Source of the DNA: Geminicoccaceae bacterium
GTDB taxonomy: Bacteria > Pseudomonadota > Alphaproteobacteria > Geminicoccales > Geminicoccaceae
Reading direction: 5' to 3'
NCBI GenBank assembly: GCA_025999455.1
Contig: AP024683.1
Location: forward strand, 1,743,501 to 1,807,500
Length of the DNA: 64,000 nt
The translations under genes were made by a program, and so were the position numbers. The notes below the pieces were generated by a model, which made no database searches, was not told the DNA's origin, and saw only the letters and a list, made by a program, of their open reading frames with translations. Position 1 is the first letter of the stretch, and each line of letters begins with the position of its first letter. Positions 1 to 64,000 of the stretch are shown here, one piece after another.

Positions 1-273
1 GTCGCAGCGGGCGAGCTTCCAGAAGGTGGCGGCGAGCCGTTCGACCAAGAGTGCTTCGGTCGGCGAGCGCGGCCGGTGCTCGGCGCGGAGGGCTTCGAGG
101 AGGGCTTCGAAGGCGGCCGGATCTTCGCCCGGGGCCAAAAGCCTCCGGGAGAAGAGGCCGTGCTTGGTGGCGTTCAGGGACGAGCGGGCCTTGCCTTCCG
201 GCGTGACGGGCCCGTGCGAGCGGGCGCCGTTGGTGCGCGACGTGGCGCGCTGGGCGGGGGAGCGGGGGATCAC
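1..273 (-). CDS. Conserved hypothetical protein with NGARSHGPVTPEGKARS motif, truncated by window edge
   Basis: The minus frame is open from a GTG at 273 to base 1 and ends mid-gene, so only the first 91 codons are visible. The N-terminal part carries the block RTNGARSHGPVTPEGKARS followed by LNATKHGLFS, and then a helical stretch rich in Glu, Arg and Leu that reaches LVERLAATFWKLARCD. This Gly-Pro-x-Thr-Pro-Glu-Gly-Lys block heads a family of uncharacterised bacterial proteins, often present in several copies per genome; that family link is from memory. A second in-frame GTG lies at 282. No function can be assigned. The overlapping plus-strand frames lack any recognisable domain. Confidence 0.65.
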   Translation of the reverse strand, partial: MIPRSPAQRATSRTNGARSHGPVTPEGKARSSLNATKHGLFSRRLLAPGEDPAAFEALLEALRAEHRPRSPTEALLVERLAATFWKLARCD

Positions 274-282
274 GGTGGGCAC

Positions 283-614
283 CTCGGGGTCGGGGGCGGG
301 GACGAGAAGGGCGATATACCTAATACCGACCAAAGTCCAGCTCGATCCCGGCGCGCACCGCCCGGCCGCCGCGGGAGCGCCGGGTCACCCGTGCCCGGCC
401 GCGAAGAAACGACCGGCCCGCCCGGCGTACCCTCGACCGCACCCGCGCCGCCCCGGACCCGCACTCGGCGCTTTTCGGCCCCGCTCGAGCCGCCGACGCC
501 CTCAGGAAGACGTTCCCTGACGCGCCGACACCGCGAGCCGATCGAACAGCGCCAACACCCCGCGCGGCAAACTCGCCGCCCCGAGACTGGGCTCCCGGGC
601 GGAGGGCCCGGCGG
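283..614. other. Intergenic region without recognised gene
   Basis: This stretch lies between the start of the truncated gene at the window edge and the end of argE, both on the minus strand. The frames that cross it show no family resemblance. An AT-rich patch around 313-333 stands out from the surrounding GC-rich DNA and could hold the promoter of the truncated gene, but I see no well-spaced -35/-10 pair. A short GC-rich inverted repeat follows the argE stop without a T tract. Confidence 0.5.
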
Positions 615-1778
615 TCAGGCCCGGCAATGGGCGATCAGGCGCTCCAAGAAGGCTTCGCAGGCGGCGAGCTGGGAAAGCTCGACGAACTCGTCGGGCTTGT
701 GGGCCTGCTCGATGTTCCCGGGGCCACAGACGATCGCCGGGATGCCGCCGTCGCGGCGGAAGAGGCCGCCTTCGGTGCCGTAGGCGACCTTCTTGTGGGC
801 GTTCCTGCCGGCCAAGGATTTCGTGAGCGTCGTGAGTGGATGGTCCGGGGCGATGTCGACCGGCGGGAGCTCGGTGAGTTGCTCGAAGCGGATCTCGACC
901 GAAGGGGCCACCCGGCGCATGGCGGGCAGGAGATGCTCGCCGGCGTAGGCCTTCACTTCGGCCACGAGGGCCGGAAGGTCGACCTCGGGAAGGGTGCGGA
1001 ACTCCCAATCGAACCAGCAGAGCTCGGGGACGATGTTCAAGGTCGTCCCGCCGTGGATCTGGCCCACGTGCGCCGTCGAGTGCGGCACGTCGAAGAGCGG
1101 GTCGAAGGGGCCCTCGGCCGCGAGCCTCCGGCCGATGTCGCGGATCCGGACGACGAGCTCGGCCGCGTACTCGACCGCGTTCACCGCGTGGGGGGCGAGC
1201 GAGGAATGGGCCGGGGTCCCGGTGACGGTGGTCCGGTAGCTCTCCTTGCCCTTGTGGGCGATCACGACCTCCATCGAGGTGGGCTCGCCCACGATCACGC
1301 CCGCGGGCTTTTCGATGCCGAAGCGGCCGAGCTCGGCGATCAGCCGGCGCACACCCTTGCAACCGACTTCCTCGTCGTAGGAGAGGGCGATGTGGATCGG
1401 CCGGGAAAGCGGCTTTTCGAGCATCGCCGGGACCATGGCCAGCACGCAGGCATCGAAGCCCTTCATGTCGGTCGTGCCGCGGCCGTAGGCCCGGCCGTTC
1501 TCGACGCGCAGCCGGAACGGATCGGCGCTCCAGGGTTGATCGTCGACCGGGACCACGTCGGTGTGGCCGGAAAGGACGTAGCCCGGCACGTCCCGCGGGC
1601 CGATCGTCGCCCAGAGATTGACCCACGCGCCGCTCTCGTCGGGCACGCGGCGGACCTCGACCCCGAGCCCGCGCAGATGGGCCTCGACCCAGTCGGCAAG
1701 CGGCCGGTTGGGGTTGCGGCTCACCGTGTCGAAGCCCACGAGCTTCTCGAGGATCGGCAGACAGCGGGGATGGGACAT
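615..1778 (-). CDS. argE: Acetylornithine deacetylase ArgE (M20 metallopeptidase family)
   Basis: 387 residues, the usual length for ArgE, which hydrolyses N-acetylornithine to ornithine and acetate in cytoplasmic arginine synthesis. The M20 di-zinc ligands are in place: SGHTDVVPVD (His72), GRGTTDMKG (Asp104), SYDEEVGCKG (Glu136-Glu137) and a distal His in IEQAHKPDE. The middle of the protein (GTPAHSS to about residue 290) is the dimerisation lid typical of M20. The order SGHTDVVPVD...GRGTTDMKGF and the GNIEQAHKPDEFV tail fit ArgE better than DapE or carboxypeptidase G2, though substrate cannot be proven from sequence. No other arginine genes are adjacent. The gene diverges from the GT-like gene at 1951. 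Confidence 0.88.
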   Translation of the reverse strand: MSHPRCLPILEKLVGFDTVSRNPNRPLADWVEAHLRGLGVEVRRVPDESGAWVNLWATIGPRDVPGYVLSGHTDVVPVDDQPWSADPFRLRVENGRAYGRGTTDMKGFDACVLAMVPAMLEKPLSRPIHIALSYDEEVGCKGVRRLIAELGRFGIEKPAGVIVGEPTSMEVVIAHKGKESYRTTVTGTPAHSSLAPHAVNAVEYAAELVVRIRDIGRRLAAEGPFDPLFDVPHSTAHVGQIHGGTTLNIVPELCWFDWEFRTLPEVDLPALVAEVKAYAGEHLLPAMRRVAPSVEIRFEQLTELPPVDIAPDHPLTTLTKSLAGRNAHKKVAYGTEGGLFRRDGGIPAIVCGPGNIEQAHKPDEFVELSQLAACEAFLERLIAHCRA

Positions 1779-1950
1779 CGACGGCTCCAGGGACGGTTCC
1801 GGAGGGCGCGCGGCGGGACGCGCGAGGGGAGCACGAAGCCCGAGGTAGGGGAGGGCCGGGCGGCCGGCAAGCCGGCGCGGCGCCGAGCGGCTTTCCCCTC
1901 GGCGCCCGATCTGCTAGGCGGCCGGCGTTCCTCGGCCGGGAGAGCCCTCC

Positions 1951-2889
1951 TTGAAGCTCGCCGTCTTCATCCACACGAACGAGAAACAATACGTGGGTGC
2001 GCTCGTCTCGGCGCACTCGATGCGCCGTTTCGCGAAGCGGGGCGACGCGCTCGACATCCGCATCCTGCACACGAAAGACTTTCCCTGGTTGTGGGCGCGC
2101 GAAGGACAGAAATACAAGCGCGGTCGCGAGTGGCGCGAATGGCGGATGGACGATCTGCAGTCCTTCACGCCCTTGCGATTCGCCCCGCCCGAGGCGATGG
2201 GCTACGAGGGCCGGGCGGTGATCGTCGACCCCGACATCTTCGCGGTCGGCGACATAGGCGAGCTCTTGACCCGTGAGATGGACGGCAAGGCGATCCTCTG
2301 CCGCAAGCGGCCGGGCAAGGAGGAGGTTCCGGGCCACTACGCGACCTCCTGCATGCTCCTCGACTGCGCGAAGCTTCGGCATTGGCAGGTCGAGAAGACT
2401 TTCGCCGAGCTCTTCACGGGCGAGCGCGACTACGCCAAGTGGATCGAGCTCGAATACGAGGATCCGGCCACGATCGGCCTGTTCGAGCCCGAGTGGAACG
2501 ATTTCGACCATCTCGACGAGAAAACCAAACTGATCCACAACACCAAGCGTCACACGCAACCCTGGAAGACCGGGCTGCCGATCGACTTCGTCGAGGCCGA
2601 CAAGTTCAAGCTCTGGTCGCCCAAGGGCTGGGTGCAGAAGGTCCAGCGCTCGCTGTTCGGCCACTACCGCTATTCGGGGACCTACAAGCCGCACCCCGAC
2701 CGCCGGCAGGAGACGCTGTTCTTCGCGCTTCTGAAAGATGCGATGCGGGCCGGGGTGCTCGACGAGGCGCTGTTGCGCGAGCACATGGCGAAGAACCACG
2801 TGCGCCACGACGCGCTCGAGGTTCTCGCGCGCACCCCCGACCTCGACCGGCTCGATTTCTTGGGGCGGAGCCTGAAGGCCGCGGCCTGA
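1951..2889 (+). CDS. GT-A-like (glycosyltransferase family 8-type) hypothetical protein
   Basis: 312 residues starting at a TTG 11 bases behind GGGAG. The N-terminus MKLAVFIHTNEKQYVGA and the segment AVIVDPDIFAVGDI, with a DxD-like acidic pair after a hydrophobic strand, resemble nucleotide-sugar-binding GT-A folds. A later HYATSCMLLDC segment fits the acceptor-side strand of such enzymes. No signal peptide or membrane helix is visible. Aromatic and charged residues are abundant (Trp-rich 45-60). No sugar-synthesis neighbours are present, so acceptor and donor are unknown. The assignment rests on overall pattern and may be only fold-level. Confidence 0.6.
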   Translation: MKLAVFIHTNEKQYVGALVSAHSMRRFAKRGDALDIRILHTKDFPWLWAREGQKYKRGREWREWRMDDLQSFTPLRFAPPEAMGYEGRAVIVDPDIFAVGDIGELLTREMDGKAILCRKRPGKEEVPGHYATSCMLLDCAKLRHWQVEKTFAELFTGERDYAKWIELEYEDPATIGLFEPEWNDFDHLDEKTKLIHNTKRHTQPWKTGLPIDFVEADKFKLWSPKGWVQKVQRSLFGHYRYSGTYKPHPDRRQETLFFALLKDAMRAGVLDEALLREHMAKNHVRHDALEVLARTPDLDRLDFLGRSLKAAA

Positions 2890-2895
2890 ACGGGC

Positions 2896-3384
2896 TCAGG
2901 CGCGGTCGGTGGGCGGCGACGGGGGCTCGGGGAAGAAGTCGCCCACGACCTGCTCGAAGGTCCAGGGGCAGGTCTCGGGCAGACGGGCGAGGAGGGCGGG
3001 TTCGTAGCGCGCGGCCTTCAAGGTGAGCACGCGGAGCGCGTTGCGATAGCGCTCGTCGAGTTCCCTCTGGAGCCGGTTGCGCAAGGACGGGGTGAGGATG
3101 TCCCGAAGCCGGAGGCGGAACGTCATCACCTCCGCCATCCAGTGGCCGCGCGGCTCTTCCGCGGTCGAGTAAGCGAGCTCGAGGAGGTGGATCAGAATCT
3201 GCTCGAGGAGGGAAGCGCAGCTGCGCCAGTCGGAGCGGGCCAAGCCTTCGATCTCCTCGGCGAGGTTTTCCCAATCCAAGGGTTCGTTCGGGCGCAGCGC
3301 CGCCTGGGCGCGCAGCCGCTCCGCCTGGTCGAGCGCCCAGGCGTAGAAGTCCTCCTCGTAGCCGGGCCGGGTGAGCGTTCTCAC
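2896..3384 (-). CDS. DUF29 family protein, downstream copy
   Basis: 162 residues from a GTG at 3384 that overlaps the stop of the preceding paralogue in a GTGA junction, so translation is probably coupled. The N-terminus YEEDFYAWALDQAERL, the central DWENLAEEIEGLARSD and the end LPETCPWTFEQVVGDFF are typical of DUF29, a family of unknown function found in many copies in cyanobacteria and proteobacteria. The first half is nearly identical to the upstream copy while residues about 65-135 differ strongly. No catalytic motif is known for the family. Confidence 0.85.
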   Translation of the reverse strand: MRTLTRPGYEEDFYAWALDQAERLRAQAALRPNEPLDWENLAEEIEGLARSDWRSCASLLEQILIHLLELAYSTAEEPRGHWMAEVMTFRLRLRDILTPSLRNRLQRELDERYRNALRVLTLKAARYEPALLARLPETCPWTFEQVVGDFFPEPPSPPTDRA

Positions 3385-3845
3385 GGACGTGCCTCGCCGT
3401 CGGCCGGGGGCTCGGGGAAGAAGTCGCCCACGACCTGCTCGAAGCTCCAGGGGCAGGTCTCGGGCAGCCGGGCGGCGAGGGCGGGTTCGACATCCTCGCT
3501 CTCGATCCGCAGTCGGCGGACCGCGCGGGCGTAGCGCTGGTCCAAATCCGCCTCCAGCGTCCGTCGCAGCACCGGGGTCAGCAGCTCTTCCAGGTCGAGG
3601 CGGAAGGTCGCGACCTCCTTGCGCCAGTGGGCACGCGGGGCCTCGGCCGCGGAGAAGGCGAGCTTCAGAAGGTGGATCAGGATCTGCTCGAGGAGGGAAG
3701 CGCAGCTGCGCCAGTCGGAGCGGGCCAAGCCTTCGATCTCCTCGGCGAGGTTTTCCCAATCCAACGGCTCGTTCGGGCGCAGCGCCGCCTGGGCGCGCAG
3801 CCGCTCGGCTTGGTCGAGCGCCCAGGCGTAGAAGTCCTCTTCGTA
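3186..3845. repeat. Direct repeat: near-identical 5' blocks of the DUF29 pair
   Basis: Bases 3186-3360 and 3671-3845 align without gaps at an offset of 485, with about six differences in 175 positions. They encode the N-terminal 60-odd residues of the two DUF29 proteins. The flanking coding DNA is much less similar, so the identity looks like recent duplication with later divergence of the middle part, or local gene conversion. Confidence 0.85.
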
Positions 3846-3872
3846 GGACGGGAGGACGGGCGTGTCGGGCAC
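3381..3872 (-). CDS. DUF29 family protein, upstream copy
   Basis: 163 residues from a GTG at 3872, chosen because GGAGG sits 5 bases upstream and the protein then starts, like other family members, a few residues before the conserved YEEDFYAWALDQAE. An ATG at 3902 is an alternative and a longer frame to 4073 is unlikely. Its stop overlaps the start of the second DUF29 gene. DNA 3671-3845 matches 3186-3360 of the downstream copy with about six mismatches, whereas the following part of the two genes has diverged. Function unknown; no toxin-type motif is visible. Confidence 0.82.
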   Translation of the reverse strand: MPDTPVLPSYEEDFYAWALDQAERLRAQAALRPNEPLDWENLAEEIEGLARSDWRSCASLLEQILIHLLKLAFSAAEAPRAHWRKEVATFRLDLEELLTPVLRRTLEADLDQRYARAVRRLRIESEDVEPALAARLPETCPWSFEQVVGDFFPEPPADGEARP

Positions 3873-4023
3873 GGAAGCCTCCGCGGTCACTCGCAAAACC
3901 ATACCACGCGCGGCGGGCCGGGCGGAGGGGGCCCGCGCCGGCCGCGCTCGACCGGCCCGAGCCGAACCGGTAACCTGAGGGTCGGGGCGCGGGGCTCGGC
4001 GACGGGGAGCGGGGAGGAAGGCG

Positions 4024-5223
4024 ATGGCGATGCGCGGCTGGCTCAGGAGCGACGGGCGCAAGGGCATCCGCAACGTCGTGGCGGTCGCCTACCTCGTCGA
4101 GTGCGCCCGGCACGTCGCCGAGATGATCGCCCGGCCGTTCGAGGACCGCGACGTCCACGTGATCGGTTTCCCGGGCTGCTACCGCAACCGGTACGGCTTC
4201 GACATGATGAGCCGGCTCTGCACGCACCCGAACGTGGGGGCCGTGCTCTTGTGTTCCTTGGGCTGCGAGAGCTTCGACCGGTCGGGGCTCCGGGCCGCGA
4301 TCGAGGCCACGGGCCGGCCCTTGAAGACGCTCGTGATCCAGGCGGCCGGCGGGACGCGCAAGACGATCGAGGCGGGCCGCGCCTGGGTGCGCGAGGTCCT
4401 GGACGAGCTCGAGGCGCAGCCGACCGAGCCCCTGGGCCTCGACGAGCTCACCGTCGGCACGATCTGCGGCGGTTCGGATGCGACCTCGGGCCTCACCGCC
4501 AACCCGGCCATGGGGCGCTGCTTCGATCTCCTCGTGCAGGCCGGGGCGCGCTGCATCTTCGAGGAGACGGGCGAGCTCATCGGCTGCGAGCAACACATGG
4601 CGAGCCGGGCCGTCACCCCCGAGCTGGGTGCTGCGATCGTCGCCGCCGTCGAAAAGGCCGCCCGGTACTACGAGGTGCTCGGCCAAGCCTCCTTCGCCCC
4701 GGGCAATGCCGAAGGCGGGCTCACCACGATCGAGGAGAAGTCGATGGGCGCTTATGCGAAGTCGGGTGCCTCGCCGATCGTGGGCCTGATCAAGCCGGGT
4801 GATTACCCGCCGACGGGTGGTCTCTACCTCATGGACGTCGTGCCGGACGGCGAGCCGCGCTTCGGCTTCCCCAACATCAACGACAACGTGGAGATCGCCG
4901 AGCTCGTGGCCTCGGGGAGCCAAGTGATCCTGTTCTCGACCGGGCGCGGCTCGGTCGTCGGCTCGGCGATCGCCCCGGTGATCAAGGTCTGCGCCAACCC
5001 CGCCACCTATCGGCGGATGGAAGAGGACATGGACGTCGATGCCGGGCGGATCCTCGAGGGCCGCGCCACACTCGACGAGGTGGGCCGCGAGATCCTCTCA
5101 CTCATCGAGCGGGTGGCGTCGGGCGAGCGGACCAAGAGCGAGCTCGCGGGCCACCGCGAGTTCATCATGGGCTACAAGCAGTTCGAGCCCACGGGGCCGG
5201 CCTGCCTGCCGCGGGCGGCGTGA
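4024..5223 (+). CDS. UxaA-family hydro-lyase (altronate/galactarate dehydratase C-terminal domain)
   Basis: 399 residues corresponding to the large C-terminal domain of UxaA/GarD-type dehydratases, without the small N-terminal SAF domain, which in split enzymes is a separate gene. Typical blocks are RSDGRKGIRN at the N-terminus, GFPGCYRN, SLGCES, GGTRKTIEAG, ICGGSDATSG, EETGELIGCEQHM, and FSTGRGSVVGSAIAPVIKVCAN near the end; the Cys and His positions are candidate metal or Fe ligands. Start ATG at 4024 follows GGGGAGGAAG. No SAF partner gene is adjacent. The next plus-strand gene is a DHRS6-like SDR, a pairing compatible with sugar-acid catabolism. The substrate is unknown. Confidence 0.85.
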   Translation: MAMRGWLRSDGRKGIRNVVAVAYLVECARHVAEMIARPFEDRDVHVIGFPGCYRNRYGFDMMSRLCTHPNVGAVLLCSLGCESFDRSGLRAAIEATGRPLKTLVIQAAGGTRKTIEAGRAWVREVLDELEAQPTEPLGLDELTVGTICGGSDATSGLTANPAMGRCFDLLVQAGARCIFEETGELIGCEQHMASRAVTPELGAAIVAAVEKAARYYEVLGQASFAPGNAEGGLTTIEEKSMGAYAKSGASPIVGLIKPGDYPPTGGLYLMDVVPDGEPRFGFPNINDNVEIAELVASGSQVILFSTGRGSVVGSAIAPVIKVCANPATYRRMEEDMDVDAGRILEGRATLDEVGREILSLIERVASGERTKSELAGHREFIMGYKQFEPTGPACLPRAA

Positions 5224-5229
5224 GGGGGC

Positions 5230-6458
<1,229 letters not shown>

Positions 6459-6515
6459 GGAGAGCCGGACCGGGTGCTCTTGCGGGCGGCATCCGGATCG
6501 GCTGATCTTCCGAGC

Positions 6516-7892
6516 ATGCAGCGCCCGCAGCGCGTCCGGCCGACGGCGATCGGGGCCTTCCTGCTCCTCCTCGGCCTGCTCTTCGGGCTCGCCGGCCCGT
6601 CCACGGCGCGCGAGCCCGAGGGTCCCGTGCTGTTGATCGAGATCGACGGGGCGATCGGGGTCGCCGCCGCCGAGTTCCTCGACAAGGCGCTCGGCGAAGC
6701 GCGCGCCCGCGACGCGCCGGCCCTCGTGCTCCGGCTCGACACACCGGGCGGGCTCGTGACCTCGACCCGGGTCATGATCAAAGCGATCCTCGCCTCGCCC
6801 ACGCCCGTGATCCTCTGGGTGGCCCCCGCGGGCGCCCGGGCGGCGAGCGCCGGCACCTATCTGAGCTACGCCGCCCACGTCGCGGCCATGGCGCCGGGCA
6901 CGCATCTGGGTGCCGCCACGCCGATCGCCCTCGGCGCACCGCCGAGCCCCTCGCGCGAGCCGGGCCGCGACGGCGAGCAGGCGCCCACGGGCGACGCGGC
7001 CGAGCGCAAGGTCTTGAACGACGCGATCGCTTACTTGCGCTCGCTCGCCCAGTTGCGTGGCCGCAACGCCGAATGGGCGGAAGCCGCGGTCGAAAAAGCG
7101 GCCACGCTCACCGCCGAGGAGGCGGCGGCCAAAGGCGTCGTCGACATCCTCGCCGGCACGGTCGAGGAGCTCCTCGACAAGGCCCACGGCCGCAAGGTCG
7201 CGATGGCCGAGGGCGAGCGCGTCCTCGACCTGCGCGGCCGGCCGGTCGAAACCCTCGACCCCGGGCTCCGGCTCCGGGTCCTGCAGGCGATCGCCGACCC
7301 CAACATCGCCTTCATCCTGCTCTTGATCGGCGTCTACGGGATCCTCTTCGAGTTCTGGAACCCCGGCACTTTCGTCCCCGGCATCGTGGGCGGCATCTCG
7401 CTCTTCCTGGCGCTCGCCGCGTTGAGCGTGCTCCCCGTGCAGATGGCGGGGATCGCGCTCCTCCTGCTCGGCATCGCGCTCATGGTGGCCGAGGCCTTCA
7501 CGCCGGGCATCGGCATCCTCGGGATCGGCGGGCTCGCCGCCTTCGCGGCCGGCGCCTTCTTCCTGTTCGATCCGGCGGCGGCGGATTTCGATCTGCGCGT
7601 CGCCATCCCCGTCCTGATCGCCGCGACCGGGGTCTCGGCGCTCCTGCTCATGGGGGTCTTGGGGGCGGCGATGAGCGCGCGCCGCCGGCGCGTCGTGAGC
7701 GGCGCCGAAGCCATGCTCGGGGCGGAGGGCGAGGTCGTCGCCTGGGACGGCCGCGAGGGGCGCGTCCGGGTCTCGGGTGAGGTCTGGGCGGCACGGGCCG
7801 CCCGGCCGATTCCGCCCGGCACGCCCGTGAAGGTGGTCGAACGCAAGGGGCTCGTGCTCGACGTCGAGCCGCTCGAAGGGAGATCGTCTTGA
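6516..7892 (+). CDS. NfeD-type membrane serine protease (ClpP-like domain plus NfeD)
   Basis: 458 residues. A signal-anchor (residues 10-31, [17 protein letters not shown]) is followed by a ClpP-class protease domain with RLDTPGGL, the nucleophile in ASAGT (Ser111) and a candidate Lys at 165 in AERKVLNDA, the Ser-Lys dyad of stomatin-operon proteases. Four or five membrane helices follow (about 260-385), then a C-terminal OB-fold NfeD domain ([11 protein letters not shown] to the end). Family members cleave stomatin partners; the next gene is that partner and starts inside this stop codon (TTGA). The ATG at 6516 was chosen because it places the signal segment near the N-terminus; an upstream start at 6474 is possible. 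Confidence 0.88.
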
Positions 7893-8665
7893 GGATCGAC
7901 CTCGTCTCGGATCTGGTCGCGACCGGCCTGCCGCTCGTCGTGATCCTCGTGATCCTCGCCTACTCGTTCCGGATCTTGCGCGAATACGAGCGCGGCGTCG
8001 TGTTCATGCTCGGCCGGTTCTGGAAGGTCAAAGGGCCGGGGCTCGTCATCGTCGTCCCGCTCGTCCAGCAGCTCGTCCGGGTCGATCTGCGGACCCGGGT
8101 GCTCGACGTGCCGAGCCAGGACGTCATCAGCCGCGACAACGTCTCGGTCAAGGTCAACGCGGTCGTCTATTACCGGGTGCTCGATCCCGAGAAGGCGATC
8201 ATCAACGTCGTCGATTTCGACGAGGCGACGAGCCAGCTCGCGCAGACGACGCTCCGGTCGGTCCTGGGCCAGCACGAGCTCGACGAGATGCTGGCCGAGC
8301 GCGACAAGCTCAACGCCGACATCCAGCGGATCCTGGATGCCCAGACCGACGCCTGGGGCATCAAGGTCTCGAACGTCGAGCTCAAGCACGTCGACCTCAA
8401 CGAGAGCATGATCCGCGCGATCGCCAAGCAGGCCGAGGCGGAACGGCTCCGACGCGCCAAGGTGATCGACGCGGAGGGCGAGCTGCAGGCGGCGGAGAAG
8501 ATCGCGCAAGCGGCCGAGATCTTGAGCCAACGGCCGGAAGCCATGCAGCTCCGCTATCTCGGCACGCTCCTGCAGATCGCCTCCGAGCGGTCGAACACGA
8601 TCGTCTTCCCCTTGCCGGGCGAACTCTTGGCCGGGCTCGGCGGGCGCGGCAAGGCGGCGAGCTGA
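7889..8665 (+). CDS. Slipin/stomatin-like SPFH protein
   Basis: 258 residues from a TTG overlapping the NfeD stop codon (TTGA), behind GAAGGGAGA. One N-terminal membrane helix (about 8-26) precedes the SPFH domain, with [44 protein letters not shown] and a coiled-coil segment [22 protein letters not shown]. This is the usual architecture of membrane-scaffolding stomatins that oligomerise in the inner membrane and are processed by NfeD proteases. The tight overlap with the protease gene confirms the classic two-gene stomatin operon. Confidence 0.92.
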
Positions 8666-8689
8666 GGAAGCGGCGGGCCCCGGAGGCGC

Positions 8690-10549
8690 TCACTCCGCGG
8701 CGCGGGCCTCGGGGCGAACCTCGTCGACCGCGACGGGGATGGGCTCGCCCACGAGCTCGAAGGTACGGATCGGCTGCTCGCGCCCCCGCGCGGCGAGGGT
8801 GCCGAGCTCGACGAAGCGGAACTCGCCCTGCGCTTCGCCGGCGATCGCCTCGCTCGCGACGATCGCCACCTCCCGGGTCGCGTCGAACCGCTCGCGGGCG
8901 AGCTCCATGAGCCGCTGGGCGACGTTCACCGTGTCGCCCACGACCGTGTAGTCGAGCCGGCCGGGTGCCCCGATGTTGCCGACCAGGAGCGGGCCGCGGT
9001 GGAGGCCGATCCGCACCTTGAAGACCGGCTCGCCGCGTGCCCGCTTGCGGGCATTGTCGGCCTCGATCGCGCGGCGGATCGCAAGCGCCGTGCGGCAGGC
9101 GCGCAGCCCACGGTTCTTGATCTTCTCGGGCGCGCCCCAGAAGGCGAGCATCCCGTCGCCCAGATATTTGTCGACCGTGCCGCCCTCCTCTTCGACACAG
9201 CGGGCGAGCAGCGCGAAATGGGCGTTCAAGAGCCGCGCCACCTCGACCGGCGGCAAGCTCTCGGCGATCGCCGTGAAGCCTTGGATGTCGGTGAACATGA
9301 CGGCGAGGTCGCGCTCGCGCGACGGCACGGCATCCGGTCGACCCGCCTTGATCAACCGCTCCACGAGGCTCTTCGGCACGTAGGTCGCGAAGGCCTTCAA
9401 GGTCGAGAGCATGGCGTTGAAGGCGCGGGCGAGCCCGTCGAGCTCGGCGATCCGGCTCGAAGGCAAGGGGGCGAGCGCGTCGAGCTCCAGGCTCGAGACC
9501 CGCTCGACCGCGGCCGTGACGCGCACGACCGGCCGGGCGAGCCGGCGGCCGATCGCGACCGCGGCCGCGACCGCCACGAGCCCGATCGCGAAGGCCACGA
9601 GGGCAAAGAGGCGGAGCGGCATCAAGACGGGGTGGATCACCATTTCCGGCACGACCAGGCCGACCGTCCAGGGGCGGGCGCCGAACCCTTCGATCTCCTT
9701 CGCGAGCACGAGCTCGGACGAGGCGTCCGTTCGCACGACCCGCACCACCGTGACCGCCCGGCCCGCGGTTCCCGGATAGCTCGCGAGGCGCTCGCCGCTT
9801 CCGAGACCCCGGAGCGCCGGGTCGGCGAACCGATCGACCGGTTCGAGCGGCTCGCGCCGGCTGCCGGTCGGCACGAGGCGCAGGAGCGGGTGGGCGAGTA
9901 CCCGATCGCCCAACAGCACGAAGGGCCGGGCCTCGCCGTTGCCGGACAGCGATTCGACGAGGGCCGAGAGGCGGCCGACGCTGATCCCGGCCGCCACGAC
10001 CCCGAGGAACTCACCGTCGCGGCGGACGGGACGGAGGGCGAAGAGCACCGCTTCGCCGAGCCGGCCACCGAACACGGGCTCGGCCCACACCACACCGGTC
10101 GCGGCCCGGGCGAGCGCCAGCCGGCGGGCGAGCATCGGGTCGGGCTCGGTTCCGCGCGGCTGGAGGATCGGCTCGATCGTGCCGTCGCCGCGCCGCAGCA
10201 CGCCCGTGACCGTGCCGTCGACCGTCGTGACGCCGATCCCGGTGAGCTCGTCGTGGCTCGCCAGGAGCACCTGCAGGACGGGTGCGAGCGTGGTCCGGTC
10301 GGTCGGCTCGACCCGGCCCTCCTCGAGCAGCCGGGCGAGGCTCGTCACGTCGTGCTCGGCCTGGGCGAGATGCTCGCGCAAGCCCTGCTCGAGCCGGCCG
10401 ATCGCCTGGATCGCGCGCTGCCCCAAGAGCTCGCGGGTGAGGTCGCGGACCACGAGCCAGCCGGCGAGGGCCGCCGCGGCGACCCCGGCGAGCACGATGC
10501 CACCCAGGACCGTGGCCAAGAGCGTGCTCAACGCGACCGGCTTCTTCAC
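8690..10549 (-). CDS. Membrane adenylate/guanylate cyclase with extracytoplasmic sensor, HAMP and class III cyclase domain
   Basis: 619 residues. Membrane helices at about 8-33 and 312-333 flank an extracytoplasmic sensor of roughly 270 residues with Cache-like pattern (GVTTVDGTVTGVL, GVVAAGISVGRL). A HAMP linker (334-385) leads to a class III cyclase domain from about 413. Metal-binding Asp421 (FTDIQGF) and Asp465 (YLGDGMLAFWG) and the VVGDTVNVAQRL motif are intact, with Lys461 as a substrate-selecting residue, so the enzyme should be active and most likely makes cAMP. The ligand sensed is unknown. The gene diverges from typA across about 120 bases. Confidence 0.9.
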   Translation of the reverse strand: MKKPVALSTLLATVLGGIVLAGVAAAALAGWLVVRDLTRELLGQRAIQAIGRLEQGLREHLAQAEHDVTSLARLLEEGRVEPTDRTTLAPVLQVLLASHDELTGIGVTTVDGTVTGVLRRGDGTIEPILQPRGTEPDPMLARRLALARAATGVVWAEPVFGGRLGEAVLFALRPVRRDGEFLGVVAAGISVGRLSALVESLSGNGEARPFVLLGDRVLAHPLLRLVPTGSRREPLEPVDRFADPALRGLGSGERLASYPGTAGRAVTVVRVVRTDASSELVLAKEIEGFGARPWTVGLVVPEMVIHPVLMPLRLFALVAFAIGLVAVAAAVAIGRRLARPVVRVTAAVERVSSLELDALAPLPSSRIAELDGLARAFNAMLSTLKAFATYVPKSLVERLIKAGRPDAVPSRERDLAVMFTDIQGFTAIAESLPPVEVARLLNAHFALLARCVEEEGGTVDKYLGDGMLAFWGAPEKIKNRGLRACRTALAIRRAIEADNARKRARGEPVFKVRIGLHRGPLLVGNIGAPGRLDYTVVGDTVNVAQRLMELARERFDATREVAIVASEAIAGEAQGEFRFVELGTLAARGREQPIRTFELVGEPIPVAVDEVRPEARAAE

Positions 10550-10596
10550 CTCGCCCTCGTCCTCGACCCCCGGCCGATCGGTGCGCGGCCGTCGCG

Positions 10597-10625
10597 TTGC
10601 CGCGTGCCGACCGGGCCCTTATATG
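10597..10625 (+). promoter_or_regulatory. Sigma-70-type promoter for typA
   Basis: TTGCCG (10597-10602) and TATATG (10620-10625) are spaced by exactly 17 bases. The AT-rich -10 box stands out in GC-rich DNA and lies 45 bases before the typA ATG. The divergent cyclase gene starts 48 bases away on the other side. Confidence 0.55.
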
Positions 10626-10669
10626 CGGAGCGCGGCTCGCCCGTCTGCCCCGCCCTTCCCGAGAGACCC

Positions 10670-12493
<1,824 letters not shown>

Positions 12494-12618
12494 GCGATCC
12501 GGCCCGCCCCGCGCGAGCCCGTCGAGCGCCTTCCCCCGCGCGAGCGCTGGCCCGCGCCGGCGCGGCGGCCTAGCCTCCGCCGCGACGCCGCCCGCGCGGT
12601 GTCGGTTCGGAGGCCCGG

Positions 12619-13839
12619 TTGGCCGCGCTCGACGCTTCGACGCTCGTTTCCCTTCTGCTCCTGCCGCTCGCCTTCGCGGCCGGCTTCGCCCTCGGTCTGT
12701 CCTGGCGCGGCGGGCAGCGGCGGCTCGCCGCCGAGGTTCTCGCCCGGGCCGAGCAGCAGCGCCAGGCCGAGACCGAGGCCCTGCTCGACGGCGTCAAGCT
12801 CGCCTTCTCCGACATCGCCCTCGACCAGTTCCGCAAGCTCGCCGAGCAGCTCGGCGCGGCGACCCGCCAGAGCCTCGCCGTCGAGCGCCGGCTCGACGCC
12901 GCCCGGCTCGCGACCGAACGGGCCGAGCTCGATGCCCGGCTCGCTTCCGTGGTGGGCCAGCTCGAGCGGCTGGGGGGCCTCGTCCGCGAGCTCGAGCGCG
13001 ACCGCGAGGCCAAGCTCGCGGCGGTCGAACGGCAGCTCGAAGCGGCCGCCGCGCAGGCCCGGGAGCTCGCCGCCGGCACCCGCAAGCTGGCCGAGACGCT
13101 CGGCCAGGCGCGGCTGCGCGGGCAGTGGGGTGAGCGGCTCGCCGAGGACCTGTTGCGGGCGGCCGGGCTCGTCGAGGGCGTGAGCTGGCGGCGCCAGCAG
13201 GCGATCGGCGGCGGCCGCCGGCCGGACATCACCTTCTTCCTGCCGGACGGCTCGCTCCTCCACCTCGACGTCAAGTTCCCCTTCGACAATTGGCTCAAGG
13301 CGCAGGACGCACCGACCGAGGCCGAACGGCGACGGCTCGAGGCGCTTTTCCTGCGCGACGTGCGGGCCGCGATCGGTGAGGTCGCGAGCCGCGCTTACGT
13401 CGACCCGGCGGCGGGCACGCTCGAGCTGGCACTCCTCTTCGTGCCCAACGAGCCTTTGGCCGCGAGCCTCTGGAGCCTGGAGCCCGGGCTCCTCGACGAG
13501 GCGCTGGCCAAGGGCGTGGTGCTCGTCTCGCCGGCTTCGCTCTTCGCCGTGCTCGCCGTCCTGCGTCGGGCGGTCGAGGCCTTCCGGCTCGACGCGGCCC
13601 GGCGCGAGCTCGCGGGCGAGGCCGCGGCCTTGCGCGCCGCGCGGGCCGAGCTCGAAACGGAGCTCGAGCGGCTCGGCCGGCGGCTCGAAGAGGCGCTCCG
13701 GGCGTTCCGGACGGTTCAGCTCGTGCGCCAGGAGAAGCTCGATCCGCGGCTCGACCGGCTCCTGCCCGAGCGGGCGCGCGACGCCGGCGGGCCGGCGGAG
13801 GGACGGGGGTCCGGGGAGGAGCCGGGTACGGCCGGCTGA
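12619..13839 (+). CDS. rmuC: DNA recombination protein RmuC
   Basis: 406 residues from a TTG 5 bases behind GGAGG. An N-terminal hydrophobic segment (about 8-28) is followed by a long coiled coil (30-165) and the RmuC nuclease-like domain starting at [19 protein letters not shown], with [23 protein letters not shown] and [12 protein letters not shown], the PD-(D/E)xK-like conserved strands. RmuC limits recombination between short inverted repeats and contributes to anti-phage or genome-stability functions in some bacteria. The C-terminus has a short second coiled coil and a Gly/Pro-rich tail. Confidence 0.9.
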
Positions 13840-13881
13840 CCGCACGGCCGAGTGGCGGGCGGCGCCGGTTCGCGTCTTCTC

Positions 13882-13921
13882 TTGACGCGCGCCTTCCGAG
13901 AACGTATCGTTTATCGACGAT
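13882..13921 (+). promoter_or_regulatory. arsR-arsM promoter with overlapping inverted-repeat operator
   Basis: TTGACG (13882-13887) and TATCGT (13905-13910) are 17 bases apart, the best sigma-70-type promoter in the window. The inverted repeat ATCGT-N6-ACGAT (13906-13921) covers the -10 box, the expected transcription start near 13917 and the first bases of the arsR ATG at 13920. That is the expected place for an autorepressing ArsR site. The start site leaves about three bases of leader and no ribosome site is visible. Confidence 0.6.
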
Positions 13922-14279
13922 GAACGATGAATTCGCTCCGGAGGGAGAACCCGCGCGGCTCGACGAGCCGCTCCTGATCGCCCGGCTCGAGGCCCTCGCG
14001 CACCCGGCGCGGCTGCGGATCCTCGAGATCCTGGCGGCGCGCGGCACCTGCATCTGCGGCGAGATCGTCGAGGTCGTGCCCTTGGCCCAGTCGACCGTCT
14101 CGCAGCACCTCAAGGTGCTCAAGGAGGCGGGCCTCGTGCGCGGCACGATCGACGGGCGGCGGTCCTGCTATTGCCTCGATCGGGTCGCCCTCGAAGCGAC
14201 CCGGCGGGCGTTGAACGGTCTCCTGGAAGGCCTCCTGCGGCCGGGTGCCGCAGCGACGGAGGGGGAGGGGAAGCGATGA
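13920..14279 (+). CDS. arsR: ArsR-family metalloregulator
   Basis: 119 residues. The winged helix-turn-helix is clear: [14 protein letters not shown], then [27 protein letters not shown] with the recognition helix. TCICGEI contains a Cys-x-Cys pair at the start of the DNA-binding helices, where arsenite-sensing ArsR proteins carry their thiol ligands, and another Cys is in RRSCYCLD. Its stop overlaps the arsM start (ATGA), so the pair is co-transcribed. It probably represses its own operon through the inverted repeat over the promoter and is released by As(III). The ATG at 13920 has no Shine-Dalgarno, suggesting leaderless translation. Confidence 0.88.
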
Positions 14280-15103
14280 GCGACGTGGATGCGATCCGCG
14301 AGCGGGTGCGCGCCAAATACGCGGCGATCGCCCGCGCCGCGGGGCAAGGCTGCTGCGGGCCGCGCGCCGAGGGCTGCTGCGCCGACGGCTCGCTCGACAT
14401 GATCGGCGAGGCCTATCGGGAGGTGGCGGGGCACGTGGCCGAAGCCGATCTCGGCCTGGGTTGCGGGGTGCCGACCCGGCACGCGGCGCTCCGGCCGGGC
14501 GAGACCGTCCTCGACCTCGGCTGCGGTGCCGGCAACGACTGCTTCGTCGCCCGCCACGAGGTGGGCGAGACCGGTCGCGTCCTCGGCGTCGACATGACCC
14601 CCGAGATGATCGCCAAAGCCCGCGCCAACGCCGAAAAGCTCGGCTTCGCGAACGTCGAGTTCCGGCTCGGCGAGATCGAACATCTGCCGGTCGAGAGCGG
14701 CACGATCGACTGCGTGATCTCGAATTGCGTCTTGAACCTCGTGCCGGACAAGGCCCGAGCTTTCGCCGAGATCGCGCGGGTGTTGAAGCCGGGTGGGCGG
14801 CTCTGTGTGTCCGACATCGTCGCGACGGGACCTCTGCCCGAAGCCGTGCGCGACGCGGCCGGGCTCTACGTCGGCTGCATCGCCGGCGCCCTGCCGCAGG
14901 ACGCCTATCTCGCGCTCGTCGCCGCGGCCGGGCTCGACGAGGTCCGGATCGCCGAGGCGCGGCCGATCCCGCTGCCCGATTCGGCGCTCGCGCCCCATCT
15001 CGACGCGGCGGCGATCGCGGCCTTCCGCGAGTCGGGGGTGGAGCTGCGCAGCGTCACGCTCCTCGCCCGTCGGCCGGCCCGGCCGCCGATCGCCCACCGT
15101 TAA
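14276..15103 (+). CDS. arsM: Arsenite S-adenosylmethionine methyltransferase ArsM
   Basis: 275 residues from an ATG overlapping the arsR stop. The Rossmann SAM motif [15 protein letters not shown], the following GVDMTPEMI, and three cysteine regions typical of ArsM are visible: early [21 protein letters not shown] in the middle, and the later YVGCIAG. These Cys positions bind As(III) during methylation to methylated arsenicals. Family length and motif order fit bacterial ArsM. No arsenite efflux gene (acr3 or arsB) or arsC is adjacent, so the detoxification unit here is only regulator plus methyltransferase. Confidence 0.93.
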
Positions 15104-15161
15104 CCTTTCGGCAAGGAACGCCCTCTAAGCTCGTGGGCAGCGAGCATCGGAGGGCTCTTCC

Positions 15162-16283
15162 ATGGCCGTGCCCGTCGCCTCGAGCGCCGCACCACCTCTG
15201 CCGTCGTTCGGCGACCCGCCGCTCCGCTTTGGCGAGCGGGCGCCGTCCGACCCGGCCGTTCGGTCCGTCGTCGCGAGCTTGGCCGATGCGGTCGAGGGCG
15301 AGGTCGTGACGCTCACCCGCCGGCTCGGCGCCTGCCAGGCCTCGGCGCGCGACGCCGCCCGGGCGCTCCAGGAGGGTCTCGCGGTCCTCGCCGGGCACGG
15401 CGCGGCCGAGCCGGACCGCGCCGAACGGGACCGCACGGCGGCGCGCCTCGCCGCGCTCGCCCGCCTCGCCGCCTCGCTCGAGGCCGACCTCGACCGCTGC
15501 GCCGAGCTCGTCCAGGCGCTGCCGCGCCGGCTCTTGCCGCTCCTGCGCCGCTCCGAGCTCGCCGACCGGCGCCGTCACCCGCGCACTCCCGTGGCACGTC
15601 CCGCGTCCCTGCTCCTGGGTGGCCGGCGCGGCGAGTGCCTCACGCTCGATCTGTCCGAAGGTGGTGCGCTGGTTCGGCCGACCGAGCCTTGGCCCGAGCT
15701 CGACGACGTCACGGGCCTCGCCGAACTCGAGCTCGAGGGTGTCGGCCGACTGCCGGCGCTTCTGGTGGGCCGCAGCCCGCTCGGCCTCCACCTCGCCTTC
15801 CGGACCTGCGCGCCGGCGGTGCGGGCGGCCTTGGCCCAGCTCCTGCGCGAGGCTCGCCGGGCCGAACGCGCCTTGCTCGCCGCGGCGCGGCGGATCGTCG
15901 ACGATCTCTCGAGCTGGCGGGTCGACCCGAACGGTCGGCTCGCCTTCGGCTTCGCCGACGAGCCGGTGAACGGGGAACCACCGTCGACGGCCGCGGCGAG
16001 CCACGCGCTCCGGATCTTCGATCTCCATCTGCGGCGCGAGCCGCGTCTTTTGGCGGCTCAGCTCTTCGCCGCCGACGGGACCGAACTCGCCGCACGCCAG
16101 CCGGAGGAAGGCGGGCCGCCCTGGGAGCCGCCGCCCGAGCCGCCGGGGCGGGGCGTGGTGCGCTGCCGGGTGGTGCCGCCGCCCTCGCACGCGTCGCTCG
16201 GACCGGCCTGGATCCGGATCGAGGCCGAGGTCGGCGACGCCGCGCGGACGATCGGGACGCTGCGCCTCTACGCGCGGGCCTGA
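15162..16283 (+). CDS. PilZ domain protein with N-terminal helical region
   Basis: 373 residues. The first ~130 residues are Ala/Leu/Arg-rich and predicted helical. A PilZ domain follows: RRHPRTPVARP supplies the RxxxR c-di-GMP motif and DLSEGGALV the DxSxxG motif, so the protein should bind cyclic-di-GMP. The C-terminal part (about 245-373) has no domain I recognise and contains a Pro-rich loop (PPWEPPPEPPGRG). No membrane segment. It has no flagellar or cellulose neighbours, so the effector output is unknown. ATG at 15162 follows CGGAGG at good spacing. Confidence 0.8.
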   Translation: MAVPVASSAAPPLPSFGDPPLRFGERAPSDPAVRSVVASLADAVEGEVVTLTRRLGACQASARDAARALQEGLAVLAGHGAAEPDRAERDRTAARLAALARLAASLEADLDRCAELVQALPRRLLPLLRRSELADRRRHPRTPVARPASLLLGGRRGECLTLDLSEGGALVRPTEPWPELDDVTGLAELELEGVGRLPALLVGRSPLGLHLAFRTCAPAVRAALAQLLREARRAERALLAAARRIVDDLSSWRVDPNGRLAFGFADEPVNGEPPSTAAASHALRIFDLHLRREPRLLAAQLFAADGTELAARQPEEGGPPWEPPPEPPGRGVVRCRVVPPPSHASLGPAWIRIEAEVGDAARTIGTLRLYARA

Positions 16284-16303
16284 GATCGTGGCGGGTGCAG
16301 TGC

Positions 16304-16359
16304 CTCGGCACGGGGCCGGCGCGAGACGCCCAGCAGGCCGGCCGTCCGCTCGTGCCGAG
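16304..16359. other. Inverted repeat between convergent genes
   Basis: CTCGGCACG (16304-16312) pairs perfectly with CGTGCCGAG (16351-16359), and a GCCGGC palindrome pair lies inside. The structure sits in the 200-base gap between the converging pilZ-domain and smr genes. No T tract follows on either strand, so it may be a bidirectional stop for transcription or only a GC-rich hairpin. The rest of the gap, 16284-16484, shows no gene. Confidence 0.35.
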
Positions 16360-16484
16360 AGTGGAGCGCCATCGCTTCCTGCAGCGCGCCGGGACGAACC
16401 TGGCCGGAGGCGGTCGTGCGCGCGACCGCGACGGCCGGCACGAGGTCGGCGAACGGCGGGCCCCGGTCCCGATGGTGCCGCGGC

Positions 16485-17090
16485 TCAGCGGGGCCGGCGC
16501 GACGGCCCGGAGAGCGTGGGGCTCCGGGCCGCTGCCGAACGGCGCAGCAGGAGGTAGAGCGCCCCGGCGCCGCCGTGGGCCCGGCCGGCCTCGGCCCAGC
16601 CCAGGACCCGGGCGGCGAGCGGGGGTTCCCGCAGCCAGCGCGGCACGGCGCGGCGCAGCACGCCGCCGCTGCGCTCGCCCCGGCCGGTGATCACGAGGAC
16701 GCAGCGATGGCCCCGCTCCTGGGCCCGGGCGAGGAAGGCGAGGAGGGCGTCGTGCGCGGCTTCCTGATCGAGCCCGTGCAGGTCGAGCCGGGCGGAGATC
16801 GGGTATTGGCCGCGTTCGAGCCGCCGGAGCGTGCGCCGGTCGAGCGGGGTGGGCGAAAGCGGCAGCGGGGTGGCGGGGCGCTGCGGGCGCGGGGCGGCCG
16901 CCTCCGCGATCGGGCCCGGTTCGGCGACGGGCTCGTCGAGTGGGCGGCCGGCCGGCTCGGCCACGGTCGAGAGGGGTGGTTCGCGAGCCGGGGGCAGCGT
17001 ATCGCGCTCGACGCGGCGGACGACCTCGCGGACCGCGTGGTGCCAGAGGGCGAGCTCGAGCGCCGTCGGCTCGCGGGTGCGACCGCGCAT
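16485..17090 (-). CDS. Smr domain protein
   Basis: 201 residues. After an N-terminal Pro/Ala-rich linker the C-terminal Smr domain begins at RLDLHGLDQEAAHDALLAFL and continues with VLVITGRGERSGGVLRRAVPRWL, the two hallmark blocks (LDLHG and TGRG) of Smr nickase-like domains. This is the alphaproteobacterial short Smr form, not full MutS2. Its ATG shares one base with the lutC stop (TGATG), so it is translated from the lut transcript, but a functional link to lactate oxidation is not expected. Confidence 0.9.
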   Translation of the reverse strand: MRGRTREPTALELALWHHAVREVVRRVERDTLPPAREPPLSTVAEPAGRPLDEPVAEPGPIAEAAAPRPQRPATPLPLSPTPLDRRTLRRLERGQYPISARLDLHGLDQEAAHDALLAFLARAQERGHRCVLVITGRGERSGGVLRRAVPRWLREPPLAARVLGWAEAGRAHGGAGALYLLLRRSAAARSPTLSGPSRRPR

Positions 17091-17782
17091 CAGGATTCGA
17101 CCGGTCGGGCCTCGTCGACCAGCAGCACGAGCAGGCGGCGGGGGCCGTGCGCGCCGAGCTCGATCGAGGGCGGGATGTCACCGGTCCGCGAGGGGCCGGT
17201 GATCAGGTTGACCGAGCGCGGCGGGAAGCCCGGGCGGCCGCGCAGCCGTGCCCATGCTTCTTCGTACGTGCCCACGAGAGCCGCGGTCGGTAGCACGACG
17301 ATGCTGGTCTCGGGCAGGAAGGCGAGCAGCGTCGGCCGCTCCGCCGCCGAGGCCAGGAGCAGCGTGCCGGTCTCGGCGATGCCGGCCAGCGCCACGGTGA
17401 GCCCCACCGGGTCGGGCTCGGCGGGCACACCGGTCCGCACCTCGAGCAGCGGGTCGGCCTCGAGACCAGCCGCGTCGAGCAAGGGGTCGGCGGCGCGGAC
17501 GAGCCGCGCCGGGAGGTTGTGGCGGCGGAGGAACTCGACGACCGCGTCGCGGATCCCATCGGGTCCCGAGAGCCTCTGCACCTCCGCGCCGACCGCCCGG
17601 GCCATGCGGCCGAAGAGCGCGATCCGCTCCTCGCCCGCGACGGCCGCGCGCGAGGGCAGCGGGCCCGGCCGTGGCGCGGCGAGCCGGGCCCCGATCTCGG
17701 CCGCGGCTGCGGCGCGGGCTTCGGCCGTCCGGCCGAGAGCGGTCCGGATCCGTGCGAGGATGGCTTCGCGGGCCTCGCTCAC
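17090..17782 (-). CDS. lutC: Lactate utilisation protein C (LUD domain)
   Basis: 230 residues from a GTG behind GGAG. The LUD-domain blocks are present: GIAETGTLLL, LLAFLPETSIVVLP and the C-terminal LITGPSRTGDIPPSIELGAHGPRRLLVLLVDE. LutC is the third subunit of the LutABC iron-sulfur complex that oxidises L-lactate to pyruvate. The N-terminal segment ILARIRTALGRTAEAR is duplicated upstream in degenerate form. In most genomes lutB and lutC are adjacent, but here 1.9 kb of repetitive DNA lies between them, so the operon is interrupted though each gene looks intact. Confidence 0.93.
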   Translation of the reverse strand: MSEAREAILARIRTALGRTAEARAAAAAEIGARLAAPRPGPLPSRAAVAGEERIALFGRMARAVGAEVQRLSGPDGIRDAVVEFLRRHNLPARLVRAADPLLDAAGLEADPLLEVRTGVPAEPDPVGLTVALAGIAETGTLLLASAAERPTLLAFLPETSIVVLPTAALVGTYEEAWARLRGRPGFPPRSVNLITGPSRTGDIPPSIELGAHGPRRLLVLLVDEARPVES

Positions 17783-18285
17783 GTCAGGGCTCCGTCACAC
17801 CACGCGCCGGACCGGCCACGGCGCTGAATTTCTCCGAATCCGGTATCCGACCGCGGCGCGGAGGTTCGGCCATCCGGACGCCCACGGCACCCGCCCTTGG
17901 CGCGGCGAACCGGCTCGCGAGCTCGGCCGCGGCCACGGCGCAAGCATCGGGTGCCCGGTCGAGCTCCGCTCGGAGGTGGGTCGGGATGACCGGGCGGGCG
18001 CTGCGCCTGTCCGAGCTTTGCGCGCTGCGCGCAGCCAACCTCGTTTGCAACCTCTCGTCGGTTGTCCCGGTCCGCCGGTGCGCCTCCGGAGATCCGGCCA
18101 CCCCGGCGGAAAGGGGACCTCGGCGGCGAGTCGAGAGCGCGGCATCGGTCCGCCCTCCGGCTGCTGGGGGCGTTCTTTCGACGAGATCGCCGAGCCGGGC
18201 CGCGAGCTGGGCGGATGCCGCGGTGCGGGCTTCGGCCGTCCGGCCGAGAGCGGTCCGGATCCGTGCGAGGAGGGCTTCGCGGGCC
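17714..18285. repeat. Direct repeats of the lutC 5' coding end
   Basis: The block 17714-17774 inside lutC recurs at 18225-18285 with one mismatch. A weaker copy lies around 17893-17990 (sharing TTGGCGCGGCGAACCGG-like sequence with lutC), and a further very degenerate match around 18415-18475 just outside this range. Together they show repeated capture of the same gene end. Confidence 0.7.
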
Positions 18286-18293
18286 GTACTCAC
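17784..18293 (-). pseudogene. Truncated/duplicated lutC 5' end, degenerate open frame
   Basis: A GTG at 18293 opens a 169-residue frame whose first ~30 residues, AREALLARIRTALGRTAEAR, copy the start of LutC; DNA 18225-18285 matches 17714-17774 in 60 of 61 positions. After about residue 30 the LUD domain is absent and the frame continues through Arg/Ala-rich sequence. Near its end AVAAAELASRFAAPRAG (DNA about 17893-17990) again resembles LutC residues 25-40. The frame stops one base before the lutC start codon. It reads as a chain of partial lutC duplications rather than a folded protein; expression as a small peptide cannot be excluded. Confidence 0.6.
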
Positions 18294-18819
18294 GGGCCTT
18301 CTCCCGCGGCTGCGTACACGGGACCGCGCAAGATGCCTCCTCCGATCGTCCCCAGGCTTCGAGCTCGGCGGGTGGTGCTGTCGCCCGAGCGAAGGTGCGA
18401 CTGCGCAGAGGGCCCGGCCGTTCGGCCGAGGCCGGCTCGGAGGCGGGTCGGGATGGTCGCGCGGAAGCCGCTCACGGCCGGCCTCCGTGACCGACCCGAG
18501 CCTGCCGATCGCGCGGCGGACGGCGTTCGCGCGTGCGTGGCGGGAGCGGGAACGACGAGCCCGCGGCGGTTCGGCATCGGCTCCGCCCGTCCGCGGCTCT
18601 GCTCGCTCCTGCGTCGAAGGCCCACGAGCCACGAGGCTCGATCGCGTCGGGCCGACGAGCGGGCGGAGACGAAGCGGCCCGGTCCGCCGCTCGGAAAAAC
18701 CGTGTGGACCGGGGTGTGGGCTTCGTCCGGCGCGAGAGCGAGCGCTCCTCGTGCAGGCGCGCGCGGGACCGGACCGCAACCCGGGACCGGAGGTGCAGGC
18801 GGAGGTGCATGCGCGGTCG

Positions 18820-19409
18820 AGCTCCGGCCGGCTTCTGGGCATCGAGGGGCAGAAGCCACCGTGGCCGGACGGGGGGCGGGGGCGAGCTCCGGTCAGCTTT
18901 TCGGCGTCGAGGGTCGCGATCTGCGGCCATCGGACAGGCGGCCGAGGGCGAGCACCGGTCGGCTCCCGGGCATGGAAGGTTGCGAGGTGCCGCGCTCGTA
19001 CGGGCACACGCGAGTGAATCCCGACCAGCTTCCATGCGTCGGGGGTCACGAGCTGCCGTGGCCGGACGGGGAGGGACGGGTGAGCCTCGGTCAGCTCTTC
19101 GGCGTCGAGGGTCGCGATCTGCCGGCACCGGACAGGCGACCGGGGACGAGCACCGGTCAGCTCCCGGGCATGGAAGGTTGCGAGGTGCCGCACTCGTACG
19201 GGCACACGCGAGTGAATCCCGACCAGCTTCCATGCGTCGGGGGTCACGAGCTGCCGTGGCCGGACGGGGAGGGACGGGTGAGCCTCGGTCAGCTCTTCGG
19301 CGTCGAGGGTCGCGATCTGCTGCCATCGGACAGGCGGCCGGGGGCGAGCAGTGGTCGGCTCCCGGGCATCGAGGGGCGCGAGCCGCCGCGGCCCGACGGG
19401 CGGGCGCAA
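18820..19409. repeat. 66-bp minisatellite array between lutB and lutC
   Basis: About nine units of 66 bp follow one another. The period equals 22 codons and stays in phase, so several frames read through as 22-residue repeats (plus frame: GQLFGVEGRDL-type; minus frame: RQLVTPDAWKLVG-type). Three unit types alternate, producing a 198-bp higher-order repeat present twice, at 18951-19148 and 19149-19346, with about seven differences. The outer units are more diverged. Codon third positions are less GC-rich than in neighbouring genes, which argues against protein coding. Confidence 0.85.
18951..19346. repeat. Two tandem copies of a 198-bp higher-order repeat
   Basis: Copies 18951-19148 and 19149-19346 differ at about seven sites; their central 70 bases are identical. 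The unit preceding them (18885-18950) matches the last third of each copy. The high identity points to recent duplication by unequal exchange or slippage. Confidence 0.85.
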
Positions 19410-19685
19410 ACGGGCTCGGGCGCGGGGAGAGTCTCGGCGGACGATTCGCGGGCGGACGTCCGATCGGGCTCGGATCCGGCGCGGGGTCGAGCCAGGCGGG
19501 CCTCGGACCGCTCGGAAGGGAAGCCGCGATCCCGGGTCCGGTGCGCCGCGGGAGGTCGACCTCGGGCCCGGCGTACCACGGGAGGTCGGCTCGGTTCGAT
19601 CGCGCCGTCGAGGCGGCCGCTGCAAAAGGCCGACCGGCCGACGCCGGGTCGGGATCGGCGTGACCCCTCGCGCTCGGCGAACGGC

Positions 19686-21092
19686 TCATGGCCGGCCCCG
19701 CGTCCGCCACAGGGCGCGGAAGGTCGGGCCGGAGGGGACCGGAAAATCGCGGCTCGCGGTCCAGCCGGCGGCGAGCGGCAAGCGCGAAAAGCGGCCGCGA
19801 CGGCGGCCCAAGAGCCCGAGCCCGGCCGCGGCGAGGCGGGTCGCGAGCCGGTAGAGCGCCGGGCGGCGAGCCAAGAAGCCCCAGGCCGAAAGGCCGAAGC
19901 GGGCGGTGGGCGGTGGCAGATGGCGGCGATGGGCCTCCTCGCGCCAGAGCCGCATGAGTTTCGGGAGGGGTATGCGGACGGGGCAGACTTCCTGGCAGCG
20001 GCCGCAGAAGGTCGAGGCGTGCGGCAAGGTCCAGGTCCGCTCGAGGCCGGCGAATTGCGGGGTGAGGACGGACCCCATCGGCCCCACGTACACCCAGCCG
20101 TAGGCGTGGCCGCCGACCGCGAGATAGACCGGGCAGTGGTTCATGCAGGCCCCGCAGCGGATGCAGCGGAGCATCTCGCGGAACGGCCCCCCGACCATCG
20201 CCGACCGGCCGTTGTCGAGGAGGACGAGGTGCATCTCCTTCGGGCCGTCGCGGTCGCCCGGCCGGGCGGGCCCCGTGAGGAAGGTCGTGTAACCCGAAAA
20301 TTCCTGCCCGGTCGCCGAGCGCGCCAAGAGGCGGAGCAGGGTGAACGCATCCTCGACCGTGGGTACGAGCTTCTCGATGCTCGTGATCACGAGATGGACG
20401 CGCGGCAGACCCTGGGTGAGCTCGGCATTGCCCTCGTTCGTGACGGTGACGACCGAGCCCGTTTCGGCCACGAGGAAATTGGCGCCCGTGATGCCGACCT
20501 CGGCCTCGAGGTAGCGTTGCCGCAGAACCCGGCGCGCCTCGGCCACGAGGGCGGCCGAGTCCTCTTTGGGTGGCCCGCCGTGGTGGCGGGCGAAGAGCTC
20601 GGCGATCCGCTCGCGGGTCATGTGCACGGCCGGGCCCACGAGGTGGCTCGGCACCTCGCCCGCGAGCTGGACGATGTACTCGCCGAGATCGGTCTCGACG
20701 ACCCGGAGCCCGTTGGCTTCGAGGAACGGGTTGAGGCCGATCTCCTCGGCCACCATGCTCTTGGACTTGGTGACCGTCTTCGCCCCGACCGCGCGGCAGA
20801 TCTCGAGCGCGATCGCGCGGGCTTCGGCGGCATCGCGCGCCCAATGGACCACGCCGCCCGCCGCGCGGAAGCGTTCCTCGAAGATCTCGAGGTAGAGATC
20901 GAGGTTGGCGAGGACGTGGTTCTTGATCGCGACGGCCGCATCGCGCAGCGCCTCGAACTCCGGGAGTGCGGCCGCGGCCCGCGTGCGACCCTCTTGCCAG
21001 CCCGTCTCGAGCCGGCGGAGTGCGGTCTCGAGGACGGGATCCGCGAGGGCCCGGGCGGCGCGTTCGCGGAAGGCGAGGCTCTGCGGCTCCAT
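19686..21092 (-). CDS. lutB: Lactate utilisation iron-sulfur protein LutB
   Basis: 468 residues. The N-terminal LUD domain (KNHVLANLDLYLE, GAKTVTKSKSMVAEEIGLN, ETDLGEYIVQLAGE, VTNEGNAEL) is followed by two [4Fe-4S] clusters, CIRCGACMNHCPVYLAVGG and CGRCQEVCPVRIPLPK, and a C-terminal helical tail. This matches LutB/YkgF, the electron-transfer and core subunit of L-lactate oxidation to pyruvate. ATG at 21092 shares one base with the lutA stop (TGATG). Downstream the expected lutC is displaced by 1.9 kb of repeats. Confidence 0.95.
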   Translation of the reverse strand: MEPQSLAFRERAARALADPVLETALRRLETGWQEGRTRAAAALPEFEALRDAAVAIKNHVLANLDLYLEIFEERFRAAGGVVHWARDAAEARAIALEICRAVGAKTVTKSKSMVAEEIGLNPFLEANGLRVVETDLGEYIVQLAGEVPSHLVGPAVHMTRERIAELFARHHGGPPKEDSAALVAEARRVLRQRYLEAEVGITGANFLVAETGSVVTVTNEGNAELTQGLPRVHLVITSIEKLVPTVEDAFTLLRLLARSATGQEFSGYTTFLTGPARPGDRDGPKEMHLVLLDNGRSAMVGGPFREMLRCIRCGACMNHCPVYLAVGGHAYGWVYVGPMGSVLTPQFAGLERTWTLPHASTFCGRCQEVCPVRIPLPKLMRLWREEAHRRHLPPPTARFGLSAWGFLARRPALYRLATRLAAAGLGLLGRRRGRFSRLPLAAGWTASRDFPVPSGPTFRALWRTRGRP

Positions 21093-21862
21093 CAATCCCC
21101 CTCGCGCGGCCTGCCGATCGGCGGCTCCTCGAGCCGTCCCGCGAGCACTTCGGCGACGTGGCGGACGGCGAGCCGCGAGCCCCGCCGTGCCGCCCGACCG
21201 GCCATGTTCAAGAGGCACCCGAGATCGCCCGCGAGCAGGAGCTCGGCGCCGGTGGCCTCGGCATCGTCGAGCTTGTCGTCGACCATGCGGGTCGAGACCT
21301 CGGGATATTTGACACAGAAGGTGCCACCGAAGCCGCAGCAGACCTCGGGACGGCGCATCTCGACGAGCTCCAGGCCGGCGACACGGGCGAGCAGCCGACG
21401 CGGCTGGGCCTTCACGCCGAGCTCGCGCAGGCCCGAGCAACTGTCGTGGTAGGTGGCGCGCGCCGCGAGGGCGCCCGGCACCTGCGTGAAGCCGCGGACG
21501 TCGACCAGGAAGGAGAGGAGCTCGAAGCTCTTGGCGGCGACCGCCTCGGCGCGCCGCTTCCAGGCCGGGTCGGAATCGAAGAGCTCGGGGAAGTGGGTGC
21601 GCAGCATGCCGGCACAGGAGCCCGAGGGTGCCACGACGTAGTCGTAGGGCTCGAGGGCCGGGATGGTCTGCCGGGCGAGGTCTTCGGTGGTCGCCCGGTC
21701 GCCCGAATTGAAGGCCGGCTGGCCGCAGCAGACCTGGGGCTCGGGCACCTCCACCCGGCAGCCGGCGGCCTCGAGCAGCTCGACCGCGGCGAGCCCGACG
21801 GTCGGCCGGAAGAGGTCGACGAGGCAGGTCACGAAGAGGGCGACGCGCGGGCGATCGGACAT
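21092..21862 (-). CDS. lutA: Lactate utilisation protein LutA (CCG domain)
   Basis: 256 residues with two cysteine-rich CCG domains, PQVCCGQPAFNSGD and PEVCCGFGGTFCVKYPEVS, which ligate an unusual iron-sulfur cluster; the same fold occurs in GlpC and heterodisulfide reductase subunit B. LutA is the first subunit of the LutABC complex. The ATG at 21862 gives MSDRPRVALFVTCLVD, the canonical LutA start; a longer frame upstream is not supported. It is the promoter-proximal gene of lutA-lutB-(repeats)-lutC-smr. Glycolate-oxidase GlcF is related but has an additional ferredoxin domain absent here. Confidence 0.93.
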   Translation of the reverse strand: MSDRPRVALFVTCLVDLFRPTVGLAAVELLEAAGCRVEVPEPQVCCGQPAFNSGDRATTEDLARQTIPALEPYDYVVAPSGSCAGMLRTHFPELFDSDPAWKRRAEAVAAKSFELLSFLVDVRGFTQVPGALAARATYHDSCSGLRELGVKAQPRRLLARVAGLELVEMRRPEVCCGFGGTFCVKYPEVSTRMVDDKLDDAEATGAELLLAGDLGCLLNMAGRAARRGSRLAVRHVAEVLAGRLEEPPIGRPREGD

Positions 21863-21997
21863 GGGCGACTCGGCGGTGTCGACGGGCAGACCTAGGCGCT
21901 GGGGCGGCCGGTCGCAACCGTCGAACGGGGGCGAGGCTTTCCTCGCGGGCGGGGCGGGCTTAAGGGCAGACGGTGGGCCGGGCGAGCGGGAGGGCGC

Positions 21998-22765
21998 GTG
22001 GAAGCGGGAACGATTCCGAAGGCGGCGTTGGTGACCGGCGGGGCGCGGCGGATCGGCCGGGCGCTCGCCCTCCGCCTCGCGCGCGAGGGCTTCGACCTCG
22101 CGATCCATTATCGCGGCTCGGCGGCCGAGGCCGAGGCGACCGCCGCAGCGGTCCGCGAGCTCGGCCGGCGCTGCCTGCTCGTGCCGGCCGACCTCGAGCG
22201 GCTCGCCGAGGTCGAGACGATCGTGCCGCGGGCGACCGCCGCGCTCGGCCCGCTCGGGGTCCTCGTCAACAACGCCTCGATCTTCGAGCTCGACCGGATC
22301 GGCACGCTCGACGAGCGGAGCTGGTTCCGCCACCTGGCCGTCAACCTCACCGCGCCGACCTTCCTCTGCCGGGCGTTCGTCCGCCAGCTCCCGGCCGAAG
22401 CCGAGGGCCTGATCGTCAACCTGCTCGACGAGCGGATCTTCAACCCCACGCCCAACTATCTCTCCTACACGGCGAGCCGGTTCGGGCTCTGGGGGGTGAC
22501 GCAGGTGCTCGCCCGCGAGCTCGCACCCCGGATCCGGGTCAACGCGATCGGCCCCGGCCCGACGCTCCCCGCGGCCGGCACGACCGAGGCCGATTTCGCC
22601 GCGCTTTGCGCCAAGATGCCCTTGAAGCGCGGCAGCTCGCCCGAAGAGCTCGCCGATGCGCTCGCCTTCATCCTGCGCGCCCGTTCGATGACCGGGCAGA
22701 TGATCACGCTCGACGGCGGGCAGTCGCTCGGCTGGCTCACCACCGACGGAGCGCTCGGCGAATGA
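21998..22765 (+). CDS. SDR oxidoreductase, pteridine-reductase/FolM-like
   Basis: 255 residues from a GTG behind GGGAGGG. The motif VTGGARRIGRALALRLA with Arg-Arg after GGA indicates NADP binding and is typical of FolM and pteridine reductases, and NNAS (instead of NNAG), LLDERI and YTASR (Tyr...; Lys position replaced by Arg in the YxxxK motif: Y-T-A-S-R) are visible. FolM-type enzymes reduce dihydromonapterin or dihydrofolate. The substitution at the catalytic Lys is noted below. First gene of an overlapping set through 25423; its stop overlaps the hydrolase start (ATGA). Confidence 0.75.
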   Translation: MEAGTIPKAALVTGGARRIGRALALRLAREGFDLAIHYRGSAAEAEATAAAVRELGRRCLLVPADLERLAEVETIVPRATAALGPLGVLVNNASIFELDRIGTLDERSWFRHLAVNLTAPTFLCRAFVRQLPAEAEGLIVNLLDERIFNPTPNYLSYTASRFGLWGVTQVLARELAPRIRVNAIGPGPTLPAAGTTEADFAALCAKMPLKRGSSPEELADALAFILRARSMTGQMITLDGGQSLGWLTTDGALGE

Positions 22766-23676
22766 CCCACCCCGCGATCCGTGCCGCCCGCGCGCTCGGC
22801 TGGTCGAGCACGTTCGTGCCGGTGGGCGAAGGCCGCATCCACCTCGTGCGCCAGGGCCGCGGCGTGCCCCTGCTCGTCCTGCACGGCTGGCCCGAATTCT
22901 GGCTCACCTGGCGACCGCTGATCGAACGCGTGGCCGACCGCTGCGAGTGCCTCGCCCCGGACCTGCGCGGCTTCGGCGCCACGGGCAAATGGGAGCCCGA
23001 GCCTTCCTCGGGGATCGGGCCCGAGGTCCACGCCCGCCATCTCGTGGACCTGCTCGATCGGCTCGGGATCGACCGCGTCCTCCTCGTCGGCCACGACGTG
23101 GGCGCCTACGTGGCGCAGGCGATGGCGCGGCTCGCGCCCGAGCGCCTCCTCGGCATCTTCCTCATGGACTGCCCGCATCCCGGGATCGGCGCCCGCTGGG
23201 CGGCACCCCGGCAGATCGCCGAGATCTGGTACCAGAGCTTCAACCAGCAGCCCTTCGCAGCCCTCCTCGTCGGCGCCTCGCGGGCGACCTGCCGCGCCTA
23301 TCTCGGCCATTTCCTGCGCCATTGGGCGCACCGGAAGGACGTGTTCGAGGCCGATCTCGAGCTCTGGGTCGACGTCTTCCTGGAGCCCGGGAACCTGGAA
23401 GGCGGCTTCGATTGGTACCGCTCGATCGCACCCGCCCGGCTCGCGGCGATCGAGGGCTGCGCACCGGCTCTGCCGCCGATCGACGTGCCGACCCGGGTGC
23501 TCTGGGGTCGCCACGATCCGATCCTGCGCGCCGCGTGGGCCGACACCTTGCCCGCGACGTTCCGCGACCTCGAGCTCGGCTTCGCCGAGAACTCGGGCCA
23601 TTTCCCGCATCGCGAGGAGCCGGAGGTGGTGGCCGCGACGCTCCGCGCCTTCCTCGATCGGCTCGGCCTCCGGTGA
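22762..23676 (+). CDS. Alpha/beta hydrolase, epoxide-hydrolase/haloacetate-dehalogenase type
   Basis: 304 residues starting inside the SDR stop (ATGA). HGWPEFWLTWR provides the HGxP oxyanion motif, and the nucleophile elbow is GHDVGA, with Asp rather than Ser, as in epoxide hydrolases and haloalkane/haloacetate dehalogenases. The acid is probably in WGRHDPI and the His in NSGHFPHREEP. A cap domain rich in Trp and aromatic residues lies between (about 140-230). Epoxide hydrolysis versus dehalogenation cannot be separated here. Cytoplasmic. The next gene overlaps its stop (GTGA). Confidence 0.85.
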   Translation: MTHPAIRAARALGWSSTFVPVGEGRIHLVRQGRGVPLLVLHGWPEFWLTWRPLIERVADRCECLAPDLRGFGATGKWEPEPSSGIGPEVHARHLVDLLDRLGIDRVLLVGHDVGAYVAQAMARLAPERLLGIFLMDCPHPGIGARWAAPRQIAEIWYQSFNQQPFAALLVGASRATCRAYLGHFLRHWAHRKDVFEADLELWVDVFLEPGNLEGGFDWYRSIAPARLAAIEGCAPALPPIDVPTRVLWGRHDPILRAAWADTLPATFRDLELGFAENSGHFPHREEPEVVAATLRAFLDRLGLR

Positions 23677-24032
23677 GCCGCCTTCCGACCCTCGACACGA
23701 TCGTCCTCCGACCGGCGCGGGCGGTGTCGGAGGGCGGCCGGTCGCTCGGGCCCTGCCCGATCTGCGGCCGGCCCATGATCGAGGGCGGCAGCGTCGACCG
23801 CCACCATCTCGTGCCGCGCTCGCGGGGTGGGCGCGAGACGGTCTTCCTCCACCGTGTCTGCCACCGTAAGCTGCACAGCCTGTGGAGCGAGGCCGAGCTC
23901 GAGAGGCTCTTCCACGATGTCGAGAGGATCCGCGCCCATCCCGAGATCCGCCGCTTCGTCGCCTGGCTCGCCGACAAGCCGCCGACCTTCTGGGTCCCGA
24001 CCCGTCGCGCTCGCCGCCGCGCTGCTCGCTAG
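23673..24032 (+). CDS. HNH endonuclease
   Basis: 119 residues from a GTG overlapping the hydrolase stop (GTGA). CPICGRPM and the later CHRKLH form the zinc-binding pairs, and DRHHLVPRSRGG is the HNH catalytic core with the double His. The downstream RVCHRKLHSLWSEAEL completes the beta-beta-alpha-metal fold. The C-terminus is a short helical tail. Stand-alone HNH proteins of this size occur in many chromosomes with unknown targets; no methylase or phage gene is nearby. Its 3' end overlaps the start of the cytochrome-like gene by about 116 bases in another frame. Confidence 0.87.
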   Translation: MSRLPTLDTIVLRPARAVSEGGRSLGPCPICGRPMIEGGSVDRHHLVPRSRGGRETVFLHRVCHRKLHSLWSEAELERLFHDVERIRAHPEIRRFVAWLADKPPTFWVPTRRARRRAAR

Positions 24033-24288
24033 CCTTCTCCCAGCCGGCACCGTCCGGGCGGCCGAGGCAGCGGCACCTTCGGCGGAAGCGCTCGTCCGGG
24101 CCCGCTGCGGGACCTGCCACGGCCGCTCGCTGCCCGATCTCCTCGTGAGCTGCCGCGAGCGCCGGGGGCCCGAGGGGCTCGACCGGTTCCTCGCCCGCCA
24201 CCACGCCCGCGATCCCGACGAACGGCGGCAGATCGTCGCCTGGCTCGAGGCCTGCGCGGCGGGCGAGCTGCCGGCCCCGGCACGCTGA
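23917..24288 (+). CDS. Small exported protein with a single CxxCH haem-binding motif
   Basis: 123 residues from an ATG at 23917, ten bases behind GAGG; no closer in-frame start precedes the signal peptide, so the gene begins inside the HNH gene. The signal is a long Ser/Pro/Arg-rich n-region then VALAAALLASLLPAG and an AEA-type cleavage. The mature part has RCGTCHGRSLPDLLVSC, with one CxxCH covalent haem site and a second Cys, then ARDPDERRQIVAWLEAC. This is shaped like a small c-type cytochrome or cytochrome-like electron shuttle exported to the periplasm. The distal Met ligand is not obvious. Confidence 0.6.
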   Translation: MSRGSAPIPRSAASSPGSPTSRRPSGSRPVALAAALLASLLPAGTVRAAEAAAPSAEALVRARCGTCHGRSLPDLLVSCRERRGPEGLDRFLARHHARDPDERRQIVAWLEACAAGELPAPAR

Positions 24289-24307
24289 GGCGGCGGGAGA
24301 GGCGGCG

Positions 24308-25423
24308 ATGCCCGGCGAGGGGCTGCGGCTCGTGCTCCTGGGCGACGTCATGACCGGGCGGGGGATCGACCAGATCCTGCCCGACCCGGTCGATCCCGAG
24401 ATCCACGAGCCGGTGATGGGCTCGGCGCTCGGTTACGTCGAGCTCGCCGAGGCCGTGAACGGGCCGATCCCGCGCAACGTGGCCTGGTCGTACGTTTGGG
24501 GCGATCTTTCGGCCGAACTCGAGCACCGACGGCCCTCGCTGCGGATCGCCAACCTCGAGACCGCGGTCACGCGCAGCGCGAATTGGCTGGCCAAGGGCAT
24601 CAATTATCGGATGAGCCCGGGCAACCTGCCGGTCCTGCGGGCGATCGGGCTCGACGCCGTGACGCTCGCCAACAACCACGTGCTCGATTGGGGGGTCGAG
24701 GGGCTGCTCGACACCCTCGGGCATCTGCGCGCCGCCGGGATCGCCACGGCCGGCGCCGGCCGCGACCTCGAGGAGGCCCGGGCGCCGGCGATCCTGCCGG
24801 TCGCGGGTGGCCGCCTCCTCCTCTTCGCCTTCGCCCACGGCTCGGCGGGCGTGCCGGCCGACTGGGCGGCGGGGCCCGATCGGCCGGGCGTGGCGCGGCT
24901 CGCCGAGCTTTCCGAGGCCACGCTCGACGAGCTCCGGGCGGCGATCGCGGCGGTGCGGCGGCCGGGTGATCGGGTGGTGCTCTCGCTCCATTGGGGCTCG
25001 AATTGGGGGATGGAGGTTCCCGCTCCGCACCGCCGCTTCGCCGAGGCCGCGATCGAGCGGGCCGGGGTCGACCTCGTCTTCGGCCACTCCTCGCACCATC
25101 CGCGCCCGATCGGGATCCACCGCGGCCGGGCGATCCTGTTCGGCGCGGGTGACGTCTTGAACGATTACGAGGGGATCGGCGGCTACGAAGAGTTCCGGCC
25201 CGAGCTCGTCCTCGTCCACCTTCCGACACTCGATCGCGCAAGCGGAGCGCTCCTCGCCTACGAGGCCTTGCCCTTTCGGATCCGTCGCTTCCGCCTCGAG
25301 CGGGCTTCCGAGGAGGAGGCCGCCTGGCTCGCCCGCCGGCTCGACCGGGCGAGCCGGCCGTTCGGCGCCGCCCTTCGGCTCGAGGCGGGCCGGCTCTTGA
25401 TCGAGGCCACGGGCGGGCGCTGA
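24308..25423 (+). CDS. CapA-family metallophosphatase-like protein
   Basis: 371 residues. GDVMTGRGID, NLETAVT, TLANNHVLDWG, LHWGSNWG and GHSSHHPRPIG are the dinuclear-metal motifs of the CapA/PgsA superfamily, whose founding member takes part in poly-gamma-glutamate export. No pgsB or pgsC is nearby and no signal peptide is seen, so this is a cytoplasmic stand-alone member whose substrate is unknown. ATG at 24308, 19 bases after the cytochrome-like gene, follows GGAGAGGC. Confidence 0.85.
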   Translation: MPGEGLRLVLLGDVMTGRGIDQILPDPVDPEIHEPVMGSALGYVELAEAVNGPIPRNVAWSYVWGDLSAELEHRRPSLRIANLETAVTRSANWLAKGINYRMSPGNLPVLRAIGLDAVTLANNHVLDWGVEGLLDTLGHLRAAGIATAGAGRDLEEARAPAILPVAGGRLLLFAFAHGSAGVPADWAAGPDRPGVARLAELSEATLDELRAAIAAVRRPGDRVVLSLHWGSNWGMEVPAPHRRFAEAAIERAGVDLVFGHSSHHPRPIGIHRGRAILFGAGDVLNDYEGIGGYEEFRPELVLVHLPTLDRASGALLAYEALPFRIRRFRLERASEEEAAWLARRLDRASRPFGAALRLEAGRLLIEATGGR

Positions 25424-25504
25424 GAGGGCCCGCCCCTTCGTCGCGTTGCGGGCGTTCCCTCCTCGGTTCACGATGGCGGCGGAGACAGCGGGGGCCGGCC
25501 GGCG

Positions 25505-27301
25505 ATGAGCGAGCAGGTCGCGCTCGAGGGCACGGAGGCGAGCGCGCTCGTCGAGCGGTTCGTGGCGATCGCCGAGGGAGCCGCCCGCGCCGGTGCCGCG
25601 CTCGTCGAGCGGTTCGCGAGCGAGCACGGGACGTTCGAGGTCCCGGCCCCCGAGATCGTCGCCGAGACGCTCGAGGCCCTCGCCCGCGCGCTCCTTTCCG
25701 AGCCCGAGCGGTTCGCCGCGGCGATCCTCGACTGGCACGCCCGGATCGCCGCGATCCTGGCCCGCCAAGCCGCTCGGCTCGCCGACCCCACACTCCCGCC
25801 GCTCTGGAGGCCGGAGCCCGGCGATCGGCGCTTCGCCGACCCGGATTGGGAGGAGGACCTCCGCTTCGACACGCTCAAGCAGGTCCATCTCGCGACCTGC
25901 GCCTGGTTCCGCGAGCTCGTCGAGCGGGCGCCGGGGCTCGATCCGAAGACGCGCGCGAAAGCGGCCTTCTACGTCCGCCTGGCACTCCAGGCGATGGCGC
26001 CCACCAACCACCCGGCGACCAATCCCGTGGTGCTGCGGGAAGCGGTGAAGAGCCGCGGGGCGACGCTCGCCCGCGGGCTCGAGCTCCTCGCGGCCGACCT
26101 CGAGCGCCACCGCGGCCGGCTGCCCGCCGCCCCGGGCCGCTCGGACGCCTTCGAGCTCGGCCGCGACATCGCCGTCACGGAAGGGCAGGTGATCTTCGAG
26201 ACCGAGCTCGCCCAGCTGATCCACTATGCGCCGCGCACGGAACGGGTCCGCGCCCGGCCGCTCCTGATCGTCCCGCCCTGGATCAACAAGTTCTACATCC
26301 TGGATCTGCGGCCCAAGAACAGCTTCGTGCGCTGGTGCGTCGAGCAGGGGCTCCAGGTCTTCTTGATCTCCTGGGTCAATCCGGGGCCCGAGCACGCGGG
26401 GAAGGGCTTCGAGGACTATCTGCGCGAGGGGCCGCTCGCCGCCCTCGACGCGATCGCGCGGGCGACCGGCGAGCGCACCTTGGACGTGCTCGGCTATTGC
26501 CTCGGGGGCACGCTCACCGCCTGCCTGCTCGCTTGGCTCGCGGCGCGCGGCGAGCGCCGGGTCGGCCGTGCCACCTTCCTCACGAGCATGCTCGACTTCG
26601 CCGAGCCCGGCGAGCTCGGCGTCTTCATCGACGAAAAGCAGCTCGAACGCCTCGAGCGGCACATGGCCGAGCGCGGCTTCCTCGAGGCGCGCTGGATGCA
26701 GCAGGTCTTCGCGCTTTTGCGCGCCGACGATCTCGTGTGGAGCTTCTTCGTCCAGAAATATCTCTTGGGCCGCGAGCCGCCGCCCTTCGATCTCCTACAG
26801 TGGAACGCCGACGGCACGCGCATGCCCTACAGGATGCACCGCTTCTATCTGCGCGCCCTCTACCTCGAGAACCGGCTCGTCCGGCCGGGCGGGATCGAGC
26901 TCTTGGGCGTGCCGATCGATCTCGGGCGGATCCGCGTCCCGGCCTATTTCCTCTCGACCCGCGAAGACCACATCGCGCCCTGGCGGTCGACCTATGCCGG
27001 CGCGCGGCGGCTCGGTGGCCCGGTCCGCTTCGTGCTCGGCGGCTCGGGCCACATCGCCGGGGTCGTGAACCCGCCGGAGGCGAAGAAGTACGGCTTCTGG
27101 ACGCGCGCCGCCCTGCCCGAGGACCCCGAGGTCTGGCTCGCCGGTGCCCGCTTCCGGCCAGGAAGTTGGTGGCCGCATTGGCTCGCCTGGCTGCGCCGCG
27201 GGGGCGAGCGGACCGTGCCCGCGCGCCGGCCGGGAGAGGGGCCGCTCCCGGCGATCGAGCCGGCACCCGGCCGCTACGTGCGGGTCCGGGCCGACGACTG
27301 A
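25505..27301 (+). CDS. phaC: Class I polyhydroxyalkanoate synthase PhaC
   Basis: 598 residues, normal for class I. The lipase-like box GYCLGG holds nucleophile Cys332, with the catalytic Asp in STREDHIAPW and His in GGSGHIAGVVNPP. The N-terminal region (KQVHLATCAWFRELVE, PTNHPATNP) and the core PPWINKFYILDLRP and SWVNP are diagnostic. The enzyme polymerises (R)-3-hydroxyacyl-CoA on the granule surface; the phasin at 49.0-49.4 kb is the likely partner. Neither phaA nor phaB is adjacent. ATG at 25505 lies behind GGCCGGCG, a poor ribosome site. Confidence 0.95.
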   Translation: MSEQVALEGTEASALVERFVAIAEGAARAGAALVERFASEHGTFEVPAPEIVAETLEALARALLSEPERFAAAILDWHARIAAILARQAARLADPTLPPLWRPEPGDRRFADPDWEEDLRFDTLKQVHLATCAWFRELVERAPGLDPKTRAKAAFYVRLALQAMAPTNHPATNPVVLREAVKSRGATLARGLELLAADLERHRGRLPAAPGRSDAFELGRDIAVTEGQVIFETELAQLIHYAPRTERVRARPLLIVPPWINKFYILDLRPKNSFVRWCVEQGLQVFLISWVNPGPEHAGKGFEDYLREGPLAALDAIARATGERTLDVLGYCLGGTLTACLLAWLAARGERRVGRATFLTSMLDFAEPGELGVFIDEKQLERLERHMAERGFLEARWMQQVFALLRADDLVWSFFVQKYLLGREPPPFDLLQWNADGTRMPYRMHRFYLRALYLENRLVRPGGIELLGVPIDLGRIRVPAYFLSTREDHIAPWRSTYAGARRLGGPVRFVLGGSGHIAGVVNPPEAKKYGFWTRAALPEDPEVWLAGARFRPGSWWPHWLAWLRRGGERTVPARRPGEGPLPAIEPAPGRYVRVRADD

Positions 27302-27661
27302 GGCAGGGCCTCGGCGCGCCGGGCGGGAGGCGGGGAATAAGCCGGCCCTCCGTGCGTCATCGGCGGTGCGGGGAGGGGCGCTTCGAGCACCCCGGGTCGT
27401 CACGGTCGGGATCCGGCCGGAGGCGCACCTCGCATGTTCACCGCCCAAGGATTGGCTCCACCGGCCGGGCGTCCGGTGGAGCCCTTTCTTTTCACGCGAT
27501 CGGACCCGTCGTGAAGGGTTGCGCGGGACGCCGCCATGTGGTCAACGGTGGTTGGTCGTTCTGAACGAAGGGAGCGTGCTCGCGCGATCCGAGCACGCCA
27601 AGGTCGGGATGCGTCGTCGGCGCACCCGACGACAACACCGAACCAGCGCGGAGGCCCAGTC
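27302..27661. other. Intergenic region between phaC and the ECF sigma gene
   Basis: This 360-base stretch contains the terminator hairpin at 27454-27492, about 150 bases past the phaC stop, and then about 170 bases of leader before the sigma-factor start. The leader contains short frames of no recognisable family. A well-spaced housekeeping promoter is not visible, and an ECF-type GGAAC box is also not seen. Confidence 0.5.
27454..27492 (+). terminator. Rho-independent terminator after phaC
   Basis: An 11-bp perfect stem, GGCTCCACCGG (27454-27464) with CCGGTGGAGCC (27473-27483), has an 8-base loop and is followed by CTTTCTTTT. It is the clearest intrinsic terminator on the plus strand in the window. 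Lying before the sigma gene, it could instead act as an attenuator of that gene. Confidence 0.75.
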
Positions 27662-28243
27662 TTGCCCTGGGACCCCTACACCGACGAGAGCGCTTCCGAG
27701 CCCGAGGAGATCGCGGCGCCGGAGCCACGCCCCAGACGCTCGGTCGACGAGGAGGTGCTGGAGCACGTCTCCGGTCTGCGGCGCTACGCCCTCCTCCTGG
27801 TGGGCGATCCGTACGACGCCGACGACCTCGTCCAGGAATGCCTGGTCCGGGTCATCGCCCAGGCGCGATCTTGGCGCCACGTCAGAGACTTACGGGCTTA
27901 TCTTTTCACCACGCTCCACAACGTGTTCGTGGACGGCCACCGCCGCCGGCACAAACATCGCGGCGACGTGCCGATCGAGACGGTGATCGCCGACCTCTTG
28001 GCGCCGCCGCGCCAGCAGGACTGGGTCGAGCTGCGTGACTTGGTTGCCGCACTCCAGGTGTTGCCGAAAGAACAACGCGAGGTGGTCTTGCTGGTCGGCC
28101 TCGAGGGTCTCAGCTATCTGGAGGCGGCCAATGTGCTAGGAGTGCCCGTGGGAACGGTGATGTCGCGGCTGTCCCGCGGGCGCGAGGCGTTGCGTCGCCT
28201 CACCACCCACGGGAGCACGGCGAGGCTACGGGTCGTCAAATGA
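27662..28243 (+). CDS. ECF sigma factor
   Basis: 193 residues from a TTG at 27662, 7 bases behind GGAGG (an upstream start at 27536 would lack a good ribosome site). Region 2 is YALLLVGDPYDADDLVQECLVRVIAQ and region 4 is LPKEQREVVLLVGLEGLSYLEAANVLGVPVGTVMSRLSRGREAL. The protein lacks regions 1 and 3, as in ECF factors. The N-terminal 40 residues are acidic and Pro-rich. Its stop overlaps the start of a membrane anti-sigma gene (ATGA), giving the standard signal-response pair. Confidence 0.92.
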   Translation: MPWDPYTDESASEPEEIAAPEPRPRRSVDEEVLEHVSGLRRYALLLVGDPYDADDLVQECLVRVIAQARSWRHVRDLRAYLFTTLHNVFVDGHRRRHKHRGDVPIETVIADLLAPPRQQDWVELRDLVAALQVLPKEQREVVLLVGLEGLSYLEAANVLGVPVGTVMSRLSRGREALRRLTTHGSTARLRVVK

Positions 28244-29259
28244 ACCAGGGCGGCGCCCGGACGGCGCGATCGACGATCGACGAAGGCGAGCTGCACGCGC
28301 TGGTCGACGGGCGACTTCCGGGTGAGCGGCGAGCCGCGGTGCTCGCCCATCTCCTGATCGACGGCGGGGATCGCGAGCGGGTCGAGGCCTGGCGCCGGCA
28401 GCTCGCGGGGCTCGCCCGGATCCGTGCGGGCCTCGACCGGTACGCCGAGGGCTTCGCCCCCGAGCTGCAGAAGGCGCTGGCCGACCAGCTGCTGCGGGTC
28501 CGCCGTCGGCGGCTCGCGCTGCGCGGCGTCGCCGGGCTCGTCGCGGCGAGCCTCCTGGTCCTGGTCGGCTTCGGTGCCGTCGAGGCCTGGCGGGCGCGGC
28601 CCGAGATCACGACCGCGGTCGTCTACGAGCCCGAATTCGCGGTTCCCGAATTCCCCTTCGGCGGCAGCCTCGCACACACCGCCACGGTGAAACCCGAGGG
28701 CGACCGCGAGCGCTCGCTCGCCTGGCTCGCGAGCCATCTGCGCGACCAGCCGCTCGAACTGCCCGATCTGCGCGAGCTCGGGCTCGTCCCGGCGGGTGGT
28801 CAGGTCTTGGACCGCGGCAGCGCGCCCGCCGTGCGGCTCGCCTGGACCGACGCCCAGGGCCGGATGGTCGACCTCTACGTGGGCGTGGTCTCCTCCGACG
28901 CCGAGCAGGCCTTCACCATGGTCGGCGAGAGCCTGGTCTCGCTGCACTGGCGGCGCGGCCGGCTGGTCTTCGCGCTCGTGGGCCCGGCCGAGAGCCCCGA
29001 GCTCCTGCAGGTCGTCCAGGCCGTGATCTCGGGCATGGGTCGCAGCGGCCAGTCCGTGCCGACCGGCAAAGCCGGGGCACCCTCCGCCGAGCCGCGACCG
29101 ATCCGTGCCGCGGTCGAGCCGGCGGCGAACCCGGCTCCCGCTCCGAACGCCGCGACGGTCGCAACCGTGCCGGAAAAGGCGACGGCCGTGACGGAGGAGA
29201 CGCCGACCCCGCCCGTCGTTCCCGCCAAGCTCGAAACGGACAAGGCGAAGGCCCTCTAA
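28240..29259 (+). CDS. Transmembrane anti-sigma factor
   Basis: 339 residues from an ATG overlapping the sigma stop. The cytoplasmic N-terminal domain (DEGELHALVDGRLPGERRAAVLAHL, helical, no zinc motif) matches the sigma-binding anti-sigma domain fold. One membrane helix (about 90-107, GVAGLVAASLLVLVGFGAV) leads to a periplasmic domain of about 150 residues and a Pro/Ala/Thr-rich tail ending in KAL. It should hold the ECF factor inactive at the membrane until an unknown envelope signal releases it. The tail (from ~265) is low complexity. Confidence 0.88.
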   Translation: MNQGGARTARSTIDEGELHALVDGRLPGERRAAVLAHLLIDGGDRERVEAWRRQLAGLARIRAGLDRYAEGFAPELQKALADQLLRVRRRRLALRGVAGLVAASLLVLVGFGAVEAWRARPEITTAVVYEPEFAVPEFPFGGSLAHTATVKPEGDRERSLAWLASHLRDQPLELPDLRELGLVPAGGQVLDRGSAPAVRLAWTDAQGRMVDLYVGVVSSDAEQAFTMVGESLVSLHWRRGRLVFALVGPAESPELLQVVQAVISGMGRSGQSVPTGKAGAPSAEPRPIRAAVEPAANPAPAPNAATVATVPEKATAVTEETPTPPVVPAKLETDKAKAL

Positions 29260-30038
29260 GCCGGCCCGGGCGCTCGCCGGACGCCCGCAAGGAGCCCGCG
29301 GATCGCGGTCTCGATCAAGAGGACGTCGTAGGCGAGGCACAGGAAGCGGTAGCCGCGGTCGATCAGCGCGTTGGCGCGCTCGGCCGTAGCAGCGAGGCCG
29401 CCGAGCACGACACCCGCGGCCCGGATCCCGCGCTCCGCCTCGGCCACCGCGGCGAGGAACTCGGGATCGTCGAAGGCGCCCGGCTTGCCGAGGCTCGTCG
29501 AGAGGTCGTAGGGCGCGATCACCGCCACGTCGACGCCGGGGGTGGCCGCGATCGCGTCGATCGCGCGCACCGCGTCGACGTGCTCGATCAAGAGGATCGT
29601 GAGGATCGCCGCGTCCGCCGAGCCGCTGTAGGCGAAGGGCCCGAGACCCCAGCGCGAGGGCGCGTAGAAGGGGCCCCAGCCGCGCTCGCCCGAAGGTGCG
29701 TAACGGCAGGCCGCGACCGCGGCGCGCGCGTCCGCGGCCGAGCGGATCAGCGGGAAGACGATCCCGAGCGCGCCGGCATCGAGGAGCGGCTTGGCGAGCC
29801 AGGGCAGGTTCCAGGCGACCCGGGCCAAGGGCACGCAGGGCGCCACGGCGGTCGCGGTGATCATCGCCTGGGCGGTCTCGGGGCCGATCGGGCCGTGCTC
29901 GCCATCGACGATCAGGAAGTCGAAGCCGCAGCCGGCCAGGATCTGGACGAAAGGCGGGGAGGGGAGCGAGACGAAGGTGCCGACCACCGGCTCGCCCTTC
30001 GCGAGCTTTTCACGGAGCGGGTTGACGAGCCGGCTCAC
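29256..30038 (-). CDS. HpcH/HpaI aldolase/citrate lyase family protein
   Basis: 260 residues from a GTG at 30038, 3-4 bases after GGAGGTC and overlapping the cyclase stop (GTGA). Class II aldolase signatures: LAGCGFDFLIVDGEHGP with the metal-facing region, PLARVAWN, GALGIVFPLI, GERGWGPFYAPSRWG, and LIEHVDAVRAIDAI followed by VAVIAPYDLSTSLG. Such enzymes cleave 4-hydroxy-2-ketoacids to pyruvate (or glyoxylate) plus an aldehyde with a divalent metal, and accept sugar-acid aldols. The gene is convergent with the anti-sigma gene and shares a transcript with the cyclase-ATPase. Confidence 0.9.
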   Translation of the reverse strand: MSRLVNPLREKLAKGEPVVGTFVSLPSPPFVQILAGCGFDFLIVDGEHGPIGPETAQAMITATAVAPCVPLARVAWNLPWLAKPLLDAGALGIVFPLIRSAADARAAVAACRYAPSGERGWGPFYAPSRWGLGPFAYSGSADAAILTILLIEHVDAVRAIDAIAATPGVDVAVIAPYDLSTSLGKPGAFDDPEFLAAVAEAERGIRAAGVVLGGLAATAERANALIDRGYRFLCLAYDVLLIETAIRGLLAGVRRAPGPA

Positions 30039-33000
30039 GGGACCTCCGCAGTGGGTGCGTGCGGAACCTCGCCCACGGCCGCTGTCCGGGCAAGGGCACG
30101 GAGCGCACGGGCGTCGCGCCCGAGGCCGAGCCGCTCGCCGAGCGCGGCCAGGCGGTCGAGCTCCCCGGCCGGCCCCGGATCGGCGCCGCCCCGCCGCAGC
30201 GCCACGAGCGCCCGGGCGCGGCCGGCGTGGAACTCGACCCAGGGCAAGGGCTCGGCGCCGAGGGCGGCCTCGAGCGCGGCGGCCTCGGCGAGCACCTCGT
30301 CGAGCTCGCCGCCGGCGAGGCAACCCTCGATCGCATCGCGGCGGAACAGGAGGTGGTTGTGGCAGGCCGAGCCGGCCGCGAGCAGGGCGCGGCCCTCGGC
30401 GAGCGCGGCGCCCCGCTCCGCCGGATCCTCGCTGCTCGCCACGATCCCACCCAGCACCACGGGCCCGACGAAGGCCATGCCGTTCGCCCGGCAGCGCTCG
30501 AGCGCCTCGCGCAGGAGGGCCATCGCGGTCGGCCGATCGCCCGCGAGGCGGTGCAGCTCGGCGCGGAAGGCGAGGTTCTCCGGCACGAAGCGGCGGGCCG
30601 CCAGCCGCTCGGTGATCGCATCCGCCCGCTCCAGGTTGCGGGCCGCGCCCTCGAGCTCGCCGGCGCCGGCCGCAAGAAGATGGAGGACGTGGCGGGCGAT
30701 CAGCTCGGCCCGGAGCCGGCCGGTGAGGGTGGCCGCCTCGACCGCCGCCAGGGCGCTGGCGCGGGCCGCTTCCGGCTCGCCCGTGAAGACCTCGCAGATC
30801 GCCCGCATCGGCAGGTTGGCGATCCGGATCGCGGCCAGCCCCTCGGCCTCGGCGAGCTCGACGCAGCGCGCGAAGGCATCGCGCGCCGAGCGCAGGCGTC
30901 CCTCGAGATAGAAGGCGTCGCCCTGCCCACCCAGGGCGCGGGCGGCGAGCTCGGCCGAGTCCGCTTCGTGCGCTGCCGCGAGCGCCGCCGCGTGCGCGGC
31001 GCGGCACTCGGCGATCCGGCCGAGCGGGAAGAGCAGGTTGCCGTGCAGGTGCAGGGCGCGGGCGAGGAGCTCCGGATCCTCACCGGCGCGCGCCGCGGCG
31101 AGCACCTCCTCGACCAAGCGGCCGGCCTCGTCGAGGCGGTCGACGAGGCGCAGGCAGCCGGCCGTGCCGAGCCGGCCGCGGGCCCGGGCCGGCTCGTCGG
31201 GGGCATCGGCCAGGGCGCGCCCGAACGCCACGATCGCCGCGTCGGGCTCACCCAGCTCGCCGAGTGCCGCGCCGAGCTCGGCGGCGAGCGCGCCGCGCAG
31301 CTCGGGCGTGCGGGCGAGCGCCTCGCCGCGCTCCAGCAGACCGCGCGCGACCGCGAGCCGACCGCGCGCCGCCTCGCCGCGCCCGGCCGCGAGGTAGGCC
31401 GCGGCCGCTTCCGGGTCGCCGGCGCGCTCGAGATGCTCGGCCCGCAGGGCGGGCTCGCGCGCGGCGAACCAGTCGGCGGCACGGCCGTGCAGCTCGCGCC
31501 GCCGGCCGTGCAGCAGCGAGGCGTAGACGCTGTCGCGGATCAGCGCATGGGCGAACAGGAACGCCCCGCCGTGCGGGCGGACGAGCCCGCGACGGACCAG
31601 TTCGCCGGGATCCGCAGCCGGATCGGCGGCGACCGCGCGCAGCGCCGGAAGATCGAAGCGCTGGCCGAGCACGGCCGCGGCACGCAGGAGCTCGCGCTCG
31701 CGCTCGGGCAGGCGGTCGACGCGCGCGAGCACGAGGCTGTGGATGGTCTCCGGCACGGCGTCGCCGCGCCGCTCGGCCTCGGCGCGGGCGAGCTGCTCCA
31801 GGAACAGCGGGTTGCCGGCGGCGCGCGCGACGCAGCGCGCCGAGAGCTCGGGCTCGGCGCCGAGCAGGCCATCGGCGAGCGCGCGCGCCGCCTCGGGCGG
31901 CAGCGGGCCGAGCTCGATCGCGAGCAGCGGCAGATCGCCCAGGAGCGTGCGCCAGCCGCGCTCGAGCGGGTCGCCCTCGGGCCGGGTGGTGAGGAGGAGG
32001 AGTGCCGGGCAGTCGGCGACCGCCCGGGCGAGCTCGGCCAGGAGCGCGAGCAGCGCCGGCTGCGCCCAGTGCACGTCCTCGACGAGCAGGAGGCGCGGGC
32101 GCGCCGCCGCGGCCGCGCGCAGGAGGGCCGCCAGCACCTGGGCGCGGCCGGCGGCGCGGGTCGCCGCGTCCGTGGCGGCGGCGAGCGCGCGCAGCTCGGC
32201 CGGCGGCTCGAGGTCGAGCAGCTCCAGGAGCGGCACGCGCAGGCCCGGCTCGACCACGGCATCGGCGAGCGCGCGTTCGGCGGCCTCGGCCTGCCGCGCC
32301 GCGCCGTCCTCGGCGGCGAGGCCCAGGAGGCCGCGGGCGAGCTCGTGGGCGGCATCCCGCCGCGTTCCGGCGCCGAAGTCGAGGACCAGCGCCTCGTGCG
32401 CGGCGAACCCCTCGGCCGCGGCCACGAGCTCGCCGATCAGCCGCGACTTGCCGATGCCGGCCTCGCCGCGGACCAGCACGGTGCGCCCGCGCCGGCCGGT
32501 CCGGCAGGCCTCGAGCAGACCGGCGAGCTGGCCGAGCTCGATGCCGCGGCCGACGAAGGAGGTGGCCGGTGCAGTGCGGGCGCCGGTCGCGTGCGGGCCG
32601 ATGCGGACGGCGCGGATCGGGCGGTCGAAGCCGTCGAGCCGGAGCTCGCCCACCTCCATCGCCTCGACCCGAGCGCGCGCCGCCCGCAGCACCTCCTCGG
32701 CGGCCAGGATCTCGCCGGGGGCGGCGCGGTCGGCGAGCCGGGCGGCGAGGTTCACGGCATCGCCGGTGACCGTGTAGGCGCTGTGCGCGGTGCTGCCGGT
32801 CCGGCCGGCGACGACCTCGCCCACGGCGAGGCCCACATGCGCCTCGAGCGGCAGCCCGAGCTCGCCGCCGAGGCCGGCCACCGCCGCCTGCACCGCCCGG
32901 GCCGCCCGGATCGCCCGGTCGACGTCGTCGCCGTGCGCCCGCGGCGCCCCGAACAGCGCCATGACGCAGTCGCCGATGTGCTTGTCGACGGTGCCGCCGT

Positions 33001-33337
33001 GCGCGACCACGACGCCGTCGACGGCGGCGAAGAAGCGCTGCAGGAGCGCGTGCACCTCCTCGGCATCGCGGCTGGCCGAGAGACGGGTGAATCCCACCAG
33101 GTCGCAGAAGAGGATCGCCACCGGTCGGCGGTCGGGCTCGGCCGGTGCGGCCGGCTCGGACGCCAGCGCCGCGATCGCCGCCAACAGGCGCTTGCGGTGG
33201 CCGAGCGAGGCGACGCCGAGCTTCTCGAGGTCGGCCTCGCTCAGCGCGAGCAGGACCTCGCGGTCGACGTCGTTGGCCCGGAACGCGGCCGCGTAGCGCT
33301 CGAGCCCGAGGCTCGCCAACCAGGCCTCGACGTCCAA
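30035..33337 (-). CDS. SAM-domain adenylate cyclase fused to AAA ATPase and TPR repeats
   Basis: 1100 residues from a TTG behind GGAGGTG. Order: SAM domain (1-58), class III cyclase (about 72-245) with metal Asp79 (FCDLVGF) and Asp123 (HIGDCVMALFG) and GDAVNLAAR ending at Asn196, then a STAND-type ATPase with Walker A GEAGIGKSR (291-299) and Walker B LLLVEDVHW, then long alpha-helical TPR-like repeats to the C-terminus. This fusion is widespread in alphaproteobacteria and its trigger is unknown. Catalytic residues are intact. It shares a GTGA overlap with the aldolase gene. Confidence 0.92.
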   Translation of the reverse strand: MDVEAWLASLGLERYAAAFRANDVDREVLLALSEADLEKLGVASLGHRKRLLAAIAALASEPAAPAEPDRRPVAILFCDLVGFTRLSASRDAEEVHALLQRFFAAVDGVVVAHGGTVDKHIGDCVMALFGAPRAHGDDVDRAIRAARAVQAAVAGLGGELGLPLEAHVGLAVGEVVAGRTGSTAHSAYTVTGDAVNLAARLADRAAPGEILAAEEVLRAARARVEAMEVGELRLDGFDRPIRAVRIGPHATGARTAPATSFVGRGIELGQLAGLLEACRTGRRGRTVLVRGEAGIGKSRLIGELVAAAEGFAAHEALVLDFGAGTRRDAAHELARGLLGLAAEDGAARQAEAAERALADAVVEPGLRVPLLELLDLEPPAELRALAAATDAATRAAGRAQVLAALLRAAAAARPRLLLVEDVHWAQPALLALLAELARAVADCPALLLLTTRPEGDPLERGWRTLLGDLPLLAIELGPLPPEAARALADGLLGAEPELSARCVARAAGNPLFLEQLARAEAERRGDAVPETIHSLVLARVDRLPERERELLRAAAVLGQRFDLPALRAVAADPAADPGELVRRGLVRPHGGAFLFAHALIRDSVYASLLHGRRRELHGRAADWFAAREPALRAEHLERAGDPEAAAAYLAAGRGEAARGRLAVARGLLERGEALARTPELRGALAAELGAALGELGEPDAAIVAFGRALADAPDEPARARGRLGTAGCLRLVDRLDEAGRLVEEVLAAARAGEDPELLARALHLHGNLLFPLGRIAECRAAHAAALAAAHEADSAELAARALGGQGDAFYLEGRLRSARDAFARCVELAEAEGLAAIRIANLPMRAICEVFTGEPEAARASALAAVEAATLTGRLRAELIARHVLHLLAAGAGELEGAARNLERADAITERLAARRFVPENLAFRAELHRLAGDRPTAMALLREALERCRANGMAFVGPVVLGGIVASSEDPAERGAALAEGRALLAAGSACHNHLLFRRDAIEGCLAGGELDEVLAEAAALEAALGAEPLPWVEFHAGRARALVALRRGGADPGPAGELDRLAALGERLGLGRDARALRALARTAAVGEVPHAPTAEVP

Positions 33338-33413
33338 GGCGGCACCTCCGGCGGGCCCGCCGGGCCCGATCGGAGGCTAGCAGGATCGGGCCGGTGCGCC
33401 AGGGGTGGCCGGC

Positions 33414-34484
33414 TCAGCTCGTCTTGTCGGCCGGCTGGAGGAGGTCGTCGCGGGTCCAGACGAGCCGCTCGGCCGACCAGCGCGAGAGCTTGAAGGCCCA
33501 GCCGTCGAGCCGCGGCGCGAGCGCCGCCACCTGCTCGGCCGCGGGCTTCGTGCCCTCGGCCGGCTGACCCGGCAAGGGCTCGCCGACTTGCGCGGCGAAG
33601 CGCACCCAATATTGGGCGTCGTCGCCCTCGCCCTCCTTGTGCACGACCGCTTCCACCACGACCCCGTCGACCGTGGCGAAGCGGGCGCGCGGCGCGTCCT
33701 CGGCGAAGGGCAGACGGTTCGCGGCGCGCACGTCTTGGAGGCTCAGGCTCGAGAGCGTGCTCGCGAGACGGTCGAGCTTGTCCTTGTCGGCGGCGCGGCC
33801 CTCGGGAACCCGGTCGAGGACGAGCTCGCTCGCCTCGCGCGAGGGCTTCTTGGCGGTGACTTCGGCCTCGGTCCCGGGCCGGAGCGTGACGGCGGCGACC
33901 TTCTCGCTCGGGATGTCGAGGATCTCGCGCTCGACCCAGTCGAGCGGTTCCTCCGGCACCTCGATGCGCCGGTCGGCGAGCCAGGCCCGTGGCTCGTCGG
34001 CGCGCCGCACGTAGACCGCGCCACGACCGGGACCGAAGGCCCCGTAGCGGGTCTTGCCGACCACCACCGAGGCGATCGGCTGGCCCTGGGCGTTCTTGAG
34101 GACGACCGAACGGGTGCGGCTCTTGGCGTTGTCGGCGTCGAGCTCGAGCCGGGCCCAGCGCTCCGGCCGGTCGGTCTTGGGCTCGAGCAGCCGGGCCGTC
34201 GCGAGGCTGCGGGCGAGGCTCTGGACCTTCGCCGGATCGACGGGGAATCCGTCGAGCTCGTCCACCACCCAGCCGCGCTCGGACCGCCGCACCGTCGCCT
34301 TGCGGCCTTCGGTCGTCACTTCGATCGTCGTGACCTCGGCGAGCCGGTCGGCGAGGCCCGGGAGCAGCGGCTCCTCGACCGCGACCGAGGTGATCGGCAG
34401 GTCGCGGCGCATCACCGCATGAGCGGCCAGCGCGACCGCGCCGAGGGTCAAGGTGGCGAGGATCAGCACACCCTTGGGCGACAT
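33414..34484 (-). CDS. DUF4340 domain protein
   Basis: 356 residues. An N-terminal signal-anchor (about 4-22, GVLILATLTLGAVALAAHAV) is followed by two repeats of a beta-rich domain: TTIEVTTEGRKATVRRSERGWVVD and RYGAFGPGRGAVYVRRADEPRAWLADRRIEVP with DWVEREILDIPSEKV. These match DUF4340, which accompanies GldG-type ABC clusters and is probably periplasmic. Last gene of the four-gene ABC cluster, 14 bases past GldG. No catalytic residues are known. Confidence 0.85.
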   Translation of the reverse strand: MSPKGVLILATLTLGAVALAAHAVMRRDLPITSVAVEEPLLPGLADRLAEVTTIEVTTEGRKATVRRSERGWVVDELDGFPVDPAKVQSLARSLATARLLEPKTDRPERWARLELDADNAKSRTRSVVLKNAQGQPIASVVVGKTRYGAFGPGRGAVYVRRADEPRAWLADRRIEVPEEPLDWVEREILDIPSEKVAAVTLRPGTEAEVTAKKPSREASELVLDRVPEGRAADKDKLDRLASTLSSLSLQDVRAANRLPFAEDAPRARFATVDGVVVEAVVHKEGEGDDAQYWVRFAAQVGEPLPGQPAEGTKPAAEQVAALAPRLDGWAFKLSRWSAERLVWTRDDLLQPADKTS

Positions 34485-34498
34485 GGGGGCCTCCCGTC

Positions 34499-36358
34499 TC
34501 AGGCCGCCGCGAACCGGCGCCGCATGCGGGCGCGACGGACCAGGGCCACGACGATACCGACCAGCGCCACGAGCACCGGCACGGCCACGATGTTCGCGAG
34601 CCGCAGCCGGTCGCGCAAGGTCTCGATGTCGCGCCGCAACGCGTATTGAACGTCGCGCAGCTCGCGCCGGGTGTCGAGGAGCTCGGCACGGGCGGCGTCG
34701 ATCTCGGCCCGCTGCTCGGCGGTCAAGAGCGCGGCCTCCTCACCGGCGCGCTTGACCTCGAGCGAGGCGAGCTTGTCCTGCAGGGTCTTGAGCCGCTCGA
34801 GCAGCTCCTGCTCCTTTGCCCGGTAGGCGGCCTCGGCCTCGCGGCGGATCTCCTCCACCCGCACGAAGGGCCGGAGCGCCACCTCGCGGCCGCGCAGGGC
34901 CCCGAGCGCCGAGGAGCCGGCCAAGTAATCGAGCGCGTTGGCGACGAAATTGGCGTTGTCGGCGAGCGGCACCGTGACCTGCTGGCCCAAGAGGCTCTGC
35001 GTCGCGAGCCAGGCGCGGTCCTCGAGCAGGTCGGTATCCGCCACGAGCACGATCGAGACCGGCCCGTCGGAGGCGGTCCGCCGGTCGGCCGGGGCTTCGA
35101 CACCCTCGGGCAGCGCCTCGGGCCAGGCCGACTTGATCGGACCCTCGATGCGCGCGGCGATCACCTTGCGCTCGCCGTCCGGCGTGAACGCCCGGATCAG
35201 GCCCAGCGGATCGGGGAAGGAGGCGATCTTGTCGACCTCCATGGCCTGGCTGTCGGCGCTGGAGGTCACGAGCGGGACGAGTTGGGTGGTGGCTCCCTCG
35301 AGCTTCTTGACGATGCCGGGGGAGGCGAAGGTCAGACGGTCGAGCTCGGCCGTGATCACCTCGCCCGGGGCCAGCGCCGTGCGGTCGTAGGCGAGCCAAG
35401 CGAGGTAGTCGACGATCTGCTGGCGGCCGCCCGAGGGATATTGTACCTGCCGGGCGGCGCGGCGGTCGGCCACGAACTTGCCCGGCACGACCTCGACACC
35501 CCAGGCGGAAAGGAGCGGGCCGAGCGAGGAGGCTTGCGCGCCCACGGGCGGGACGCGCGAGCGCATCGCCGCGGCTTCCGAATGCGGGTCGACGAAGGCC
35601 AGGACCTTGCCGCCCTTCAAGACGAACTGGTCGATCGCGAAGAGGGTCTTCTCGGACAGCCGGGTCGGGTGGACGAGAAGCAGGATCTTCACGTCCGGAT
35701 CGAAGCTCGTGATGTCGCCGCCCAGATAGCGGATCGAGAAGAACTGGGAGAGCTGCTCGTAGATCTGCCAGGGCCGGTACTGGGCGATCGGATCACCGTT
35801 GATCGGCAGGCCGGAGATCAACGCGACCACGGGCTTGTCCGGGTTGGCGAGATTGTAGACGAGGCGGGAGAGATCGTATTCGAGGAAGCGCTCCCGCTCG
35901 GGCGAAAGGACCGGGATCACGTCGACGTCGTCGGTGCTGTTGGTCCCGGCGATGCCGAGATAGCCGTTCGTCCCGCCCTCGAGGGCGATCGGCTGCAGGC
36001 CGAAGCCGACGGCGCGGTCCTCTTCCGGCGAGAAGGGTTCGGGGTCGACGAGCTCGAGCCGGATCTTGCCGTCGCTCGCCGCGACGTAGGCTTTCAAGAG
36101 GTCGCGCACCCGATCGGCGTAAGAAGCCAGGAACGGGTTGGCTTCGCGCACGCCGCGCGAGACGTAGAGCCGGAGCGTGATCGGCTCTTTCAGCTCGGCG
36201 AGGAGTTTCCGGGTCGGCTCGGCGATCGTGTACTGCCGGTTCTGGGTGAGGTCGAGCTTGTAGGGCCGGAGCGTCAAGGTCGCCCAGGCGGTCGTCGCGA
36301 GGAACAGGACGAAGGCGAGCACGAGGCCCAGGATCGAGAGCTTCGAGCGGTCGGCCAT
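34499..36358 (-). CDS. GldG-like membrane protein of an ABC transport cluster
   Basis: 619 residues. One N-terminal membrane helix (about 8-30) leads to a large extracytoplasmic domain with the GldG signature: LTQNRQYTIAEPTRKLLAEL, the following DGKIRLELVDPEPFSPEE and KPVVALISGLPINGD, then a dehydrogenase-like fold (FDPDVKILLLVHPTRL), and a C-terminal coiled coil and membrane helix (VPVLVALVGIVVALVRRAR). Gld proteins support gliding motility in Bacteroidetes; in other phyla the ABC form has no known substrate. It follows the permease by 13 bases. Confidence 0.88.
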   Translation of the reverse strand: MADRSKLSILGLVLAFVLFLATTAWATLTLRPYKLDLTQNRQYTIAEPTRKLLAELKEPITLRLYVSRGVREANPFLASYADRVRDLLKAYVAASDGKIRLELVDPEPFSPEEDRAVGFGLQPIALEGGTNGYLGIAGTNSTDDVDVIPVLSPERERFLEYDLSRLVYNLANPDKPVVALISGLPINGDPIAQYRPWQIYEQLSQFFSIRYLGGDITSFDPDVKILLLVHPTRLSEKTLFAIDQFVLKGGKVLAFVDPHSEAAAMRSRVPPVGAQASSLGPLLSAWGVEVVPGKFVADRRAARQVQYPSGGRQQIVDYLAWLAYDRTALAPGEVITAELDRLTFASPGIVKKLEGATTQLVPLVTSSADSQAMEVDKIASFPDPLGLIRAFTPDGERKVIAARIEGPIKSAWPEALPEGVEAPADRRTASDGPVSIVLVADTDLLEDRAWLATQSLLGQQVTVPLADNANFVANALDYLAGSSALGALRGREVALRPFVRVEEIRREAEAAYRAKEQELLERLKTLQDKLASLEVKRAGEEAALLTAEQRAEIDAARAELLDTRRELRDVQYALRRDIETLRDRLRLANIVAVPVLVALVGIVVALVRRARMRRRFAAA

Positions 36359-36371
36359 GGGCGGGGCTCCC

Positions 36372-37106
36372 TCAACGCGCCTTTTCGAGGTCGACGATCA
36401 GCGTGTTGACGAGCAGGCAGACGCCGACGAGGGTGGCGAGATAGACCGCGGTCGCGGCGTTGATCACGCCTTTGGCGAGCTCGTTGAAGTGGGTGATCAA
36501 GCTGAAGGAGGCGACGAGATCGACGAACCAGTCGGGCGCCCAGCCGCGGAAGGCGGCGAGCACGAGATCGACGCCGCTCATGAGGAAGAGGAAGCAGATC
36601 GCGGCACCCAGGACGAAGGCGATGACCTGGTTCTTGGTCAAGGCCGAGGCACAGGCACCGATCGCGATGAAGGCGCCGGCGATCGCCCAGGAACCGAGGT
36701 AAGCCGCGAGGATCACGCCGTTGTCCGGCTCGCCCAGATAGTTGACCGTGAGCCAGAAGGGGAAGGTCAGGGCGAGGGCGATGCCGGTGAAGATCCAAGC
36801 TGCCAGGAACTTGCCGAGCACGATCTGGAAGGTCGAGGCGGGCAGGGTCATGAGGAGCTCGATCGTGCCGGTGCGCCGCTCCTCCGCCCAGAGGCGCATC
36901 GCCACCGCCGGCACGAGGAAGAGATAGAGCCAGGGGTGGAAGACGAAGAAGCTCTCGAGATCGGCCTGGCCGCGCTCGAAGAAGCCGCCCAGGAAAAAGG
37001 CGAAGGCCCCCGCGAGCGCCAAGAAGATGACGATGAAGACGTAGGCGAGCGGGGTCGTGAAATAGGCGGCGAGCTCGCGCCGCACCACGGTCCGTACGAT
37101 GTCCAT
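36372..37106 (-). CDS. ABC-2 type permease (GldF-like)
   Basis: 244 residues with six hydrophobic segments. The start MDIVRTVVRRELAAYFTTPLAYVF and the segment RLWAEERRTGTIELLMTLP are characteristic of ABC-2 permeases of the CcmB/NosY/GldF group. It sits between the ATPase (16 bases upstream) and the GldG-like gene and should form the membrane channel of this exporter-type complex. Substrate unknown. Confidence 0.9.
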   Translation of the reverse strand: MDIVRTVVRRELAAYFTTPLAYVFIVIFLALAGAFAFFLGGFFERGQADLESFFVFHPWLYLFLVPAVAMRLWAEERRTGTIELLMTLPASTFQIVLGKFLAAWIFTGIALALTFPFWLTVNYLGEPDNGVILAAYLGSWAIAGAFIAIGACASALTKNQVIAFVLGAAICFLFLMSGVDLVLAAFRGWAPDWFVDLVASFSLITHFNELAKGVINAATAVYLATLVGVCLLVNTLIVDLEKAR

Positions 37107-37122
37107 CCCTCGATTCCCCGGC

Positions 37123-38073
37123 TCAGGCGGAACCGCCCTGGGTGAGCTCGCGGAAGACGTCGTCGAGCCGGCCGCGCTCGACCGCGAGCCGCTCGATGCG
37201 GATGCCGCGGCCGTACAGGAGCTGGCTCACCTGCGCGCCGAGATCGGCGCCGTCGACCGGCAAGGCGAGGAGCGTGGCGACCCCGTTCACTTCCTCGAGC
37301 CGGCGGACCTCGCGCACCGTGTTGAGGGTGCGGATCGCGTCCATCGCCTCCGTGGCCCGCTCCCGATCGACCGTGAGGCGGACGGCGTTGTGGGTGGGCG
37401 AGCGGCGCTCGAGCTCCTCGGGCCGGGCGTCGGCGACGATCCGCCCGCGGGCGATGATGACGACCCGGTCGCAGACCGCGTCGACCTCCTCGAGGATGTG
37501 GGTCGAGACGATGATCGCCTTGTCCCGGCTCATCTCCCGCACGAGCTTGCGGACCTCGTGCTTCTGGTTCGGATCGAGGCCGTCGGTCGGCTCGTCGAGG
37601 ACGAGCACGGGCGGATCGTGGAGGATCGCCTGGGCGAGCCCGACACGGCGGCGGAAGCCCTTCGAAAGCGTTTCGATCGGCCGGTTGGCGACCTCTTCGA
37701 GGCCGGTCCGTTCGAAAGCCACGCCGATCCGCCGCGCGAGCTCCTTGCCGTGGATGCCGCGCATCTCGCCCACGAAGCGCAGGAAGCCGAGCGGGCTCAT
37801 GTCGCCGTAAGACGGCGCACCTTCGGGCAGGTAGCCGATCCGCTCCTTGGCGCGCCGCGGCTCGCGGACGACGTCGAAGCCCATGACCCGGGCGGTGCCG
37901 GAGGTCGGCAGGACGAAGCCCGTGAGCATCCGCATGGTGGTCGATTTGCCGGCGCCGTTCGGGCCCAAGAAGCCCAGGACCTCGCCGCGGGCGACCGAGA
38001 AGCTCACACCGTCGACGGCCTGGACCGCGCCGAACCGCTTGGTCAGCCGTTCGAGCCTGACCATCTCCTGCAC
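37123..38073 (-). CDS. ABC transporter ATP-binding protein (GldA-like)
   Basis: 316 residues from a GTG at 38073, eight bases after GGGGAGA; an ATG at 38064 is the alternative. Walker A GPNGAGKSTT, the signature region LSKGFRRRVGLAQAIL, Walker B PPVLVLDEPTDGLDP, and the H-loop STHILEEV are intact. A C-terminal extension (after about residue 225, RSPTHNAVRLTVDRERA...) is typical of ABC-2 export ATPases. It heads the minus-strand operon ATPase-permease-GldG-DUF4340. The divergent hemN and its FNR-type box lie immediately upstream, and that box could also influence this promoter. Confidence 0.92.
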   Translation of the reverse strand: MQEMVRLERLTKRFGAVQAVDGVSFSVARGEVLGFLGPNGAGKSTTMRMLTGFVLPTSGTARVMGFDVVREPRRAKERIGYLPEGAPSYGDMSPLGFLRFVGEMRGIHGKELARRIGVAFERTGLEEVANRPIETLSKGFRRRVGLAQAILHDPPVLVLDEPTDGLDPNQKHEVRKLVREMSRDKAIIVSTHILEEVDAVCDRVVIIARGRIVADARPEELERRSPTHNAVRLTVDRERATEAMDAIRTLNTVREVRRLEEVNGVATLLALPVDGADLGAQVSQLLYGRGIRIERLAVERGRLDDVFRELTQGGSA

Positions 38074-38194
38074 GATCGCGATCTCCCCTCGATCGGACGA
38101 TGCGGGTCGCGCCGGCAGCGGGCGGCGCGCGGCCGGCCATATGGGCGCCGACCCGCGGCTTTCAAGCCGAAGGCCCGAGCGCGCGCAACCGCGC

Positions 38195-38208
38195 TTGATC
38201 CAGATCAA
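38195..38208 (+). promoter_or_regulatory. FNR/FixK-type binding site upstream of hemN
   Basis: TTGATCCAGATCAA is a perfect TTGAT-N4-ATCAA palindrome, the consensus bound by FNR, Anr and FixK regulators. Its end lies 55 bases before the hemN ATG, compatible with activator position if transcription starts near 38243. HemN is a classic target of oxygen-responsive regulators. The site is also about 120 bases upstream of the divergent ABC operon start. Confidence 0.85.
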
Positions 38209-38263
38209 GGCACGCGACCGCCCGTTCCGTCAGGACTGCCGCGTTCGACGGGAGCACTGGGCG

Positions 38264-39616
38264 ATGCGACCCGAGCTCGTGAAGCTGTTCGAGGCGGCGC
38301 GCGTGCCGCGCTACACGAGCTATCCGACGGCGCCGCACTTTTCGGCCCGGATCGGCCCGGCCGAGCACGCCGCCTGGCTCGCCGCCGTGCCGGAAGACCG
38401 GCCGATCTCGCTCTACCTCCACGTCCCCTTCTGCCGGCGGCTCTGCTGGTATTGCGGCTGCACGACCGCGATCGCGCCCGACACCGCGCGCCCCGAGGCC
38501 TATGCCGAGCTGCTCTCGGCCGAGATCGAGCTCGTGGCCGCACATCTTCCGGGGCGGGTGCCGGTCGCCCATTTGCACTGGGGCGGCGGCACGCCTTCGA
38601 GCGTCGGGCCGAGGGCCTTCCTGCGCCTCGTCGAGCGGCTGCGGCGGCGGTTCCGGATCGAGCCCGCGGCCGAACACGCGATCGAGCTCGACCCGCGCTT
38701 CCTCGAGCCCCCGACGATCGAGGCGCTCGTCGAGGCGGGCGTGAACCGGGCGAGCCTCGGCGTCCAGTCCTTCGACCCCGAGGTCCAGCGGGCGATCAAC
38801 CGGATCCAGCCGGCCGACCGCACGCTCGCCGCGATCGACGTGCTGCGCCGGGCGGGGATCTCGCGGATCAACGTCGATCTCCTCTACGGCCTGCCGAAGC
38901 AGACCGTGGCGAGCTGCCGGGCGACGGTCGCGGAGCTCTTGCCGGCGGCCCCGGACCGGGTCGCGATCTTCGGCTATGCGCACCTGCCGAGCCTCAAGAA
39001 GCATCAGCGGCTCATCGACGAACGGCAGCTGCCGGGCGCCGTCGAGCGGGTCGCCCAGTTCGAGGCGATGGCGGAAGCGCTCGAAGCCGCGGGCTACGTG
39101 CCCATCGGCCTCGACCATTTCGCCCGGCCCGAGGATCCGATGGCGCGGGCCGCGGCCGAGGGCCGGCTGCGGCGCAACTTCCAGGGCTACACGACCGATC
39201 CGGCGGAAACACTCGTGGGCCTCGGCGCGTCGGCGATCTCGAGCTTCCGCGAGGGCTACGTGCAGAACCTGCACGAGCTCGCACCCTGGCGGGCAGCGGT
39301 GCGCGAGGGGCGGCTGCCGACCGCGCGCGGCCTCGCCCTTTCCGCCCGCGACCGGCTCGAGCGCGAGGCGATCGAGCGGATGATGTGCGACGGGGCGGTC
39401 GATCTCGCCGCGGTCGGCGCGCGGCACGGGGTGGCCCCGCAAGCCTGCATCACGAACCCGACGCGCCTCGCCGAGCTCGAGCGGCTCGGCATCGTCGAGC
39501 GCGACGGCACGGTGCTCCGCGTCCCGGCCGAGTGCCGGCCGCTCCTGCGGATCGCCGCCACGATCTTCGACCGCTATCTCGAAGCCTCGCCGGCGCGCCA
39601 CGCCGTCGCCGTCTGA
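38264..39616 (+). CDS. hemN: Oxygen-independent coproporphyrinogen III oxidase HemN
   Basis: 450 residues. The radical SAM motif has Cys57, Cys61, Cys64 plus Cys66 (CRRLCWYCGC), the HemN-type CxxxCxxCxC arrangement that ligates [4Fe-4S]. Other blocks: HLHWGGGTPS, NRASLGVQSFDPEVQRAINRIQP, INVDLLYGLPKQT, GLDHFARPEDPMARA and RNFQGYTT, followed by the HemN C-terminal domain. The enzyme decarboxylates coproporphyrinogen III to protoporphyrinogen IX in haem synthesis without oxygen. ATG at 38264 follows GGGAGC. The FNR-type box upstream fits induction at low oxygen. Confidence 0.96.
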   Translation: MRPELVKLFEAARVPRYTSYPTAPHFSARIGPAEHAAWLAAVPEDRPISLYLHVPFCRRLCWYCGCTTAIAPDTARPEAYAELLSAEIELVAAHLPGRVPVAHLHWGGGTPSSVGPRAFLRLVERLRRRFRIEPAAEHAIELDPRFLEPPTIEALVEAGVNRASLGVQSFDPEVQRAINRIQPADRTLAAIDVLRRAGISRINVDLLYGLPKQTVASCRATVAELLPAAPDRVAIFGYAHLPSLKKHQRLIDERQLPGAVERVAQFEAMAEALEAAGYVPIGLDHFARPEDPMARAAAEGRLRRNFQGYTTDPAETLVGLGASAISSFREGYVQNLHELAPWRAAVREGRLPTARGLALSARDRLEREAIERMMCDGAVDLAAVGARHGVAPQACITNPTRLAELERLGIVERDGTVLRVPAECRPLLRIAATIFDRYLEASPARHAVAV

Positions 39617-39735
39617 TGCATCCCGGGGCTCGTCCCGAGGGCCGCGCGCCGCTGCGAGCGTTGAGCCCGCGACGCCGTTCCGCCTAGAACGGGCCGGAAC
39701 GGCCGCCCCCTCGGGGGGCTCCGGGAGCACGATCG

Positions 39736-41721
39736 ATGTGCGGCTTCGCCGGGATCCTCGATCCGCGCGCCGGCGATCCGGCGAGCCTCGCCGAGCTCGC
39801 CCGGGCGATGGCCGCCCCGATCGCCCATCGCGGGCCGGACGACGAAGGGGTCTTCGTCGAAGCCGAGGCGCGGCTCGCTCTGGGCTTCCGCCGCCTCGCG
39901 ATCCGCGATCTGACGGCGGCCGGCCACCAGCCCATGCTCTCGGCGAGCGGCCGCCACGTCGTCGTCTACAACGGCGAGCTCTACAACGCCGAGGCGCTCG
40001 CGGCCGATCTCGCGGCGCAGGGGGTGCGGCTGCGCGGCGGCTCCGACACCGAGGTCCTGCTCGAGGCCTGCGAGCGGTTCGGCGTCGAGGCGACCCTCGA
40101 GCGGTGCCTCGGCATGTTCGCCTTCGCGCTCTTCGATCGGCGCGAGCGGCGGCTCTGGCTCGCCCGCGACCGGCTCGGCAAGAAGCCGCTCCATTGGGGG
40201 CTCGACGGCAGCCGGCTGCGCTTCGCTTCGCAGCTCAAATGTTTCTTCGCCGACCCGAGCTTCCGGCCCGAGGTCGACCGCGACGCCCTCGGGCTCTATC
40301 TGCGGCTCGGCTACGTGCCGGGCGCGCGCTCGATCCTGGCCGGGGTGCACAAGCTCGAGCCCGGCCATCTGCTGCTGCGCGAGGCCTCGGGGCGGATCAC
40401 GATCCACCGCTATTGGGACCCGGTCGCGGTCGTCGAGGCGGGGCTCGCCGACCCGCTCGATCTGCCCGAGGACGAGCTCCTCGACCGGTTCGAGGCGCTG
40501 CTCGCCGATGCGGTCCGCCGGCGGATGGTCGCCGACGTGCCGCTCGGGGCCTTCTTGTCGGGCGGGATCGACAGCTCGACGGTCGTGGCGCTTCTCCAGG
40601 CGCAGAGCCCGCGGCCCGTCGCGACCTTCACGATCGGCTCGCCCGACCCGGCCTTCGACGAATCGGCGGAAGCGCGGGCGGTCGCCCGCCGCCTCGGCAC
40701 CGCGCATCACGAGCTCGTGGTCGGCCCCGACGAGGCACTCGCCCTCGTCCCGGAGCTGCCCGAATGGTTCGACGAGCCCTTCGCCGACAGCTCGGCCATT
40801 CCGACCCTGCTCGTCGCCCGGCTCGCCCGCCGGCACGTCACCGTGGCGCTCTCGGGCGACGGCGGCGACGAGCTCTTCGCGGGCTATCGGCGCTACGGCG
40901 AGGCGCTCGCTTGGGCGCGCCGCCTCGAGGGGCTGCGGGGCGGGGCGCGGCGCGCCGCGGCGGCGCTCTTGGCGCGGGTCCCGGCCGACCTCGCCCCACC
41001 CGGCTCGGCGCTGCTCCCGGCCCGGCTCGAGCCCGAACGGCTCGGCGAGCGGGCGCGCCGTCTCGCCCGCTTGCTCGAGGGACCACCCGAGCGGGCGAGC
41101 CTCGAGATCGCGAGCCATTGGAGCGAGCCCGAGCTCCTGACCGGCCGGCCGGCACCCGAGCCGCCGGGCTTCGACGGCACGCTCGCCGACCGGATCCCCG
41201 ACCTCACGACCCGGCTGCAGCTCTTGGACCTCCTCGCCTGGCTGCCCGAGGACATCCTCACCAAGCTCGACCGGGCGACCATGGCGGTGAGCCTCGAGGC
41301 GCGTTGCCCCCTGCTCGACCACCGGGTCGTCGACTTCGTCTTCCGCCTGCCGGCGCGCGCCCGGGTCCGCCCCGGGCGGAGCAAGTGGCTCCTGCGCCGG
41401 CTCCTCGCCCGCTATCTGCCGGCCGAACTCGTCGACCGGCCCAAGCGCGGCTTTTCCGTACCGATCCACAGCTGGCTCCGGGGCCCGCTGCGGGATTGGG
41501 CGGAGGATCTCCTCGACCCGGTCCGCCTCGCCGAAGCGGGCCTCGTCGACCCCGCGCCGGTGCGGACCGCCTGGCGCCAGCATCTCGACGGCCGGGCCGA
41601 CCGCCGCTTCCCGCTCTGGAACCTCTTGATGCTCGAAGCCTGGCGCCGGCGCTGGCTTTCGGGGGCGAGCGCGCTCGTGCGAGCGGCCCGGACGCCGGTC
41701 ACGCTCGGCACGGCCGGCTGA
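39736..41721 (+). CDS. asnB: Asparagine synthetase (glutamine-hydrolysing), exopolysaccharide-type
   Basis: 661 residues. The class II glutaminase starts with catalytic Cys2 (MCGFAGI) and has HRGPDDEG, YNGELYN, and GGSDTEVLLEACERFG. The synthetase domain has the PP-loop SGGIDSSTVVALLQ, FTIGSPDPAFDESAEARAVA, SGDGGDELFAGYRRY, and C-terminal RPKRGFSVPIHSWLRG. Both halves are intact, so glutamine-dependent amidotransfer from aspartate is expected; the size and C-terminal region resemble AsnB variants found in polysaccharide or exosortase clusters, but no such cluster is here. Confidence 0.93.
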   Translation: MCGFAGILDPRAGDPASLAELARAMAAPIAHRGPDDEGVFVEAEARLALGFRRLAIRDLTAAGHQPMLSASGRHVVVYNGELYNAEALAADLAAQGVRLRGGSDTEVLLEACERFGVEATLERCLGMFAFALFDRRERRLWLARDRLGKKPLHWGLDGSRLRFASQLKCFFADPSFRPEVDRDALGLYLRLGYVPGARSILAGVHKLEPGHLLLREASGRITIHRYWDPVAVVEAGLADPLDLPEDELLDRFEALLADAVRRRMVADVPLGAFLSGGIDSSTVVALLQAQSPRPVATFTIGSPDPAFDESAEARAVARRLGTAHHELVVGPDEALALVPELPEWFDEPFADSSAIPTLLVARLARRHVTVALSGDGGDELFAGYRRYGEALAWARRLEGLRGGARRAAAALLARVPADLAPPGSALLPARLEPERLGERARRLARLLEGPPERASLEIASHWSEPELLTGRPAPEPPGFDGTLADRIPDLTTRLQLLDLLAWLPEDILTKLDRATMAVSLEARCPLLDHRVVDFVFRLPARARVRPGRSKWLLRRLLARYLPAELVDRPKRGFSVPIHSWLRGPLRDWAEDLLDPVRLAEAGLVDPAPVRTAWRQHLDGRADRRFPLWNLLMLEAWRRRWLSGASALVRAARTPVTLGTAG

Positions 41722-41801
41722 GGGCGCGACGAGCGGCGCGTTGGAGGGACCGGCGATCCGGGCTATGGGGCCGGGGCTCGTCCTCGGCCCCGAGGGGATC
41801 C

Positions 41802-42791
41802 ATGCTCGCCACGCTCACCCGTTTCGCCCGCGACTACCGGGTCGTCGAGCCCTCGCCCGAGGGCGAGCTCGGCGCCGACGTGATCTGGCTCGATCTCCGC
41901 TCGCCGAGCGCCGAGGAGGTGCGCTTCGTCGAGCGGGTGCTCGGGATCGCCGTGCCGTCGCGCGAGGAGATGCAGGAGATCGAAGCCTCCTCGCGGGTCT
42001 ACGAGGAGAGCGAGGCGCTGTTCCTCACCGCCACGCTCCTCTACCACGCCGACGAGCCGCCGCCCGCCACGACCGAGATCACCTTCGTCTTGAAGGGCGA
42101 CCGGCTCGTCACCCTGCGCTACGAGGATCCGCAGCCCTTCCGCACGCTCAAGTCGCGGCTCGAGCGGACCGGGGCGGGGCTCGTCACGGGCCAAGCGGTG
42201 TTCTTCTGGCTCATGGACCAGATCGTCGCCCGCCTCGCCGACATCCTCGAGAAAACCGACCTCGAGGTCGACACGCTCTCGAGCAAGATCTTCGGTGCCG
42301 CGAACAAGAACGGCAAACGCTCGGGCGATCAGCCCGATCTCGTCGACACGGTCGAGCGGATCGGCCGGAGCGGCGACACGACGGCGAAGCTGCGCGAGAG
42401 CCTCTTGACCCTGCAGCGCGTGTTGCTGGCGGTGGGCGTGAGCGAGCTCGCCGCGGTCGGCAACAAGAAGGACACCCGCACCCGCGCCAAGGCGCTCGTC
42501 CGCGACGTTCAGTCGCTCCTCGACCACACGGCCTTCCTCTCGCAGAAGATCGGCTTTTTGCTCGAAGCCACGCTCGGCCTCATCAACATCGAGCAGAACA
42601 AGATCATCAAGATCTTCTCGGTCGTGGCGGTCGTATTCCTACCGCCGACCTTGATCGCCAGCATCTACGGCATGAACTTCGAATACATGCCGGAGCTGTC
42701 TTGGCCGCTCGGCTATCCCTTCGCGCTCGCGCTCATGGTGCTCTCGGCGGTGCTGCCCTATTGGTTCTTCAAGAAGCGGGGCTGGCTTTGA
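41802..42791 (+). CDS. corA: CorA-family Mg2+/Co2+ channel
   Basis: 329 residues. The cytoplasmic N-terminal domain and long stalk helices (about 150-280) lead to two C-terminal membrane helices with the signature YGMN (about residue 291; IYGMNFEYMPEL), which forms the selectivity filter. The last residues KKRGWL are basic, as in CorA. The protein should form a pentameric divalent cation channel in the inner membrane. ATG at 41802 follows CGAGGGG. A thioesterase gene overlaps its stop codon. Confidence 0.93.
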   Translation: MLATLTRFARDYRVVEPSPEGELGADVIWLDLRSPSAEEVRFVERVLGIAVPSREEMQEIEASSRVYEESEALFLTATLLYHADEPPPATTEITFVLKGDRLVTLRYEDPQPFRTLKSRLERTGAGLVTGQAVFFWLMDQIVARLADILEKTDLEVDTLSSKIFGAANKNGKRSGDQPDLVDTVERIGRSGDTTAKLRESLLTLQRVLLAVGVSELAAVGNKKDTRTRAKALVRDVQSLLDHTAFLSQKIGFLLEATLGLINIEQNKIIKIFSVVAVVFLPPTLIASIYGMNFEYMPELSWPLGYPFALALMVLSAVLPYWFFKKRGWL

Positions 42792-43234
42792 ACGACGAGC
42801 TCCGTGCGCGGTTCGAGGCCGTGCTCGCCCGGGCCGCGGGTGCGCCGCTCACGGGCCCCTTCGAGACGCTCGTGGGTTACCGCTACGGCTGGGACGAGGC
42901 GGCCGGGCTCACGGTCGAACTCGACCTCGACCGGCGCCACACGAGCCAATACGGGGTCGCCCACGGCGGGGTGACGCTCGTGCTCCTCGACACGGTGGGC
43001 GGGGTGGCGGCGGCGCTCGCGGTCGGCGAGGAGCTCGAGCGGATCGCCACGATCTCCTTGGCGGCCAACTTCATCCGCGCGGTCCGCCCGGGCCGGGTCG
43101 TGGCGACCGCGCGGATCGACCATCTCGGGCGGAGCGTCGCCCATCTCGTCATGCATCTGCACGAGGGGAGCGCCCAGGGGCCGCTCCTCGCCACCGCCAC
43201 GGGTGCCTATCGGCTCTTCCGCCGCCAAGGTTGA
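42788..43234 (+). CDS. Hotdog-fold thioesterase (PaaI-like)
   Basis: 148 residues from a TTG overlapping the CorA stop (TTGA). HTSQYGVAHGGVTLVLLDTVGG is the PaaI/YbgC-like hotdog helix with the conserved HGG and Asp, followed by LAANFIRAVRPGRVVATARI and SVAHLVMHLH. Such proteins hydrolyse acyl-CoA thioesters as dimers or tetramers. The acyl group is unknown; nearby lipid genes are absent. Confidence 0.88.
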   Translation: MNDELRARFEAVLARAAGAPLTGPFETLVGYRYGWDEAAGLTVELDLDRRHTSQYGVAHGGVTLVLLDTVGGVAAALAVGEELERIATISLAANFIRAVRPGRVVATARIDHLGRSVAHLVMHLHEGSAQGPLLATATGAYRLFRRQG

Positions 43235-43306
43235 GGGCCCGAGAGGCGGGCTCTATATCCGCGAGGCGTGGCCGCCGGCCGGCGGACCGCGGGACGGGAG
43301 GGAGCG

Positions 43307-45625
43307 ATGGCGAAATTCGGGATCGGCCAGCCGGTGCGTCGGGTCGAGGATCAGCGGCTCGTGACCGGCCGCGGTCGCTACACCGACGACATCAACCTGC
43401 CCGGCCAGGCCTGGGGCTACGTCGTCCGCAGCCCGCACGCGCACGCCCGCATCCGCCGGATCGACACGGCCGCCGCCCGTTCCGCACCGGGTGTGCTCGC
43501 GGTCTTCACGGCCGAGGATCTGGGCGATGCCGCGGTTCCCTGCTTCGTGCCGATGAAGAACCGCGACGGCAGCGACGCGCCGATGCCGCGCCATCCCGTG
43601 CTCGTGCGCGACAAGGCCCGCTACGTCGGCGACAAAGTGGCCTTCGTCGTGGCCGAGACCCGGGCCCAGGCACGCGACGCGGCCGAGCTCGTGGCGATCG
43701 AGTGGGAACCGCTCGACGCCGTGGTCGACACCGCCTCGGCCGCGAGCGCGGGCGCGCCCCCCGTCCACGAGGAATGCCCGAACAACGTCGCCTTCGACTG
43801 GCATTTCGGTGACGCCGAGGCGGTCGAGCGGGCCTTCGCCCGGGCCCATCGGACCGTACGGCTCGAGCTCGTCAACAACCGGCTCGTGTGCAACCCGATG
43901 GAGCCGCGCGCCGCGGTCGCCGAATGGGACGCGGCGGCGGGCAAGCTCACCGTCCACACCTGCACCCAAGGTGGCTGGGCCTTCCGCGACGTGCTCGCGC
44001 AGAACCTGGGTCTGCCGAAAGAGAAGGTGCGGGTCGTCACCCCCGACGTCGGCGGCGGCTTCGGCATGAAGGCGATGTTCTACGGCGAGTACACGCTCTG
44101 CGCCTTCGCCGCCCGGAAGCTCGGCCGGCCGGTCAAGTGGACGAGCGAGCGGGGCGAAGCGTTCCTCTCCGACAGCCAGGGCCGCGACCACGTCACGGTG
44201 GCCGAGCTCGCCTTCGATTCCGATCACCGGATCCTCGGCATGCGCTGCCGGGTCACGGCCAACATGGGTGCGTACTACTACTTCTACGCGCCCTTCATCC
44301 CGACCTGGGCGGCGCTCAAGGTCCTGCCCGGTGTCTACGACGTCAAATGCCTGAGCTACGGGGTGAAGGCGGTCTTCACGAACACCGTCCCCGTCGACGC
44401 CTATCGGGGTGCCGGGCGGCCGGAGTCGATCTACTGCATCGAGCGGCTCATGGACCTCGCCGCGGCCGAGCTCGGCGTCGACCGGCTGGAGCTCCGGCGC
44501 AAGAACTTCATCCGCCCCGAGCAGATGCCCTTCAAAACGGCGGCGGGCGAGGTCTACGATTCGGGCGAGTTCGCCCGCGTCATGGACGAGGCCGTGCGGC
44601 GCGCCGACTGGGCGGGCTTTCCGAAGCGCCGGGCGGAAGCGAGCGCGCGCGGCAAGCTGCGCGGCATCGGGCTCTGCTATTACATCGAATCGACCATGGG
44701 CAACCCGGTCGAGCACGCGACCGTGCGCTTCGCCGCGGACGGCGCGGTCGAGGTCCTGGTCGGCACGCAGAGCAACGGCCAGGGCCACGAGACGGCCTAT
44801 GCGCAAGTCCTCGTCGAGCGGCTCGGCGTGCCCTTCGAGAAGATCCGGATCGTCCAGGGTGACACGGATGCGATCGCCGACGGCGGCGGCACGGGTGGCT
44901 CGCGCTCGCTCACGGCCGAGGGTGTGGCGATCTGCGAGGCCTCGGATCGGGTGATCGAGAAGGGCAAGATCGCCGCCGCCCACGTCTTCGAGACGGCGGT
45001 CGCCGACATCACCTTCGAGGACGGCATCTTCCGGGTGGCCGGCACGGACCGGGCGATCGGCATCCTGGAGCTCGCCGAGCGCGTGCGGGTGATGGAGACG
45101 AGGCCCGCCGGGCTCGAGAAGGGGCTCGATTCCGAAGCCACGATCAAGCTCGACGCCTGGACCTTCCCGAACGGCTGCCACGTGGCCGAGGTCGAGGTCG
45201 ACCCGGACACGGGCGTGACGCGGATCGTCCGCTACACCGTGGTCGACGATTTCGGGGTCGTCGTGAACCCGCTCCTCGTCGAGGGTCAGGTCCACGGCGG
45301 GGTCGTCCAGGGGATCGGCCAGGCGCTGCTCGAGCGGACGGTCTACGACGCCTCGGGCCAGCTCCTGACCGGCTCCTTCATGGATTACTGCATGCCGCGG
45401 GCGGACGATCTGCCCTCCTTCGACTTCTCGACGGTCGAGGTCCGCTGCCGCAACAATCCCTTGGGCGTGAAAGGCTGCGGCGAGGCCGGCTCGGTCGGCT
45501 CCTGTGCCGCGGTGATCAACGCGCTCGTCGACGCGCTGCAGCCTTACGGGGTGCGGCACGTCGACATGCCGGCCACGCCCGAGAAGGTCTGGCGGATCAC
45601 GCAGGGCCGCCGCGCCGCCGCCTGA
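43307..45625 (+). CDS. Molybdenum hydroxylase large subunit (xanthine dehydrogenase/CO dehydrogenase CoxL-like)
   Basis: 772 residues from an ATG behind GGGAGGGAGCG. The N-terminal RVEDQRLVTGRGRYTDD, the middle GGGFGMKAMFYGEYTL, AYRGAGRPESIYCIERLMD, GTQSNGQGHETAYAQVLVERLG, DGGGTGGSRS and the active-site Glu in KGCGEAGSVGSC are the conserved blocks binding molybdopterin. The CoxL diagnostic AYRCSFR loop is AYRGAGR here, so this is not a form I CO dehydrogenase; form II-type or another aldehyde/xanthine-like hydroxylase is more likely. The FAD medium subunit and [2Fe-2S] small subunit genes are not adjacent. Confidence 0.87.
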   Translation: MAKFGIGQPVRRVEDQRLVTGRGRYTDDINLPGQAWGYVVRSPHAHARIRRIDTAAARSAPGVLAVFTAEDLGDAAVPCFVPMKNRDGSDAPMPRHPVLVRDKARYVGDKVAFVVAETRAQARDAAELVAIEWEPLDAVVDTASAASAGAPPVHEECPNNVAFDWHFGDAEAVERAFARAHRTVRLELVNNRLVCNPMEPRAAVAEWDAAAGKLTVHTCTQGGWAFRDVLAQNLGLPKEKVRVVTPDVGGGFGMKAMFYGEYTLCAFAARKLGRPVKWTSERGEAFLSDSQGRDHVTVAELAFDSDHRILGMRCRVTANMGAYYYFYAPFIPTWAALKVLPGVYDVKCLSYGVKAVFTNTVPVDAYRGAGRPESIYCIERLMDLAAAELGVDRLELRRKNFIRPEQMPFKTAAGEVYDSGEFARVMDEAVRRADWAGFPKRRAEASARGKLRGIGLCYYIESTMGNPVEHATVRFAADGAVEVLVGTQSNGQGHETAYAQVLVERLGVPFEKIRIVQGDTDAIADGGGTGGSRSLTAEGVAICEASDRVIEKGKIAAAHVFETAVADITFEDGIFRVAGTDRAIGILELAERVRVMETRPAGLEKGLDSEATIKLDAWTFPNGCHVAEVEVDPDTGVTRIVRYTVVDDFGVVVNPLLVEGQVHGGVVQGIGQALLERTVYDASGQLLTGSFMDYCMPRADDLPSFDFSTVEVRCRNNPLGVKGCGEAGSVGSCAAVINALVDALQPYGVRHVDMPATPEKVWRITQGRRAAA

Positions 45626-45646
45626 GCGCGGTCGGCGCCGCGGCGT

Positions 45647-46138
45647 TCAGGAGGGATCGGCGACGCGGCGGCGGGCCGTCGCCGCGTCCAGGACCCCGGT
45701 GAGGGCGAGTGCGGCGAGCTCGGCACTGCGCGCCGCCAAGCCGGCGCAGCTCGCCATCCCGGACAGGCCGAGCTCGCTCCAGGCGCGCCAAAGGGCGAGC
45801 CCCGAGGCGACCGGCGGGAGCCGGCAAGCGACACCGAGGCCCGTGCTCCAGAGCGCGAGGCTCTGGCCGAGCCAGCTCGTCGCCAGGGCGGAAGCGGGAT
45901 CGGAGGGGGCCGGTGCCGGCGGTCGCGCCGCGATCGCGGAGGGGGACACCGATCGCCGGACGGGCCCGCCCGCCGCGCCGACCACGGCACGGGCGAGGGA
46001 GACCGCACCGCGCTCGGCCCGCCGGCGATCGTCGTTCGCCGCCGCCAGCGCCAGTCGCACCGGCCGGGCGAGCACCTCCGCTCGGATCAGGCCCAGCTCG
46101 CGCCGTTCACCGCCGCCTCGATCGCCCATCGTCTCCAC
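45647..46138 (-). CDS. Hypothetical protein
   Basis: 163 residues from a GTG at 46138, with a better-placed ATG at 46129 three bases after GGAG as the alternative. Ala/Leu-rich, with a hydrophobic central region (around SWLGQSLALWSTGLGVACRL and a later LALWRAWSELG) but no clear membrane span or signal. It is convergent with the molybdenum hydroxylase, 21 bases apart. I do not recognise the family. It could be a helical granule-associated protein, but nothing proves this. Confidence 0.5.
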   Translation of the reverse strand: METMGDRGGGERRELGLIRAEVLARPVRLALAAANDDRRRAERGAVSLARAVVGAAGGPVRRSVSPSAIAARPPAPAPSDPASALATSWLGQSLALWSTGLGVACRLPPVASGLALWRAWSELGLSGMASCAGLAARSAELAALALTGVLDAATARRRVADPS

Positions 46139-46302
46139 CCGTCGCCGACCGCTCGGGTGTCCTCCCTGCCGGCCGCCACCGTGACCGCACGGCGACCGAC
46201 CGACAAGAGGCGCGAACGGTCACGGACCATCCTGAACGGGTGACGGTTAAGGGTGTCACCCGAACGCGACAGGGGCGCATCCCGATGCAGCCCCGGGGTA
46301 CG

Positions 46303-47877
46303 TCAGGCGCGCAAGGTGCGGCGCAGCCGACCCAGGAGCTCGAGCCGCGAGCGGTCGTCGGGCAGCTGGCGGATCTCGTCGGCGATGTCGAGCAGGAGTC
46401 GGGCATAGGCATTGTGCCAATCCGCGACCGCGCTCGCGAAGCGCGGCTCGAGCCGGCGCGGGCCGGGTAGCGGCTCGGCCGGGCCGTCGCGCCGCAGGGC
46501 GAAGCGCTGGTCGAGCTGGGGGAGGAGAATCCGCAAGGGGTCGACGCCCGCCGCCGCGAGCTCGGCGCGCAGCGCCGCGGCGGCCGTCTCCTCGCCGCGG
46601 ACGAGGAAGATCGACCCAGCGACCGGGCCGCGCTCCAGGATCCAATCGCGCAGCGCGCGCCGGTCGGCGTGGGCGGCGAGGGCGTCGGTCCGGCGGATCC
46701 GGGCGCGGACCGCGACCTCCTCGCCGTCGACCCGCACCCGCCGCTCGCCCGAGAGGATCACCTGGCCGAGCCCCCCCGCCGGTTGGTGGCCGACGACCAG
46801 GAGTGTCGCCTGCGGCCGCCAGAGATGCTCGCGGAGGTGGCGGCCGAGCCGGCCGGCCTCGTCGAGCCCGCCCGCGGCGAGGAGGATCGCCCGGCCCTCG
46901 GCGCGCGCGACCACGGACGTCGCTTCGTCGGTCTCGGCGAGGACGAGGTGCCGGCTCGCGAGGAGCCGGGCCGGCTCGAAGGATCCGGGAGGTTCCGGGG
47001 GATGGCGGCCGAAGAGGCGGATCGCGGCGGCGGCGAGCGGGGTGTCGAGGACGACCGGCAGCTCGGGAAGCTCGCCCCGCTCGATCGTCTCGAGCAGGAG
47101 CAGGAGGAGATCGCGGATCCGCTCGCCCGCGAAGGCGGGGATCAAGACGGGGCCGCCGGCCGCGAGCCCCTCACCGACCTCGCGGACGAGGGTGCGGCGA
47201 GGATCCTCGCCGCCGGTCTCGGACCGCTCCCGGCTCCCGGCCGTACATTCGACGACGAGCTGATCGAGCCCCTCGGGCCCGGGCGGGCGAGGGCCGAGCG
47301 TGCCGAGCTCGCCCGCGAAGAGGAGCCGCTGGGCCGACCCGCCGGCCTCCTCGACGAGGAGCTCGATCGCGCTCGCGGCGAGCTCGCCCGGGGCCGCCCA
47401 GAAGCGGGCCCGCACACCGGGGCCGGGCTCGAACCAGCGGCCGGCGTCGCAGGCCTCGAGCCGCTCGAGGCAGCGCGCCGCATCGGCTCGCGAGAAGAGC
47501 GGCCGGGTCTCGGGCAGGCCGCGGCGGCGGGCGCGGGCGTTGCGCTCGGCCGCCTCGGCCTCCAGTCGCGCCGCCAGGTCGGGGAGGACGAAGCCCAAGA
47601 AATCGGTGGTCGATTCGAGCGCCATGATCGGGCCGCGCAGACCGCCGCGCAGCAGCACCGGGGCGAGCCCGGCGCGGTCCGGCCGGGCGCTCGCGAGGAG
47701 GACGAAGTCGAGGCTCCCGGGGGAGAAGAGCGGGTCGCGGTGGTTGAGCGCGCGCAAGGTGCGGGTTCCCTCGAAGAGCCCGCACTCGACCAGGAAGCGG
47801 CCCTGGTCGTGTTCGACCAGGCAGCAGCTTCCGCTGACCGTCGAGGCACCTCCGTGGAAGGTGAGGCGGATCGGCAT
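46303..47877 (-). CDS. Metallo-beta-lactamase/beta-CASP homologue with lost metal ligands
   Basis: 524 residues from an ATG behind GGGAG. The start TFHGGASTVSGSCCLVE, the middle segment VLIPAFAGERIRDLLLLLL, and VVLDTPLAAAAIRLFGRHPP match the MBL plus beta-CASP architecture of RNA-processing/CPSF-73-type enzymes. But the HxHxDH motif reads ASARPDRAG (Ser63, Arg65, Asp67, Arg68), the DAGHILGS His is Gly164, GDLG is GELG (Glu190), and the C-terminal HGE is RGE. Only Asp67 and the late AAHAD His remain. The frame is uninterrupted, so the protein is probably a non-catalytic relative, perhaps RNA-binding. Confidence 0.88.
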   Translation of the reverse strand: MPIRLTFHGGASTVSGSCCLVEHDQGRFLVECGLFEGTRTLRALNHRDPLFSPGSLDFVLLASARPDRAGLAPVLLRGGLRGPIMALESTTDFLGFVLPDLAARLEAEAAERNARARRRGLPETRPLFSRADAARCLERLEACDAGRWFEPGPGVRARFWAAPGELAASAIELLVEEAGGSAQRLLFAGELGTLGPRPPGPEGLDQLVVECTAGSRERSETGGEDPRRTLVREVGEGLAAGGPVLIPAFAGERIRDLLLLLLETIERGELPELPVVLDTPLAAAAIRLFGRHPPEPPGSFEPARLLASRHLVLAETDEATSVVARAEGRAILLAAGGLDEAGRLGRHLREHLWRPQATLLVVGHQPAGGLGQVILSGERRVRVDGEEVAVRARIRRTDALAAHADRRALRDWILERGPVAGSIFLVRGEETAAAALRAELAAAGVDPLRILLPQLDQRFALRRDGPAEPLPGPRRLEPRFASAVADWHNAYARLLLDIADEIRQLPDDRSRLELLGRLRRTLRA

Positions 47878-47963
47878 CCCGTCTCCCGCGCAGCGTCGCC
47901 GTCGTGGCCCGCTGCTAGCAGCGGCACCGGCGTCCAGCAGCTTCAAGGTGAATTTTTAGACCT

Positions 47964-48860
47964 TTATTCGCGTGAAGCGTAGTGCTCGCGGATCGCTTGC
48001 CAGGCCTGCTCGGCGGTCTCGACGAACCGGAAGATCGCCAGATCGTGCTGGTCGATCACGCCCTGCTCGACCATTGCTTCGAAGTTGATGATGCTCCGCC
48101 AATAATTCTCGTCGAACAAAAGCACCGGCATCGATCGGGCTTTCCTGGTCTGGATGAGACAGAGCGTTTCGAAGAGCTCGTCGAGCGTACCGTAACCGCC
48201 CGGAAAGACCACGAGCGCTCGGGCCCGGGTCAGAAGATGCATCTTGCGGAGCGCGAAATAGTGGAAGCGGAAGCAGAGCTCGGGGGTGACCCAGGCGTTG
48301 GGCGCTTGCTCCTGCGGCAGGACGATGTTGTGGCCGACCGTCGGCGCCCCGGCCTCGGCGGCACCCCGATTGGCCGCTTCCATGATCCCGGGGCCGCCGC
48401 CCGTGACGATGACGTAGCGGGGCCGGCCGCCGTCGGCGCTCTCGCGCGACACGAGCGCGGCGAACCGGCGCGCCTCCTCGTAGTGGCGGGAGAGCTGCTC
48501 GAGGCGGAGCGCGATCGCGAGCTTGCGCGCCGCTTCCGCATCGCCGGGTCGGGCACGCGCCTGCTCTTCGGCCTCGATCCGCCGCAGTCGGGCCTGTTCG
48601 GGCTCGACGATCCGGGCGCTGCCGAAGACCACGATGGTCGCATCGATCCCGCGGGCCTGGAGCTCGAGCTCGGGCTTCAGGAGCTCGAGCTGGAGCCGCA
48701 CCGGCCGCAGCTCCTCGCGCAAGAGGAAGTCGATGTCGGTGAAGGCGAGCCGGTAGCTCGGCGAGCGGGTCTGCGGGGTGTCGAGCCGCGGTGGCTCGCG
48801 CAGCGCGTCTTCCCGCGCGGTCGGCAGAGGCACGTGCGACTCGGGCTCGCGCAGCGCCAT
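47964..48860 (-). CDS. LOG-family protein (cytokinin riboside phosphoribohydrolase-like, TIGR00730)
   Basis: 298 residues from an ATG at 48860 behind GGAGACC. Rossmann-type fold with VIVTGGGPGIMEAANRGA and the LOG active-site motif FPGGYGTLDELFE, with Arg and Glu for AMP-ribose hydrolysis, as in LOG/YgdH nucleosidase proteins. An N-terminal extension of about 90 residues, including LLREELRPVRLQLELLKPELEL, is longer than short LOG proteins and typical of the larger bacterial group. The normal role is nucleotide cleavage in salvage or cytokinin-like chemistry. Confidence 0.87.
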   Translation of the reverse strand: MALREPESHVPLPTAREDALREPPRLDTPQTRSPSYRLAFTDIDFLLREELRPVRLQLELLKPELELQARGIDATIVVFGSARIVEPEQARLRRIEAEEQARARPGDAEAARKLAIALRLEQLSRHYEEARRFAALVSRESADGGRPRYVIVTGGGPGIMEAANRGAAEAGAPTVGHNIVLPQEQAPNAWVTPELCFRFHYFALRKMHLLTRARALVVFPGGYGTLDELFETLCLIQTRKARSMPVLLFDENYWRSIINFEAMVEQGVIDQHDLAIFRFVETAEQAWQAIREHYASRE

Positions 48861-48976
48861 GGCAGGTCTCCGGAACGGGCGGCTCGCACACCGCGGGCCG
48901 CCCTTGTGGCGCAAGGGCGCGCGCGATGCAATCGCCGCGCGAGGAGCGCGCGCGGCCTTGTCCGGAAAACGACGAA

Positions 48977-48999
48977 GCCCCGGCGGAGGCCGCCGGGGC
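48977..48999 (-). terminator. Intrinsic terminator after the phasin gene
   Basis: On the minus strand the stem GCCCCGGCGG/CCGCCGGGGC (48999-48990 with 48986-48977) has a three-base loop and is followed after a short spacer by TTTT (48969-48966). It lies 30 bases past the phasin stop and closes a one-gene transcript. Confidence 0.75.
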
Positions 49000-49029
49000 C
49001 GGTCGTCGACGAGGAAGGCGCGCGGCCGA

Positions 49030-49401
49030 TCAGGCGGCGAGCGACTTGACCTCGTCGAGGTTGGCGGTGGCGCGCTTGACCAGGAGGTCGACGACCTCGG
49101 CCTGCGCCTTCATGCCCAGATCGAGCGTCTCCTTGGCGTCGGCCATGGCCTTCTCGATGACGGCCTTGGCCTCGTCCACGTACTCCTTGGGCTGCTTCTT
49201 GGCGTCGAAGCCCTTCACGAAGCCGTCGAACTTGGCGAACGACTCCTTCATCATCTCGACCTGCCGCTTGGCGACGGTCTGCCAGAAGTCGAACACGACC
49301 TTCTGCGCCGCCACCGCGGTCTCGAGGTTCGCCTTGTGCAGGGCGATCCAGGCCTCGAGGTCGAACTTGGGCAGGACGGTGGAAGCGGTTTTGGCAGTCA
49401 C
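49030..49401 (-). CDS. Phasin family protein
   Basis: 123 residues from a GTG behind GGAGG. Helical, Lys/Glu/Ala-rich, without Cys; the pattern FDLEAWIALHKANLETAVAAQKVVFDFWQTVAKRQVEMMKE matches the phasin 2 family found in alphaproteobacteria. Phasins coat polyhydroxyalkanoate granules, controlling their size and polymer release. The phaC at 25.5 kb is the obvious functional partner. A promoter upstream and a terminator downstream show it is a single-gene transcript. Confidence 0.9.
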   Translation of the reverse strand: MTAKTASTVLPKFDLEAWIALHKANLETAVAAQKVVFDFWQTVAKRQVEMMKESFAKFDGFVKGFDAKKQPKEYVDEAKAVIEKAMADAKETLDLGMKAQAEVVDLLVKRATANLDEVKSLAA

Positions 49402-49438
49402 GGGACCCTCCTCCGGGCGTTTGCTGCGGTGCACAATG

Positions 49439-49467
49439 GATATCGCATTGCAGTAGGAACGGATCAA
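49439..49467 (-). promoter_or_regulatory. Sigma-70-type promoter for the phasin gene
   Basis: On the minus strand TTGATC (49467-49462) is 17 bases from GATATC (49444-49439), and the expected start near 49432 leaves about 30 bases of leader before the GTG at 49401. Confidence 0.55.
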
Positions 49468-49535
49468 GTGGCGGCCGGCCCGACCGGCGCGATTTCCGCG
49501 CCGAGGCCTGCGGCGCGCGGTCGCAGGGACCTCCC

Positions 49536-50153
49536 TCAGCCGATCCGGGAAAGCAGCGGGCCGACCCGGCGCAGGACCGCCACACCGCCCTCGAGGCTGC
49601 GGCGCAGCACGGCGCGCGTCCGTTCGAGGCCGGGGCTCGGATCGGCGAGGAAAACGGCGAGCGTCTCCAGGGTCAAAAACGTGCCGCCGATCTCCTGGGC
49701 GGCCCGCTCGGCGCCGCGGCCGGGCACCCGGGCGACGTCCAGGAAGGCGTGCACGAGGCGGGAGAGAGCGAAGATCATCGGCACCCAATGATGCGGGTGC
49801 GAGGGCCAGAGCTTGGCCCGGATCATGGTGCCGGTGAGGGTGCGGTGCGGGGCGAGGGCCTCGAACCAGCGCAGCATCACGGCCTCGAGCCGCACGGCCG
49901 GGTCGGGGTCGGCCAGGAGCTCGGGCGGGGTCGACCAGACGGCGTCCAGTGCGCGCGCGAACCAGGCGTTCGCGATCGCGTCGGTGTCCGGGAAGAGCGC
50001 CGCGACCTCGCGGAGCGGCACGCCCGCCCGCTCCGCGACCTCGCTCAAGCGGAGCTGGTCGAACCCTTTCTCCTCGGCGAGCGCGAGGGCGACCTCGAGG
50101 ATCCGGTCCCGATCGACCGCGGGCGCTTCGGGCGGCGGCGGTCGCCGGGCCAA
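49536..50153 (-). CDS. TetR-family transcriptional regulator
   Basis: 205 residues from a TTG. The helix-turn-helix RDRILEVALALAEEKGFDQLRLSEVAERAGVPLREVAALFPDTDAIANAWF is typical of TetR DNA-binding domains; the C-terminal ligand domain has no close model I recall. The gene starts seven bases after the HCDH stop and is read in the same direction, so it may be co-transcribed with it and may regulate fatty-acid or PHA-related metabolism. Ligand unknown. Confidence 0.85.
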   Translation of the reverse strand: MARRPPPPEAPAVDRDRILEVALALAEEKGFDQLRLSEVAERAGVPLREVAALFPDTDAIANAWFARALDAVWSTPPELLADPDPAVRLEAVMLRWFEALAPHRTLTGTMIRAKLWPSHPHHWVPMIFALSRLVHAFLDVARVPGRGAERAAQEIGGTFLTLETLAVFLADPSPGLERTRAVLRRSLEGGVAVLRRVGPLLSRIG

Positions 50154-50159
50154 GGGGCC

Positions 50160-51260
50160 TCAGCTCGTGAGCCGGCCCACCCGGTCGAGCGAAGCGGGCC
50201 GGGGAAGACCGTAGCGGGCGAGCGCCGGGGCCACGATCCGCTCGACCTCGGCCTTGCCGAGTTGGTCCATGAGCGCGCAGGGCGGCTTCGCGAAGCGCAG
50301 CGCCTCGCGCGCGCCCGTGTCGATGTCGGCGGGCGAGGCGACCCCCTCGTCGAGCTCCTGGAGCACGGCCAGGAACACACCGAGCCGGAGCCGATCGCGG
50401 ATCACCGCCCGCCGCTCGGCCGGGATCTCGCCGACCTCGCCGATCTCCCAGCTGCGATCGGCTTCACCGACCTCGATCAGGCTCTTCGCCGGGGCGTAGA
50501 AGGGCCCGAGCGGGGCCAGGTTGCGGATCGCGTGGAGATTGATGCGCGGCTTGATGAGGTTCTGGACGCGGAACGGGCCCGCCGCCGCCCCGACCGCTTC
50601 CTCGGCCACCGCGTCGACCTCGGCCGTGGTCGCGAGGCCCTCGTCGAGGAGTCGGCAGGCCTCGTTCGTGTAGGGGCAGAAGAAGCGGTTGATCGCGAAG
50701 CCGTAGGCGTCCTTGCAGGTGATCGGCTTCTTGCCGGTCGCCCGGCAGAAGGCGAGGCCGGCCTCGACCGTCGCCGCTGCGGTGGCTTCGCCGCGCACGA
50801 CCTCGACGATCGGGTTGATCTGCGCCGGGCTGAAATAATGCAGGCCCAAGAAGCGCTCGGGGCGGGCCACGTGGCGGGCGAGCTCGCTCACCCGAAGACA
50901 GCTCGTGTTCGTGGCGACGAGCGTATCCGCGGGCAAGAGCCGCGAGAGCTCCTCGAAGAGCCGGGCCTTGAGGTCGAAATCCTCGAAGATCGCCTCGATC
51001 ACGAGATCGGCCGGGGCGAGCTCGGCGAGTCCCGAGACGGCCGAAAGACGACCGGCCGCCGCATCGGCCTCGTCCGCGCGCAACCGGCCGCGCTCCACAC
51101 TCTTGGCCCAGAAGGCCTTGGCTTGCGCGATCGCCGCCTGCGCCGCCTCCGGGCGGGCGTCGTAGAGCCGGACCGCGATCCCGTGCTGGGCGACGTTGGT
51201 CGCGATGCCGGTCCCCATGGTCCCGGTCCCGACGATCCCGACCGTACGGATCTCCTTCAT
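50160..51260 (-). CDS. 3-hydroxyacyl-CoA dehydrogenase
   Basis: 366 residues. NAD-binding GTGTMGTGIA, VIEAIFEDFDLKARLFEEL, TNTSCLRVSELA, ERFLGLHYFSPAQINPIVEVV and GFAINRFFCPYTNEACRLL match the HCDH N- and C-terminal domains of stand-alone fatty-acid or butyryl-CoA-type dehydrogenases. The conserved His in GLHYFSP and Glu are present. The enzyme oxidises (S)-3-hydroxyacyl-CoA to 3-ketoacyl-CoA with NAD+. No thiolase or hydratase is adjacent. The C-terminus extends further than the short HbdA-type proteins (about 290 residues). Confidence 0.92.
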   Translation of the reverse strand: MKEIRTVGIVGTGTMGTGIATNVAQHGIAVRLYDARPEAAQAAIAQAKAFWAKSVERGRLRADEADAAAGRLSAVSGLAELAPADLVIEAIFEDFDLKARLFEELSRLLPADTLVATNTSCLRVSELARHVARPERFLGLHYFSPAQINPIVEVVRGEATAAATVEAGLAFCRATGKKPITCKDAYGFAINRFFCPYTNEACRLLDEGLATTAEVDAVAEEAVGAAAGPFRVQNLIKPRINLHAIRNLAPLGPFYAPAKSLIEVGEADRSWEIGEVGEIPAERRAVIRDRLRLGVFLAVLQELDEGVASPADIDTGAREALRFAKPPCALMDQLGKAEVERIVAPALARYGLPRPASLDRVGRLTS

Positions 51261-51297
51261 GCTCTTCCCCCGAGCGCCGAGCGAGCGGAAGCCGGTG

Positions 51298-51738
51298 TCA
51301 GTCCACGAGGTGGGCCGGCAGCTCGTGGACCGAGACCCAGGTGAGGTCCTTGTCGACCTCCTTGACGATCTTCTCCTTGACCTTCTCGGCGAGCACCTCG
51401 CGCAGCTCGCCCAGCATCTTGGGCGGGGCCACGAGCATCAGCCGGGCGAAGCGGCCCTCGTTGGCGGCCGCTTCCAGGGTCGAGGCGAGCTCGCGGGCGA
51501 AGCGCTCCTTCTCGACCTCCTTGGGGTCGGTCGAAGGCTCCATGGCGTGGCGGTTGCCGACGTGGCTCGAATCGACGCTGCGGCCCGGCCGGTCGGCCAG
51601 GAGCTCGGTGCCCTTCTCGCGGGCACGGCCGACGAGCTCGGGCATCACGAGCTCGAGGCCGCCCACCTTGGGATCGCCCTGGAAGATCCGGGCCCGCGCC
51701 CCGTCGGCCACCACCACCCACATCGTCCGGTTCGGCAT
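51298..51738 (-). CDS. Host-attachment-protein family (PF10116-like)
   Basis: 146 residues. WVVVADGARARIFQ near the N-terminus, a Gly/Arg-rich linker with DSSHVGNRHAMEPSTDPKEVEKERFARELA and ARLMLVAPPKMLGELREVLAEKV fit the family once named for Agrobacterium attachment genes and now seen as relatives of eRF1/baeRF domain proteins. No signal peptide or membrane segment is seen, so a cytoplasmic place is more likely than a surface one. Function unproven. Confidence 0.8.
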   Translation of the reverse strand: MPNRTMWVVVADGARARIFQGDPKVGGLELVMPELVGRAREKGTELLADRPGRSVDSSHVGNRHAMEPSTDPKEVEKERFARELASTLEAAANEGRFARLMLVAPPKMLGELREVLAEKVKEKIVKEVDKDLTWVSVHELPAHLVD

Positions 51739-51772
51739 CGCGATCGGTCCCTCGTTGCAACGGTGCGCCGGA

Positions 51773-52021
51773 TCAGCGGCCTTCGTCGTCCGCTTCGTCC
51801 GCGGTCAAGATGTCGTAGACGAGTGCGGCCCGCCCTTCGAGCGGGTGCGGCGCCTCGCCGAGCACGTCCGCGGCCCCGCTCGCCCACAAGACCGCCTTTT
51901 CGATCTCGGCGATCGTGGCCCCCGTGGCGAGGATCTGGGCGAGCTTTTCCGGATCGTCGTCGCGCACGATCCGGGCGATCTCGCTCAAGGTCGGGCGGCT
52001 CTCGGAGGCGGGCGTCGTCAT
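51773..52021 (-). CDS. Small hypothetical protein
   Basis: 82 residues from an ATG at 52021 behind GGAGAG. Acidic, with two helical segments (LSEIARIVRDDDPEKLAQIL and AEIEKAVLWASGAADVLG) and a short C-terminal LVYDILTADEADDEGR. No family is recognised. Codon use and the ribosome site support a real gene. It lies between the USP-like protein and the attachment-family gene on the same strand. Confidence 0.65.
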   Translation of the reverse strand: MTTPASESRPTLSEIARIVRDDDPEKLAQILATGATIAEIEKAVLWASGAADVLGEAPHPLEGRAALVYDILTADEADDEGR

Positions 52022-52069
52022 GATGCTCTCCAACTGGGGGCGGCGATCGCCCGGCACAAGGTCCGAAGC

Positions 52070-52804
52070 TCAAGCGGGCGGCTGTGCCGTCGGGCGGAGC
52101 GCCTCGACCGCGGCCCGCCAGGCCGCCCGGTCCTCGCAGGCGTCGATCAGCACGAGGCCCGGTGCGAGGGCCCGCAGCCGCGCGGCGAGCCGATCGACGT
52201 CACCCACGGGGCAGGTCTCGATGCGCGCCTCCTCGCCCAGGACCGCGCGGGCTTCCGCCGCCGCGCGCTCGTCGCCGGCGATCACGAGGAGCGGCAATTG
52301 GGTGCGGCGGGCGACCTCGCGGGCGAGCTCCGGACCGGCCCGCCCGCCGCGATGGACGAGCACGAGGGGACCGCCCGGCCGGCTCATCACGAGGACGGGG
52401 CAGGGCAGACGCGCCGGCGGCTCCTCGGGCCACAGGCTCGCCGGCGTGGCGACCGCGAGCACGTCGCCCGTGCCGACGGTCACGGTCTCGAGCCCGCGGC
52501 TCGTCTCGATCCGCCAGCGCACCCGCCGGCTGCGGGTCACTTCCGCGAGCCGGTGGCGGGCGCGCTCGGCGAAGACCCGGATCATGCGCTCGGTCGCGGC
52601 GACGTCGAAATCGTGCTCGCCGGCCCCGGTGCGGCTCACGATCCGGGTGAAGGGAAGCGCCGCGGAGGCCAGGAGCCGCCGGTCCTCGACGAGCACGGCG
52701 ACCATCTCGCGCTCCAGCCGCTCGGCCATGGAAAGGGCCACGTCGAGCAGCGCGAGGGCGGTTTCCTCGGGCGGGAGGGCGACCAGGAGCCGCGCCGGGT
52801 TCAC
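52070..52804 (-). CDS. Universal-stress-protein-like/nucleotide-binding protein
   Basis: 244 residues from a GTG overlapping the Lon-like stop (GTGA). ARLLVALPPEETALALLDVALSMAERLEREMVAVLVEDRRLLA resembles the N-terminal USP-like fold, and a second half starts GPLVLVHRGGRAGPELAREVARR, followed by LPLLVIAG. A Gly-x-Gly nucleotide loop is not clear, so ATP binding is uncertain. The gene is translationally coupled to the protease gene and may serve it as a partner. The function is inference. Confidence 0.6.
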   Translation of the reverse strand: MNPARLLVALPPEETALALLDVALSMAERLEREMVAVLVEDRRLLASAALPFTRIVSRTGAGEHDFDVAATERMIRVFAERARHRLAEVTRSRRVRWRIETSRGLETVTVGTGDVLAVATPASLWPEEPPARLPCPVLVMSRPGGPLVLVHRGGRAGPELAREVARRTQLPLLVIAGDERAAAEARAVLGEEARIETCPVGDVDRLAARLRALAPGLVLIDACEDRAAWRAAVEALRPTAQPPA

Positions 52805-55224
52805 GAGCCTTCCTCCTCGCGCTTCGCCCGCTCCTCGCCCTCGCGGGCGGCGAAGGCCTTGCGCTTCTCGGCGAGCGCCACGAGCCGGTCTTCCGCCTTG
52901 CGGAACACCGTGCCTTCGGGGAAGCGACCGTCCGGCCCGCGCACCCCGGCCGGGATCCCGGTCAGGATCTCGATGCCTTCGGCGATGGTGCGGACCGGCC
53001 AGATCTTGAACTTCCCCGCTGCGACCGCCTCGCGGACCCGCGCGTGCAGCATGAGATGCCGCACGTTGGTGGCCGGGATCAAGACGCCGTGGCTGCCGTC
53101 GAGGCCGCGGGCGGCACAGAGGTCGAAGAAGCCCTCGATCTTCTCGTTGACCCCGCCGATCGCCTGGACGTTGCCGTACTGGTCGACCGAGCCCGTGACC
53201 GCGAGGCTCTGCCGGATCGGGACCTCGGCGATCGCCGAAAGGAGCGCATAGAGCTCGGTCGAGGAGGCGCTGTCGCCCTCGATGCCGCCGTACGACTGTT
53301 CGAAGACGAGCGTGGCCGAGAGCGAGAGCGGCAGATCGGGGGTGAAGGTCGCGGCCAAGAAGCCCGAGAGGATCAACACACCCTTGGAGTGGATGGGGCC
53401 GCCGAGCTTCACCTCGCGCTCGATGTCGATGACCTGGCCGCTGCCCATCCGCACCCGTGCGGTGATCCGCGACGGCCGGCCGAAGGCGAGATCGCCGAGC
53501 TGGATGACGGAGAGGCCGTTCACCTGGCCCACCGCCTCGCCGCTCGTCGCGATCTGGACGGTCCCTTCGACGATCTGCTCGAGCGCCCGCTCCTTGAGCC
53601 GGCCGAGCCGGCGGTCGCGCGCCTCGAGCGCGGCATCGACCGCCGCCCGGTCGATCAGCGGCGCCGGGCCGGCGCGGAAATCGGCCTCGCGCAGGACGTC
53701 GGCCAGATGCTCGATCTCGGTCGAGAGCTTCTCGCGGTCCTCCGCACGCCGGGCGGCGTGCTCGAGCAGCCGGGCCACGCCGCACCGGCGCACCGGCTTC
53801 AAGCCTTCCTTGCGCGCGACCGTCGCGACGAGGCGGGAGAAGAGCGAGACCTTGCTCGCATCGCGCGGCAGCCGCTCGTCGAAATCGGCCGGGATCTTGA
53901 AGAGCCGGGCGAACTCCGGGTCGAGTTCGACCAGGAGGTAATAGAGGAGCCGCTCGCCCAGGAGCACGACCTTGACGTCGAGCGGCGCGGGCTCGGGCTC
54001 GAGCGTCTGGGTGCCCAGGACACCCAAAGCCTGGAGCGGGGATTCGACGCGGATCTCGCGGCTCGTGAGCGCGCGCTTCAAGGCGTCGTAGGCCAAGGGG
54101 CGGGTCAACAGCTTGCGCGCCTCGATCACGAGGTAGCCGCCGTTGGCGCGGTGCAGCGCACCCGCCCGGATCATCAAGAAGTCGGTCACGAGCGCGCCCA
54201 TCTCGGCGCGGTGCTCGATCCGGCCCACGAGACGTTCGAAGGTCGGATCGTCCTCGAGCACGACCGGGGCGGAGGTCTGGCCGGTGTGGTCGACGATGAG
54301 GTTGACCCGGTAGCGGCGGAAGAGCGGGTGGCCGTCCTCGATCGCGAGGGCCGCGGGTCCGATCTGCTCGGGGAGCTGGAGGAAGGCCTCGACGTGCTCG
54401 ATGATGTCGACCCGTGCGGCCTCCAAGAAGGCGATCACGTCGGGCAGGTCGCTCCACGCCGGGCGGATCGTCTCGAACAGGAAGTTGACCGCGAAGGCCG
54501 CCGTCTCGTCGTTGAGGGCTTTGATCTTCTCGCGGGTCTCCTTCATCCAGCGAGGTGCGTTGGCGAGCGCGTCCCGGAGTTTTTTCTGGAGGTTCTCGAC
54601 GGTCTGCTCGATCTGCTTGCGGATCGATTCGGGAAGGGCTTGGAAGATCTCGGGGGTGAGGACCCGCCCGTCGGCCACGGGCGCGAAGGCGAAGCCCATG
54701 GGCGAGCGGATGAGCGCCACGCTGTGCCGCTTGGCCTCCTCCTCGACCTCGGCGATCGCCTTTTCCTGCCGCTCCTTGAGCTCCTCTTCGACGACCTGCC
54801 GGCGGGTGCGGTACTCCTCGTTCTCGAAGGCGTTGCGCAGAGCCGGCAGGAGATCCATCAACAGCCGCTTGACGTCGGCCTCGAGCTTGGCGCCGCGCCC
54901 GGGCGGCAACCGCAAGAGCTTGGGTGCCCGGGGGTCCTTGAAGTTCGAGACGTAGCACCAGTCGCCCGAGGGTGGCTCGGCCTTGGCGCGTGCCTCGAGG
55001 AGTTGCAGGACCGTCGTGTGCTTGCCGATGCCGTCCGGCCCGAGCGCGTAGACGTTGTAGCCCGGCCGGCGCGTGGCGAGCGCGAAAGCGAGCGCCTCGA
55101 CCGCCCGCTCCTGACCGATCGTGTCGGCGAGATCGGGCAGCTCGGCGGTGGTTTCGAAGCCGAGCTCCTCCTCCGGGCAGCGCCAGGCGAGCGCCTCGGC
55201 GGGCAGCGGGTCGGGCAGGGGCAA
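52801..55224 (-). CDS. Lon-like ATP-dependent protease (AAA_32/LonC-type)
   Basis: 807 residues. The N-terminal AAA region has GPDGIGKHTTV as a divergent Walker A, an inserted coiled coil (about 130-230), and a C-terminal Lon proteolytic domain: GDSASS carries the catalytic Ser, and NEKIEGF carries the Lys that completes the Ser-Lys dyad; VTGSVDQYGNVQAIGGVNEKIEG and GVLIPATNVRHLML are Lon-specific. The family is separate from housekeeping Lon, which has the LonN domain, and its substrates are unknown. Stop overlaps the USP-like gene; the racemase-family gene ends 39 bases upstream. Confidence 0.9.
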   Translation of the reverse strand: MPLPDPLPAEALAWRCPEEELGFETTAELPDLADTIGQERAVEALAFALATRRPGYNVYALGPDGIGKHTTVLQLLEARAKAEPPSGDWCYVSNFKDPRAPKLLRLPPGRGAKLEADVKRLLMDLLPALRNAFENEEYRTRRQVVEEELKERQEKAIAEVEEEAKRHSVALIRSPMGFAFAPVADGRVLTPEIFQALPESIRKQIEQTVENLQKKLRDALANAPRWMKETREKIKALNDETAAFAVNFLFETIRPAWSDLPDVIAFLEAARVDIIEHVEAFLQLPEQIGPAALAIEDGHPLFRRYRVNLIVDHTGQTSAPVVLEDDPTFERLVGRIEHRAEMGALVTDFLMIRAGALHRANGGYLVIEARKLLTRPLAYDALKRALTSREIRVESPLQALGVLGTQTLEPEPAPLDVKVVLLGERLLYYLLVELDPEFARLFKIPADFDERLPRDASKVSLFSRLVATVARKEGLKPVRRCGVARLLEHAARRAEDREKLSTEIEHLADVLREADFRAGPAPLIDRAAVDAALEARDRRLGRLKERALEQIVEGTVQIATSGEAVGQVNGLSVIQLGDLAFGRPSRITARVRMGSGQVIDIEREVKLGGPIHSKGVLILSGFLAATFTPDLPLSLSATLVFEQSYGGIEGDSASSTELYALLSAIAEVPIRQSLAVTGSVDQYGNVQAIGGVNEKIEGFFDLCAARGLDGSHGVLIPATNVRHLMLHARVREAVAAGKFKIWPVRTIAEGIEILTGIPAGVRGPDGRFPEGTVFRKAEDRLVALAEKRKAFAAREGEERAKREEEGS

Positions 55225-55263
55225 GGGCGTCTCCTCGAGCGGCGTCGGCCGCGGCCGATGCAG

Positions 55264-56043
55264 TTAGCGGACCGGCAGCGGCAGCGTGAAGAGCCGACCG
55301 AACCCGTCCAGGCGATCCTCGATCCCGGCGAGCCGCAGCGCGTGCCAGGCCATGGCGTGGTTGGAGGAGGTGACGGGCTTGCCGAGCTTCTCTTCGATCG
55401 CTCGGGCGCGCTCGACGAGCCGCAAGCTCGTGCAGGAGACGAAGACCGCCTCGACCCGCGGGTCACGGCCGAGCTCCAGGGCCGCGGCTTCGATCGAGGC
55501 GGGCGTGATCCGCGCCACCTTGGAATCGTCCTCTTCCTCGAAGCTCCCGAAGACCGGCACCTCGACCCCGCGTTCCTCGAGATAGCGGCGGACGATGTCG
55601 TTGACGGCCCGGCCGTAGGGGGTGAGGACGGCGATCCGCCGGGTGCCGAGCGCCCGCAAGGCGGCGAGGGCGGCGCCGATCGGCGTGGTGACCGGGACGT
55701 TCGGCCGGGCCTCGTGGACGCGGGCGGCGATCCGCTCCTCGCCGAGCACCATGGCCGCCGAGGTGCAGCCGAAGGCCACGACCGAAAGCGGCAGGACGGG
55801 CATGATCAGCCGGGTCGCCTGGGCGATGTCGCCTTCCATGGCGGCCAAGGTCTCGGGCGTGATCCGGACCTCGTTCCAGAGCCGGCTCTCGTAGAGCGCG
55901 ACACCTCGCAAGTGGGCGAAGACGAGGCGCCATTCGTGCTCGATCGTCTGGTCGGTGGCGAGCACGACGAGCCCGATCCGGGCCCGCTCGCCGATCCCGC
56001 CGTCCATCTCGAAGGGCAGCCCGCCGCGATAGTCGGTCGTCAT
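55264..56043 (-). CDS. Asp/Glu racemase superfamily protein (maleate isomerase/arylmalonate decarboxylase-like)
   Basis: 259 residues from an ATG at 56043. The two catalytic Cys positions of the superfamily appear in SVVAFGCTSAAMV and AVFVSCTSLR, and VTTPIGAALAALRALGTRRIAVLTPYG is typical. Both thiols are present, as in racemases and maleate cis-trans isomerases (arylmalonate decarboxylases have one). The neighbours dadA and ridA, on the same strand 22 and more bases upstream, point to amino-acid conversion. The exact substrate is open. Confidence 0.85.
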   Translation of the reverse strand: MTTDYRGGLPFEMDGGIGERARIGLVVLATDQTIEHEWRLVFAHLRGVALYESRLWNEVRITPETLAAMEGDIAQATRLIMPVLPLSVVAFGCTSAAMVLGEERIAARVHEARPNVPVTTPIGAALAALRALGTRRIAVLTPYGRAVNDIVRRYLEERGVEVPVFGSFEEEDDSKVARITPASIEAAALELGRDPRVEAVFVSCTSLRLVERARAIEEKLGKPVTSSNHAMAWHALRLAGIEDRLDGFGRLFTLPLPVR

Positions 56044-56065
56044 CGCCCGCCGCTCCGCACCCGCC

Positions 56066-57316
56066 TCAAAGGGTTTTCGGCTCGAGCCCGACCGGGTCCC
56101 ATTCCGGCCGGCGGCCGGCGAGGAGGTCGGCCACGATCCGCGCCGTCCCACAGGCCCAGGTCCAGCCCATGTGGCCGTGGCCCGTGTCGACCCAGAGATT
56201 GCGCTGCGCGCCGCGGCCCAGGATCGGCAGATTGTTCGGCGTCATCGGCCGCAAACCCGCCCAATAGTCGGGCCGGCTCCAATCCCCGGCTTGCGGGAAG
56301 AGCTCGTGGGCGGCTTTCAGCATCGGCGCGAAGTCCTCGGGCCGGTGCGACCAGTCCCAGCCGCCGAGCTCGGCTACCGCCGTCAAGCGGACCCGATCGC
56401 CGTAATTGGCGAAGGCGAAGAGATTGTCCTCGTCGACACCCGGCAGCCGCGGCGGGTTGTTCGAGCCGGCGATCGGGAGGGTCACCGAATAGCCCTTGAC
56501 CGGCCAGATCGGCAGGTCGAGCCCGAGCTTCTTGCCGATCGGTGCGCTGTAGCAGCCGAGGGCGAGGACGAAGGCGTCGGCCGCGAGCTCGCCCTTGTCG
56601 GTGATCACGCTCTGGACCCGATCGCCCGCGATGCGGAAGTCGAGCGCCGTCTCGCCGAAGCGAAGGACGGCACCCTTCTCGGCGCAGCGCCGGGCGAGCT
56701 CGCGGGTGAAGAGCCGGGCATCGCCGCTCTCGTCGCCCGGTGCGTAGAGGGCCCCCGCGAAGCGGTCCTTCACGCCTTCGTAGACCGGGTCGAGGGCGGC
56801 CGCCTCCTCGGGGCTCACCCGCCGGACCTCGACACCCGCGTCGCGCAGGATCTTCGCCTTCTCGTCCGCCGCCGCGAGCCCGGCCGGGTCGCGGTAGAGG
56901 TAGAGCGCCCCTTCCGAGCGCATGCCGCAGGCGATGCCGGTCTCGGCCAGAACCCCGCGCAGCCGCTCCTGGGCGTAGAGGGAGAGGCCCACCTTGCGCT
57001 TCGTGTTGGCGGCCGCCTTCTCGCTCGTGCACTGGAGCGCGAACCGCAGCGCCCAGCGCCAGAAGGCGGGATCGGCCTGGAAACGGAAGCGCAGCGCCAG
57101 ATCGTCGCGCCGCAAGGCTTTGACGAGCGTCTTCAAAGCCTTGGGCGAGGACCAGGCATAGGCGTGGCCGGGTGCGATCATCCCGGCGTTGGCATAGGAG
57201 GTCTCCGAAGCGGGCTCGGCGCGACGGTCGAGGAGCACGACCTCGTGCCCGTCGCGCAGGAGTTCCCAAGCCGCCGTGACCCCGACGACCCCGGCCCCGA
57301 GAACGACGACCCGCAT
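56066..57316 (-). CDS. dadA: D-amino acid dehydrogenase DadA-like FAD enzyme
   Basis: 416 residues. VVLGAGVVGVTAAWELLRDGHEVVLLDRR is the FAD Rossmann fingerprint, then the DadA-type SETSYANAGMIAPGHA, RSEGALYLYRD, PVKGYSVTLPI and PNNLPILGRG...WVDTGHGHMGWT. The enzyme removes hydrogen from D-amino acids to give the imino acid, passing electrons to the respiratory chain; RidA, whose gene is next, then deaminates the imine. Start ATG 57316 gives the canonical MRVVVLGAG. Part of a set with the racemase-like gene. Confidence 0.92.
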   Translation of the reverse strand: MRVVVLGAGVVGVTAAWELLRDGHEVVLLDRRAEPASETSYANAGMIAPGHAYAWSSPKALKTLVKALRRDDLALRFRFQADPAFWRWALRFALQCTSEKAAANTKRKVGLSLYAQERLRGVLAETGIACGMRSEGALYLYRDPAGLAAADEKAKILRDAGVEVRRVSPEEAAALDPVYEGVKDRFAGALYAPGDESGDARLFTRELARRCAEKGAVLRFGETALDFRIAGDRVQSVITDKGELAADAFVLALGCYSAPIGKKLGLDLPIWPVKGYSVTLPIAGSNNPPRLPGVDEDNLFAFANYGDRVRLTAVAELGGWDWSHRPEDFAPMLKAAHELFPQAGDWSRPDYWAGLRPMTPNNLPILGRGAQRNLWVDTGHGHMGWTWACGTARIVADLLAGRRPEWDPVGLEPKTL

Positions 57317-57329
57317 CGCCCGGCGCCGC

Positions 57330-57680
57330 TCAGCGGGCGGCGACGACCATGATCTCGACGCAATAATCCGGGCTCGCGAGCCGGGCCTCGACGGTGGCAC
57401 GGGCCGGCGCACAGCCCGGCGGTACCCAGGCGTCCCAGACCTCGTTCATCTCGGCGAACTGGCGCATGTCGGTGATCCAGATGTTCGCCGAGAGGATCTT
57501 GCTCTTGTCGGTGCCGGCCTGGGCCAGGAGCGCGTCGATCCGGTCGAGGACGTTGCGGGTCTGCTCGGCCATCGAGGCACCGGGCTTGTCCTGAGCCACC
57601 TGCCCCGCGAGGAAGACGAGGTTGCCGTAGGCCACGGCCTGGCTCAGCCGCTTGCCCGGTTCGATCCGTTCGATGCTCAT
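57330..57680 (-). CDS. ridA: RidA family imine deaminase
   Basis: 116 residues behind GGGAGGAGA. The YjgF/RidA pattern is clear: AYGNLVFLAGQVAQD, QTRNVLDRIDALLAQAG, ILSANIWITDM and PARATVEARLASPDYCVEI with the Arg that binds the imine carboxylate. RidA speeds hydrolysis of reactive imines or enamines, which DadA produces. The gene is 13 bases from dadA, so they are likely one transcript. Trimer expected. Confidence 0.92.
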   Translation of the reverse strand: MSIERIEPGKRLSQAVAYGNLVFLAGQVAQDKPGASMAEQTRNVLDRIDALLAQAGTDKSKILSANIWITDMRQFAEMNEVWDAWVPPGCAPARATVEARLASPDYCVEIMVVAAR

Positions 57681-57764
57681 GGCGGTCTCCTCCCGATCGG
57701 GCCTCGAGCCTAGACCGCCGCCGCCCGGAGGTCGACCCGCGAGGGGCGCGGCGCGGCCGCGCGC

Positions 57765-58544
57765 TCAGCGCAGATCCTCGGTCGGGATCAAGAGCCCGGC
57801 CGAAGCGAACCCGCCGTCGACGCAAAGCACGTGGCCGGTCACGTAGCCGGCGCCGTCGGAGACGAGGTAGGCGACCGCCTCGGCGACGTCGGCGGGCTCG
57901 CCGTAACGGCCCATCGGGACTTCGCGCAGCCAACCCGCGCGCGTGCGCTCGCTGTGGACCGCCTTGACCATGTCGGTCTCGATCGGTCCGGGGGCGATCG
58001 CGTTGACCGTGATCCCGAACGGCGCGAGTTCCTGGGCCGCGACCTGGGTGAGGTTGACGACCGCCGCCTTGGAGCTGCCGTAGGCCGACCGGCCGGTCGA
58101 GCCACGCAGGCCCGCGACCGAGGCGATGTTGACGATCCGCCCCGGCACCCGGTGCTCGACCATCCAGGCCGCCGCCGCCCGGCTCGCGGCGAAGAGGGCG
58201 AAGAGGTTGATCCGGAAGATCCGCTCGAAGTCGGCGAGCGTGTGCTCGAGGAACGGCTTCTGGGCGGCGATCCCGGCATTGTTGATCAGGATCTCGAGCC
58301 CGCCCATCGCTTCCGCGGCCCGGCGGATCGCGGGTTCGACCGCCTCGAGCTCGGCCATGTCGAGGACCAAGGGCCGGGCCTCCGCACCGCGGGCCCGCAA
58401 GGCCGCGGCGGCTCCCTCGACCGCGTCGCCGGCGCGGTCGATCAGCGTGAGCGCAGCACCTGCGCGCGCGAGCCGTTCGGCGATCGCCCGGCCGATCCCG
58501 GCCGCGGCCCCGGTCACGATCGCCCGCTTGCCTCGAAGCGGCAT
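57765..58544 (-). CDS. SDR oxidoreductase
   Basis: 259 residues from an ATG behind GGAGGGGGAAGG, overlapping the hydrolase stop by 31 bases. VTGAAAGIGRAIAERLA, INNAGIA, NIASVAG, YGSSKAAVVNLTQVAAQEL and the DGG end are all intact. Asp in LIDRAGD after the second strand suggests NAD. The middle is similar to FabG and sugar dehydrogenases but no substrate is evident. Neighbours are ridA and an alpha/beta hydrolase. Confidence 0.87.
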   Translation of the reverse strand: MPLRGKRAIVTGAAAGIGRAIAERLARAGAALTLIDRAGDAVEGAAAALRARGAEARPLVLDMAELEAVEPAIRRAAEAMGGLEILINNAGIAAQKPFLEHTLADFERIFRINLFALFAASRAAAAWMVEHRVPGRIVNIASVAGLRGSTGRSAYGSSKAAVVNLTQVAAQELAPFGITVNAIAPGPIETDMVKAVHSERTRAGWLREVPMGRYGEPADVAEAVAYLVSDGAGYVTGHVLCVDGGFASAGLLIPTEDLR

Positions 58545-59380
58545 CCTTCCCCCTCCACGACGGCACCCGCCCGCACGGCATCCAGGAAGGAGTCGATCGC
58601 CGCGAGGGTCGCTGCCCGGGCGCGATGGTGCGGGACGTGGTCGGCGCCGGGCAAGAGCACCGTCCGCACGGGTCCCCGCACGCCCGCGGCGATCGCCGCG
58701 ACTTGCGCGGGTGTCGCGTACTCGTCGGCCTCGCCTTGGAGCACGAGGACCGGGCAGCGTACCGAAGGGAGCCGGTCCTCGACGTTCCAGGTGCGGAAGC
58801 GCGGGTCGAGCCAAGTGTCGGCCCAGGCGCGGAACACCGTTTCGGTCCGCGCGCCGTGGAAGGGGGCGAGCTTTTCGCGCAGGCCACCGCGTTCGAAGGC
58901 GGCGAGGGCGGCGCGGATCCCGCGGATCGTCTCGTCCTCGACGAAGACGTGGGCGGCGATCGCGATCACCGCGGCGACGCGTTCGGGGAAGGCCGCGGCG
59001 AAGAGGAGCGCGATCGTGCCGCCGTCGCTGTGGCCCACGAGGATCGCCCGGCCGATCCCGGCGGCATCGAGCACGGCCGGCAGCTCCTCGCGCGCCATCC
59101 GGTCGAGATAGTCGAGCGGACGGGGGAGCGGCTCGGGGTCGGAGCGGCCGTAGCCGCGGCGATCGTAGAGGAAGACCGAAAGGCCGTGGCGGGCCGCGAA
59201 GAGCTCCGGCAGGTCCTTCCAGAAGCCGGTCGAGCCGAGACCCTCGTGGAGGAGGACGAGGACGGGTTCGGGCGGAGCGCCGGGCGGCCGGACCCACTCG
59301 GCGTGGATCGCCACGCCCGCCGCGTCGAGGCGGACCGTGCGCCGGGCGATGGCCGGGTCGCCGGGCGCGAGCTTTGCCAT
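58514..59380 (-). CDS. Alpha/beta hydrolase
   Basis: 288 residues from an ATG behind AGGAAG. LLHEGLGSTGFWKDLPE supplies the oxyanion region, GHSDGG the Ser nucleophile elbow, and GADHVPHH the catalytic His; the acid is probably in GEADEY. The Ser elbow separates it from the Asp-type hydrolase at 22.8 kb. It is divergent from the SDR at 59432 and may open the minus-strand run through dadA. Substrate unknown. Confidence 0.85.
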   Translation of the reverse strand: MAKLAPGDPAIARRTVRLDAAGVAIHAEWVRPPGAPPEPVLVLLHEGLGSTGFWKDLPELFAARHGLSVFLYDRRGYGRSDPEPLPRPLDYLDRMAREELPAVLDAAGIGRAILVGHSDGGTIALLFAAAFPERVAAVIAIAAHVFVEDETIRGIRAALAAFERGGLREKLAPFHGARTETVFRAWADTWLDPRFRTWNVEDRLPSVRCPVLVLQGEADEYATPAQVAAIAAGVRGPVRTVLLPGADHVPHHRARAATLAAIDSFLDAVRAGAVVEGEGCRFEASGRS

Positions 59381-59431
59381 GTCGCTTCCTTCGTGTAGCA
59401 GCCGCGGCAGCGATGGGCGGGGAGGAGCCGC

Positions 59432-60196
59432 ATGTCCAGCCTGTTTTGGCTCGAGGATCGGATCGCGCTCGTGACGGGGGCGTCGCGCGGGCTCGGCTTC
59501 GCCATGGCCGAGGCGCTCGCGGCGCACGGCGCGCACGTGATCTTGAACGGGCGCAACCCCGAGACGATCGCCGCGGCGGCCGGGCGGCTCAAAGAGATGG
59601 GCTATCAAGCGGAAGCGCTCGCCTTCGACGTGACCGACGCCGCGGCCACGCTCGATGCGATCGAGAAGATCCGCGAGGTTCACGGCCGGCTCGACATCCT
59701 CGTCAACAATGCCGGGATCCAACACCGCGTCCCCTTGACCGAATGGACCGACGCCGACTTCGAGCGGCTGTTGCAGAGCCATCTCGTCGCGGCGTTCCGG
59801 CTCGCCCGCGAGGCCGCGAAGCTCATGATCCCGCAGGGCCGCGGGCGGATCATCTCGACGGGCTCGGTCATCGCGATCCTGGCCCGGCCGACGATCCACG
59901 GCTACGCCGCCGCCAAGACCGGCCTCCACAGTCTCACCCGGTCGATGGCGGCGGAACTCGGCCCCAAGGGCATCACGGTCAACGCGATCGCCCCGGGCTA
60001 TTTCGCGACCGAGATGAACACGGCCCTCCTGGCCGACGAGGACTTCACCGCTTGGGTGAAGAAGCGCACCCCGCTCGGCCGCTGGGCGCAGCCGCACGAG
60101 ATCGGCGGGGCCGTCGTCTTCTTGGCCTCCGACGCGGCCTCCTACGTCAACGGCCACGTCCTCGTCGTGGACGGCGGTCTCTCGGTCACGCTCTGA
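59432..60196 (+). CDS. SDR oxidoreductase, gluconate 5-dehydrogenase-like
   Basis: 254 residues from an ATG behind GGGGAGGAG. VTGASRGLGFAMAEALAAHGAHVILNGRN (Arg after the second strand favours NADP), VNNAGIQHR with its extended Gln-His-Arg, STGS and YAAAKTGLHSLTRSMAAEL match gluconate 5-dehydrogenases (IdnO/Gno), which reduce 5-ketogluconate. With the aldolase and FGGY kinase at 61.7-64 kb it suggests sugar or sugar-acid use, although the Uma2 genes lie between. Confidence 0.82.
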   Translation: MSSLFWLEDRIALVTGASRGLGFAMAEALAAHGAHVILNGRNPETIAAAAGRLKEMGYQAEALAFDVTDAAATLDAIEKIREVHGRLDILVNNAGIQHRVPLTEWTDADFERLLQSHLVAAFRLAREAAKLMIPQGRGRIISTGSVIAILARPTIHGYAAAKTGLHSLTRSMAAELGPKGITVNAIAPGYFATEMNTALLADEDFTAWVKKRTPLGRWAQPHEIGGAVVFLASDAASYVNGHVLVVDGGLSVTL

Positions 60197-60211
60197 GCGC
60201 GGCGAGGCGAC

Positions 60212-60823
60212 TCAGCGCGGCGGGGGGAGGAGGTCGGCGGCGTCGAGGGCGAGCTCGGGGACGAGCAGCGCCCGGACCGCCTCGCCGCGTGCGACCGTCC
60301 GGACCGAGCCGTAGCCTTCGGCCGTGGGCTCGCGGTGGATCTCGACCCGCTCGGCCGGGAGATCGACGAGCCAGACCTCGGGGACGGCGAAGCGGGCGTA
60401 GAGCGGCAGCTTGATGCGACGGTCGTAGTCGGCGCTGCTGCGCATCACTTCGACCAGGAGCAGCACGTCCGCGGGGCCGGGATGCCGCTCGGTGTACCCG
60501 TCCGCCCGCCAACGGAGGACGAGGAGATCGGGGACCGGCTCGTTCCAGGCGTCCAGGCGCAGCGGGTTCTGCACGGAGAGCAGATGGCGCCGCGGAGCGA
60601 GGCGCGCGGCGAACGCCGAAAGCGTGAGATTGACGGTACCGGCATGCTCGGCACTGATGGGCGGCATGTCGACGATCTCGCCCTCGAGGAGCTCGACCCG
60701 GTCGTCCTCGCCGAGGATCCCGGTCTCGGCCATCTTGTGGAAATCGTCGACGGTGAAGCGGTGCGGCGGTGCGCGGCCGCTCTCCACCCGCTCCTTCGCG
60801 ATCGGCTCCGCGAGCCCGCTCAT
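60212..60823 (-). CDS. Uma2 family endonuclease-like protein, downstream copy
   Basis: 203 residues from an ATG at 60823. Uma2/DUF820 blocks: HRFTVDDFHKMAETGIL, RVELLEGEIVDM, PDLLVLRW, and LLLVEVMRSSADYDRRIKLPLYARFAVPEVWLVDL, with acidic residues and Lys of a PD-(D/E)xK core intact (Asp in VPDLLV, Glu in LLVEV, Lys in RIKLP). Uma2 proteins are widespread, of unknown function, and not shown to cut DNA in most cases. Same length as the upstream copy, with near-identical ends. Confidence 0.88.
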   Translation of the reverse strand: MSGLAEPIAKERVESGRAPPHRFTVDDFHKMAETGILGEDDRVELLEGEIVDMPPISAEHAGTVNLTLSAFAARLAPRRHLLSVQNPLRLDAWNEPVPDLLVLRWRADGYTERHPGPADVLLLVEVMRSSADYDRRIKLPLYARFAVPEVWLVDLPAERVEIHREPTAEGYGSVRTVARGEAVRALLVPELALDAADLLPPPR

Positions 60824-61128
60824 GGACGCGATCTCCGCTCGGTTCTCCACGAAGATCGCCCGAGCGGTGGGCGGCGGCAAGACCGACCGGGGCCGAGCCC
60901 GTTGCCGCTCGTTCAGCGCGGCGGCGGGAGGAGGTCGGCGGCGTCGAGGGCGAGCTCGGGGACGAGCAGCGCCCGGACCGCCTCGCCGCGTGCGACCGTC
61001 CGGACCGAGCCGTAGCCTTCGGCCGTGGGCTCGCGGTGGATCTCGACCCGCTCGGCCGGGAGATCGACGAGCCAGACCTCGGGAACGGCGAAGCGGGCGT
61101 AGAGCGGCAGCTTGATGCGACGGTCGTA
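60212..61128. repeat. Direct repeat: 3' ends of the Uma2 pair
   Basis: Bases 60212-60427 and 60913-61128 align without gaps at an offset of 701 with two mismatches in 216 positions, far closer than the central parts of the genes. The gene starts (around 60680-60855 and 61380-61555) also match closely, with about nine differences in 175. Confidence 0.9.
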
Positions 61129-61524
61129 ATCGCGGCTGCTCTGCATGATCTCGACGAGCAACAAGACATCGCCGGCGGTCGGATGGCTCTCGGCGTACTC
61201 GTCGTCGCGCCAGCGGAGCACGAGGAGATCGGGCTGCGGCTCGTTCCATCGATCGAGCCGCAGAGGATTTTGCCCGGCGACCACGTAGCGTCTACGGCCG
61301 AGCAGTTCGTAAAACAGACGTGTCGTACGATTGACGGCGCCCGCATGGGCCGGGCCGATGCTCGGCATGTCGACGATCTCGCCCTCGATGAGCTCGACGC
61401 GGTCGTCCTCGCCGAGGATCCCGGCCTCGGCCATCTTGTGATAGTCGTCGACGGTGAAGCGGTGCGGTGGTGCGCGGCCGCTCTCCACCCGTTCCTTCGC
61501 GATCGGCTCCGCGAGCCCGCTCAT
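60913..61524 (-). CDS. Uma2 family endonuclease-like protein, upstream copy
   Basis: 203 residues from an ATG at 61524; an upstream start at 61596 is possible because homology to the other copy extends into that region. The same nuclease-core residues are kept. The C-terminal 70-odd residues are identical to the downstream copy and the N-terminal 45 nearly so, but the middle (about 55-125) differs at most positions, such as the RTTRLFYELLGRRRYVVAG segment. Gap to the other copy is 89 bases. Confidence 0.88.
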   Translation of the reverse strand: MSGLAEPIAKERVESGRAPPHRFTVDDYHKMAEAGILGEDDRVELIEGEIVDMPSIGPAHAGAVNRTTRLFYELLGRRRYVVAGQNPLRLDRWNEPQPDLLVLRWRDDEYAESHPTAGDVLLLVEIMQSSRDYDRRIKLPLYARFAVPEVWLVDLPAERVEIHREPTAEGYGSVRTVARGEAVRALLVPELALDAADLLPPPR

Positions 61525-61667
61525 GGGCGCGATCTCCGCTCGGTTCTCTTCGAAGATCGCCCGCAGCGGGCCCTCGGGCAAGCGCCCGGGTCGCAAAAGC
61601 GGCGCCTTGCCGGGCCGCCGGCTGCCGATATGGTCGAGGCGGGCGCGCGGCGGAAGCGGAGGGAGGC

Positions 61668-62444
61668 ATGCGGCTCGAACTCGATCGGCCGAGGCTCGTC
61701 GTGGCGATGGACCACGCCCGCGCGATGGGGGCGGTGGCCGGGCTCGAAGATCCGGGTGCCGTCCTCGATCGGGTGCTCGAAGCCGGCGCGGATGCCGTCA
61801 TGACGAGCTTCGGCGTCGTCAAGCGCTACCGCAACCGGCTGATCGGCCGGGTCCCGACCTTCCTCCGCCTCGACGGCGGGCCGTCGCTGCTCAAGGAGCG
61901 CTGGCTCGAGAACACGGAATGGTCGCTTCTGCACACGCTCGACGACGCGTACCGGCTCGGCGTCGACGGGGTGTGCCTCATGTATTTCATGGGAGCCGCC
62001 TGCGAGCTCCGAACGCTCGAGATCGTGGCCCGGGTCTGCGGCGAGGCGATGATCCGCAACCTGCCGGTCATGGTCGAGGCCTTGCCCTGCCGGCACCCCT
62101 CGATCCCCGACACGAACGATCCCGGGATGATGGCGGATGCCTGCCGGATCGCCTTCGAGCACGGCGCCGACATCCTCAAGACCTATTTCCCGCACGACCG
62201 TGCGGGCTTCGCCCGGGTCGTCCGCGCCTGCCCGGCACCCGTGCTGATCGCCGGCGGGCCGCGGCTGCCCGACGACCGATCGGTCCTCGCCATGGTCGCC
62301 GAGAGCGTCGCCGAGGGCGGCAAGGGCGTCGTCTTCGGCCGCAACATCTGGCAGCACCCGAGGCCCGAGCGGATGGTCAAGGCCCTGCTCGCGACCTTGC
62401 GCGGCGAGCCGCTCGACGAGGCGGTGGCCGAGCTCGGCGGCTGA
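61668..62444 (+). CDS. DeoC/FbaB-type class I aldolase
   Basis: 258 residues from an ATG behind GGAGGGAGG. LVVAMDHARAMGA opens a TIM barrel as in class I fructose-bisphosphate aldolases (FbaB) and LsrF; MTSFGVVKRY, GADILKTYFP with the probable Schiff-base Lys, PVLIAGGPRLPD and GGKGVVFGRNIWQHPRPERMVKAL are characteristic. The FGGY kinase begins 8 bases after its stop, so a phosphorylated sugar intermediate, made by the kinase and cleaved here, is likely. Confidence 0.88.
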   Translation: MRLELDRPRLVVAMDHARAMGAVAGLEDPGAVLDRVLEAGADAVMTSFGVVKRYRNRLIGRVPTFLRLDGGPSLLKERWLENTEWSLLHTLDDAYRLGVDGVCLMYFMGAACELRTLEIVARVCGEAMIRNLPVMVEALPCRHPSIPDTNDPGMMADACRIAFEHGADILKTYFPHDRAGFARVVRACPAPVLIAGGPRLPDDRSVLAMVAESVAEGGKGVVFGRNIWQHPRPERMVKALLATLRGEPLDEAVAELGG

Positions 62445-62451
62445 GCGGCCG

Positions 62452-64000
62452 GTGGCGGCGGGCACCGATCCGCTCCTCGTCGGGATCGACGCCGGCACGA
62501 GCCGGGTCCGGGTGCTCGCCTTCGAGCCTTCGGGCCGGGTGCTCGCCGAGGCGAGCCGGCCGACCCCCTGGCGGGCGCCCGAGCCGGGGCTCGCCGAGCT
62601 CGACGCCGAAGAGCTCGTCGCCACGACGGTCGCGGCCCTGGCCGAGCTCGCGGGGCGCCTCGACCGGCCGGCGCGGGTCGTGGGTCTGGCGGTCGCGAGC
62701 GTGGGCGAGGCAGGCGTGCTGCTCGACGATCACGACCGGCCGCTCGCACCCGTCCTCGCCTGGTACGATCCGCGCCCTTCCTCCTTGCGCGAGGAGGTCG
62801 TGGCGCGGCTTTCGGCCGATCGGCTCGCCCGGATCGCCGGGGTCACGCCGGACCCGATCCTGGGTGTCTTGAAGCTCGCCTGGCACGCCCGCCACACCCC
62901 CGACGCCTTCGCCGCGGCGCGGCGCTGGCTGCACCTCGCCGATTGGCTGGCCTTCCGGCTGGGTGGTGCCCCCGCCACCGATCCGAGCCTCGCCTCGCGC
63001 ACCGGTCTCTTCGACCTCGCCTGCGGCACCTGGTCGGAGGAGCTCGTGACGGCCGCCCGGGTGCCGGCGCGGCTGTTGCCCGAGATCCTGCCCTCGGGGA
63101 CGCGGATCGGCACGCTCGGCCCCGAGCTCGCCGCCGCGACCGGGCTGCCCGCGTCCTGCGCGATCGGTGTGGGCGGTCACGATCACCCGATCGGCATGCT
63201 CGCGACGGGGGTCGTGGAGCCCGGGAACGTTCTCGACAGCATGGGCACGGCCGAGGGCCTGGCGCTGCCGCTCGAGGCACCGGTGCTCGACGGCCGGCTC
63301 GCCGCGGTCGGCTTCAACCAGGGGCTCGTGCGGGTCGACCGATCGATCCCGTACGTCCTGACCGGGCTCGTCACCTCCGCGGCGGCGATCGATTGGTGCC
63401 ACCGGCTCGTGGGCCCGGAGCTCGCCCGCCGGGCCCTGATCGAGGCGGCGCGGGCCGTGCCGCCCGGCGCCCACGGCCTCCTCTTCCTGCCGCATCTGCG
63501 CTTCACCTCGCCGCCGACCGACGATCCGGACGGCTACGGCGGTACGCTCCTCGGCATCACGCCCGAGACCGACCCGGCCCGTCTGTTCCGGGCGGTGCTC
63601 GAGGGCGTGGCGCTCGACTGGCAGCACATGCTCGAGCGGTTGTGCGCGCTGCTCGATCGGCCGCTCCCCGAGCGCTGCCGCGCGATCGGTGGCAGCACCA
63701 AGAACCGGCTCCTGCTCGAGATCAAGGCGGCCCTCTTCGGGCGGCCGATCGAGGTCGCCGAGATGCCCGAGGCGACGGCGCTCGGCGCCGCAATGGTGGG
63801 CGGGATCGCAGCCGGCCTCTGGCCGGGGCTCGACGCGGCGCGCGCCGACCTCGCGCTCGGATTCGCGCGCGTGGAGCCGCTCCCGGGCTGGCCGCCGGCC
63901 GCGGCCCGAGCCCTGCTCGCCGCGTACGCCGAGGCCTGCGCCGGCACGCGGGCGCTGCACCGGCGGCTCGCCGCCGCGCGCGGGGGTTGCTGGCCGGGAA
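62452..64000 (+). CDS. FGGY-family carbohydrate kinase, truncated by window edge
   Basis: 516 codons visible from a GTG at 62452; the frame runs open off the window, though the family's usual length is nearly reached. LVGIDAGTSRVRVLAFE is the first phosphate loop, GVGGHDHPIGMLATG and LDSMGTAEG the middle, and AIGGSTKNRLLLEIKAALFGRPIEV the adenosine-binding end. The family phosphorylates sugars and polyols (xylulose, glycerol, erythritol, gluconate). The sugar is unknown; the adjoining aldolase suggests its product is then cleaved. Confidence 0.9.
   Translation, partial: MAAGTDPLLVGIDAGTSRVRVLAFEPSGRVLAEASRPTPWRAPEPGLAELDAEELVATTVAALAELAGRLDRPARVVGLAVASVGEAGVLLDDHDRPLAPVLAWYDPRPSSLREEVVARLSADRLARIAGVTPDPILGVLKLAWHARHTPDAFAAARRWLHLADWLAFRLGGAPATDPSLASRTGLFDLACGTWSEELVTAARVPARLLPEILPSGTRIGTLGPELAAATGLPASCAIGVGGHDHPIGMLATGVVEPGNVLDSMGTAEGLALPLEAPVLDGRLAAVGFNQGLVRVDRSIPYVLTGLVTSAAAIDWCHRLVGPELARRALIEAARAVPPGAHGLLFLPHLRFTSPPTDDPDGYGGTLLGITPETDPARLFRAVLEGVALDWQHMLERLCALLDRPLPERCRAIGGSTKNRLLLEIKAALFGRPIEVAEMPEATALGAAMVGGIAAGLWPGLDAARADLALGFARVEPLPGWPPAAARALLAAYAEACAGTRALHRRLAAARGGCWPG

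Follow-up and report, generated by a model that had tools for sequence, protein, structure and literature searches.

MIRU (mycobacterial interspersed repetitive unit) loci carry related, dispersed units. Primate alpha satellite is an example of higher-order repeats in satellite DNA, where a homogenised centre with diverged edges is established as the product of unequal exchange. In alignments of E. coli, 2 to 4% of the loci that vary are minisatellites (PMC2884548, excerpt). MIRU are themselves minisatellites, mostly intergenic and hypothesised to be transcribed within a polycistronic operon, with 24 loci used for typing (PMC3635867, excerpt). The excerpts consulted from the literature on bacterial higher-order repeats and unequal crossing over described no bacterial intergenic higher-order array, which leaves absence from print unproven.

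The tandem array described here shares something with each of these systems. It lies in the window, a stretch of 64,000 nucleotides (G000:C1:1743501-1807500) from a single-contig Geminicoccaceae genome of 3.76 Mb, between two genes of the lut row. The conserved lutABC operon has been implicated in the use of lactate (PMC3924224, excerpt). The genes and the gap that hosts the array are as follows.

16485-17090, minus strand: Smr-domain gene (smr), downstream of lutC, from domain search
17090-17782, minus strand: lutC (LUD domain; Pfam PF02589, E 7e-23)
17783-19685, no strand: 1.9-kb spacer that separates lutC from lutB; GC phase and codon score mark it as non-coding
19686-21092, minus strand: lutB (LUD, Fer4_8 and LutB_C domains), from domain search
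21092-21868, minus strand: lutA (CCG domains), from domain search

The four genes are co-directional in the window, and their order is kept in relatives; the best named matches of LutB, among those listed, are two Geminicoccaceae MAGs (70% and 68% identical), which places the genome near Geminicoccaceae in the Alphaproteobacteria, although that list may omit the window's own genome or its closest kin. The spacer is the longest gene-finder gap in the window, and its GC content resembles that of its surroundings. To place it among relatives, we searched 59 other genomes, found a lutB match in 40, and compared the locus in 14 of these. The lutB-lutC gap, taken between matched ends, is below 100 bp in 13 of the 14. 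The congener G005 has 1.58 kb between lutB and lutC, and the gap between lutC and smr is about 1 kb in both G004 and G005. Neither of the long G005 gaps (L119 5579-7142 for lutB/lutC, 7836-8827 for lutC/smr) has detectable similarity to the window spacer.

A repeat search resolved the array into nine 66-bp units in tandem, with a spacing of 65 bp once and then 66 bp seven times. Its parts carry no strand assignment.

18812-19403: tandem array, monomer order Z0 A1 B1 C1 A2 B2 C2 A3 B3
18877-19074: higher-order unit 1, 198 bp (A1 B1 C1)
19075-19272: higher-order unit 2, 198 bp (A2 B2 C2)
19273-19403: higher-order unit 3, partial (A3 B3)

TRF recovered both periods, one of 66 bp (18866-19389, 8.0 copies, 63% matches) and one of 198 bp (18859-19369, 2.6 copies, 92% matches). 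Self-identity of the array is 0.595 at lag 66 and 0.805 at lag 198, against at most 0.414 at any lag from 20 to 299 in 200 dinucleotide shuffles. A first-pass annotation of the window had reported a 66-bp minisatellite with 198-bp higher-order units at 18820-19409. That structure is confirmed; its position is better given as 18812-19403, and the host feature is the spacer at 17783-19685.

The higher-order unit is 198 bp long and comprises three monomers. Types A, B and C are mutually 59-71% alike, whereas copies of the same type are 83-100% alike (A copies 0.83-0.94, B1-B2 0.94, C1-C2 1.00), B3 excepted. B3 is 74-77% alike to B1 and B2 and, together with Z0, forms the diverged edges. Identity between monomers three units apart rises from the left (Z0-C1 0.70, A1-A2 0.83, B1-B2 0.94) to the middle (C1-C2 1.00) and falls again to the right (A2-A3 0.94, B2-B3 0.74). 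Copies spaced by 198 bp are thus identical in mid-array and 70-74% identical at the edges, which is the pattern left by unequal exchange. The recent amplification claimed by the first-pass annotation holds for the central 198-bp copies alone; the 66-bp monomer types are old, as their 59-71% likeness indicates. Its count of about seven differences between two 198-bp copies is true of the closest register (7 differences), and the register 18871/19069 gives 16 of 198. A block of perfect identity between copies is indeed present, with a length of 128 bp rather than the 70 bp proposed (18995-19122 versus 19193-19320).

As in other bacterial intergenic minisatellites and VNTR loci, the units are tandem direct repeats of tens of base pairs in an intergenic gap; they run head to tail, within the usual range of about 10 to 100 bp and beyond chance. 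The array differs from those loci in its diverged monomers and three-monomer higher-order unit, and it is known from one genome. With MIRU it shares the nature of a minisatellite and an intergenic position, but MIRU occur at many loci, while the present unit was found at one. Its likeness to satellite higher-order repeats lies in diverged monomers assembled into a larger recent block, with a homogenised centre and diverged edges, and the 198-bp blocks are more alike than their own monomers; the difference is that nine monomers stand here in a bacterial gene row rather than in long centromeric arrays. Invariant columns number 25 of 66 over eight units. They are scattered along the unit, and whole units are alike, unlike a CRISPR array, in which unrelated spacers part invariant repeats.

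Searches for further copies scored the best 40 first-look candidates per genome. No second array of the 66-bp unit was found in the window's own genome (40 of 177 candidates scored), and none in five congeners. The sole other match among the 40 in its own genome, at position 3541377, spans 40 bp (E 6e-4) and lies in a predicted gene; weak single matches in the congeners G005 (68 bp, E 8e-5) and G002 (64 bp, E 1.5e-4) also overlap predicted genes. A blast search of an 864-kb sample of the genome (23% of it) gave 37.4 bits as the best match outside the array, within the range of 60 shuffles (median 36.5, at most 41.0). The G005 match, at 44.6 bits from a whole genome, exceeds that range, which was derived from the 864-kb sample of the window genome, and is a borderline candidate for a relative of the array unit. 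Related units at many intergenic loci, the mark of a MIRU-like family, were not seen among the candidates scored, and a dispersed family of the 66-bp unit is rejected because its three weak matches all overlap predicted genes.

Other duplicated sequence lies within the spacer itself. Three decaying copies of the start of lutC lie there.

18188-18294, minus strand: 107-bp copy of the sequence around the lutC start, 88% identical
17903-18009, minus strand: older copy, 66% identical to the lutC start
18423-18480, minus strand: third copy, sharing 74% identity with the one at 17956-18013

The third copy aligns to lutC itself over 96 bp at 71% identity. In the copy at 18188-18294, the youngest of the three, one difference falls in a stretch of 61 bp and 12 in the other 46 bp (clustering P 0.0016), a near-identity tract such as conversion would leave.

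Taken together, these observations make it probable that the array is a non-coding minisatellite that grew neutrally and in place, in a lineage-specific spacer built at least partly by local tandem duplication. Tandem duplications would have arisen one after another at the lutB/lutC junction, with lutC surviving intact as the last copy each time, and would have helped to widen the gap from less than 100 bp to 1.9 kb. Within the spacer, a 66-bp unit may then have been amplified and its copies have diverged, after which a three-monomer block would have been re-amplified by unequal exchange between misaligned copies. Such exchange could proceed by RecA-type recombination or by replication slippage, and would keep the central copies alike. 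Drift and weak selection against spacer length would suffice to explain the outcome. The array resembles neither a gene nor a switch but DNA that is expanding as local duplications recur, and between the two options offered by the first-pass annotation, slippage-prone non-coding DNA is the one that fits. A non-coding minisatellite is an ordinary kind of element; the higher-order unit gives this one a slightly unusual form. It offers a compact bacterial case of satellite-like evolution, in which monomers have diverged, a block has been re-amplified and the centre is homogenised.

Several observations count against this explanation. The left-edge unit Z0, which carries the one-base offset, is nearest to the right-edge unit B3 (0.76) and not to type C. 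An nhmmer profile search for descent of the 66-bp unit from the lutC start stayed at the level of shuffles, and such descent is rejected. Finally, stop triplets are scarce in every one of the six frames of long gaps in this genome, which neutral growth alone does not explain.

A broader reading concerns the long gaps in general. In the 864-kb sample, long GC-rich gaps without period-3 comprise seven flat segments in six gaps. The sample holds three intergenic arrays that are not CRISPR-like and have a TRF score of at least 150, the lut-spacer array among them, and all are in long GC-rich gaps, in line with the explanation favoured above. The other two sit in neighbouring gaps of one 20-kb piece, L141 (G000:C1:1120001-1140000, where G000 is the genome of the window).

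L141 14123-14794: intergenic tandem array, 3.0 x 227 bp
L141 17633-18145: intergenic tandem array, 2.6 x 198 bp

A 66-bp period shared with the second of these was sought over 17589-18148 and rejected; since the L141 array has no 66-bp substructure, the shared period of 198 bp may be a coincidence. In the first 464 kb sampled from the window genome, 23 gaps reach 500 bp or more, and 5 of them are self-similar within 1.5 kb, one of them (L148) by a copy of a flanking gene end. The corresponding counts are 4 of 14 in G005 and 5 of 23 in G003, with several of the similarities short and two inverted. No duplications were found in the G005 lutB/lutC spacer. Given that spacer and the 18 of 23 gaps that are likewise free of duplications, local duplication is not established as a general route of gap growth, a further point against the explanation given above.

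The stop deficit was measured in two ways. In long gaps of G000 and G005 chosen by eye for flat GC phase (14.7 kb pooled), the observed/expected ratios were 0.49 for TAA, 0.55 for TGA and 0.63 for TAG, while the short gaps of G000 gave 0.98, 0.91 and 1.05. A fixed filter, which outside G003 also dropped segments below 69% GC, gave TAA 0.20 (2 occurrences), TGA 0.62 and TAG 0.78 in G000 (6.3 kb, a set in which both L141 arrays are included, as are the opening 151 bp of the array in the lut spacer), and 0.61, 0.54 and 0.62 in G005 (12.0 kb). Other samples speak against a general deficit. Long gaps of G003 (10.7 kb) show no deficit of all three, with TAA 1.08, TGA 0.87 and TAG 0.73. The sample from G004 is tiny (1,277 bases; TAA 1.76, TGA 1.20, TAG 0.95). 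Two segments from another genus (G022) gave TAA 0.90, TAG 1.03 and TGA 0.90, and eight from a further one (G058) gave 0.79, 0.82 and 0.85 for TAA, TAG and TGA. The non-stop pair TTG/CAA is also low (0.69). Stops were also counted over six frames in individual gaps of G000 and G005: there are 18 in the window spacer, where shuffles give about 31, and 18 in the G005 gap at L119 5579-7142, where they give 28, and L173 9514-13602 has 3, 3, 4, 5, 6 and 6 stops per frame. Window 17783-18811, L173 9514-13602 and L167 1797-4423 are among the stop-poor long gaps.

In flat gaps between co-directional genes (12,967 bases), stops number 59 in sense and 61 in antisense. Since antisense is as stop-poor as sense, selection for translation is rejected as the cause of the deficit, which is independent of frame and strand and therefore not the trace of one gene. 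Stop-codon depletion has been described in lincRNAs (PMC7086181, excerpt), and the titles listed alongside it mention nothing about long bacterial gaps. One reading of these data is that the long GC-rich gaps of G000 and G005 form a single DNA class that follows dynamics of its own, growing partly by local tandem duplication that includes neighbouring gene ends, and stop-poor in six frames. The array would then represent an early phase in the making of long, stop-poor, non-genic DNA. We regard this as unlikely. If it were true, such DNA would be possible raw material for new genes, and the spacer class, if upheld, would allow tests of how DNA outside genes comes to be long and open.

A regulatory role for the array appears less likely still. 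The repeat might bind a protein, fold as RNA or, through its copy number, tune expression of lutC; the array does sit within a row of co-directional genes, and for MIRU loci there are hypotheses and some evidence of such effects (PMC3635867, excerpt). The region 17000-22200 also holds four terminator-like sites, against 1.1 +/- 0.9 in shuffles. Two overlapping sites of this kind, at 18151-18172, lie on the plus strand, opposite to the lut genes. However, neither strand of the array folds better as RNA than its shuffles do (z -0.35 and -1.11), and Rfam gave no match at the gathering score and one below it (E 0.63, 18571-18630); a structured RNA is rejected on these grounds. The absence of the array from the five congeners and the presence of just 25 invariant columns in 66 likewise speak against a cis-acting element, which we consider quite improbable.

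The first-pass annotation had also noted that the array reads open in several frames and might encode a 22-residue repeat protein. Four of six frames are indeed open end to end over 592 bp, where 300 shuffles average 0.77 such frames. The total of stops in the array (10 versus 12.8 +/- 2.9 in shuffles) is nevertheless not unusual. The open frames of the array thus stem from its repetition and are no evidence of coding, and the spacer as a whole reads open partly because long GC-rich gaps of this genome and of G005 are stop-poor in six frames. More generally, at a GC content of about 75%, finding long open reading in several frames is poor evidence for coding.

Two long frames could carry the proposed 22-residue repeat, one on the minus strand at 17784-19625 (613 aa, stopping shortly before the lutC start) and one on the plus strand at 18533-19663 (376 aa). 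The minimum numbers of changes by codon position over eight units are 18/16/17 (chi-square p 0.94), and, counted by phase, 198-bp copies differ from one another at 6/7/3, 7/6/8 and 7/8/9 positions. We then tested all six frames by permuting substitutions and translating units singly, with old changes taken between monomer types and recent changes between copies. The 613-aa frame (minus 0) yields plausible-looking repeats, and its old changes favour amino acid identity (P 0.027; BLOSUM P 0.079; both uncorrected for six frames), but its recent changes are without constraint (BLOSUM P 0.69). Frame minus 2 is favoured by recent changes (BLOSUM P 0.004) but not by old ones (P 0.87). Frame plus 1 has the only borderline agreement between old and recent changes among the six (amino acid identity P 0.005 and P 0.051; recent BLOSUM P 0.57), yet it is broken by a stop in the C unit. 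The codon-position analysis of the units suggested in the first-pass annotation therefore gives no consistent coding signal in six frames, and no one open frame combines codon-phase bias with conservation.

Base composition was examined by phase as well. Plus-strand GC by phase is nearly flat in the spacer (0.77/0.77/0.70), compared with 0.91/0.53/0.72 in lutB; the array is less flat than the spacer (0.79/0.80/0.60), and the lower GC at the middle codon position of the minus frame (0.60 versus 0.79-0.80) is in favour of coding. Against it, the outer codon positions stand at about 0.8, while genes of this genome have about 0.91 at the third position, with about 0.5 at the second. Local period-3 is absent from the spacer parts on either side of the array, 17783-18811 (P 0.39) and 19404-19685 (P 0.72). 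The 613-aa and 376-aa frames have no Pfam match and no homologue in 59 relatives (of 60 genomes searched, they match their own alone), and four long open frames tested have no NCBIfam match. A 22-residue repeat protein is thus unsupported, with substitutions even over codon positions and no match in families or relatives; we think it very unlikely that either long frame encodes one, and the array is most likely non-coding.

We also considered whether the spacer, array included, is what remains of an inserted mobile element or of horizontally acquired DNA. The lineage-specific, insertion-like difference in length at a fixed junction would agree with such an origin, but it is made highly improbable by the lack of any spacer match in collections of plasmid (72,556 records) and phage (50,697 records) sequences, by GC like that of the surroundings, by the lack of family matches for the open frames tested, and by the part of the spacer that is lutC sequence. 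An assembly artefact is scarcely credible, even though tandem repeats are known to cause errors in assembly (PMC6868369, excerpt), as differences between units reach 41% of sites and the edges are unlike the centre, so that most units are distinct and only the number of nearly identical central blocks could be wrong.

Several further sequences came to light in the course of these searches. L146 27-1475 (G000:C1:2045001-2065000) is a CRISPR-like array with an unchanging repeat and differing spacers, at a period of about 67 bp, and L146 8929-9866 is a tandem duplication with a period of 491 bp inside predicted coding sequence. Our gene finder was home-made and crude, and several long gaps with coding-like GC phase are probably missed or misoriented genes. 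Within the window, a gene-finder gap followed by a plus-strand gene call with an odd protein occupies 8666-12493, and the GC phase there points to a gene that was overlooked or called in the wrong orientation. Elsewhere, L202 7449-10881 (G000:C1:460001-480000) holds a tandem repeat in a predicted coding region, with 25 copies at a period of 135 bp, and is perhaps a long repeat protein.
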